A stretch of 35,167 nt of DNA from Rubrobacter sp. (GTDB lineage: Bacteria; Actinomycetota; Rubrobacteria; Rubrobacterales; Rubrobacteraceae). The position numbers and the translations under genes are program-made. This document shows positions 1 to 35,167 of the stretch, piece by piece; the stretch's first letter is position 1, and the number at the start of each line of letters is the position of its first letter. The notes beneath the pieces are model-generated. The model saw only the letters and a program-made list of their open reading frames with translations, ran no database searches and had not been told where the DNA came from. Location of the stretch: assembly GCA_013697825.1 (NCBI GenBank), contig JACCWD010000161.1, positions 1 through 35,167 on the forward strand, in the 5' to 3' direction.

Positions 1-502
1 GCCTCACCCCGACCGCCCCGCCGAGGAGGATGCCCCGCCCGCCGGATTGTTTTTGCAGATAATGCGCCCCGATCTGCGGCACGAGACGGCCGGCGATCTC
101 GCTCATCGGCGTGAGAACGGGGAGCCGACCATTCCCGTCCTTTATGGACTCGGAGGCGAACGCGACGCACCGCGAGTCGAGGAGAGAGCGCATCATGGCC
201 TTGTTTATGGGCAACGAGAGGAAAGAGAGGAGGATGGAGCTTTCCTTGAGATACACGCACTCCTCCGGCGTCGGCCCGTAAACCTTCACCATAAGCTCGG
301 AGCTCTCGTATACCTCGGCGGCTTCGTCGGCGACGACGGCCCCGGCCTCGCGGTATGCGTCGTCGGAGAGGCTCGACTCCGCCCCGGCCCCGGCCTCGAC
401 CGTCACGCGGTGTCCGGCGCGGGTGAGTTCGTTTACGGCGTGGGGCGTGAGGGAGACCCGGCTCTCATCCGGCGAAACTTCCCTGACGACCCCGATCCTC
501 AT
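1..502 (-). CDS. ald: Alanine dehydrogenase family protein, N-terminal part (runs off the window)
   Basis: The visible 167 residues are the N-terminal domain of the alanine dehydrogenase/transhydrogenase-alpha family. The protein starts MRIGVVREVS, has the lysine of the substrate pocket in MVKVYGP (residue 73), the stretch LTPMSEIAGR, and ends at the window edge in SGGRGILLGG. These last two match alanine dehydrogenase better than PntA. The family oxidatively deaminates L-alanine to pyruvate with NAD+. The start ATG overlaps the stop of the DUF3866 gene by 4 nt (ATGA), so the two are translationally coupled. Oddity: the position of the catalytic histidine (FLHLA in the family, H96 in the Mycobacterium enzyme) reads FLSLP, with Ser at residue 96. 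Family membership is clear; alanine dehydrogenase activity is doubtful. The NAD-binding half is outside the window. Confidence 0.88.
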   Translation of the reverse strand, partial: MRIGVVREVSPDESRVSLTPHAVNELTRAGHRVTVEAGAGAESSLSDDAYREAGAVVADEAAEVYESSELMVKVYGPTPEECVYLKESSILLSFLSLPINKAMMRSLLDSRCVAFASESIKDGNGRLPVLTPMSEIAGRLVPQIGAHYLQKQSGGRGILLGGAVGVR

Positions 503-1536
503 CCGGAATCTCCGCCTCCGGTGCCGCTTTCGGCGTCCTCCCCGAGGGCGAGCCACACGGCGGCGGCCGCCGCGTCGAAGAAGCATTCGTCGTCGGTGTA
601 TCTCCGTCCCATACTCTCGAAGGTTAACCTGAAGTCATCTTCCAATCCACCCGCACCGAAGGCGACCGGGACGTATTCGTGGCGCTCGGGGAGGCCGTCG
701 AGAGAAACGTCCGCGCCTTCCGGGATGGCGACGCGGCATCCGGCGAGCGCGGCTTCGAGGACGGAGCGGGTGTGGTGCGAAAGTCCGAAATGCCTCTCCC
801 GCCCATCGGCGAATGAGATGCGCGGGGCGAGGATCGGCTCCGCGCCGAGGGAAGCCGCCGCGTTCAACGACGAGGCCGCCGACATCCCGCCGTGTGCGTA
901 CCGGACACCCGTCCCGGCGACGCCCGGCCCGATCCCCGCGAGGATGAGATCCACGCCGGAGTCCGCCGCCGAAAGGAGCGCCGAATACTCGTTCACCGTC
1001 TCGATATCCCCCCCGAAGCAATTCCCGGAGGACACGACTACATGGAGAAGGTTCTTCTCTTCGAGTTCCGAAACCGAGCGCGAGAAGGAAACCGGAAGCG
1101 CCCCCCCTTCGCGCCACACGAAAGCAACCCGGCGCCCCGGACGCACGTTCGCCGCCGCCGCGCACGCGACCGGAAGGTGCGAATGGAGCGGAAGCACGAC
1201 GACCGGAACTCCGGCGAGGCTCTCCGCCCCGCTCGCCGGGGAAGCCGCGGGAAACTGGACGGGCGTATACGGGAGCTTCACGAAATGCCCGTCGTTCTCC
1301 GGCGCGTCGCCGCCCCCGCCCGGCAAAATGAACGCCACACCTCCGGTTCCGAGGCGCATCTCGACACCGACGGTGTTCGCGAGCACGACGCCGCCGACTT
1401 CCGGCGGCGCGCCGAGTTCGGGGTAGAAAATTCCGGGATGCTCCTCCCCGGCGAGAGGGCCGTCCATGATCCGGAGCTCCGTCCGGCTCCCCTCGCCTTC
1501 CACCGAAAGCACCTCGGCGCTGCGTATGGCCGTCAT
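499..1536 (-). CDS. DUF3866 family protein
   Basis: A 345-residue protein I recognise as DUF3866, an uncharacterised family found near pyrG and ald in Actinobacteria and Firmicutes. It has a beta-rich N-terminus (MTAIRSAEVLSVEGEG), then Gly-rich segments typical of the family: VVLPLHSHLPVACAAA around residue 115, SSGNCFGGDIETVNEY around 165, and GIGPGVAGTGVRYAHGG around 200. There is no signal peptide and no evident membrane helix, so it is probably cytoplasmic. An AAGGGGG ribosome site lies 8 nt before the ATG. It overlaps the downstream alanine dehydrogenase-type gene by 4 nt and follows an unknown ORF after about 50 nt. Function is unknown; the conserved HSH and GNCFGGD residues could form an active site, but that is speculation. 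Confidence 0.82.
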   Translation of the reverse strand: MTAIRSAEVLSVEGEGSRTELRIMDGPLAGEEHPGIFYPELGAPPEVGGVVLANTVGVEMRLGTGGVAFILPGGGGDAPENDGHFVKLPYTPVQFPAASPASGAESLAGVPVVVLPLHSHLPVACAAAANVRPGRRVAFVWREGGALPVSFSRSVSELEEKNLLHVVVSSGNCFGGDIETVNEYSALLSAADSGVDLILAGIGPGVAGTGVRYAHGGMSAASSLNAAASLGAEPILAPRISFADGRERHFGLSHHTRSVLEAALAGCRVAIPEGADVSLDGLPERHEYVPVAFGAGGLEDDFRLTFESMGRRYTDDECFFDAAAAAVWLALGEDAESGTGGGDSG

Positions 1537-1585
1537 TCGGTCGCCCCCTTCAATCGCTCCGGGGAGCGAAGTCGAAGCGAAAGCA

Positions 1586-2107
1586 TCACACTACCCTCCA
1601 TGCCGAACGCGCCTCGATGAAGTTCCGAAATGACTCCGCGTATTCGCCGTCTTCCCCGCAACAACCCACCCACACGTCTCCGCCGGAAGGGGGTCGCCAA
1701 AGAACATCCATACGTACCGGAAACCCGGCCTCCGAAAGCTCGCGGTGCATCTCCGCGACCGCCTCCTCGTCCGCCGACTTCGGATCCGCCCCGCGCACGA
1801 CCTTGATTTCGAGAACCGCGTCGAGTAGCGCGGCGGCCTCGGATATGCGGCGCATCACCGCCTCGACCGCGCTTCCCATGCACTCGCGGTCGAGGGCCAT
1901 GACCTCACCCTCGACTATAAGCTCCCCCGCCTCTCCCTCTCGCTGAGAGATATTCGCCCTCGCCCCCCCATCGAAGAATTCGAGCATCGTTCGGGGTATT
2001 ATGTGGAAATCTGGCGGATGCTCCCGAGATCGGCCATTGTTTTCCTCGGTCATTTCGTCCGGGCCGGGTGTGATCCTTCCGTCTTTTCGGGTGAGAGTCG
2101 CCTCCAC
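1586..2107 (-). CDS. Hypothetical protein downstream of pyrG, start uncertain
   Basis: I do not recognise this protein. The frame is open with balanced amino-acid composition from about the pyrG stop (2209) to 1586. In gene order this is the slot where actinobacteria often carry small unknown ORFs between pyrG and the DUF3866 gene. The C-terminal 130 residues contain an alternating strand/helix pattern (LEFFDGGARANISQ, LIVEGEVMALDREC, AVLEIKVVRGADP, VRMDVLWRPP) and end EARSAWRVV. The start is unclear. I give GTG at 2107, which has GGAG 8 nt upstream. An ATG near 2070 is possible. Protein-like sequence also continues back to a CTG that overlaps the pyrG stop. The upstream extension inside pyrG looks like a shadow (Arg-rich). 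Confidence 0.5.
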   Translation of the reverse strand: MEATLTRKDGRITPGPDEMTEENNGRSREHPPDFHIIPRTMLEFFDGGARANISQREGEAGELIVEGEVMALDRECMGSAVEAVMRRISEAAALLDAVLEIKVVRGADPKSADEEAVAEMHRELSEAGFPVRMDVLWRPPSGGDVWVGCCGEDGEYAESFRNFIEARSAWRVV

Positions 2108-2208
2108 GCGGGTGGCTCCGGCGGCGCGGGTGAGGATGGTTCCCGCCGGGATGTCGGGGATGAGGGCGAGGGTGGTTTGGGCGATTCTCTTTTTGGTTCC
2201 GGCGGGGG

Positions 2209-3870
2209 TCAGTTCGAGGGCCGTTCGCTCGCGGGTTCGGCGGGGACGCGCTCTCCGCTTCTCTCTTTGCTTCCCTCTTCGGCGCATGCTCCGACGAAGC
2301 CGTCGAAGAGGGGATGCGGGCGGAGGGGACGGCTCTTGAATTCCGGGTGGAACTGGCTGCCGATGAAGAACGGGTGGTTTCGAAGCTCGGAGATCTCGAC
2401 CAGTTTCCCGTCGGGGGAGGTGCCGGAGAACGTCATGCCCGCTTCTTCGAGGACTTCGCGGTAATCGTTGTTCACCTCGTAGCGGTGGCGGTGGCGTTCG
2501 TGGACGAGGTCGGTTTCATATACCTCGAAGGCGAGGGTTCCGGGTTCGAGTTTGCACGGCCACGAGCCGAGTCGCATCGTCCCACCGAGATCCACGCCGA
2601 CTTGATCCGGCATGATGCCGACGACGGGATGCGGGGTCTCCTCGTCGAATTCCGTCGAGTTCGCCATCTCGAGTCCGGCGACGTTGCGGGCGTATTCGAC
2701 GACGGCGATTTGCATCCCGAGGCAAAGCCCGAGATACGGCTTCCCGCTCTCTCGCGCATACCTCGCCGCGCCGACCATTCCTTCGACGCCTCGTTCCCCG
2801 AAGCCGCCGAAGACGACCATGCCGTCGGCGGAGTCGAGGCGTTCGGCGACGTTTTCGGGGGTGTCGAGCTGCTCGGAGTCCACCCAGTCGAGTTCGACGT
2901 TCACGTTGTGGGCACCGCCCGCGTGTTCGAGGGCTTCGACGACCGAGAGATATGCGTCGCGGAGTTTTATGTACTTCCCGATCACCGCCACCTTCACCGT
3001 CTCCTCGGCGGATTTCAGGCGGCCGACGAGGTCGCGCCACTCTTCGAGGCGGGCGGGCGGGGCGGCGAGGCCGAGCTTGTCGAGGACGAGCTCGTCGAGG
3101 CCCGCGTCGTGGAGGTGGAGCGGGATGTCGTAAAGCGTCTCGACATCCTCGGCGGGGATCACCGAGTCGAGATCCGCGTCGCCGAAGAGCGCGATCTTCT
3201 TCCGGATGTCCTCGGCTATGGGTCGGTCGGCGCGGCAAAGGAGAACGTCCGCCGAGATGCCGATCTCACGCAAACGCTGCGTCGAATGCTGCGTCGGCTT
3301 CGTTTTGAGTTCCCCCGCCGCGTCGATGTACGGCACATACGAGACGTGCATATACAAAACATTCTTCCGCCCGACATCGTTTCGGAATTGCCGGATCGCC
3401 TCCAAAAACGGGAGGCTTTCGATGTCGCCGACCGTGCCGCCGATCTCGGTGATGACGATGTCTTTGTCTTTCCCGAGGCGGCCGATGCGGTTCTTTATCT
3501 CGTTGGTTATGTGCGGGATGACTTGAACGGTCGCGCCGAGATAGTCGCCCCGCCTCTCGCGGCTAATGACCTCCCAGTAAACCGAACCCGTCGTCACGTT
3601 CGAGAGCTTGCCGAGGTTCTCGTCCAAAAACCTCTCGTAGTGGCCGAGGTCGAGGTCGGTCTCGGCGCCGTCGTCGGTGACGAAGACTTCGCCGTGCTGG
3701 TACGGGTTCATGGTTCCGGGGTCGACGTTTATGTACGGGTCGAATTTCTGGAGGACGACCTTGAACCCCCGGCTTTTGAGGAGCATCGCGAGGGCGGCGG
3801 CGCTCGTCCCTTTGCCGATGGACGAAACGACGCCGCCCGTCACAAAGATGTATTTCGTCTCGCCGTTCAT
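2209..3870 (-). CDS. pyrG: CTP synthase
   Basis: This enzyme makes CTP from UTP, ATP and glutamine, the last step of pyrimidine nucleotide synthesis, in the cytosol. All hallmarks are present in its 553 residues. The N-terminal synthetase has [14 protein letters not shown] (residues 9-22, P-loop), [14 protein letters not shown] and [16 protein letters not shown]. The class I glutamine amidotransferase has the catalytic Cys in GLCLGMQIA (about residue 380) and the His/Glu pair in QFHPEF near the end. Length matches the family (530-560), with a short Ser/Glu-rich tail. The start ATG overlaps the stop of the MraY-like gene by 4 nt. The neighbours match the Mycobacterium order recN-steA-mctB-pyrG. 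Confidence 0.99.
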
Positions 3871-4667
3871 GCGCCGCGCCCCAAATTATCGAACCAACGC
3901 AAAATACCAACCTCCTCTATAACTCTGGATATCGAAGAGAACTCGGCGACGAGGGTGAGGGCGAAGACCGCCGCCCCCGCGGCCCACCACGCGACTGACG
4001 GCCCGGTCGCCGCAACGAGGCAGCCGAGCAAAGACCCGACTCCGACCGCTCCCGCATCACCGAGCATCATACGCGCTTTGAGATCGAAATAAAACAACGA
4101 CAATACCCCCCCGAAAACCCCGACCATCGCCAAAACCGACCACCCCGGCGCGACGAGGAGCATCGCCGCCGCCGGAAGGCCGACGAACTTCACCGCCCGC
4201 CCCGGACGCACGTCGAAGAGGTTTCCGAGGTTCGCGCACCCGGCGAGGACGAACGCCGCGTAAAGCGCCTCGAAGCTGTATCCGTAAAAGTACCGCCCGA
4301 CGAAGAGCGCGCCGAGGGTGAGGGCGATGATCTTCACCATTCCCGTGGTCATCCGGCCCCCGACGAGCGAGCCGAGATGCCCTTTGAAACCCCGAGCCTC
4401 CCCGCTCCCGCGAACGTCGTCATAGAAACCCACGAGAACCGCGAGAAGAACGTACCCGGCGAGCAAAGTCCCGTCCCACCAAACCCCGACGAGGCTCCCC
4501 GACCCGAGCGTGATCGTCACGAGTATTATGGGTAAAAAACACACTCCGGCGGCGGTCGGGATGAGCTTTCCGGCGAAGTTCGGGCGTTCGGGGAGGAAGC
4601 TCTTCGCCGCCTCGAACGCGAGGATGGTCGTGGCGAAGCCGAGGAGAAAGAGGGTCGCAGAGATCAC
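3867..4667 (-). CDS. MraY/WecA-like glycosyl-1-phosphate transferase (GT4-type membrane enzyme)
   Basis: A 266-residue polytopic membrane protein with roughly eight hydrophobic segments, starting [20 protein letters not shown]. It keeps the family's acidic motifs: GFYDDVRG (about residue 81), [12 protein letters not shown] (about 147) and [14 protein letters not shown] (about 201). The family transfers a sugar-1-phosphate from a UDP-sugar to polyprenyl phosphate. It is shorter than true MraY (about 320-360) and lies outside a mur/dcw cluster, so a role in a secondary glycan or lipid carrier is more likely than the essential peptidoglycan step. The start is GTG, overlapping the previous small ORF by 4 nt (GTGA), and the stop overlaps pyrG. 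A GT2 enzyme just upstream suggests the two act in one glycan pathway; the exact substrate cannot be read from the sequence. Confidence 0.8.
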
Positions 4668-4948
4668 GGCGCACCTCGCCGGGCATTCGCCGCGCGCGTC
4701 GTCGCCGCGCTTCTCGCCGCCGTTTCCGGCGCCACCGTTTTCGACATCGAACCGGGGGAGGCCACGACGAAGCCGCCGAAACTCGCGGCGCGGTCTCCGA
4801 TGCGGTGAGGGACGACGTGGTGGAAGGCGTCATTGCGGCTCGGCTCGGCGGCTCGACGTTCGGAGCGGCCCGCCGCGCGAGGTGGAGCGAGTACGGAAGC
4901 CGCGTTTTCCGGCGCGAGGCTAATACGCGGCGATCTCGTGTCCTTCAC
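4664..4948 (-). CDS. Possible small ORF between GT2 and the MraY-like gene
   Basis: A frame of 94 codons fills the gap between two glycan genes. Its GTG overlaps the stop of the GT2 gene (GTGA, 4945-4948), and its stop overlaps the GTG of the MraY-like gene (4664-4667). The double 4-nt overlap is what a real operon member would show. Against this, the product is rich in Ala, Arg, Ser and Pro with no recognisable domain, helix or signal. A hand count gives about 76% GC at third and 67% at second codon positions, which is not a clear coding signature. An ATG lies one codon upstream (4951). It could be a true small protein, a coupling ORF or chance. Confidence 0.3.
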   Translation of the reverse strand: MKDTRSPRISLAPENAASVLAPPRAAGRSERRAAEPSRNDAFHHVVPHRIGDRAASFGGFVVASPGSMSKTVAPETAARSAATTRAANARRGAP

Positions 4949-5628
4949 CATTTCAAGCGTTCTCCGCGAAGGGCTTTCACTATATCGAGCCCTTGCCGGG
5001 CGCGGTGTGCGAATCCGGAGAGCGATCTCCCGGTCGGGCGGTGGGAGAGGCTTATCGGGATCTCGACGGGCTTTATCCCCGCTTCGAGGAGGTCGAGGGT
5101 CATCCCGACCTCCGAGCCGAAGCCGGGGGCGATGCCGGGGAGCGCGTCGAGTGCGGAGGCGAGAAGGGCGCGCTGGCCGGAGAGAGGCTCGATCGGCGTG
5201 AACCCGGTCTGGCGGCGGATGGAGCGGCGGGCGAAGTTTTTGACCATTCCGAAGCCGCCGCCCGAGGCGACGCTCTTCGGGAAGGCGGCGATGACGGCGG
5301 GAGACTCCCCGCTGAGGGCGGATAAAAGCGCATCGAGGCCCGACGACGACGAGCCGAGATCCCCGTCGGCGAGAAGGACGGCTTCCGGGGAAAAGCTGCG
5401 CGCACGCGAGATTCCGGCGAGGAGGGCTCCGCCTTTCCCGTGCTTGTTCGAGGCGTGGATCACATCGGCACCCATCTCGTCGGCGATGCTCGCCGTATTA
5501 TCCGTGCTTCCGTTGTCCACGACGACGATGCGGGAAATCCCAGAAATTCCTCGCACGGCATCGATGGTTTCAGCGAGGGTCGCGGCTTCGTTTCGGGCGG
5601 GGATCACGGCTGTGACGGACAATTTCAC
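4945..5628 (-). CDS. Family 2 glycosyltransferase
   Basis: A 227-residue GT-A fold enzyme that moves a sugar from a nucleotide donor. The N-terminal Rossmann-like half has VTAVIPARNEAATLAETID (residues 5-23), the donor-site strand RIVVVDNGSTDNTA (about 33-46), then GKGGALLAGI and the metal-binding strand AVLLADGDLG (about 83-92). The acceptor half carries PLSGQRALLASALD and GSEVGMTLDLLEAG, as in GpgS/DPM-type enzymes. There is no transmembrane helix, so it is a soluble or membrane-associated enzyme. The start is GTG with no clear ribosome site. The gene is followed through 4-nt overlaps by the small ORF and the MraY-like enzyme. Synthesis of a lipid-linked or surface glycan is a reasonable inference; the sugar is unknown. 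Confidence 0.88.
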   Translation of the reverse strand: MKLSVTAVIPARNEAATLAETIDAVRGISGISRIVVVDNGSTDNTASIADEMGADVIHASNKHGKGGALLAGISRARSFSPEAVLLADGDLGSSSSGLDALLSALSGESPAVIAAFPKSVASGGGFGMVKNFARRSIRRQTGFTPIEPLSGQRALLASALDALPGIAPGFGSEVGMTLDLLEAGIKPVEIPISLSHRPTGRSLSGFAHRARQGLDIVKALRGERLKW

Positions 5629-5883
5629 GGGGCAAGTTTACAAGGTTGGCGAGCGGTTGCGATGCGCCGTTCGACGGCGAGGCCGAGCCTCCGGCAACTC
5701 GGCGCCATATAGATCGCGCTCTCGAAATGAGAGAGGCACCCCTCGACGCGAACGGCGGGGGGGCGGCTCGGCAGGGAAGCATTTCCTGAAGCCTGGCTCG
5801 GCGAAGGGCCGACCATCCCGCGACTCGCTGTGGGAGCGAAGCGGGGCGGCGTGCGCGGTCTTCGCCCTTCGCCGAAAACCGCT
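5629..5883. other. Intergenic spacer between the MctB/SteB-like gene and GT2
   Basis: No ORF with protein-like composition is seen on either strand. The spacer is GC-rich and holds fragments of the GAGCGAAGCG type found in other spacers (near 5832-5841). No convincing promoter or intrinsic terminator was found, so whether GT2 is cotranscribed with the genes before it is open. Confidence 0.5.
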
Positions 5884-6699
5884 TTATTCCGGCGGGGGCG
5901 GGAAGAGTTCGGAGGCGGTGTCTTTGGTTCCGTACGATCCGTCGTCGTCGGTGGCGAGGAGTTGTATGATCGCCGCCCTCCCGGCCCCGGTGTCGGCGTT
6001 GTCAACGGAGGCGAGGCCCGCGCTCTGGAACAGCTCGACCTCCGAGCGCCCCGCGTCCGACGCCTCGGCGGCGACTATCCGCAAACCCGCGTCCTCCCAA
6101 ACCTCGAACATCTCCGCCTGCGCCTCGTTGAGCGCGTCGAGAGTTCCCGATGGAGCCTCCGGCGGAAGCCCCCCGCCCCCGACGAAGACGACGGCCTGCG
6201 GCGGCATCGTGTCATCCGTCGCTTCGAGGACGGAGAGGGCGACGGATGCATAGTCGCCCTGGATCGGGGTCGTCGCCTCGACGCCGCTCGTCACCTCGGC
6301 GGCGGAGGACGGCACTTCGAGGGTCTCGGCGAACGCGACATCCGCCCCGGCGGTCGCGAGCGCGTCCGCGACCCCCTCGACCGTCTCCGGGTCGGCGAAG
6401 GGGCCGGAGACGAGGGCGACCTCGAAGCCGATGAGGCGGTCGGAGATCATCGTCTCCGCCATCGCCCCCTCGACGTTCTCGTCGGCGGCGGTTCTTTCCT
6501 GAAGGCTCGCTATCTGGCTGTCCCGAGCCTCGATCTCGACCCGCTGGTCGTCGAGCCTTTCCTGTATGCCCGTGATCTCCGCCTCCAGCTTCTCGCTCAC
6601 GACCCCCTCGTCCGCCACCGCCACCCCGAGCAATATCCCGATCGCGAGCGCGAGGAACACCGAGATGAGCGAGATGAGATGGTACCGAAGGTCAGGCAT
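5884..6699 (-). CDS. MctB/SteB-like membrane-anchored coiled-coil protein
   Basis: A 271-residue protein of the MctB (copper transport outer membrane protein, Rv1698)/SteB family. It starts MPDLRYHLISLISVF, followed by one transmembrane helix (about residues 7-27, FLALAIGILLGVAVADEG) and a coiled coil (about 30-68, EKLEAEITGIQERLDDQ...). A mixed alpha/beta domain follows with FEVALVSGPFADPETV and QAVVFVGGGGLPPE, and a Pro-rich end. I chose ATG 6699 because the helix begins there and GGGGAG precedes it; the upstream frame is not protein-like. It follows steA, exactly as in mycobacteria and corynebacteria, where the pair acts in cell separation. A copper-channel role is less likely if this organism has no mycolate outer membrane (inference). 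Confidence 0.8.
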   Translation of the reverse strand: MPDLRYHLISLISVFLALAIGILLGVAVADEGVVSEKLEAEITGIQERLDDQRVEIEARDSQIASLQERTAADENVEGAMAETMISDRLIGFEVALVSGPFADPETVEGVADALATAGADVAFAETLEVPSSAAEVTSGVEATTPIQGDYASVALSVLEATDDTMPPQAVVFVGGGGLPPEAPSGTLDALNEAQAEMFEVWEDAGLRIVAAEASDAGRSEVELFQSAGLASVDNADTGAGRAAIIQLLATDDDGSYGTKDTASELFPPPPE

Positions 6700-7224
6700 T
6701 TTGCTCCCCGTCCGGGTTTCCGAGGCTCCGCCGGGAGGCGAACCTTCGTGGAGCGGCATGCTTTCGGGGATTTCGGGAGTCGGGAGGTCGCATCGCGTCG
6801 CGTTCCGCGCCGCCCGCTTCGAGAGTCGGGGTTCGGAAGGGGCATGGGGGCGAAGTTTCCGCGATTTTTGCGGAGGCGAAGCCCGCCGCGCCTCCGCAAC
6901 GCGCCGTAAAGGCGTCGAAGACGCGGAGCCTCCGTCGAGGCTCGGTTCGAGGACGGCGGGAGTTTGCGGGGCGAATGGTCGGGGGTCGGGGAAAGCGCGG
7001 CATCGAAACCCATGCCCGCCGAAGGCCCGTTCGAGTCCGGCGGGAGTTTGTCGGGCGGGGATTCGAGAACACCCCGGCCCCCGAAGCGGGCGAAAGCGAA
7101 CGGCTCCCAAAACGAGCGGAGCGGAACGCGACGCGAACGGCTCCCGACTCCCGGCGAGCGGAGTCGAAGGCGAAGCGCGCGTGTCGGAATATCCCGGAAA
7201 TTTCGGCCATCTCCCCTTCGTGGT
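6700..7224. other. 525-nt non-coding spacer carrying an inverted repeat
   Basis: No plausible gene on either strand: the open frames here are Arg/Pro-rich shadows. An imperfect inverted repeat lies at 6774-6812 and 7113-7153. The left copy has CGGGAGTCGGGAG followed by CGCGTCGCGTTCCG; the right copy has the reverse complements in mirrored order. Inside it is a partial direct repeat of the type TCGAG..CGGCGGGAGTTTG, near 6943-6963 and 7040-7062. The layout is that of a small repeat doublet inserted between steA and its partner gene. Confidence 0.6.
6774..7153. repeat. Imperfect inverted repeat pair (REP-doublet-like), about 300 nt apart
   Basis: The left arm 6774-6812 contains CGGGAGTCGGGAG, then CGCGTCGCGTTCCG (6794-6807). 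The right arm 7113-7153 contains the exact complement CGGAACGCGACGCG (7122-7135), then CTCCCGACTCCCG. The same words recur in other spacers of this window (21903-21953, for example). No transposase ORF lies between the arms. Confidence 0.6.
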
Positions 7225-8397
7225 TTATATGCCAAGCAAAAGTCGAAGTCGTATCGCGAGCAAATTGAAGATGTCCGCTATCTGCTCGGAAGAATACACG
7301 ACCGCCGACACCGCGATAAGCCCCGCCGCCACGAGCGCGACGAGCATCGCCGGGGAAACATGCCCCGGATACAGCTTCGACACTCCCTTCGCGTCCACGA
7401 GCTTCGCCCCCACCTTGAGCCGCGTGAGGAACGTGGAGGATGCCCCTTTCCTCCCTTTGTCGAGGAACTCCACAAGCCCGACGTGCGTTCCGACGGCGAC
7501 GATTAGCTCCGCCCCGCATTGCTCGGCGATGAGGATGGCGATGTCTTCGGAGAGGCCGGGCGCGGGGAGGGTGTTCGCGCCTTTTATCCTGGCCCTCCGG
7601 ACGCGCTCCATGCCGGGGGCGTTCCCATTCGGGTATGCGTGGACGAGGACGTGCCTCGACGAATGGAGGCCGTGCTCGGAGACCGAGTCCATGTCGCCGA
7701 AGAGGAGATCCGTCCTCCATCCCGCCTCGATCACGGCGTCCGCGCCGCCGTCCACCGAGATGACGAACGGCTTCATCCCGCGGAGGTACGGGCCGAGCGC
7801 CGCGAGATCCTGGCGATAGTCGTACCCCCGCACCACCACGAGAACCTGCCGCCCGCGGATCTCCCGCGAAAGACCCTCCGGCACATCGAGCGTCGAATAG
7901 AGAAGCCCCTTCTCGATCCGCATGTACTCCACCGTGTTTTGCGCGAAGCTCTCCAATGCGTCCCCGACGACCTCCCGGCTCTCCCGCAGCCGCCGCTCCG
8001 CCGTCTCCTCGTCCAAATGCTCCCCGACCGCGATGAGTTCGCCGCCCTTGAAAAGCCCGTCCCCCCGGAGCTCGATCTCATCCCCGTCCCCGATGAGCTC
8101 GAAAACTTTCCTCCCGACCCCGTCGAGGATATATACGCCCGCCCGAGCGAGAATGAACGGCCCGAGGTTCGGATACATCCCCGTCGCCGAACCCGCCGCG
8201 TTCACCACCGCCCCCACCCCGGACTCCACGAGCGTCTCCGCCGTAACCCGGTCGAGGTTCTCATGGTCAACGATGGGTATGCACTTCCCGTCGAGGCGAG
8301 GGACAAGCTCCTTCGTCTTCTTCCCGACAACCGCCCGACCCGAGAGCCGGAAATCCCCACCCGGCCCGCCGTTCTCGATAAACCCGTTCTCTTTCAC
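7225..8397 (-). CDS. steA: SteA-like cytokinetic ring protein
   Basis: A 390-residue homologue of SteA (Rv1697 in Mycobacterium), a thiamine-pyrophosphokinase-fold protein linked to septal cell separation. The first 160 residues form the family's N-terminal domain (LDGKCIPIVDHENLDR, VVNAAGSATGMYPNLGP). The catalytic-fold domain follows, with FVISVDGGADAVIEAGW and LLFGDMDSVSE (about residue 225) and SEDIAILIAEQCGAELIVAVG. One transmembrane helix lies near the C-terminus (about 350-372, HVSPAMLVALVAAGLIAVSA). The GTG start overlaps the recN stop by 4 nt (GTGA). The next gene encodes its usual MctB/SteB partner, here separated by a 525-nt repeat-bearing spacer rather than tightly linked. Confidence 0.85.
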   Translation of the reverse strand: MKENGFIENGGPGGDFRLSGRAVVGKKTKELVPRLDGKCIPIVDHENLDRVTAETLVESGVGAVVNAAGSATGMYPNLGPFILARAGVYILDGVGRKVFELIGDGDEIELRGDGLFKGGELIAVGEHLDEETAERRLRESREVVGDALESFAQNTVEYMRIEKGLLYSTLDVPEGLSREIRGRQVLVVVRGYDYRQDLAALGPYLRGMKPFVISVDGGADAVIEAGWRTDLLFGDMDSVSEHGLHSSRHVLVHAYPNGNAPGMERVRRARIKGANTLPAPGLSEDIAILIAEQCGAELIVAVGTHVGLVEFLDKGRKGASSTFLTRLKVGAKLVDAKGVSKLYPGHVSPAMLVALVAAGLIAVSAVVYSSEQIADIFNLLAIRLRLLLGI

Positions 8398-10070
8398 TTT
8401 CCGCCCCCGACAAGAAGCTCCGAAGCGTGTGCGAGCGAAGCATCGTCCACCCGGCCCGAGAGCATCCGGGCGAGTTCGCGCTTCCGCTCCTCGCCCTCGA
8501 CCGTCTCGACGCGCGTGATCGTCCGCCCCGAATCCTCCTCTTTCGCCACCACGATGTGCGCCCCCGACTCCGAAGCGATTTGCGGAAGGTGCGTGATCGT
8601 CAAAACCTGATTCTTCTCCCCGAGCCGCCGGAGCTTAGCCCCCACCGCCGTCGCCGTCTCCCCCCCGATCCCCGCGTCCACCTCGTCGAAAATGTACGTC
8701 GCCCCCGGCTCGATGCGTTCTTGCGAAAGCCGCAAAGCGAGCATGATCCTCGACAATTCCCCACCCGACGCATACCGCCGCACCGGCAATTCCGGCTCGC
8801 CGGGGTTCGGCTGTATCACGAACTCCACCCGCTCCGCCCCCATCGGCCCCGCCTCCGCCTCGACAAGCTCCGCCTTGAAAACCGTCTTCCCGAGGTTGAG
8901 ATCCGCGAGGTTCGCCCTCACCTTCCCGGCGAGCTTCACCGAAGCCTCTTCTCGACCTTTCGTGAGCGTCGCCGAAAGCTCCCCGAGCCTCTTTTCCCCC
9001 TCGGAGATACGACGTTCGATCTCCGCCGTCGCCTCGTCGAGATTTTCGATGCGTGCGAGGCGAGTCCGAGCATCCGTCAAATACGCCTCGATGTCTTCGC
9101 CGTATTTTCGCTGCAAATCGCGGAGGTCGGCGATGCGATCCTCGACGGTTTCGAGCCGTCCGGGGTCGGCTTCGAGGTCGTCGAGGTACGCCCGAAGCTC
9201 ATACAAAATATCTTCGAGTTCCGCCGACGCTCCGTTCAGGCGTTCGAGGAGCGGCGAGAGGCTTTCGTCGAACCGGGACGCGCCTTCGAGTTCGGAGGCC
9301 GCGCTCGCCGCCGCCTCCATCGCGCCCGAGCCTTCCTCCGGCGAGAGCGCGGACGACGCCGAGGCCACCGATTCGAGGAGGTCGGTGACGTTTCGGAGGC
9401 GGTCTCGTTCGCGGTGGAGTTCGTCGAACTCTTCGGCGGAGAACCCGGAGGCTTCGATCTCTTCGACTTGATAGCGGAGGAAATCCACCTCTCGGAGACG
9501 AGCTTCGGAGGAAGTCTTCATCTCGTCGAGTTCGCGGCGGTCTTTTTGGAGGGAGCGCCACAGTTCGGCGAGTTCCGTCTTCGCCGCGAGGGCTTTCTCG
9601 TCGAGGAAGTCGTCGAGGATCGCGAGTTGTTCGTTCGGTTCGGTGAGGCGGGCTTGCTCGCGCTGGCTGTGGTACGAGACGAGGTGTTCGCCGAGCGAGG
9701 CGAGGGCTTTCACCGGGACGGCGACGCCGCCGACGTAGCAACGAGAGCGCCCCTCCTCGGTCACGGTTCTTCGGAGCACGATCTCCCCGTCCTCCGCTTC
9801 GACTTCCTCAGCCAAATCCCCGAGGGCTTCCGCGAGTATCTCGTCGCGGCTCTCCTCGGGGATTATGAAAGAGCCTTCGACGGTGGCCCTTTTCGAGCCG
9901 GAACGGACGGTCTCGGAGCGGGCGCGACCGCCGAGGAGAAGTTGGAGGGAGGTCGCAAGGAGGGTCTTTCCGGCGCCCGTCTCGCCCGTGATCGCATTCA
10001 AGCCCGGTTCGAGGTGGAGGGTCGCAGATTCTATGAGGGCGATGTTCTCGACGGAGAGTTCGGTGATCAC
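8394..10070 (-). CDS. recN: DNA repair protein RecN
   Basis: An SMC-like ATPase of 558 residues (family about 550-590) that acts early in double-strand-break repair and holds DNA ends together. It shows the Walker A GETGAGKT at residues 29-36 and a long coiled-coil middle (about 150-370, Glu/Arg/Leu-rich). The ABC signature is YASGGELSRIMLALRL (about 440) and the Walker B is YIFDEVDAGIGGETA (about 470). The start is GTG (MITELSVENIALIE). The 58-nt gap to nadK includes an AT-rich stretch at about 10098-10114; I cannot call a promoter there with confidence. It is coupled to steA by a GTGA overlap. In mycobacteria the same gene sits between nadK and steA. Confidence 0.97.
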   Translation of the reverse strand: MITELSVENIALIESATLHLEPGLNAITGETGAGKTLLATSLQLLLGGRARSETVRSGSKRATVEGSFIIPEESRDEILAEALGDLAEEVEAEDGEIVLRRTVTEEGRSRCYVGGVAVPVKALASLGEHLVSYHSQREQARLTEPNEQLAILDDFLDEKALAAKTELAELWRSLQKDRRELDEMKTSSEARLREVDFLRYQVEEIEASGFSAEEFDELHRERDRLRNVTDLLESVASASSALSPEEGSGAMEAAASAASELEGASRFDESLSPLLERLNGASAELEDILYELRAYLDDLEADPGRLETVEDRIADLRDLQRKYGEDIEAYLTDARTRLARIENLDEATAEIERRISEGEKRLGELSATLTKGREEASVKLAGKVRANLADLNLGKTVFKAELVEAEAGPMGAERVEFVIQPNPGEPELPVRRYASGGELSRIMLALRLSQERIEPGATYIFDEVDAGIGGETATAVGAKLRRLGEKNQVLTITHLPQIASESGAHIVVAKEEDSGRTITRVETVEGEERKRELARMLSGRVDDASLAHASELLVGGGK

Positions 10071-10128
10071 AGCCCCGCCCCTCGTTGTCGTCGAAAATCA
10101 CACACGTATAAAAATCCCTCACCGATGG

Positions 10129-10962
10129 CTAAAGGAACGTCCTCCGCACCGCTCGCCACCACGTCCATTCGTCGGTCCGGCCTATTTTAACGCTTTCTTC
10201 CGAGAGCCTTATTTCCACGACGTCGCCCGAGCGGAGACCCACCGTGTCCCCGCCGTCGAGCGAAAGCACCGCCTCCCTCTCGGCGAGCGTGAGCCTCGTT
10301 ATTTGATCCTCGCCAAGCACCAAAGGGCGGCTCACGAGGGCGTGCGGCGCGATCGGCACGAGCACATAACACCCGGCGTCCCCGGCGACGATCGGCCCTC
10401 CGACCGAAAGCGAGTACGCCGTCGAGCCGAGCGGCGTCGCCGCGATGAACCCGTCGCACCGGAAATCGAATAATTCCTCGCCGCCGATGGAAAGCTCGAC
10501 GGAGATGATGTGATGGGTCTCTTTTTTGAGCATCGCGGCCTCGTTCGCCGCAGTGCGCCACTCGCCGTCGCCGATGCGAACGTCGAGCTTCCGATATTCC
10601 TGAACGTGAAGCCCGCCGCCGACAACGACCTTCTCGACCCCGGCCTCCATCTCCTCCGGCTGCATGCCGCTCATGAACCCGACCCGCCCGAAGTTCACCC
10701 CGAGAAGCACCTTCCCCGGATACATCCTCGAAGCCCGAAGCATCGTCCCGTCCCCGCCGAGCACGAAAACGACATCCGCCCCCGAATCCCCGTCCGGCTC
10801 CCCGTTCACCCGAACCTCCGCGACCTCGACCCCATGCCTCTCGAGCGCGGCGACCATACGCTTCACATACCCCTCGCCGACCTTCGGACTCACAAAAATA
10901 CACGCCCGCCGCACCTCGAAACTATCCTTCGCCACGGACGACCCCCCGTATTTTCGACTCAT
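10129..10962 (-). CDS. nadK: NAD kinase
   Basis: This enzyme phosphorylates NAD+ to NADP+, the only route to NADP(H). The 277 residues contain the invariant GGDGT at 69-73 (VFVLGGDGTMLRAS), the NE motif TAANEAAMLK (about 140) and the Gly-rich loop CDGFIAATPLGSTAYSLSVGGPI (about 171-193). The start is ATG at 10962 with GAGGCGAG upstream, which makes the gene overlap the end of tlyA by 41 nt. A GTG at 10935 would shorten the overlap, but all conserved features lie after it, so either is possible. Order tlyA-nadK-recN is the actinobacterial arrangement. Confidence 0.97.
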   Translation of the reverse strand: MSRKYGGSSVAKDSFEVRRACIFVSPKVGEGYVKRMVAALERHGVEVAEVRVNGEPDGDSGADVVFVLGGDGTMLRASRMYPGKVLLGVNFGRVGFMSGMQPEEMEAGVEKVVVGGGLHVQEYRKLDVRIGDGEWRTAANEAAMLKKETHHIISVELSIGGEELFDFRCDGFIAATPLGSTAYSLSVGGPIVAGDAGCYVLVPIAPHALVSRPLVLGEDQITRLTLAEREAVLSLDGGDTVGLRSGDVVEIRLSEESVKIGRTDEWTWWRAVRRTFL

Positions 10963-11722
10963 CGAGACTCGCCTCGATGCCGCGAAGGAGGCGCATGACG
11001 TACTCCCGGTTCCCGGATTTCCTCCCCGCGACCGGGGAGCGCATCACATCCGCCGCGCCGAAACCATGTTCGGAAAGCGACTTCGAGACGGCGAGGATCA
11101 CCGCCTCGTGAACCGCCTCGTCCTTCACGACCCCGCCGCGCCCGACATGCTCCCTCCCGGCCTCGAATTGCGGCTTCACGAGGACGACGGCCTCCGTGAG
11201 CGACGGCGTCGTCGAGAGAAGCCCCCCGAGCGCGACTTTGAGCGAGATGAACGAGAGGTCGGCGACGAGGAGGTCGGGCGGAAAAGGAAGGTCGCCGCCG
11301 GAGAGGTGGCGGACGTTCGTACGTTCCATGACTTCGACTCGCTCGTCGTTTCGCACTTTCCAGTCGAGTTGCCCGTACCCGACGTCCACCGCGACGACCC
11401 GCGACGCGCCCCGGTCGAGGAGCGCGTCGGTGAAGCCGCCCGTCGAGGCTCCGGCGTCCACGCAAAGTCGGCCTTCGACGGAGACGGAGAATTCTTCGAG
11501 GGCGGCTTCGAGCTTCTCTCCGGCTCGGGAAACGAATCTCTCCGGCGTTTCGACGGAGAGGTCGAGTTCGTCGCTCGGGGGGAGGCGGGTGCCGGACTTC
11601 GTGACGACCTCGCCGCTCACGCGGACGCTTCCGGCCATGATCATGGCTTGCGCCCGGCTTCGGTTCCCGGCGAGGCCGCGCTCGACAAGGAGCGCGTCGA
11701 GCCTTTGTGGTTTCGCCTTCAC
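10922..11722 (-). CDS. tlyA: TlyA-type rRNA 2'-O-methyltransferase
   Basis: A 266-residue protein with an N-terminal S4 RNA-binding domain (RLDALLVERGLAGNRSRAQ, residues 7-25) and an FtsJ-like SAM methyltransferase domain. Motif I is CVDAGASTGGFTDALLDRGA (about 86-105), followed by VVAVDVGYGQLDWKVR, then the catalytic-tetrad regions VADLSFISLK and VLVKPQFEAG. In mycobacteria TlyA methylates 16S and 23S rRNA at cytidine 2'-O and confers capreomycin/viomycin sensitivity; the same role is likely here. The 3' end overlaps nadK by 41 nt. The 161-nt spacer before it contains a 6-bp hairpin (CGGAGC-TTC-GCTCCG, 11779-11793) without a T-run. Confidence 0.95.
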   Translation of the reverse strand: MKAKPQRLDALLVERGLAGNRSRAQAMIMAGSVRVSGEVVTKSGTRLPPSDELDLSVETPERFVSRAGEKLEAALEEFSVSVEGRLCVDAGASTGGFTDALLDRGASRVVAVDVGYGQLDWKVRNDERVEVMERTNVRHLSGGDLPFPPDLLVADLSFISLKVALGGLLSTTPSLTEAVVLVKPQFEAGREHVGRGGVVKDEAVHEAVILAVSKSLSEHGFGAADVMRSPVAGRKSGNREYVMRLLRGIEASLDESKIRGVVRGEG

Positions 11723-11883
11723 GACCGGGTTTTTCGGTTCTCCGAGCCGGACTCGGCGCCGAAGCCGGGTGGGTGGATCGGAGCTTCGCTCCGCCGTGAA
11801 ATCGAAAATATCGACCCCGCGAAGCGGAGCCGAAGGCGGCGAAGCCGGGTACGGAGCGATCTCGCGATCTCACGCATGAAAGT

Positions 11884-12786
11884 TTAGCTTCCCCGGTGCC
11901 GGACGAAGAGCGCGAGGTCGCGGAGGCCCGACGTGTCGCCGTCCACTTTGGCGAGCGCGGAGAGGGCGCGTTCCACCGACTCGTCGGCTTCGCGCCTCGC
12001 GCCTTCGAGGCCGTACACGCCGACGAAGGTCGCCTTCCCGAGTTCCGCGTCGCTTCCGGCGCTCTTTCCGAGTTCCTCGGTCGTCGCGGTGGCGTTGAGA
12101 AGGTCGTCCACTATTTGGAAACAAAGCCCGAGTTCGGCGGCGTATTCGGAGACGGCGTTTTTGCTTTCATCGTCCGCTCCGGCGAGGATGGCCCCGATGC
12201 GGGCGGAGGATTTTATGAGGGCGCCGGTTTTGTATTTGTGGATCATGGACAAAGTCCTCGGGTCGGCGTCGCCCCCGACCCCGGTGTGGCCGATGTCCAT
12301 GACTTGTCCGCCGACCATCCCGTTCACCCCGGTGGAACTCGCGAGTTCCTGAACGACGCCGAGGATTTGGCTATCGTTCCCTTTTTGGTGGATGGTGATG
12401 AGGGTGAGAGCCTCCCCGAAGAATGCGTCCCCGGCGAGGATCGCCATCGCCTCCCCGAACTTTTTGTGCGCCGTCGGGCGGCCTCGCCGAAAGTCGTCGT
12501 CGTCCATCGCCGGGAGGTCGTCGTGGATGAGCGAGTACGTGTGGATGAGCTCGATGGCCGCCGCCGACGGAAGAACCTTCTCCGGCTCCGCCCCGAGAAC
12601 CCACGCCGTCTCCATGCACAACGTCGGGCGGACGCGCTTTCCCCCGGCGAGCATCGAATACCGCATCGCTTCTTCGAGCGTTTCGAGTTCCGGCTCTTCG
12701 GTGAAGCGGAGTCCTTCGAGGTATTTCTCGAAGGCGCGGCGGTGGCTCTCCCACCGGATCTCGTTTTTCGTCGCGTTCTCAGCCAT
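11884..12786 (-). CDS. ispA: Polyprenyl (farnesyl/geranylgeranyl) diphosphate synthase
   Basis: A trans-isoprenyl diphosphate synthase of 300 residues that condenses IPP with allylic diphosphates. It has the substrate motif GGKRVRPTLC (about residue 51), the first aspartate-rich motif LIHDDLPAMDDDDFRRG (about 86-102), KTGALIKSS, and the second motif QIVDDLLNATAT (about 222). In that second motif the usual DDxxD reads DDLLN. I start at the ATG 12786 ([12 protein letters not shown]), overlapping nusB by 8 nt, because the 18 codons before it are Arg/Ser shadow sequence. In many bacteria this gene sits with xseA, xseB and dxs; here those are absent and nusB and tlyA flank it directly. Product chain length cannot be decided by eye, so the symbol is tentative. 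Confidence 0.93.
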   Translation of the reverse strand: MAENATKNEIRWESHRRAFEKYLEGLRFTEEPELETLEEAMRYSMLAGGKRVRPTLCMETAWVLGAEPEKVLPSAAAIELIHTYSLIHDDLPAMDDDDFRRGRPTAHKKFGEAMAILAGDAFFGEALTLITIHQKGNDSQILGVVQELASSTGVNGMVGGQVMDIGHTGVGGDADPRTLSMIHKYKTGALIKSSARIGAILAGADDESKNAVSEYAAELGLCFQIVDDLLNATATTEELGKSAGSDAELGKATFVGVYGLEGARREADESVERALSALAKVDGDTSGLRDLALFVRHRGS

Positions 12787-13195
12787 GCCCGACCTTCTCG
12801 CCGAAGCGCGACTGCGCCCCCCGGAGGACGCCCGCGACAAAGGAGGGCGACTCGTCCCCGGAGAATCCGGTGGCGATCTCGACCGCCTCGTTTATCGCGA
12901 CCTCCCACGGCACGTCCTCGACGCGGAGCATCTCGAAGAGGGCGAGGCGCATTATGGTCCGGTCAACGACGTTCATCCGATGCACCGGCCACCCGACCGA
13001 GACTTCGGAAAGTATGCGGTCGAGCTCCCCGCGCTCGCGCTCGACGCCGCGGACGAGCCGGATGGCGTATGCGTCGGGGTCGCCGCGGTACGCGCTCCAT
13101 CGGTCGAGGGCGTCGTTCATTTGGCGTTCGTTAACGTCGCTCTGGTAGAGCAAAAGGAACGCTTGCTTCCTCGCGCTTCTCCGCCTCAAGCTCAA
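12779..13195 (-). CDS. nusB: Transcription antitermination factor NusB
   Basis: A 138-residue all-helical RNA-binding protein that pairs with NusE (S10) on boxA RNA during rRNA transcription. It begins with the family's Arg-rich N-terminus [20 protein letters not shown]. It contains [19 protein letters not shown] (about 78-96), then the conserved [14 protein letters not shown] and a FVAGVLRG end segment. The start is TTG, overlapping the efp stop by 4 nt (TTGA). The gene overlaps the next by 8 nt. efp-nusB linkage is common in Gram-positive bacteria. Confidence 0.95.
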
Positions 13196-13749
13196 ACCCT
13201 CGTGAGATATTCGCGTGAGCGGGTGTCCACCCGGATGCGGTCCCCGACGTTCACGAACAAAGGAACCTGGACCGTGAGCCCCGTCTCCAAAGTCGCGGGC
13301 TTCGAGCCGCCCTGCGCCGTGTCGCCCTTCAAGCCGGGATCCGTCTCGGAGACCTCGAGGTCCACATGGGCCGGAGGCTCGACGCTCACGACCTCGCCGT
13401 CCGCCGAGAGGACACTCACGGTTCCGTTCGCGGTGATGAAGCCCGCGTTGTCTCCGATGACATCCTGCGTGACTGGGGTTTGCTCGTACGTGTCCGTGTC
13501 CATAAAGTAGTGGAGGTCGCCGTCTTGATAGAGATACGTCATCGGACGCGACTCCGTGCGTATGGAATCCACCTTCTCGCCCGCCCGGAAGGTCTTTTCG
13601 ACGGTCGCGCCGGAGTCCATATTTCGGAGTTTCGTTCGGACGAAGGCCGCGCCTTTCCCGGGTTTGACATGCTGGAAATACATTATGGTGAACCGCTTGC
13701 CGTCAACGCGGATGGCGCTGCCGTTCTTGAACTGGTTTGTCGAGATCAT
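13192..13749 (-). CDS. efp: Elongation factor P
   Basis: EF-P binds between the P and E sites and rescues ribosomes stalled at polyproline. The 185-residue product has the three beta-barrel domains: KOW-like (residues 1-62, [15 protein letters not shown]), a middle OB domain ([21 protein letters not shown]) and a C-terminal OB domain ending [17 protein letters not shown]. The tip loop is KPGKGAAF with Lys32. I see none of the known EF-P modification genes in this window. The 150-nt spacer before it holds a GATAAT-like element (13855-13860, minus strand) between two copies of a 14-bp direct repeat. Confidence 0.97.
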
Positions 13750-13899
13750 GCCGTCCTTTTCCTATGGAATCTCATCGCTCTATACGCCAACCGGGACGCG
13801 CCTCGCCAGAAAGGAATCGCGTCGGCCCCCTTCGTCCCGGCCCGGCGCCGCGCTATTATCGCACATATCGCCTATATTCCCGAAGCCCGGCCCGGCGCC
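13750..13899. repeat. Spacer with a 14-bp direct repeat, 50 bp apart, before efp
   Basis: The sequence CCCGGCCCGGCGCC occurs at 13836-13849 and again at 13886-13899. Between the copies is an AT-rich segment with a GATAAT-like hexamer on the minus strand. This could be the efp promoter region, but no good -35 is visible. Confidence 0.45.
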
Positions 13900-14325
13900 T
13901 CACATGCGGTCGAGAACATACGACACCGCAGCTTTATACCCGAACTCCCCCATCCCCACCACCGTCGCGTCCACCGCCGCCGATACGACCGAATGCCTCC
14001 GAAACTCCTCCCGAGCGTGGATGTTCGAGAGATGGATCTCGACCTTCATCGTCTCGGTGGCCTCGAGAGCGTCGTGGATCGCGTACGAATAATGCGTCCA
14101 CGCGCCGGGGTTTATGATGACGGCATCCGCCGAACGCCCCGCCTCCCTCACCCACTCGACCATCTCGCCCTCGTAATCGGTCTGGCGGAAGGCGAACTCG
14201 ACGTCGGGGAACTCGCCCGCGAGCGCCGCCTCGATGTCCTTCAATGTCCGGCTACCGTACACCTCGGGCCTCCGGGTTCCGAGCGCGCCGAGGTTCACCC
14301 CGTTCAGAACGTATATCTTCGTCAT
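13900..14325 (-). CDS. aroQ: 3-dehydroquinate dehydratase, type II
   Basis: This enzyme dehydrates 3-dehydroquinate to 3-dehydroshikimate (third step of the shikimate pathway) and forms a dodecamer in the cytosol. Its 141 residues match the family length. The active-site Arg/Tyr loop is RRPEVYGSRTLKDIE (about 18-32). It also has INPGAWTHYSYAIHDAL (about 71-87), the catalytic His in VEIHLSNIHAREEFRRHSVVS, and GMGEFGYKAAV at the end. The start ATG overlaps the aroB stop by 4 nt; an 18-codon upstream extension is shadow of aroB. It is the last gene of the aroC-aroK-aroB-aroQ series. Confidence 0.97.
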   Translation of the reverse strand: MTKIYVLNGVNLGALGTRRPEVYGSRTLKDIEAALAGEFPDVEFAFRQTDYEGEMVEWVREAGRSADAVIINPGAWTHYSYAIHDALEATETMKVEIHLSNIHAREEFRRHSVVSAAVDATVVGMGEFGYKAAVSYVLDRM

Positions 14326-15380
14326 CGCCCCTCCTCCAATATCTCCCGCACCTCCGCGTCGGAGACGGCGACGCCCCACCTCGGGCTCCCCGGCTCCTCG
14401 AGGAGGACGAACTTATGCCCCTCGTCCTTCGAGCTCCGCTTCTTGTCCCGGCCCATCGCCTCGATGACGCCGTCCGGGTGGATGTCCGGCGGAACCTTCG
14501 TCGGGAGCTTCGCGGACGCGAGGAGCTCCTCGTGGAGCTCGACGAAATCTACGCCGAGCTTCCTCCTCCCGAGCCGCGCCGACGCGCACATCCCGACCGA
14601 GACAGCCTCCCCGTGCGACGTTCCATACCCCGACACCGCCTCGATCGCATGCCCGATGGTGTGCCCGTAGTTGAGGATCGCCCGAACCCCGCCCTCCCGC
14701 TCGTCGGCCGCGACGATGGACGCTTTGTAACGGATCGCGTGTATTATGAGCTTTTCGAGCGATTCGGGGTCTCCGGCGAGGGCTTCGGGGACGCGGAGGA
14801 GGTTCGTGAGGTATTCGCCGCCCGCGAGGAGGCCCATCTTTATGGCTTCGGCGAGGCCGTTCGAGGTCTCGTTCTCCGGCAGCGTGTCGAGGAAGTCGAG
14901 GTTCGCGGCGACTATTTCGGGTTGGAGGAAGGCGCCGACGAGGTTCTTTCCTTCGGGGAGATCCACGCCCGTCTTCCCGCCGACGGAGGAGTCCACCATC
15001 GCGAGGAGGCTCGTCGGGAGCATGACGAGCCTTATGCCGCGCATATAGCTCGCCGCGACGAAGCCGCCGAGGTCGCCGACGACCCCGCCGCCGAGCGCGA
15101 AGAGCGTCGCGTCGCGGGCGAGGTTCGCACGAGCGAGGGCGCGGAGGATGTCGGCGTACGCCCCGAGGCTCTTCGAGGTTTCGCCAGCCGGGATCTCCAG
15201 CGTCTCGACGACGCTCCATCCGGCGTCTTCGAGGGAGGCCCGGACACCGCTCGCAAACAGCGGCCCGGCGTTCGAGTCCGTCAAAATAGCGCACGAACCC
15301 GGCTCGACGGCCTCGGAGACGGTTTCGCCGACATCGAGCTTCTCCCCGACTATGACAGGGTATCCGGCTCCGACGTTCAC
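14322..15380 (-). CDS. aroB: 3-dehydroquinate synthase
   Basis: This enzyme converts DAHP to 3-dehydroquinate with NAD+ and a divalent metal. The 352-residue protein contains LGGGVVGDLGGFVAASYMRG (about 98-117), the substrate loop LAMVDSSVGGKTGVDLPEGKN (about 127-147), the metal ligands Glu in NGLAEAIKMG, and NYGHTIGHAIEAVSGYGTSHGEAV (about 235-258). I place the start at GTG 15380, which overlaps the aroK stop as GTGA. A TTG five codons upstream is the alternative; the long N-terminal extension further back is aroK shadow. It overlaps aroQ by 4 nt. Confidence 0.97.
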   Translation of the reverse strand: MNVGAGYPVIVGEKLDVGETVSEAVEPGSCAILTDSNAGPLFASGVRASLEDAGWSVVETLEIPAGETSKSLGAYADILRALARANLARDATLFALGGGVVGDLGGFVAASYMRGIRLVMLPTSLLAMVDSSVGGKTGVDLPEGKNLVGAFLQPEIVAANLDFLDTLPENETSNGLAEAIKMGLLAGGEYLTNLLRVPEALAGDPESLEKLIIHAIRYKASIVAADEREGGVRAILNYGHTIGHAIEAVSGYGTSHGEAVSVGMCASARLGRRKLGVDFVELHEELLASAKLPTKVPPDIHPDGVIEAMGRDKKRSSKDEGHKFVLLEEPGSPRWGVAVSDAEVREILEEGR

Positions 15381-15880
15381 GCGGTCAGCCAATGCTCCAC
15401 CTCCTCGGCGACTTCTTCCTGGCTGCGTCCGGCGACGGCGACGGAGAGCGCGGCGGCATCGCGGTAAAGCGGGAGTCGCTCGCGGTATCTCTTCTCGAAC
15501 TCCTCCATGCCCCCGCCGCGGAGGGGCCGCCCCGCTCCGCGAGTCCGGGCGAACAAAACATCGAGGTCTTCTTCGAGGAAGACGGTATGAGATTCTCGAA
15601 GGAGGGCGCGGTTTTCGGCCCGGACGACGACGCCGCCGCCGCACGAGACGACGGGTTCGTCGCTTCGTTCGAGGGTGTCGCGAAGGACTCTATGTTCGAG
15701 GTCGCGGAAATGCCCCTCGCCGGAGGAGGCGAAGATCTCCGGTATCGAACGCCGCGCCGACCGCTCGACTTCATCGTCGAGATCCACGAATCGCCGTCCG
15801 AGCCTGTCGGCGAGCGACCTCCCGACGGTCGTCTTCCCCGACCCCATATACCCGATGAAGGCCACGGGGGCTTGCGACAT
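15377..15880 (-). CDS. aroK: Shikimate kinase
   Basis: This enzyme phosphorylates shikimate at the 3-hydroxyl. The 167 residues carry the P-loop GYMGSGKTTVG (10-20), the shikimate/metal motif FVDLDDEVE (31-39), FRDLE (58-62), the Gly-rich SCGGGVV (79-85) and the lid/adenine motif RTRGAGRPL (112-120). Length is normal (about 165-180). I chose ATG 15880 (MSQAPVAFIGYMG) because the family begins a few residues before the P-loop. The reading frame stays open upstream for another 164 codons through the 15-bp repeat tract, but that part is not kinase-like. It overlaps aroB by 4 nt. Confidence 0.96.
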   Translation of the reverse strand: MSQAPVAFIGYMGSGKTTVGRSLADRLGRRFVDLDDEVERSARRSIPEIFASSGEGHFRDLEHRVLRDTLERSDEPVVSCGGGVVVRAENRALLRESHTVFLEEDLDVLFARTRGAGRPLRGGGMEEFEKRYRERLPLYRDAAALSVAVAGRSQEEVAEEVEHWLTA

Positions 15881-16700
15881 CCGCCCGCTTCCCGACACCA
15901 CCCCCTTCTCCCCCATCGCCGTCATACCCGCCCCGGCGAGCGTCCCGGACGAACATTCGCGCGGGCCTCGTTCGCGCGACGGCAACGCCCGTGGAAACGA
16001 CCCAGCAAGCCGTCCGTCCGACGACGCGTTTCCTCCGCCGAAAGCGATGCGTCCCGAAGAAAGCCGCTCCACCGAAACATCCCCGCGAAGCGTCGAAGCC
16101 GGACACGAAGTTCCCGATGGAGGATCGCCGGGGCGCATCCCACCGGAGCGTTTCCATTCGGAGCGTTTCCATTCGAGGCGCATCCCACCGAAGCCCGTCC
16201 GTCCGGAACCCATAAGGTCGGAGCGTATCCCGCGTGTCCGTACGAGGCGTGTCCGTACGAGGCGTGTCCGGGCGACGGGAATTCCACCGAAGCGTATCCA
16301 TCTGAAGGACATCCGTCCAGGGTGTGCTCGGTCGAGTCGTATCCGTCCGAATCTCGGCCATCCGAAGCGCATTCCACCGAAGCGTGTTCGGTTGGGGCGT
16401 TTCCGACCGAAGGAGGGTGTCCATCCGCAGTGTATCCGGAAAAAATGTATCCGGTGGGATCGTGTCCGGTCGAGGTATGCGACTTCATACGGTCTCCGTT
16501 CACATTCCGGGTGTCCGGCGAAGGTCGGAAACCGTCCTCGCGCTTCCCCCGTTCCGGCACTCCGGCGGCGGAATGCTTCGATCGGCGACCGAATATACGG
16601 GGCGGGCTTTCCCGGAACCCGGATCGCGCCGAAAGCCCCGTGTCCGGGCGGGGGCGGCCTTCGGGGCGTTCGTTCAGGTTCGTCGGGGGCGCGGCTCTTT
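15881..16700. other. 820-nt spacer between aroC and aroK
   Basis: There is no recognisable gene. The central part, 16130-16501, is a tract of degenerate 15-bp tandem repeats described separately, with weaker repeat-like words continuing down to about 16040. The flank at 16502-16700 shows no repeat and no clear terminator after aroC. Several frames on both strands are open through the whole tract. This follows from the base composition of the repeat, which contains few T-A-R combinations in any frame, and is not evidence of coding. Confidence 0.7.
16130..16501. repeat. Degenerate 15-bp tandem repeat tract, about 25 units
   Basis: On the plus strand the unit consensus is GAAGCGTATCCGTCC. Two exact neighbours are GGAGCGTTTCCATTC (16145-16159 and 16160-16174). 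Other clear units are at 16244-16258, 16259-16273, 16289-16303, 16334-16348, 16364-16378 and 16427-16441. Only two departures from the 15-nt period were seen: a 24-nt double unit at 16220-16243 and an 18-nt unit at 16409-16426. In a hand tally of 22 units, positions 1, 6, 9, 11 and 15 are nearly fixed while 2, 3, 8, 12, 13 and 14 vary. This pattern does not track the wobble position of any frame. Confidence 0.8.
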
Positions 16701-17870
16701 TCAATGACCGCCGCTTTTGCCGATGCGGGAGATGCGATCCATGTACGCCCCGTATGAGACCCGGATGTCGGTCATGTTGTCGGAGCCGAACTTGTCGAGG
16801 AAGACCTCCGCGAGGACGACGGCGACCATCGCCTCGCCGATCACGGCGGCGGCGGGGACGGCGCACGAGTCGGCCCGCTCCTTGAACGCCTTCGCTTCTT
16901 CACCCTTTGCGAGATCCACGGTTCGAAGCTGCTTGGAGATCGTGGATATGGGCTTCATCGCCGCCGAGACGACGACGGGTTCTCCGTTCGTCATGCCGCC
17001 TTCGAGGCCGCCGAGGCGGTTCGAGGCGCGGGCGATGGAGCCGTCTTCGAGGATGATCTCATCCTGAACCTCGCTGGAGCGGCGCTTGGCGACCTCGAAG
17101 CCCATCCCGACCTCGACGCCCTTCATCGCGTTTATGCCCATGAGGGCGGCGGCGAGCTTCGCGTCGAGCTTGTCGCGCCAGTCCACATACGAGCCGAGTC
17201 CGGGCGGGCATCCCTCGGCCACGACGACGAACTCCCCGCCGAGGGCGTCTCGGGCGTACCGGGCCTCGTCTATCTCGGCCTTCATCCGCTCGGAGACCTC
17301 CGGGTCGGGGCATCGAACCTCCGAGGAGTCGGCCTTCGCCGCGCCGAGGGCGGCGGCCTCCTTCTCCATCGCCGCCTTCCCGATACGGTACACCGCGCTG
17401 CTTATTTTTATGCCGAAGTCGGCGAGGAGTTTCCGGGCGACGCCCCCGGCGGCGACCCGGGCGGTCGTCTCGCGGGCGCTCGAGCGTTCGAGGATGTTCC
17501 GGAGGTCGTCCGTGGCGTATTTCTGCATCCCGGCGAGGTCGGCGTGGCCGGGCCTCGGGAGGGTGATCGCCTCGGGCGGGTCTTCGACGGGGGCGGGGCT
17601 CATGCGATGCTCCCAGCTCGCGTAATCCCGGTTCCGCACGAGCATCGCTATGGGCGAGCCGAGGGTGTATCCGTGGCGGACGCCGCCGAGGAACTCTATC
17701 TCGTCGGTCTCGATCTTTTGCCTGCCGCCGCGTCCGTATCCTTGCTGGCGGCGGGCGAGGTCGCGGTTCACGTCCTCGGCGAGGATACCGAGTCCGGCGG
17801 GGACGCCGTGGACGATGGTGACCTCGCCGGGGCCGTGGGACTCCCCTGCCGTCGAAAAGCTGAAATTCAA
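16701..17870 (-). CDS. aroC: Chorismate synthase
   Basis: This enzyme forms chorismate from EPSP using reduced FMN, the last common step to aromatic amino acids. The 389-residue protein has the N-terminal signature FSTAGESHGP (4-13) with its catalytic His. It also has RQQGYGRGGRQKIETD, the middle signature RSSARETTARVAAGGVARKLL (about 128-148), NRLGGLEGGMTNGEPVVVSAAMKP (split here for reading at about 287-310) and SDNMTDIRVSYGAYMDRI near the C-terminus. The start is TTG 17870, preceded by GAGGAAG; an in-frame stop excludes a start further back. It follows the PilP-like gene by 12 nt, so pilus and shikimate genes are probably cotranscribed. It is the first aro gene, and a long repeat spacer separates it from aroK. 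Confidence 0.98.
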   Translation of the reverse strand: MNFSFSTAGESHGPGEVTIVHGVPAGLGILAEDVNRDLARRQQGYGRGGRQKIETDEIEFLGGVRHGYTLGSPIAMLVRNRDYASWEHRMSPAPVEDPPEAITLPRPGHADLAGMQKYATDDLRNILERSSARETTARVAAGGVARKLLADFGIKISSAVYRIGKAAMEKEAAALGAAKADSSEVRCPDPEVSERMKAEIDEARYARDALGGEFVVVAEGCPPGLGSYVDWRDKLDAKLAAALMGINAMKGVEVGMGFEVAKRRSSEVQDEIILEDGSIARASNRLGGLEGGMTNGEPVVVSAAMKPISTISKQLRTVDLAKGEEAKAFKERADSCAVPAAAVIGEAMVAVVLAEVFLDKFGSDNMTDIRVSYGAYMDRISRIGKSGGH

Positions 17871-17882
17871 GTTATCGCTTCC

Positions 17883-18593
17883 TCACCTTCCATATGGGTC
17901 TTCGAGGTCGCCGCCGCTGTCGAAGAGGTTGTCGCCGGAGTCGGCCGGCGGAGCTTGCGGCGCGGGGGTTTGAGGCGCGGGGGTTTGCGGGGCGGGGGCT
18001 TGCGGAGCCTGTGATCCCGTGTCCTCCGTGCCCCCCGTGTCGGTGGGGTCTTCGCGGGGTGTCTGACCGTTCTCGTACTGGTCGTCCGCCGCCCCGCCTC
18101 CGGGAGCTCCGGTGGACGTGCCGCCGCCGGGATCCTGGAACCCGTCGTCCGCCGGGTCGCCGGGGTCGTCCGATATCGGGTCGTCCGTATCTTCGGCGGG
18201 GTCGTCCGCGGGGTCGTCGGCATCGGCGCCTTCGCCCGCGTCTCCGCCTGTGTCTTCTTGCTGCGTCGTGGATTCGGCGGTTTGGAAGAGTTGGCGGAAG
18301 GGGTCTTTCGACTGGTACGCGGCGTATGAGTCGGTGTTCGGGTTCTCGATCTCGGGGGTGGGCTGCGCGGCCCCCGCCCCCTCGGACTGGGCGACTTCGT
18401 TTTGGCTGGAGATGGGTTCGTCTTCGGGGGCGCCGACGAAGGAGCCGAACACGATCCACGCGAACACGAAGAGCGCGGCGACGGCGAGGACGGGCGGGAC
18501 GACTTTGTTGTCGCGGAGGAAGGTCTCCCAAAAACCGACCGCGAGCACGGTGACGCGCCTCACGGGCCAAAGCCCGGCGAGTTTACCGATCAT
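17883..18593 (-). CDS. PilP-like single-pass membrane protein with disordered acidic/proline-rich tail
   Basis: A 236-residue protein in the slot after pilO. One transmembrane helix lies at about residues 33-52 (VVPPVLAVAALFVFAWIVFG) after a basic N-terminus. After the helix there is a short conserved-looking segment with SKDPFRQLF (about 96-104), reminiscent of the (R/K)DPF element of PilP/GspC proteins. The rest is low complexity: Asp/Gly/Glu-rich (about 110-160), then Gly/Ala-rich, then the Pro repeat APQTPAPQTPAPQAP (about 202-216). This tail is encoded by short DNA repeats at 17960-18005. The canonical beta domain of PilP is missing. The ATG lies 4 nt after the pilO stop. The PilP relation rests on position and one motif, so it is tentative. 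Confidence 0.6.
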   Translation of the reverse strand: MIGKLAGLWPVRRVTVLAVGFWETFLRDNKVVPPVLAVAALFVFAWIVFGSFVGAPEDEPISSQNEVAQSEGAGAAQPTPEIENPNTDSYAAYQSKDPFRQLFQTAESTTQQEDTGGDAGEGADADDPADDPAEDTDDPISDDPGDPADDGFQDPGGGTSTGAPGGGAADDQYENGQTPREDPTDTGGTEDTGSQAPQAPAPQTPAPQTPAPQAPPADSGDNLFDSGGDLEDPYGR

Positions 18594-18597
18594 CGTC

Positions 18598-19299
18598 TCA
18601 CTCCTCCGTGACTGTCGTGGTTTCCGTCACCGTGGTGCCTTCCTCGTCCGTGTCCGTGTCGGCGGGGGCGGGGGAAATCGGGGCCGCGCCCCCGGTTCCG
18701 TCCTCGGGCTGGAAGTATACTTCGGCCTCTATCTCGACGCGGAGCAATCGCTCGACGCCGAGTTCCGAGAGGTCTTCCTCCCCCTCCTCCGGCTCTATCG
18801 GCTCGTAGGAAACGTTGTTCACCGTGACAAGCCGGGCCAGATCGTTGCTCCGCTGGAGGAAATCCTGCAAGTTTTCGTAGGTTCCCTCGAACGTCATTGT
18901 AACGGGAACTATGGAGTATGGGCCACCCCCCGGCGGCGGGCCGGGCGTGCCTGGCTCCGCAAGGAGCTGCGTCACCCCGGAGGCTTCGGCGATCTCCTCA
19001 ATTTGCACGAGGAAAGTCGGTATCTCCGGCTGCTCGGGGATGCGGCGGTTGAGTTCGAGTAATTGCTGCCCGAGCGGCCCGGCGTTTTGCTGGACGCGCT
19101 CGAGATCCTGGACGTCGGACCGCAACTGCACGAGCTGCGCCTCCTTCGCGTCCCGCTCCTCCGCGCTCGCCCCGAGCCGCGAAAGAAGCGGCCCGAGAAG
19201 GAGGAGATAAGCGAGAACCGCGACCACGAAGATCACAAGCCCCCCGAGAAGCAAAATGCTCCGGTTGTCCATCTCCCTGAAGTTGAAGCCGAGGTTCAT
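18598..19299 (-). CDS. pilO: Type IV pilus assembly protein PilO
   Basis: An inner-membrane alignment subcomplex protein that pairs with PilN. Its 233 residues show one N-terminal transmembrane helix (about 14-36, ILLLGGLVIFVVAVLAYLLL) and a coiled coil (about 43-80, EERDAKEAQLVQLRSDVQDL...). A ferredoxin-like domain follows with IPEQPEIPTFLVQIEEIAEASGV (read in two parts, about 86-108) and VTMTFEGTYENLQDFLQRSNDL, typical of PilO. The C-terminal 45 residues are acidic and Thr-rich (TDTDEEGTTVTETTTVTEE) and look disordered. The ATG overlaps the pilN stop by 4 nt. Confidence 0.87.
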   Translation of the reverse strand: MNLGFNFREMDNRSILLLGGLVIFVVAVLAYLLLLGPLLSRLGASAEERDAKEAQLVQLRSDVQDLERVQQNAGPLGQQLLELNRRIPEQPEIPTFLVQIEEIAEASGVTQLLAEPGTPGPPPGGGPYSIVPVTMTFEGTYENLQDFLQRSNDLARLVTVNNVSYEPIEPEEGEEDLSELGVERLLRVEIEAEVYFQPEDGTGGAAPISPAPADTDTDEEGTTVTETTTVTEE

Positions 19300-20051
19300 G
19301 GACTCACCGCCCCCGCCACTCCGGTTTGACCCCCCGACGAATATTGCTCTTCGATCGCCGAGCCGACCTGCCCCTCGGTGGGATATTGCTCCTCGGCGGC
19401 GGAGGCCGGGGGGTCGTCGCCGCCGATGCGGGCCTCCGAGCCGTTCGCTCCGACCTCGGTGACGAGCTCGGAGCTAATCTCGAAGTCGAGGGCGGGTTCG
19501 CTGTATGTATCGCGGTCGAGCTCGGCGAGGTCGAGCTGCGCGCTGGCGAGAAAGCGGAGCGTGTTCATCCGCACCACGAAGTCCGCGATGTTCGTATAGT
19601 CCGGCTCGGAAAGCCCGGTGAACGTTACAGCCCCGCGAGGCTCGAGGATCTGGTCGAGGGGCGCGTCCACATCCACGGGCGACGCCTGCGCGGCGAGCCC
19701 CTCCAGCGAAGTCGCCTCCGGTATGACGAACGCCAATCCCCGCAAGAACTGCGACCACGCGAACCGGGTGCGGACGATGCCGTCGGCGACGGGCCTCTTC
19801 GCGGCGATGTCGTCCTCGAGCTGGGCGAAGGGCGCAAGCTCCGCGAGCCGCGCGTTTTGCATCGCTATCTCCTCGTCGAGCTCGGCCACCCGGTTCTCGA
19901 CCATGTATATGCGGAGGAGGCAGAAAATGGTGATGACCGCGATGATGACGAGCACGAGCGCGCCGCTCGCGAGGAGTATGGCGAACGGCCCTCCTTGAAG
20001 GGAGAGGCCCCTCCGACGCTCCTCCGGCGGGAGGAGGTTTATGCGCCTCAC
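19296..20051 (-). CDS. pilN: Type IV pilus assembly protein PilN
   Basis: PilN bridges cytoplasmic PilM and periplasm-side PilO. The 251-residue product begins with the diagnostic cytoplasmic peptide RRINLLPPEERRR (2-14), which in other species docks into PilM. A transmembrane helix follows (about 24-48, AILLASGALVLVIIAVITIF), then a short coiled coil (VENRVAELDEEIAMQNARLAE). The alpha/beta domain contains AVTFTGLSEPDYTNIADFVVRM. The last about 45 residues are Glu/Gly/Ser-rich with EEQYPTEG and EEQYSSGG repeats. The start is GTG, about 100 nt after pilM with nothing notable between. The stop overlaps pilO (ATGA). Confidence 0.88.
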   Translation of the reverse strand: MRRINLLPPEERRRGLSLQGGPFAILLASGALVLVIIAVITIFCLLRIYMVENRVAELDEEIAMQNARLAELAPFAQLEDDIAAKRPVADGIVRTRFAWSQFLRGLAFVIPEATSLEGLAAQASPVDVDAPLDQILEPRGAVTFTGLSEPDYTNIADFVVRMNTLRFLASAQLDLAELDRDTYSEPALDFEISSELVTEVGANGSEARIGGDDPPASAAEEQYPTEGQVGSAIEEQYSSGGQTGVAGAVSP

Positions 20052-20151
20052 AGAATCGTCCCCCGGCCCGACCGTGCCACTTCATCCGGCGATCTCGCCG
20101 GGCGGGCGTATATAGCTTCGGCGAAGGCCGCCTCTTCGAGGGCATCCCCGT

Positions 20152-21750
20152 TCACTCGTCCTCCATGGCGAGTCCGAGCGAGATGGCGAGGACTGCCTCC
20201 ATCGCGCCGAGTTGCTCGTCGGAGACGTTGGAGCGGTTCGCGGCGAGCTTGGCCGCCGGACGCGCCCGCTCGGTCGCGACGCCGAGCAGATCCTCGATAT
20301 AGTTTTCGAGGCCGCGAACGAGCGCGCCCTCGCCGGAGATGAAGATCCGGGCCACCTCTCGCGCGTCCGAACGCGAGTTGTGGAACTCGACCGAACGCTG
20401 AACCTCCTCCGCCAGCCTCCCCGCCGCATCCTCCAACCCCCGCCGAACATCGTACATGAGCGCGGGATCCCAGCTAAGCTCCTCCGTCTTTGCCTCCCCG
20501 CCAACCACGCCCGCATCCTCGACATCCTCCCCGACGCCCCCATCCTCTTCGGATACGCCATCCCCGCCACCCGCCCCCTCGCCGGACTCGGTGTCCGACT
20601 CGCCGTCGGAAACTCCGTCTCCGCCTTCCGTCCCTTCGCGGCCATCCTCCCCGGCCCCGGAAACGTCGTCTCCGTCGTCCGTCGCTTCGCCGCCGCTCTC
20701 ACGGCCTCCGGAGCCGACAAATGACGCGCCGTCCGGAACCCCCTCTTCATCGTCGGACGTTCCCTCGGAGCCGTCCTCCCCGACGCCATCGTCGGCGAAC
20801 TCCGCGGCGCCGTCGTCGGCGGCTTCCGAAGACTCCTCGATTTCCTCCTCATCGCCCCGGACGGCGGACGGGTCTATTTCCAGCGTATCGTCGACTTCGG
20901 AGCCTCCGCCGTCGGCCTCACCTTCACCTTCCGGTTTATATGCGTCGAGAGCCAAAGTCTCGGCTTCGCTCGAAGATTCAACGCGGTCTTCGTCGGCGTC
21001 GTGGAGGAAGGAGCCGATGTTCGCCCTCGGGTTGAGGGCTTGCCTGTCGGCTTCGTCGGCTTCGATGTTGGCGGCTTCGGCGACGGCTTGGGAGAAGTCG
21101 CGGAAGCCGAGGGGGATGAATTGGGTGAGGGTCGGCATGCGGTTTTGGACGATGACGAGATTCGATATCTCGGTTCCGATGTCGAGGAGGAGGACGGTCT
21201 CTTCGTTGTCGAAGAGGGCGTCGGGGAGGGCGGAGCGCATGAGGGCGAGGGCTTTCACGTCAATGCCCGCCGGACGGAGGCCGCCGGACCGGGCGGCGGT
21301 CGTGTAACCGGAGATCATGTCCCTATGGGCGGCGACGAGGAGGACGCGGTCTTCGTCGGGGTTTTCGGTGGAGGGGCCGAGGACGAGGTGGTCGAGGACG
21401 GCGTCGTCGAGGGGGATCGGGATGTGTTCCTCGGCCTGGAAGCCCATCGCGCTGGCGAGATCTTCGGGACTGAGGCGCGGAAAATCCACGAAGCGGACGA
21501 TCACGTTCCTCCCGGCGACCCCGAGGACGACGGACTTTCCCCGGAAGGAGTGGAGATCCCAGAATTCCTTTATCTCCTTCGCGAGCATCTCCGAGTCGGC
21601 GACCTCGCCCTCGATAATCGCGCCTTCGGGGAGCTTATGGTATCCGACGTGTTTGAGGACGAAACCGTCGGCGGCTTTGGAGATCTGGACGGCCTTTATG
21701 GCCCCCCGATCCACATCCATGCCGATGGCCTCCCCCCGGAACCTCTCCAT
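20152..21750 (-). CDS. pilM: Type IV pilus assembly protein PilM with large acidic insert
   Basis: PilM is an actin-like cytoplasmic ATPase-fold protein that anchors PilN. The N-terminus has IGMDVDRGAIKAVQISK (9-25), then the family's VVLGVAGRNVIVRFVDFPRL, LASAMGFQAEEHIPIPLDDA and LLLDIGTEISNLVIV (187-201). Residues about 427-532 complete the fold: VRRGLEDAAGRLAEEVQRSVEFH, IFISGEGALVRGLENYI and an ISLGLAMEDE end. Between them, residues about 251-425 are a Glu/Asp/Gly/Ser-rich, probably disordered insert that brings the protein to 532 residues against about 350 for typical PilM. The ATG has GGAGGG 9 nt upstream. It is first in the pilM-N-O order; no pilin, PilB, PilC, PilT or secretin is in the window. 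Confidence 0.92.
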   Translation of the reverse strand: MERFRGEAIGMDVDRGAIKAVQISKAADGFVLKHVGYHKLPEGAIIEGEVADSEMLAKEIKEFWDLHSFRGKSVVLGVAGRNVIVRFVDFPRLSPEDLASAMGFQAEEHIPIPLDDAVLDHLVLGPSTENPDEDRVLLVAAHRDMISGYTTAARSGGLRPAGIDVKALALMRSALPDALFDNEETVLLLDIGTEISNLVIVQNRMPTLTQFIPLGFRDFSQAVAEAANIEADEADRQALNPRANIGSFLHDADEDRVESSSEAETLALDAYKPEGEGEADGGGSEVDDTLEIDPSAVRGDEEEIEESSEAADDGAAEFADDGVGEDGSEGTSDDEEGVPDGASFVGSGGRESGGEATDDGDDVSGAGEDGREGTEGGDGVSDGESDTESGEGAGGGDGVSEEDGGVGEDVEDAGVVGGEAKTEELSWDPALMYDVRRGLEDAAGRLAEEVQRSVEFHNSRSDAREVARIFISGEGALVRGLENYIEDLLGVATERARPAAKLAANRSNVSDEQLGAMEAVLAISLGLAMEDE

Positions 21751-21983
21751 CGCCTATGACCCTCCGGGACAAGTCGCTTCGCTCGCCGGGAGTCGGGACG
21801 TTCTCGACTCGCTCTCCCTCGGTGCTTTCTCTTTCGCGCCCGACGAACCCTCGTCGAGAGCGGAGGGCGGCGATGTCGGTGCGGGGTCGGAAGCCGTGCT
21901 TTTCCCGACTCCCGACTCCCGAAGGGGGCGAAGCGACGCGACCTCCCGACTCGCGGCGAGCGAAGAGAGAAGACTCCCGGCAT
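21751..21983. repeat. Spacer with dispersed palindromic repeat copies (pilM upstream)
   Basis: This 233-nt spacer holds one copy of the CGCTTCGCTC...GGGAGTCGGGA element at 21775-21798. A longer cluster at 21903-21953 has TCCCGACTCCCGACTCCCG and GCGACGCGA. The same words are found at 6774-7153, 28751-28774 and 30708-30760. No ORF or clear promoter is visible. Confidence 0.55.
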
Positions 21984-22592
21984 TCATGGACTGTCCCTCC
22001 GCCCGATGTGCTCGAGTGCTTCGATCATCGCCCCGCCCGGCACGCTCGCCTTCCGCCCGACGCCGGAGTTGTGGCCGAGGAACACCCTCGCCCCGACCCT
22101 CGCCCCGGAACCCACGACCGCCCCGGCGGAGACCCACGCCCCCGCGCCGACCTCCGCGTCGCGGTCCACGACGGAACCCGGCCCGAGGAAGCTATGGCTC
22201 CCGACCGCCGCGTCGGGATGCACGACCGCCCCCGCCGCGAGAACCGACCCGTCCCCGACGCGGGCGACGCCGGACACGTACGCGAGCGGGTGTATCGCGG
22301 TGAAGAAGCGTCCGCCGAGAGACCGAATGGAGTTCGCGATGCGGAGACGGGCCTCGCTGTCCGTGATCGCGACGACGACGTACGCGCTTTCGATGGAGAG
22401 CATGCTTTTGAGCATCGCCACGTCGCCGAGGATGGGGACGCCGCGGACCTTCCCCGGAAGCGCGGCGTGGGCATCGTCGTAGAAGCCCATCACACGGTCG
22501 CCGAAGCCGCTCGCGAGGAGGATGTCGAGGGCGAGGCGACCATAGCCGCCTGCGCCGACGATCACAACCCTCATCTCTTCGATTGCGTCCAC
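21984..22592 (-). CDS. NeuD/PglD-type sugar O-/N-acyltransferase
   Basis: A 202-residue enzyme with an N-terminal Rossmann-like PglD domain (MRVVIVGAGGYGRLALDIL, starting at residue 7; GFYDD around residue 36; SAYVVVAITDSEARL around 88). A left-handed beta-helix of hexapeptide repeats follows (about 115-190, GDGSVLAAGAVVHPDAAVG, VGAGAWVSAGAVVGSGARVG). Homologues acetylate sialic acid or a UDP-amino sugar using acetyl-CoA. I choose the GTG at 22592 because GAGG sits 8 nt before it; the ATG at 22574 lacks a ribosome site. It precedes the pil genes, so a role in pilus or surface glycan modification is possible but not shown. Confidence 0.85.
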   Translation of the reverse strand: MDAIEEMRVVIVGAGGYGRLALDILLASGFGDRVMGFYDDAHAALPGKVRGVPILGDVAMLKSMLSIESAYVVVAITDSEARLRIANSIRSLGGRFFTAIHPLAYVSGVARVGDGSVLAAGAVVHPDAAVGSHSFLGPGSVVDRDAEVGAGAWVSAGAVVGSGARVGARVFLGHNSGVGRKASVPGGAMIEALEHIGRRDSP

Positions 22593-22767
22593 GCCCTGCG
22601 CCTCGACTTGCGGTTCAGGCGTGCGGGTGGCTACTTCGGGACCGCTTATGTCGCTCCTCCCCTAACGAGCTTTTGCCGGGCATTTGCGGCAGTTTAGCAC
22701 CGCCTCTGTCATCTTGCGCCTATACATACATCAAACGCAAACCCAGCCAACCACGATACTTTAAAAG
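22593..22767 (-). promoter_or_regulatory. Possible promoter spacer ahead of the acyltransferase and pil genes
   Basis: The 175-nt gap is more AT-rich than its surroundings near the fmt end (about 22715-22770), with TATAGG- and TTGGCT-like words on the minus strand about 17-18 nt apart. This is weak sequence support for a promoter driving the acyltransferase-pil-aro block. No terminator hairpin after fmt was found. Confidence 0.3.
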
Positions 22768-23694
22768 TTATTCGCCCCCACGTAAAGAACCCCCGATCTC
22801 GTTCCCCCGAAGAAACTCCCTCGCCGAAAGCCTCTTCCCCCCCGGCGTCTGCAATTCAAGCACCTCCACCACCCCATCCCCGCAACCAACGAAAATTCCC
22901 CCGTTTTCCACGGAAATCTCCCCCGATCGAAGCTCGGCATCCCGCCCCTCGGCTACCCGAGTGCGCCAAACTTTGATCGGCCCGTCGAAGCCCTCGTTGT
23001 AAGCCCTCGCCCCGATCCTCGGCGAAAGCGCCCGAACCACGTTATGAACCTCGCCCGCCGACGAGCCGAAATCCAAAGCCTGATCCTCACCCGAAACTTT
23101 AGAAGCATATGTTGCTTTAAGACTGTCCTGTCTGATGAGGGTGAGCTTCGCATCCTCAAGCAAACCCAAAACCTCGATCATAGCTTCAGCCCCGAGCGAA
23201 GCGAGTGCTTCGGTGAGTTCCCCGGCGTTCATGTCGGGGGGTATGGGGGTGGTTTTCCGGAGGGCGATGTCTCCGGTGTCGAGTCCTTCGTCCATCTTCA
23301 TTATGGTGACGCCGGACTCTTTTTCGCCGTCCATGATGGCGCGTTCGATCGGGGCGGCCCCGCGGTATTTCGGGAGGAGCGATGCGTGGACGTTCCACGA
23401 GTCGAGGCGTGCCGCGTAAAGGGTGTCGGGGCGGAGTATTTGCCCGTACGCGGCAACGACGAGGGCGTCGTGGACCGAGATCGCGTCGGTCGCCTCGGAG
23501 ATCCGTTCGGGCTGGAGGAGCGGGATGTCCGCTTCGCGGGCGAGTTCGGCGACGGGCGGCGGAATTGTTTTGCGGCCCCGGCCCCGCCGGGAGTCGGGCT
23601 GGGAAACGACGAGTCCGACATCATGCTTCGAGTCGAGGAGACCGTGGAGGATGGTCGCGGCGAAGTCCGGGGTTCCGGCGAAGGCCACTTTCAA
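22768..23694 (-). CDS. fmt: Methionyl-tRNA formyltransferase
   Basis: This enzyme formylates initiator Met-tRNA using 10-formyl-THF. The 308-residue protein begins LKVAFAGTPDFAATIL (TTG start overlapping the def stop as TTGA). It has VSQPDSRRGRG, the catalytic region VVAAYGQILRPDTL (about 87-100) and the formyl-THF motif NVHASLLPKYRGAAPIERAI (about 108-127). GVTIMKMDEGLDTGDIAL (about 134-151) follows. The C-terminal domain shows ALDFGSSAGEVHNVVRALSP. I reject the longer frame upstream of 23694, which lies inside def and is Arg/Pro-rich. It pairs functionally with def, the enzyme that removes the formyl group. Confidence 0.97.
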   Translation of the reverse strand: MKVAFAGTPDFAATILHGLLDSKHDVGLVVSQPDSRRGRGRKTIPPPVAELAREADIPLLQPERISEATDAISVHDALVVAAYGQILRPDTLYAARLDSWNVHASLLPKYRGAAPIERAIMDGEKESGVTIMKMDEGLDTGDIALRKTTPIPPDMNAGELTEALASLGAEAMIEVLGLLEDAKLTLIRQDSLKATYASKVSGEDQALDFGSSAGEVHNVVRALSPRIGARAYNEGFDGPIKVWRTRVAEGRDAELRSGEISVENGGIFVGCGDGVVEVLELQTPGGKRLSAREFLRGNEIGGSLRGGE

Positions 23695-24191
23695 GCGGGG
23701 GTCCGACCGACGAGGCGCTCGCGAAGCTCGCGCATCGCGGCATTCCGGCTCTCGCGGTCGGTCCGGTCGAGGATGAGGATGCCGTCGAGATGGTCTATCT
23801 CGTGCTGGAAAATGCGGGCGAGATGTCCCTCCGCTTCCACTTCGACCGGGTTTCCCTCCGCGTCGAAGCCCGTTACGCGGACTTTCGTGGGGCGCTCGAT
23901 GTCCACGGGGATGTTCGGGATCGAGAGGCATCCCTCGGCGAGGGTCTCCTTCTCATCCGACGACTCCTCGATGACGGGGTTCACGAAGACGTAGTCCTCC
24001 TCCTCGAAGGAGGCGACGAAGACGCGCTGGAGGCGTCCGACCTGGTTTCCGGCGAGGCCGGCTCCTTCTTGTTCGCTCATCGTCTCAAACATCTCCTCGA
24101 CGAGCTTCTCGAGGGAGTCGTCGAAGTTCTTGACGGGTGCGGCCCGGGATTTGAGTACCGGGTCTCCGAACGTCCTCACATCGAGCGCCAT
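23691..24191 (-). CDS. def: Peptide deformylase
   Basis: A Fe2+-type metallohydrolase that removes the N-formyl group from nascent proteins. Its 166 residues hold the three family motifs in order: GAGLAGNQVG (about 43-52, usually GxGLAAxQ), EGCLSIP (about 86-92, metal Cys) and QHEIDHLDGIL (about 128-138, HExxH). One base separates its start from the priA stop (24193), and its stop overlaps fmt by 4 nt. The second Ala of GLAAxQ is Gly here, a mild departure. Start ATG 24191 (MALDVRTFGDPVLKS) fits the family. Confidence 0.97.
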   Translation of the reverse strand: MALDVRTFGDPVLKSRAAPVKNFDDSLEKLVEEMFETMSEQEGAGLAGNQVGRLQRVFVASFEEEDYVFVNPVIEESSDEKETLAEGCLSIPNIPVDIERPTKVRVTGFDAEGNPVEVEAEGHLARIFQHEIDHLDGILILDRTDRESRNAAMRELRERLVGRTPA

Positions 24192-24192
24192 G

Positions 24193-26409
24193 TCATACCT
24201 CCTCGGGGTCTATCTCGACTTCCACTTCAAAATCTCGGCCCTTCGACAGCCGCCGGACGGCCTCGCCCCCGGCCCGCGCCACACCCTCGCGCGTACCGGA
24301 TCTCAAAACCACGCGCCACCGCGAAGACTTCGAGCCGGGGACCGGTATCGGCTCCGACGCTTCGATGCCATCGCCGAGAGCCGGGAGCGTAGATTTTACC
24401 GCACGCCGCACCGCGTCCCCCCGCCCATGAAACGTGAGCAACGCGAGGTGCGAATACGGCGGATACCCGAGCCGACGAAGCCGGGAAAGCTCGGCGTCGG
24501 CGAACCCCCGGTAATCCTCGCGGAGCGCGGCTTGAAGCGCGTAATGCTCCGGATTCCTCGTCTGCGCGACGAGGAGCGTCCGGGCGGACTCCGCCGCCCC
24601 GTGGAAGACGCGGAACGCCCGCTCCACCGAACCCATCCACCCTCCCGCCAGGAAGGAGTCGGCGTCGGGGATGGCGACGGTGTCCCAGTCGCGCGCGAGA
24701 ACGGGGCGCGCCGTGCCGACGACGACACGGGCGTCGTCGAGTTCGCGCTCGTTCGCAGTCAAAAGCCCGATGTCCACTTCGAGGAGGTCGGAAAGCCGCT
24801 CCCGGACGCGCTCGACGGCCATCCCCGTCGGCGAGACGCGCTTCGAGCCGCACTCCGGGCATTCCGGCTCGAAGCGCGCCCGATGGCCGCACCGGGCGCA
24901 CGTCAAAGCCTTCCCGCGCAAAGAGAAGGGGATGTCGCAGTTCGGACACTTCCGGACGCTCCCGCAATGGAGGCACGAGACGGCGGTCGCGTACCCGAGC
25001 CGATCCACGACGACCCCGACCCTCCCACCACCCTCCACCGCCCCGCGGAACGCGGAGACGACGGTCGAACTCACGTCCGCGCCCGAACCCCGCATGTCCA
25101 CGAGCCGCACCGAAGGCCACCTTTCCGCCCGACGCGCCGGAAGCTCGGAGCCTCCGACGGACGAGAAGAGCCGGAGGGACGGCGTCGGGGAGAGAAAGAG
25201 AACCGGGACACCCTCCATCTCGCCGCGGCGCATCGCGAGTTCGCGGGCGTGAATGGGGAGTCCTTCATAGCCACCGGACTCGGCTCGGTGGGCCTCGTTC
25301 GGCTCGTCGGCGACGCATATCGCCCCGAGTCCCTCCATCGGAACGAGCGCGGCAGCGCGGGCTCCGACGAGGACGTCCACATCCCCGAGGCCCGCCATCC
25401 TCCATATTTCGGCCCGATTCCGCCCGGCTTCGCCGTGATACGCGGCGATGCGCGAGCCTTTCGGGAGGCTCCGGCTCATATGCTCAACGAGGCCGTCCAC
25501 CTTCCGGATCTCCGGCGCGAGGACGAGCATCGTCTTCCCCGCACCGACAACCGCCCGCCCCATCGCCGCGACCGCTTCCGGGATGTCGCGGGAAGGCATG
25601 CGCCACAACGACGACCCGCGCTCCATCGCGGACGAAACACCCCGTTCGATGGCGCGGGGAACCTCCGAAGGCCATTCCCCGCTCGACGTGACGATGGAGG
25701 TCGAGGGCCGGACTTCGAGCCTCACTGCGCCCCGCCCCGCCAGCGAGCGGAGTGTGGCGCGGGAAGCCTCCGACTTCGATAGGAGGTCGGAAACGGGCAT
25801 CTCACCGCCGCCCTCGCGAAGCGTTTCGAACATTTCGCTTTGCCGGTATGCTCTTCCAAAGGCCGGGATCGAGCCGTTCCGAACCGACGCCCATTCCTCC
25901 GTGCGGACGGAGGAGAGGCGCGGAGAAAGTTCGATGCGCTCCCCGACTTCGGCGGCGTTCATCGCCGTCGCGCCAAGGATACGTTTCAGTTCGGCGCGTT
26001 CGACGACTTCACCTTCGCTCCATTTCCATCCGCGCCGGGGGCGTACGACGCGGTATTTATCCGCCTCGATGCCGGGCGGGAGCGCGGCCCGGAGGGCGGC
26101 GGCGGGAGAAACGGCGGACTGTTCGGCGGCCCACTCACACAGCCGGACGACGTTCGCGGTGAGGAAAATCTCATCCGACACGGTGATGAGGCTTTCGGTG
26201 GCTCGTTCGTCCGCTTCCCCGAGTTCGACGACGATGCCGAGGCGGGGGCGGCCCGAGAGGGGGGCGACGACGAGCGAGCCGACCTTCGGGCGGAGGTTCG
26301 GCGGGATCGAATAGCTCAAAGGCGGGAGGGAGCGGGTCGGGATCAAAAAGCAAACCCGCGCCGAACCATTCTCGGCGCGGGTTTGCAGACTGTCTTCCCG
26401 CTCGGGCAA
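24193..26409 (-). CDS. priA: PriA-like primosomal protein N' without helicase ATPase motifs
   Basis: A 738-residue PriA homologue. The N-terminal DNA-binding domain is recognisable (ARVCFLIPTRSLPPLSYSIP at about 17-36; LVVAPLSGRPRLGIVVEL). The eight-Cys zinc region is present (CLHCGSVRKCPNCD, CARCGHRARFEPECPECG, about 475-520), as is the C-terminal part with PPYSHLALLTFHG. The Walker A site (GVTGSGKTE in active PriA) reads WRMPSRDIPEA, and the DEEH box reads ADEPNEAH, so ATP-driven unwinding should be lost. Actinobacterial PriA proteins are known for this, and a structural replisome-loading role is assumed. The TTG start at 26409 has no good ribosome site. The metK terminator hairpin falls within codons about 9-20. 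A TTG near 26348 is the alternative but would remove the first domain strand. Confidence 0.9.
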   Translation of the reverse strand: MPEREDSLQTRAENGSARVCFLIPTRSLPPLSYSIPPNLRPKVGSLVVAPLSGRPRLGIVVELGEADERATESLITVSDEIFLTANVVRLCEWAAEQSAVSPAAALRAALPPGIEADKYRVVRPRRGWKWSEGEVVERAELKRILGATAMNAAEVGERIELSPRLSSVRTEEWASVRNGSIPAFGRAYRQSEMFETLREGGGEMPVSDLLSKSEASRATLRSLAGRGAVRLEVRPSTSIVTSSGEWPSEVPRAIERGVSSAMERGSSLWRMPSRDIPEAVAAMGRAVVGAGKTMLVLAPEIRKVDGLVEHMSRSLPKGSRIAAYHGEAGRNRAEIWRMAGLGDVDVLVGARAAALVPMEGLGAICVADEPNEAHRAESGGYEGLPIHARELAMRRGEMEGVPVLFLSPTPSLRLFSSVGGSELPARRAERWPSVRLVDMRGSGADVSSTVVSAFRGAVEGGGRVGVVVDRLGYATAVSCLHCGSVRKCPNCDIPFSLRGKALTCARCGHRARFEPECPECGSKRVSPTGMAVERVRERLSDLLEVDIGLLTANERELDDARVVVGTARPVLARDWDTVAIPDADSFLAGGWMGSVERAFRVFHGAAESARTLLVAQTRNPEHYALQAALREDYRGFADAELSRLRRLGYPPYSHLALLTFHGRGDAVRRAVKSTLPALGDGIEASEPIPVPGSKSSRWRVVLRSGTREGVARAGGEAVRRLSKGRDFEVEVEIDPEEV
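26345..26385 (-). terminator. Strong intrinsic terminator after metK, inside the priA 5' end
   Basis: A perfect 14-bp stem (26351-26364 with 26372-26385, arms CAAACCCGCGCCGA and complement) and a 7-nt loop are followed on the minus strand by C and TTTTT (26345-26349). It lies 37 nt after the metK stop. It encodes about residues 9-20 of the longest priA frame, so it may attenuate priA-def-fmt expression. Confidence 0.9.
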
Positions 26410-26421
26410 TTCGGGGGGCGG

Positions 26422-27648
26422 CTAAACGCCGGCGGCGCGGCGGAGGTCGTCGGCCCGCGAGGTGTCTTCCCACGTGAAGCCCGGCTCGTTGCGACCGAAG
26501 TGGCCGTATGCGGCGGTGCGCGAGAAAATCGGCTCGCGGAGGTCGAGGTCGCGGATGATCGCGCCGGGCCGGAGGTCGAAATGCTCGTTCACGAGGCGGC
26601 TTATGAGCGCGGGGTCCACGTTCGCCGTCCCGAAGGTGTCCACCATGACGCTCACCGGATGGGCGACACCGATAGCGTACGCGAGCTGGACGGTGCATTT
26701 CCCGGCAAGCCCCGCCGCCACGATGTTCTTCGCGACCCACCGCGCCGCGTAGCACGCCGAACGGTCAACCTTCGTCGAGTCCTTGCCGGAGAACGCTCCG
26801 CCGCCGTGCGGGGCCGCGCCGCCGTAGGTGTCAACGATTATCTTCCGTCCGGTGAGTCCGGCGTCGCCTTGCGGCCCGCCGACGACGAAGCGCCCGGTCG
26901 GGTTCACGAGGATCTCCGCGGTATTCGCGTCGAAGAGATCCTCGGGCATGACGGGCTTTATGACCGTCTCGAAGAGGTCGTCCTTTATGTGCTTCTCCAC
27001 GCCGTCGGCGTGCTGCGCGGAGACGAGGACATTGTCTATGCCGACCGGGACGTCGCCCTCGTAGCGGATCGTGACCTGGCTTTTGCCGTCCGGGCGGAGG
27101 TATTCGAGGTCGCCGTTCTTGCGGACTTCGGCGAGGCGGCGCGTTAGCGAGTGGGCCAATGTGATCGGGAGGGGCATGAGTTCCTCGGTCTCCGAGCAGG
27201 CGTAGCCGAACATCATGCCTTGATCCCCGGCGCCGATCTCGTCGATCGCCTCGTCGGAGTCGAGGGCGTGGTCCACACCCTGCGCGATGTCAGCCGACTG
27301 CGGGTCTATGGTGACGATGACCCCGCACGTCTCCGCGTCGAAGCCGTACTTGGCGCGGGTATAGCCGATGCTCGCGACTTTTTCGCGCACGAGGTTCGGG
27401 ATGTCCACGTACGTCTCGGTCGTCATCTCGCCCGCGACGAGGACGAGTCCGGTCGTCACCAAAGTCTCGCAGGCGACGCGGCTCATCGGATCTTTCGCCA
27501 GCGCGGCGTCGAGGATGGCGTCGGATATTTGGTCGGCTATTTTATCGGGGTGACCTTCGGTCACCGACTCCGAGGTGAAAAGGTGCGAGGTTTTCGTCAT
27601 AGGGTCGTTTGCCGCTCCGAGGGTGGTTTCCGCGGTCTTCTCGGCCAT
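26422..27648 (-). CDS. metK: S-adenosylmethionine synthetase
   Basis: This enzyme makes SAM from methionine and ATP. The 408-residue protein has [20 protein letters not shown] (about 26-45), [16 protein letters not shown] (about 135-150), [20 protein letters not shown] (about 248-267), [16 protein letters not shown] (about 281-296) and [12 protein letters not shown] at the end. Length fits the family (380-410); about 17 extra residues precede the conserved start, so the ATG at 27600 ([10 protein letters not shown]) is a possible alternative. It lies 4 nt after coaBC, and transcription should mostly stop at the hairpin within priA. SAM also serves the methyltransferases in this window. Confidence 0.98.
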
Positions 27649-27652
27649 GTGT

Positions 27653-28747
27653 CTATCGCCTCTCCTTGTCCAAGTTATCCATCTCCTTCAACAAAGCATC
27701 GAGGATAGATCGGGCGACCTCGTCCTTCGAAGCCTGCGGGATGAACTCCACTCCATCCCTCCCGACGACGCATACTTCGTTCTCCTCGGAGTCGAAGCCT
27801 ATCCCGGCCTGCAAGATGTCGTTGCCGACGATGATGTCGGCCCCCTTCTTACGGAGTTTCTCGCGGGCGTCGGGGACTGGATCCCCATGCGTCGCCGCAA
27901 AGCCTACCATAAAGAGGTTTTCGTTTTGCCCCCGCACCGCGCCGAGTATGTCCGACGTCGAAGTCAATTCGAGTGTCATCCGCTCACTCCCACCCCTCCG
28001 AATCTTCTCCTCCACAGGAGAATCCGGCGTGAAATCCGAGACCGCCGCCGCCATGACGAGGATGTCGAAACTCCCGACCCTCCCCATGACCTCCCCCTTC
28101 ATCTCCTCCACATCCTCGACCGGAACCCACCCGACCCCCGGCTCCCGGGCACTTATGTTCGCGGCGATGAGGACGACGCTCGCGCCCATCCGACTCGCCT
28201 GCCGAGCGAGAGCGGCCCCCATCCTCCCGGACGAGCGGTTCCCGATGAACCGCACGCTGTCGATCCGCTCCCGAGTCCCGCCCGCCGTGACGAGAACTTT
28301 CATCCCCGCCATCGGCCCGCCCAGACCCCCGAGAACTGCCGCCACGATTTCGCGCGCCGAAGCCATGCCGGAATCCTCGCCTTCGATGACCTTTATTCCA
28401 TCCCCTCGCAATAATTCGATGTTTTCCTTCACAGCGGGGTGTTTCGATGTCTCCTCGTCGAGGTCCGGGGCGACGAAGACGGGCGCGCCCCCGAAATCGA
28501 AGCCGTCCAAACCATGAGCGAGCCGGGCGAGAACCCCGGCCTCGGCGGGCGCGAAAACGACGGCCTCGGGTTCACGCGAAGGACCTTCGACGACATCGGC
28601 GATCCCGGCGAAAGCCGAAGTCCCGACGAAGAGCCGGGCCTCGGCGCTCAATATGACTTCCACATCGTGGCCGGAGGCGGAGAGTTCGCGGGCGATCTCC
28701 GGGGCGTTCAAAGAGCCGGGGGCCGGGCCGACGAGGATGGGGATCAA
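27653..28747 (-). CDS. coaBC: CoaBC-like protein: intact phosphopantothenoylcysteine synthetase, degenerate decarboxylase domain
   Basis: A two-domain CoA-synthesis protein of 364 residues. The C-terminal half (about 150-364) is a normal Coa[40 protein letters not shown] with its Lys, and IIVGNDIL. It joins phosphopantothenate and cysteine using CTP, which pyrG supplies. The N-terminal half keeps the flavoprotein fold outline ([25 protein letters not shown]). It lacks the active-site His segment, has [11 protein letters not shown] instead of PAMNxxMW, and has no LACGxxGxGR flap, so the FMN decarboxylase (CoaC) step is probably lost. The start is TTG ([10 protein letters not shown]), just after a repeat element. 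A structured leader with a terminator precedes it. Confidence 0.88.
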
Positions 28748-28798
28748 GGTCGCTTCGCTCCGGGGAGTCGGGAGACGGGAGGCGGGAGGCGGGGACAG

Positions 28799-28833
28799 AA
28801 AAAAGCGGCCCCACCGTCCTCGGAGAAGCCGCT
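28799..28833 (-). terminator. Intrinsic terminator in the coaBC leader
   Basis: On the minus strand AGCGGCTTCTCCG pairs with CGGTGGGGCCGCT (one U-U mismatch, two G-U pairs, loop AGGA) and is followed by TTTTTT. It lies about 50 nt before the coaBC start, as in transcription attenuators. Confidence 0.85.
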
Positions 28834-29052
28834 CGTCGATCTCCGTATCGCATGGAATTCAGCCGATCGCCCCCTTTGCCGGAGTGGAGATGTTCGCCCG
28901 GTGGAGACGTGAGGTGCCACCTCTCCACTACGAAGGGCCGCGCCGCTTGAACGCAATTCTTCGCCGGAATTCGGCGGCGTCCCCAAACGGTCTCCGAAAA
29001 GAGAGTCCATGAGGCAAGCCGCCGAATCAATCACCGGGCCTCTCCATCCTCC

Positions 29053-29110
29053 AAAAAGCTGACGGCTGAATGCCGATAGCTGACAGCGCGTTTCGCCGGA
29101 GGCGAAACGC
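29053..29110 (-). terminator. rpoZ 3' hairpins and terminator
   Basis: Just after the rpoZ stop there is a perfect 10-bp hairpin (29088-29110, GCGTTTCGCC / GGCGAAACGC, loop TCC). A second stem follows, GCTGTCAGCT / AGCCGTCAGC with two mismatches (29058-29087), then TTTTT (29053-29057). Together they probably end the mihF-gmk-rpoZ transcript. Confidence 0.75.
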
Positions 29111-29111
29111 T

Positions 29112-29531
29112 TTACGCCGCGCCTTCGTTTCCGGCGCCTTCTTCATCGGAGTCGTCGGAAGGCTCCTCCGGGGCTTCCGGGATCTCGGCGGCTTCGGGGG
29201 CGGTTCCGGGCGAGTCGTTCATGAAGCCGTCGGCTGCGTCGCCAGCGGCGGCCTCGGCGGCGGTTTCCTCTTCGGCGGCCGCTTCCTCGGCTGGCTCGCG
29301 GAAGCCGACTTTGAGCCTGTCTTCGCGAAGCTCCTCGATGGCGATGCTGAGTGGGTGCTGCGAGCGGGTGTGGACTTGCGGCCCCGGGATGCCAAGCGAC
29401 TCGTTGAGGCCGAGGGTCGCGGTGTATTCGTTGATCTGGCGGGCGCGCTTCGCGCTGGCGAGGACGAGGCCGTAACGCGAGTCCACCTTGCCGGAGTCGA
29501 GGATCTCGTCCACTTTGAGTTCGTTGAGCAT
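29112..29531 (-). CDS. rpoZ: RNA polymerase omega subunit with acidic C-terminal extension
   Basis: Omega stabilises the beta' subunit in RNA polymerase. The first about 75 residues are the conserved part: VDEILDSGKVDSRYGLVLASAKRARQINEY (split here as residues 7-36), followed by HPLSIAIEELREDRLKVGF (about 59-77). Typical omega proteins are 70-110 residues. Here about 60 more follow, very rich in Glu, Ala, Asp and Gly, without recognisable structure. An AGGAGG site lies just before the ATG. It follows gmk by 27 nt and is followed by two hairpins. Confidence 0.93.
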   Translation of the reverse strand: MLNELKVDEILDSGKVDSRYGLVLASAKRARQINEYTATLGLNESLGIPGPQVHTRSQHPLSIAIEELREDRLKVGFREPAEEAAAEEETAAEAAAGDAADGFMNDSPGTAPEAAEIPEAPEEPSDDSDEEGAGNEGAA

Positions 29532-29558
29532 GGTTGCCTCCTATTGGCGTGCGTATGT

Positions 29559-30143
29559 TTACTGGCTGCTTATCGGGATGCCGGGGTTTCGGACTATCTC
29601 TTCGACAAGTTTTACCATCGCTGGCCGGGATGTCGCCAAGTCGTCGTTGACTATCTCGAAATCGAACTCGTCTCGCGCCGCGATGGCGGTTCTCGCAGCG
29701 GTCATCCGGCTCCTTATGGCATCTGCCGTCTCCGTCGCCCGGTCTTCGAGACGACGTTGCGTTTCCTCCAAAGACGGCGCCCTCACGAAGACCATCACCG
29801 CGTCGGGGCGGTTCTCGCGCACTTGCCGCGCTCCTTGAAGCTCGATGTCGAGGATGACGCTCCTTCCCGCGTCGAGGAGCTTGTCGGCTTGATCGGCTGG
29901 CGTTCCGTACAAATTACCCGAGTACTCGGCCCATTCGAGGAATTTTCCGGCTTCGATCCACGCTTCGAAAGTCTCGCGTGAGAGGAATACATAATCTCTT
30001 CCGTCCACTTCGCCGGGGCGTGGTTTGCGCGTCGTGGCCGAAACGGAGAAAGAGAGGTTCGGGACTTCATCGAGGGCGGCTTCGATCAAGGTCCCTTTCC
30101 CGGCTCCCGAGGGGCCGGAGACGACGATCAGGCTTCCTCGCAC
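29559..30143 (-). CDS. gmk: Guanylate kinase
   Basis: This enzyme phosphorylates GMP/dGMP to GDP/dGDP. The 194-residue product has the P-loop VVSGPSGAGKGTLIE (7-21), the GMP-binding segments SATTRKPRPGEVDGRDYVF (about 35-53) and FLEWAEYSGNLYGTP (about 67-81). It also has VILDIELQGARQVR, the lid RLEDRATETADAI and the adenine-site FEIVNDDL. The GTG start lies inside the 3' end of mihF (16-nt overlap). mihF-gmk-rpoZ is the standard actinobacterial order. Confidence 0.98.
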   Translation of the reverse strand: MRGSLIVVSGPSGAGKGTLIEAALDEVPNLSFSVSATTRKPRPGEVDGRDYVFLSRETFEAWIEAGKFLEWAEYSGNLYGTPADQADKLLDAGRSVILDIELQGARQVRENRPDAVMVFVRAPSLEETQRRLEDRATETADAIRSRMTAARTAIAARDEFDFEIVNDDLATSRPAMVKLVEEIVRNPGIPISSQ

Positions 30144-30451
30144 CCGAGAACCTTGATGAGGCGATCCCTTTGCCCGTGCGTTAGCCCGTGGAGGGTCTTC
30201 GCCCGGCTGATGCTCGCGTCGCGCATGATTCGTGAGACTTTCACCCTTCCCATCCCCCGCACGGCGAGGAGCATCTCTTCGACCTTCGCGCCTTTGAGTT
30301 CCTCGGAGGGGTACATGAGGAGGTCGTATACGTCGAGGTCGCCGCTTTTGAGGTCGCGCTTCGCGGCGGCGCGGGCGAAACGGACGCGGTTCGCCTCCTC
30401 GAGCGCGGTTCGACGCTCCTGGGATGTCCTGTCTGGAGCCCTCCTCAGCAT
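30128..30451 (-). CDS. mihF: Actinobacterial integration host factor (mIHF)
   Basis: A 107-residue nucleoid protein of the mIHF family, not related to HU/IHF by sequence, that bends and compacts DNA. It has the Arg/Lys-rich N-terminal helix (TALEEANRVRFARAAAKRDL, about 15-34) and the conserved DVYDLLMYPSEELKGAKVEEML. The helix-two-turn-helix VRGMGRVKVSRIMRDASIS (about 64-82) follows, then KTLHGLTHGQRDRLIKVLG. It overlaps gmk by 16 nt. A TATACT -10 box ends only 9 nt before the ATG, so its mRNA should have almost no leader, in line with the absence of a ribosome site. Confidence 0.96.
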   Translation of the reverse strand: MLRRAPDRTSQERRTALEEANRVRFARAAAKRDLKSGDLDVYDLLMYPSEELKGAKVEEMLLAVRGMGRVKVSRIMRDASISRAKTLHGLTHGQRDRLIKVLGCEEA

Positions 30452-30460
30452 CAGTTCGCT

Positions 30461-30489
30461 AGTATATACCGCCCTTCGCCGCCCGTCAT
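30461..30489 (-). promoter_or_regulatory. Promoter of mihF (near-leaderless)
   Basis: The -10 is TATACT (30461-30466) within TATATACT. The -35-like ATGACG (30484-30489) is 17 nt upstream. With a normal -10 to +1 distance transcription would begin at or within about 3 nt of the ATG at 30451. Confidence 0.6.
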
Positions 30490-30800
30490 CCGGGATTCCC
30501 CCGCAAAAGGCCGATCAAAGCCGCGAGGTCGCTCTGCCTGCGGCTCCGCTCCGGGAGCCGGGAGCCGCGTCGCTGCGCGACGCTTCATGAGGTCGTGAGT
30601 CGGGAAAGACAAAGATTCGGAACCCGCGCCGCCAAAGCATCCGGTCGAGTCCGGCGAGGGCCCGTCGAGCGGGGAGGCGAGGGTGTCGAAGGAAAGGGAG
30701 TCGAGAACCATCCCGACTCCCGAAGCGGCCCGAGCGAAGCGAGCGCCCCCCGACTCCCGGTACTTATGGCCGTATGCCTCCTCCGGGCGCGAGGCTCTTT
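30490..30800. other. Non-coding spacer between the methyltransferase and mihF promoter
   Basis: About 310 nt without a credible ORF. It contains a short hairpin (CGTCG-CTGCG-CGACG near 30568-30582) and repeat-family words at 30708-30760, where CCCGACTCCCG and CGAGCGAAGCGAGCG appear in the orientation opposite to 28751-28774. It marks the border between the housekeeping operon and the accessory block. Confidence 0.5.
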
Positions 30801-31625
30801 TCAGCGCCTGACGGCGACGGCTTCGAGGTAGTCGGAGGAGACGACGAGAGTGTCGTCGCCGGATGTGTTCCAGCTTTCGAGAAGGTCTTTGAGGTCTTTG
30901 GCGAGCGCCTCCCTGCCGTCGGGATCGAGGGCGGCGAAAGCCCTCACCGTCGGGCCGTAGTAGTCGCGGAAGTACTCGACGAAGTACTCCGCCGACGGAT
31001 ACCGGAAGACGTAGCTCCGCCGCTTCGCCTCCAGCGAGGAGACTCCCTCGCCGAGAAGCTCCTCGAGCCGCTCCTCGGTCCCCCACAGCGGGGGCGGCTT
31101 TATTCCGGGGGGCGGAGGCACGTGCTTGCCGATGGTGCGGAACATGTCGCCGATGAAACCGTCGGGGGTCCAGTTGGCGAGGCCGATCCTCCCTCCGGAG
31201 CGGCACACCCGGAGGAGTTCATCCGCCGCCTTCTCCTGCCTCGGGCAGAACATCACCCCGAGCGTGGAGAGGACGGCGTCGAAGGAAGCGTCGGGATACG
31301 GCATCTCCTCAGCGTCGCCGACGTCGAAGGTTATCTCCATGCCCTCGGCCTCGGCGCGCTTGCGGGCGTGCTCGATGGACTCGGGGGCGAGGTCCATGCC
31401 GGTGACCTCGCAGAATCGGCGGGCGGCGGAGATGGCGGTGTTGCCGCTGCCGGTCGCAACGTCGAGGACGGTGTCGCCGGAGCGGAGGTCGGCTGCCTCG
31501 CACAGCAACTCGCCGATGATGACGAGGGGGTTGCCGATCCTCGCGTACTCGCCGGAGGTCCATACTTTGTGCATGCGCTCCTTGACGGCGGCTATGTCGG
31601 GCGCGTGTGGTTGTTCGGTGGTCAT
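30801..31625 (-). CDS. Class I SAM-dependent methyltransferase (UbiE/Methyltransf_11 type)
   Basis: A 274-residue soluble methyltransferase. Motif I is VLDVATGSGNTAISAAR (about 52-68), followed by VTGMDLAPESIEHARKRA (acidic ribose-binding Asp), DAEEMPYPDASFDAVLSTLG (motif II, about 101-120) and LLRVCRSGGRIGLANWTPDG (about 136-155). The rest is a helical cap with EYFVEYFRDYYGP. I start at ATG 31625 (MTTEQPHAPD) because GGAGG lies 8 nt before it; an upstream ATG 13 codons earlier lacks one. It is the last gene of the accessory block, 80 nt after the FAD oxidoreductase. The substrate is unknown; a small molecule is likely. Confidence 0.9.
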   Translation of the reverse strand: MTTEQPHAPDIAAVKERMHKVWTSGEYARIGNPLVIIGELLCEAADLRSGDTVLDVATGSGNTAISAARRFCEVTGMDLAPESIEHARKRAEAEGMEITFDVGDAEEMPYPDASFDAVLSTLGVMFCPRQEKAADELLRVCRSGGRIGLANWTPDGFIGDMFRTIGKHVPPPPGIKPPPLWGTEERLEELLGEGVSSLEAKRRSYVFRYPSAEYFVEYFRDYYGPTVRAFAALDPDGREALAKDLKDLLESWNTSGDDTLVVSSDYLEAVAVRR

Positions 31626-31705
31626 GTCGTTTTCCTCCTTGTTTCGGGTTCGGTGGATAAACACACTATTTGAGTTTTGGTCCGGTTCCTCTGACTCTCA
31701 CCTCC

Positions 31706-33103
31706 TCACGGCTTGATATTCTGGTTGACGCGGAAGAGGTTGACCGGGTCGTACTTCTTCTTGACCTCCGCGAGCCGCGCGTAGTTGTCGCGGTAGGTCG
31801 CATGGACTCGCTCCCGGCCCTCGTCCATCATGAAGTTCACGTAGGCGCCGCCTGCCGAGTATGGATGCAGCGCCTCCCAGTACGCCTCGGTCCAGTCCTT
31901 GACGAGCCCGGCGTTGGCCGGATCCGGATCCACGCCGACGATCACTTCGGCCCACCGGGCGTCCCGGTAGCTGAACGCCGTCTCTTCCTTGCCGATCCGG
32001 TGCGCCGCGCCGTCTATGGGATAAAGGTGCATGGTCGAGTGCATCGTCGGCAATACGGAGCCATGCTCGACATGACGTTCGATCGCTTCGTCGCTCAGCT
32101 CGTCGACGAAGTCGGCGCGCCAGTACCACTGCAAACCCGGCGGATAGAGACCGTCGAAGGCACTTTGGAGCGCGGGATAAGGCATGTCGTGGACACCGTG
32201 GAGCGCGGGCGGCCCGAACTCCCGCACCGGCGCGAACACCTCGTCGGCCTTTTCTTCGGATCCGGTATAACACCATACGATGCCGCACATCTTTTTCAGG
32301 TGGAGCTCTTCGGGGAAGGGCGGGCCGGGCGGCACGGTCAGGAAGGCGAAGAAGCCACCCAGGTCTTCCGGCGCTTCCGTTATGAAGTCGCGGTACCAGC
32401 GCATGACCTCGGGAGCTTGCTCCAGCGTCCACAGCGTCGGCCCGCCGATGATGGTGTGGATAGGGTGGAGCTTGAACTCGAAGGACGTGACGACGCCGAA
32501 GTTCCCTCCGCCGCCGCGCACCGCCCAGAAGAGGTCTTCGTTCTCGTCGGCGCTGGCGGTTGTGAAACTCCCGTCGGCGAGGACCACGTCCACGGAGAGA
32601 AGGTTGTCTATGGTCAGGCCGTGCTTGCGCGTGAGGTGGCCGAGGCCGCCGCCCAGGGTGAGACCGCCGACGCCGGTGGTGGTGGAGATGATGCCGCTCG
32701 GGGTGGCGAGGCCGAAGGCGTGGGTGGCGTGGTCCACGTCGCCCCACGTCGCCCCGCCCTCGACGCGGACGGTTCGGGAAGCCGGGTCCACCCGGATACC
32801 CTTCATATTCGAGAGGTCTATGACGAGTCCGCCGTCGCACACTCCGAGGCCGGCTCCGTTGTGTCCGCCGCCTCGAATGGCGAGGGGCAAATTGTTCTCG
32901 CGGGCGAAGTTCACACAGGCGATGACATCCGCCACGTCGGCGCAGCGGGCGATTAGGCGCGGACGCTTGTCTATCATCGCGTTGTAGACTTTGCGCGCTT
33001 CTTCGTAGGCTTCGTCTCCAGGTTCGATCAGGTCGCCTCGCAGGTCGGTCCGCAAGCCGGCTACGACCGACCCGTTGAGCGCCGCGATCGTGGTGTCCGC
33101 CAT
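31706..33103 (-). CDS. FAD-binding oxidoreductase, berberine-bridge (BBE) type
   Basis: A 465-residue flavin oxidase of the PCMH/FAD_binding_4 plus BBE family. It shows RPRLIARCADVADVIACVNF (about 47-66), the covalent-FAD His in LAIRGGGHNGAG (about 74-85), GGATWGDVDHATHAFGLATPSG (FAD domain, about 116-137) and GVGGLTLGGGLGHLTRKHGL. The BBE tail is YDPVNLFRVNQNI near the C-terminus. The second flavin-linking Cys of bicovalent members is not at its usual place before GVGGL, so single His attachment is expected. No Tat or Sec signal is visible, so it is cytoplasmic. An AAGGAGGAG site precedes the ATG closely. Family members oxidise sugars, alkaloids or antibiotics; the substrate here is open. 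Confidence 0.93.
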   Translation of the reverse strand: MADTTIAALNGSVVAGLRTDLRGDLIEPGDEAYEEARKVYNAMIDKRPRLIARCADVADVIACVNFARENNLPLAIRGGGHNGAGLGVCDGGLVIDLSNMKGIRVDPASRTVRVEGGATWGDVDHATHAFGLATPSGIISTTTGVGGLTLGGGLGHLTRKHGLTIDNLLSVDVVLADGSFTTASADENEDLFWAVRGGGGNFGVVTSFEFKLHPIHTIIGGPTLWTLEQAPEVMRWYRDFITEAPEDLGGFFAFLTVPPGPPFPEELHLKKMCGIVWCYTGSEEKADEVFAPVREFGPPALHGVHDMPYPALQSAFDGLYPPGLQWYWRADFVDELSDEAIERHVEHGSVLPTMHSTMHLYPIDGAAHRIGKEETAFSYRDARWAEVIVGVDPDPANAGLVKDWTEAYWEALHPYSAGGAYVNFMMDEGRERVHATYRDNYARLAEVKKKYDPVNLFRVNQNIKP

Positions 33104-33145
33104 AACTTTCTCCTCCTTTGCTCTGACTTTCTCTCGATACGAAGG

Positions 33146-33373
33146 CTAGAGGGCCGACGTTACGCTTTTGTTACGGTTCGGCGCCTTCGAGACGGAATTT
33201 CGATCGGCTCGCCGGGTTTCACGATGGGTTGCATCACCCTCCGTTTGGTGCGCGATCCATCTCGCCAACCGGGCGGGCCTGGCCGCAAGCAGCAGGCACG
33301 CGAGCGCCAACGCCGCCAACAGGAAACCGAACGCCCCCACCGGCCCTATGGCACCGAAGATGGTCTTCTTCAT
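33146..33373 (-). CDS. Small single-pass membrane protein
   Basis: A 75-residue product: basic MKKTIF start, a hydrophobic helix (about residues 9-31, ending LACLLLAARPA), then a basic Arg/Asn/Thr-rich tail of about 40 residues. Its ATG overlaps the stop of the beta-helix gene by 4 nt (ATGA), and it ends 42 nt before the FAD oxidoreductase. The helix resembles the signal peptide of the beta-helix protein (CLLLAAKPA), and the DNA is similar too (about 33284-33311 and 34721-34755). It could be a real small membrane protein or a decayed secretion-signal duplicate. The tail has no recognisable domain. Confidence 0.5.
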   Translation of the reverse strand: MKKTIFGAIGPVGAFGFLLAALALACLLLAARPARLARWIAHQTEGDATHRETRRADRNSVSKAPNRNKSVTSAL

Positions 33374-34824
33374 CCCGGACGCGCCTTGATCCTGAGCGTT
33401 ACCGTGGCGGGGTCGCTACCGCCGCGCCCGTCGCCCGCCCGGTAGGCGAAGCGGACGACCCCGTTGAAATTCCTGGCGGGCTTGTACGTGAAGGCTCCAT
33501 TCGGCTTCAAACTCAACGTGCCTTTTTTGGGTCTGGAGACGAGCGTCGCCCTCAAGGGGTCGCCGTCTGCGTCGGTGTCGTTGCGAAGGACGCCCCGCGC
33601 GGGCACCCTGAGAATCTTGTCCTCCGCGCCCCGGTAGGAGTCGTTTCTGGCCACGGGCGGGCTGTTCGGGCGCTCGAAGGCGCCGATGTCGCAGCGCGGC
33701 CCTTGCGGGCGCCTCACGCCGCGCTGGTCTGTGGCGGGGCAGCCGGTGTTCGTTCCGGCGTCTATGGCCGAGCTGCCCGAAAGCAGCGCACGAGTGTCGG
33801 TGGGGCCGCCGTTGTCTTGCAGGGGACCGAGCCGGGGGTTGGTGTTTTGCTTGTCGGTGGACTGGGTGAAGCCGCAACTGGCGTCGCTGCTTATGTTGTT
33901 TCCCCGCGAGGAGATGATTCCGCCGCTTAGCTGCGCGGTGTCGCAGTTGTCGCGCGTGTTGGCGGCGACGATGGTGTTCTTCACGGTGACGAGCGTGGCA
34001 GGCCCCGCGGTGACGATGCCGCCGCCCAGTCGGGGGGACGTGTTGGAGGCGATGGTCGAGTTTACGATGTTTACGAGGGCGGCTCCAGAGGCGGCGACGC
34101 CGCCATTGATCTGGCCCGCCCGGTTGCCGCTGATCGTGCTGTTCGTGATGTTGGCGGTGCCGCCCGACTGAAGGACGCCCCCGACGTTAGCGTTGTCACT
34201 GGCTGCCGAGTTGCCGGAGACGGTGCTGTCTGTGAGGTTGAGCGTGCCTCTATCACCGAAGACGCCTCCGGCAGCGCGGGCGGTGTTATCCTTGACGGCC
34301 ACCTTACCGAGCGTCAGGTCGCCCTGGTTTATGATGCCGCCGCCGAGATCGTTGGCCGGTTTGCCGCCGGTTATGGTGAGGCCGTTCATCGTCGTGGTCG
34401 CGCCCGGCCGATTGTCGAAGATCCGGTCGTCGAACGGCGCAGCCCCGCCAGCCACGCTCGTAACGCGGGCCCCCGCCCCGGTGATGGTCAAATCGCCCGT
34501 TACGTCCAGGTCGCCGGTGGAGGCGGCGTCCTCGTTCGCGCCTTCCCTCGTCAAGGTGTAGGTTCCCGTCGGCACGGTTATGGCGTCGGCCCCGGTGGCG
34601 GTGTTCGACGCGATGATCGCCCCGCGCAGCGAGCAGTCGTTGGCGACTTCGGTGCACGCGCTGGCCGTCGTGGGATCCGGCTCGTCGCTCCTGTCCACCG
34701 CGAACGTCGCGGCGTGGGCTGGTTTGGCCGCGAGCAGCAGACACACGGTCACGAGCGCCATCATCGACAAGCCCGACGCCCACGCCTTGTTCCTCGCTAC
34801 CCTCTTTGTCCTCGCCTGGATCAT
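33370..34824 (-). CDS. Secreted right-handed beta-helix protein with C-terminal cadherin-like domain
   Basis: A 484-residue exported protein. The signal peptide is basic (RTKRVARNK), followed by a hydrophobic core MALVTVCLLLAA and cleavage after KPAHA (about residue 38). Next comes a CSLREAI-type segment (NDCSLRGAIIAS, about 62-73). The central beta-helix (about 75-310) has repeats such as LTITGGKPANDLGGGIINQG, VSGNSAASDNANVGGVLQSG and STISGNRAGQINGGV. The choice-of-anchor/CSLREAI closing segment follows (LGPLQDNGGPTDTRALLSGS, SSAIDAGTNTGCPATDQRG, CDIGAFE). Residues about 390-480 form a tandem-95/cadherin-like domain (ARNDSYRGAEDKILRV, LRNDTDADGDPL, FTYKPARNFNGV). GGAGGAGG precedes the ATG. 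It is likely a surface or secreted adhesion/binding protein. Confidence 0.88.
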   Translation of the reverse strand: MIQARTKRVARNKAWASGLSMMALVTVCLLLAAKPAHAATFAVDRSDEPDPTTASACTEVANDCSLRGAIIASNTATGADAITVPTGTYTLTREGANEDAASTGDLDVTGDLTITGAGARVTSVAGGAAPFDDRIFDNRPGATTTMNGLTITGGKPANDLGGGIINQGDLTLGKVAVKDNTARAAGGVFGDRGTLNLTDSTVSGNSAASDNANVGGVLQSGGTANITNSTISGNRAGQINGGVAASGAALVNIVNSTIASNTSPRLGGGIVTAGPATLVTVKNTIVAANTRDNCDTAQLSGGIISSRGNNISSDASCGFTQSTDKQNTNPRLGPLQDNGGPTDTRALLSGSSAIDAGTNTGCPATDQRGVRRPQGPRCDIGAFERPNSPPVARNDSYRGAEDKILRVPARGVLRNDTDADGDPLRATLVSRPKKGTLSLKPNGAFTYKPARNFNGVVRFAYRAGDGRGGSDPATVTLRIKARPG

Positions 34825-34900
34825 CTTCCCTCCTCCTTCAGGGGGCGGAACGTAGAACCTCGCGTCCCGCCCGTTGGTTGAGTCACAGATCTCTCTATCG

Positions 34901-35054
34901 CTACTTTTTGACGGTGAAGCTCCAGCTCCTTATCGCCACGTTGCCCGCCTCATCTGTGGCAACGACCCTCACCGTGTGGCGCTTGAAGGAGAGGTTCCTC
35001 GCAGTGAAGAGAAGGCGGTCGGTGATCCGGTTGTAAGCGAATGGAGTGAACCCC
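34901..35054 (-). pseudogene. C-terminal remnant of an Ig-like surface protein, cut by an IS
   Basis: The last about 50 codons (FAYNRITDRLLFTAR, SFKRHTVRVVATDEAGN, SWSFTVKK then TAG) look like the final bacterial Ig-like repeat of a secreted protein; family members usually read FSYDRATDRL...GRHTVRVVATDEAGN. The frame stays open to a GTG at 35089, but the upstream residues no longer resemble the domain. The change coincides with TGACACC at 35055, the probable IS end. I therefore read it as the tail of a longer gene whose front has been separated by insertion. A short intact ORF is the alternative. Confidence 0.6.
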
Positions 35055-35167
35055 TGACACCGGACAACCTCCAAAGTCAACTTCTCCACAGAGAATCGGA
35101 TGTAGAGTTACATCCAGATCAAGGAGGAGAAGCACTTGGCACGAGGAAGAACCTACACTCGCGAGTT
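35055..35167 (+). mobile_element. Left end of a probable IS3-type insertion sequence (continues beyond window)
   Basis: The segment begins TGACACCGGACAACCTCC, a TG-initiated end like IS3-family inverted repeats. It contains a 7-bp hairpin (GGATGTA-GAGT-TACATCC, 35098-35115) and leads into a plus-strand transposase-like ORF with its own ribosome site. The right end, the target duplication and the second ORF are outside the window. Confidence 0.55.
35136..35167 (+). CDS. Transposase OrfA-like start (partial)
   Basis: This is the only credible plus-strand gene. AAGGAGG (35121-35127) precedes a TTG at 35136, and the first residues are MARGRTYTREF before the window ends. Many IS3-type OrfA proteins begin with a basic M-x-(R/K)-x-R-x-Y-(T/S)-x-E-F peptide followed by a helix-turn-helix. 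Eleven residues are too few for certainty; support comes from the strong ribosome site, the opposite strand, and the truncated gene next to it. Confidence 0.55.
   Translation, partial: MARGRTYTRE

Follow-up and report, generated by a model that had tools for sequence, protein, structure and literature searches.

Tandem arrays in operon gaps are already known. MIRU repeats occupy the gap between senX3 and regX3 of Mycobacterium tuberculosis and can drive regX3 alone (PMC4213456). In Bacillus and other groups, species-specific tandem repeats keep to a constant size of 20-21 or 52 nt (PMC8161180), and BrickBuilt of Porphyromonas gingivalis is a minisatellite-containing MITE (PMC4596501).

The locus compared with these systems lies in a 35,167-nt stretch of Rubrobacter sp. 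DNA (contig JACCWD010000161.1, positions 1 to 35,167; the window), where a degenerate 15-bp tandem array stands between aroC and aroK. Like the MIRU repeats of senX3-regX3, it is a non-coding, lineage-restricted tandem array in the gap of an actinobacterial operon; MIRU units, however, are 53-77 bp long, nearly identical, and present at several loci, whereas the units here are 15 bp long, strongly diverged, and found as an array at one locus (PMC4213456). Unlike the promoter-capable MIRU gap, this one gave no promoter signal in a sigma-70 search. The array resembles the Bacillus-type repeats in being a species-specific tandem repeat without protein relatives, but a single genome holds many of those arrays, and their period is fixed at 20-21 or 52 nt (PMC8161180), in contrast to the one 15-nt array here and to the periods of 14, 17, and 84 in other arrays of the genus. 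BrickBuilt is likewise an intergenic minisatellite confined to one species, but it has 19 copies with inverted-repeat ends (PMC4596501), while this array is single copy and has no bounding inverted repeats.

A first-pass annotation, made from the sequence alone, knew of no described element of this kind at the locus, a statement that needs qualifying in light of the MIRU array in an operon gap (PMC4213456). The aroC-aroK array is most likely a fresh example of an already known kind, the lineage-specific decaying intergenic minisatellite, and it fits a genus pattern of tandem expansions with differing periods.

The aroC-aroK spacer across the family

The operon is encoded on the minus strand in the order aroC, gap, aroK, aroB, aroQ, with a G-rich ribosome-binding-like sequence directly upstream of aroK. 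The features flanking and including the gap are as follows.

16701 to 17870, minus strand: aroC, chorismate synthase, the upstream operon gene (Pfam PF01264, E 8e-117)
15881 to 16700, minus strand: aroC-aroK intergenic spacer, 820 nt, lineage-specific by family spacer comparison
15377 to 15880, minus strand: aroK, shikimate kinase (Pfam PF01202, E 3e-40)

The gap length of 820 nt given by the first-pass annotation was exact. The best named relative is Rubrobacter sp. MGR_bin253 (JACDAJ010000306.1). In the sister genome, one of the two genomes of the genus that were compared, the aroC-aroK distance is 691 nt, while it ranges from −7 to 80 nt across 22 further members of the family. Because the spacer is long in both genomes of the genus and short in the 22 others, the long gap can be placed as an event of the genus.

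Alignment blocks shared with the sister genome end 8 nt past aroC and 16 nt ahead of aroK, the remainder of the spacer does not align with the sister spacer, and neither an array nor significant periodicity was found in the latter. Divergence between the two species at four-fold sites is 23% in aroC and 36% in aroK, so a spacer that cannot be aligned at this distance either has been replaced or is changing faster than those sites. With so little aligned and no array in the sister, the repeat itself is not conserved between the two species. The pattern proposed in the annotation as a sign of a DNA-level element, a conserved unit with changing copy number in related genomes, was not seen directly between the two genomes of the genus; the sister spacer lacks the array.

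The locus is an example of intergenic DNA growing and turning over in a compact bacterial operon while gene order stays undisturbed. A gene pair that abuts elsewhere stands 700-800 nt apart in one genus, with spacer content that is unrelated between its two species.

Structure of the 15-bp array

Three features were delimited within the spacer, none with an assigned strand.

16130 to 16501: degenerate 15-bp tandem array of about 25 units, consensus GAAGCGTATCCGTCC on the plus strand
16144 to 16175: perfect local duplication inside the array, 100% identical (Tandem Repeats Finder)
16232 to 16270: second perfect local duplication inside the array, 100% identical (Tandem Repeats Finder)

The array and its roughly 25 copies, first noticed from the sequence alone, were borne out statistically. 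Identity at lag 15 across 16130-16501 is 195/357, or 54.6% (z ~12), and matching continues at lags 30, 45, and 60; among 2,000 first-order-Markov sequences of the same composition, the best lag in any sequence reached at most 38%. A cyclic profile fit of the same interval yielded the consensus GAAGCGTATCCGTCC, with 23 full in-register units plus one 24-nt stretch and one 18-nt stretch, the same two length changes that the annotation had given, and no clear register beyond these coordinates. The profile also agreed with the hand tally that variability is highest at unit positions 2, 3, 8, 12, 13, and 14.

Units differ from the consensus at 111 of 345 sites (mean, 32%), with transitions accounting for 65 of the 111 differences. 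Apart from a few local duplications, units that are far apart are as similar to each other as adjacent units are. Running a tandem-repeat finder, as the annotation had suggested, was informative in part: the local pieces at 16144-16175 and 16232-16270 reached the Tandem Repeats Finder threshold, but the array as a whole remained below it. The perfect duplication at 16144-16175 is evidence of later unit duplication, and the combination of diverged units with a few local duplications is the picture of a long-past amplification followed by decay and occasional new duplications.

In each respect used to define a minisatellite, the tract behaves as one. It consists of a head-to-tail unit within the range of ~10-100 bp, repeated about 25 times and beyond chance (54.6% versus at most 38%); the unit lacks coding constraint by synonymous counts and codon scores; and presence varies among close relatives, the array being absent from the sister spacer.

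Coding and regulatory readings

The tract is unusually open. As the annotation stated, the aroK frame is uninterrupted through the 820-nt gap, and in total three of the six frames are open over the entire spacer, an outcome not seen in 1,000 dinucleotide shuffles. Stop triplets within the array number 3, compared to 8.8 in column shuffles (P 0.003). The longest plausible open frame is

15922 to 16488, minus strand: SDGYA frame, 188 aa, with GGAG 5 bases before the ATG at 16488

These features would suit a protein of either of two kinds: an orphan pentapeptide-repeat product with SDGYA repeats, read from ATG 16488, or an AroK lengthened at its N terminus by GRIRF repeats. Selection on a protein should leave a synonymous excess in one frame, and unit-versus-consensus differences were classed as synonymous or not for each of the six frames. 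No frame had such an excess: 23 to 42 of the 111 differences were synonymous, compared to 28.7 to 39.2 expected, with 23 versus 30.7 in the SDGYA frame and 28 versus 28.7 in the GRIRF (aroK) frame. Six-frame codon-usage scores of the tract lay between −0.16 and 0.00, while aroC and aroK scored 0.37 and 0.32. The open frame from ATG 16488 matched no Pfam family above the cut-off, a search of 40 genomes of the family gave it chance-level scores and no convincing relative, and the aroK frame meets four stops in the sister spacer.

The depletion of stop triplets was also weakened as a sign of coding. In column shuffles, 10% of comparable triplet sets were as depleted as the stop set, and a stop-free unit, once repeated, opens several frames at once; 25 copies of such a unit account by themselves for much of the open-frame excess. 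The two length changes, both multiples of 3, had been offered as a further hint of coding, yet this would occur by chance about 1 time in 9 and carries no evidence. Coding in any frame was rejected because a synonymous excess, gene-like codon usage, and protein relatives were all missing, in agreement with the annotation's own view that the repeat is not coding-like. The frame at 15922-16488 was judged not to be a gene, and a protein product of either kind is very unlikely. More generally, a G+C-rich repeat can hold long open frames without being a gene.

The annotation favored a role at the DNA or RNA level, such as a protein-binding array or a long leader on the aroK-aroB-aroQ mRNA; in a wider form of this reading, the array or its surroundings would also provide these genes with a promoter of their own. 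Such a role would be in keeping with the position of the array in an operon that is tightly packed elsewhere in the family, with the retention of a long spacer in both genomes of the genus, and with the ability of MIRU to act on regX3 (PMC4213456). The sequence, however, is not conserved in the sister species. No match to a sigma-70-type promoter, the one promoter class searched, was present in the spacer, nor was there a terminator match. The predicted RNA fold was no better than that of shuffled sequences for the tract (z = 0.37) or the whole spacer (z = −0.53), and no Rfam family matched; on these two results, a structured RNA leader was rejected. No relative of the spacer could be aligned to look for covariation.

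The spacing of the units is also a poor fit to a protein-binding array. Fifteen base pairs correspond to about 1.4 helical turns, leaving successive sites out of phase rather than on one face of the helix. The role favored in the annotation thus gained no support (no array in the sister; no fold, sigma-70-type promoter, terminator, or Rfam evidence; unphased spacing), and a regulatory spacer is an unlikely, though not negligible, alternative. The array may still influence aroK expression incidentally, in the way that MIRU repeats act in senX3-regX3. There is little chance that the genus inserted a functional spacer whose 15-bp array is regulatory or codes for an orphan peptide made of repeats, its conservation masked by fast turnover. 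A functional spacer would amount to a fast-evolving switch placed between aroC and aroK, although none of the results calls for one.

Origin of the array and other tandem repeats in the genus

The best reading of the tract, and in our judgment a probable one, is an old, decaying, non-coding minisatellite within a genus-specific, fast-turning-over intergenic expansion; the annotation had listed an old diverging minisatellite among its candidates. On this reading, the array is filler restricted to one species rather than a functional element. This reading is preferred because there is no synonymous excess, codon scores are near zero, and fold, Rfam, sigma-70-type promoter, and terminator signals are absent. 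It is also preferred because the long spacer is found only in this genus and does not align with that of the sister, one array was found, local duplications are perfect, and other tandem insertions occur in the genus. A 15-bp segment may have been amplified via replication slippage or unequal recombination, after which the array would have decayed with no reading frame constrained, carried as a spacer in the aro transcript. Any effect on expression of aroK-aroB-aroQ, such as uncoupling of aroK translation from aroC, would be incidental.

Simple decay meets one difficulty. Divergence of the units from consensus (32%) is greater than the part of the 23-36% four-fold divergence that falls to one lineage, so simple neutral decay would date the array to before the split of the two species, yet no remnant of it stands in the sister. 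With two genomes to compare, the conflict would be explained by loss or replacement in the sister, by arrival of the array in a mixed state, or by change faster than at four-fold sites.

A more specific version of such an arrival is that the array entered already diverged within a foreign or mobile segment, for example, by illegitimate recombination. This would account both for unit divergence greater than species divergence and for absence from the sister, and bacterial genomes commonly vary by the replacement of small segments (PMC2884548). Against it, the spacer has the G+C content of its surroundings (65.6% versus 65.4% for the window), and a plasmid or phage origin was rejected, as no match was found in either. 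No similar array was present in 40 family genomes, where weak DNA matches consisted of 17- to 46-bp pieces without an array of such kind around them. Terminal inverted repeats do not bound the spacer, which contains only two internal inverted repeats, and related copies at several loci, the other mark of a MITE or interspersed repeat, were lacking. Entry on a foreign segment is, on this evidence, highly improbable.

A search of the genome for the 15-mer, also suggested in the annotation, did not reveal a second array, whether the query was the pattern of the unit or the DNA of the tract. The unit within two mismatches occurs at 22 places in the genome, 2 of them inside the array, compared to 2 for a reversed control. 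Six near-matches outside the array were inspected and were isolated, in coding-like sequence, and dispersed unit copies as arrays were rejected on that ground.

Other arrays were sought in 376 kb sampled from the same genome and in 210 kb from the sister. In the same genome, a 17-bp array of ~3.8 copies lies between protein kinase and thiamine-diphosphate enzyme genes (contig 60, L064:3897-3960). A nearly perfect 15-bp repeat (contig 25, L061:9160-9294) codes for the PETAV repeats of a secreted, amidase-like protein; as a coding repeat, it was rejected as a relative of the aro array. In the sister, nine near-identical 14-bp units (TGGCGAAAGCCGGA) stand at a contig end beside a TolB-like repeat protein gene (contig 302, L081:1-126) and are a young non-coding minisatellite.

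In the sister, the gene for the PriA helicase contains an 84-bp tandem repeat inserted in frame (contig 264, L078:11560-12010). Its open frame is 963 aa, compared to 738 aa in the window (24193-26409), where the insertion is absent, and the repeat makes up much of the difference. Also in the window, a 51-bp-period repeat at 20497-20809 lies in a stretch that aligns poorly with the sister, where periods of 84 and 99 stand; it is probably a low-complexity, variable linker within a protein of the pilus cluster. Four 37-nt repeats (GTTGCAGACCCACTCCCGATAGATAGGGAACTGAAAG) at 73-nt spacing stand at a contig end in the sister (contig 245, L090:2868-3116), where the fourth is truncated, and resemble the beginning of a CRISPR array.
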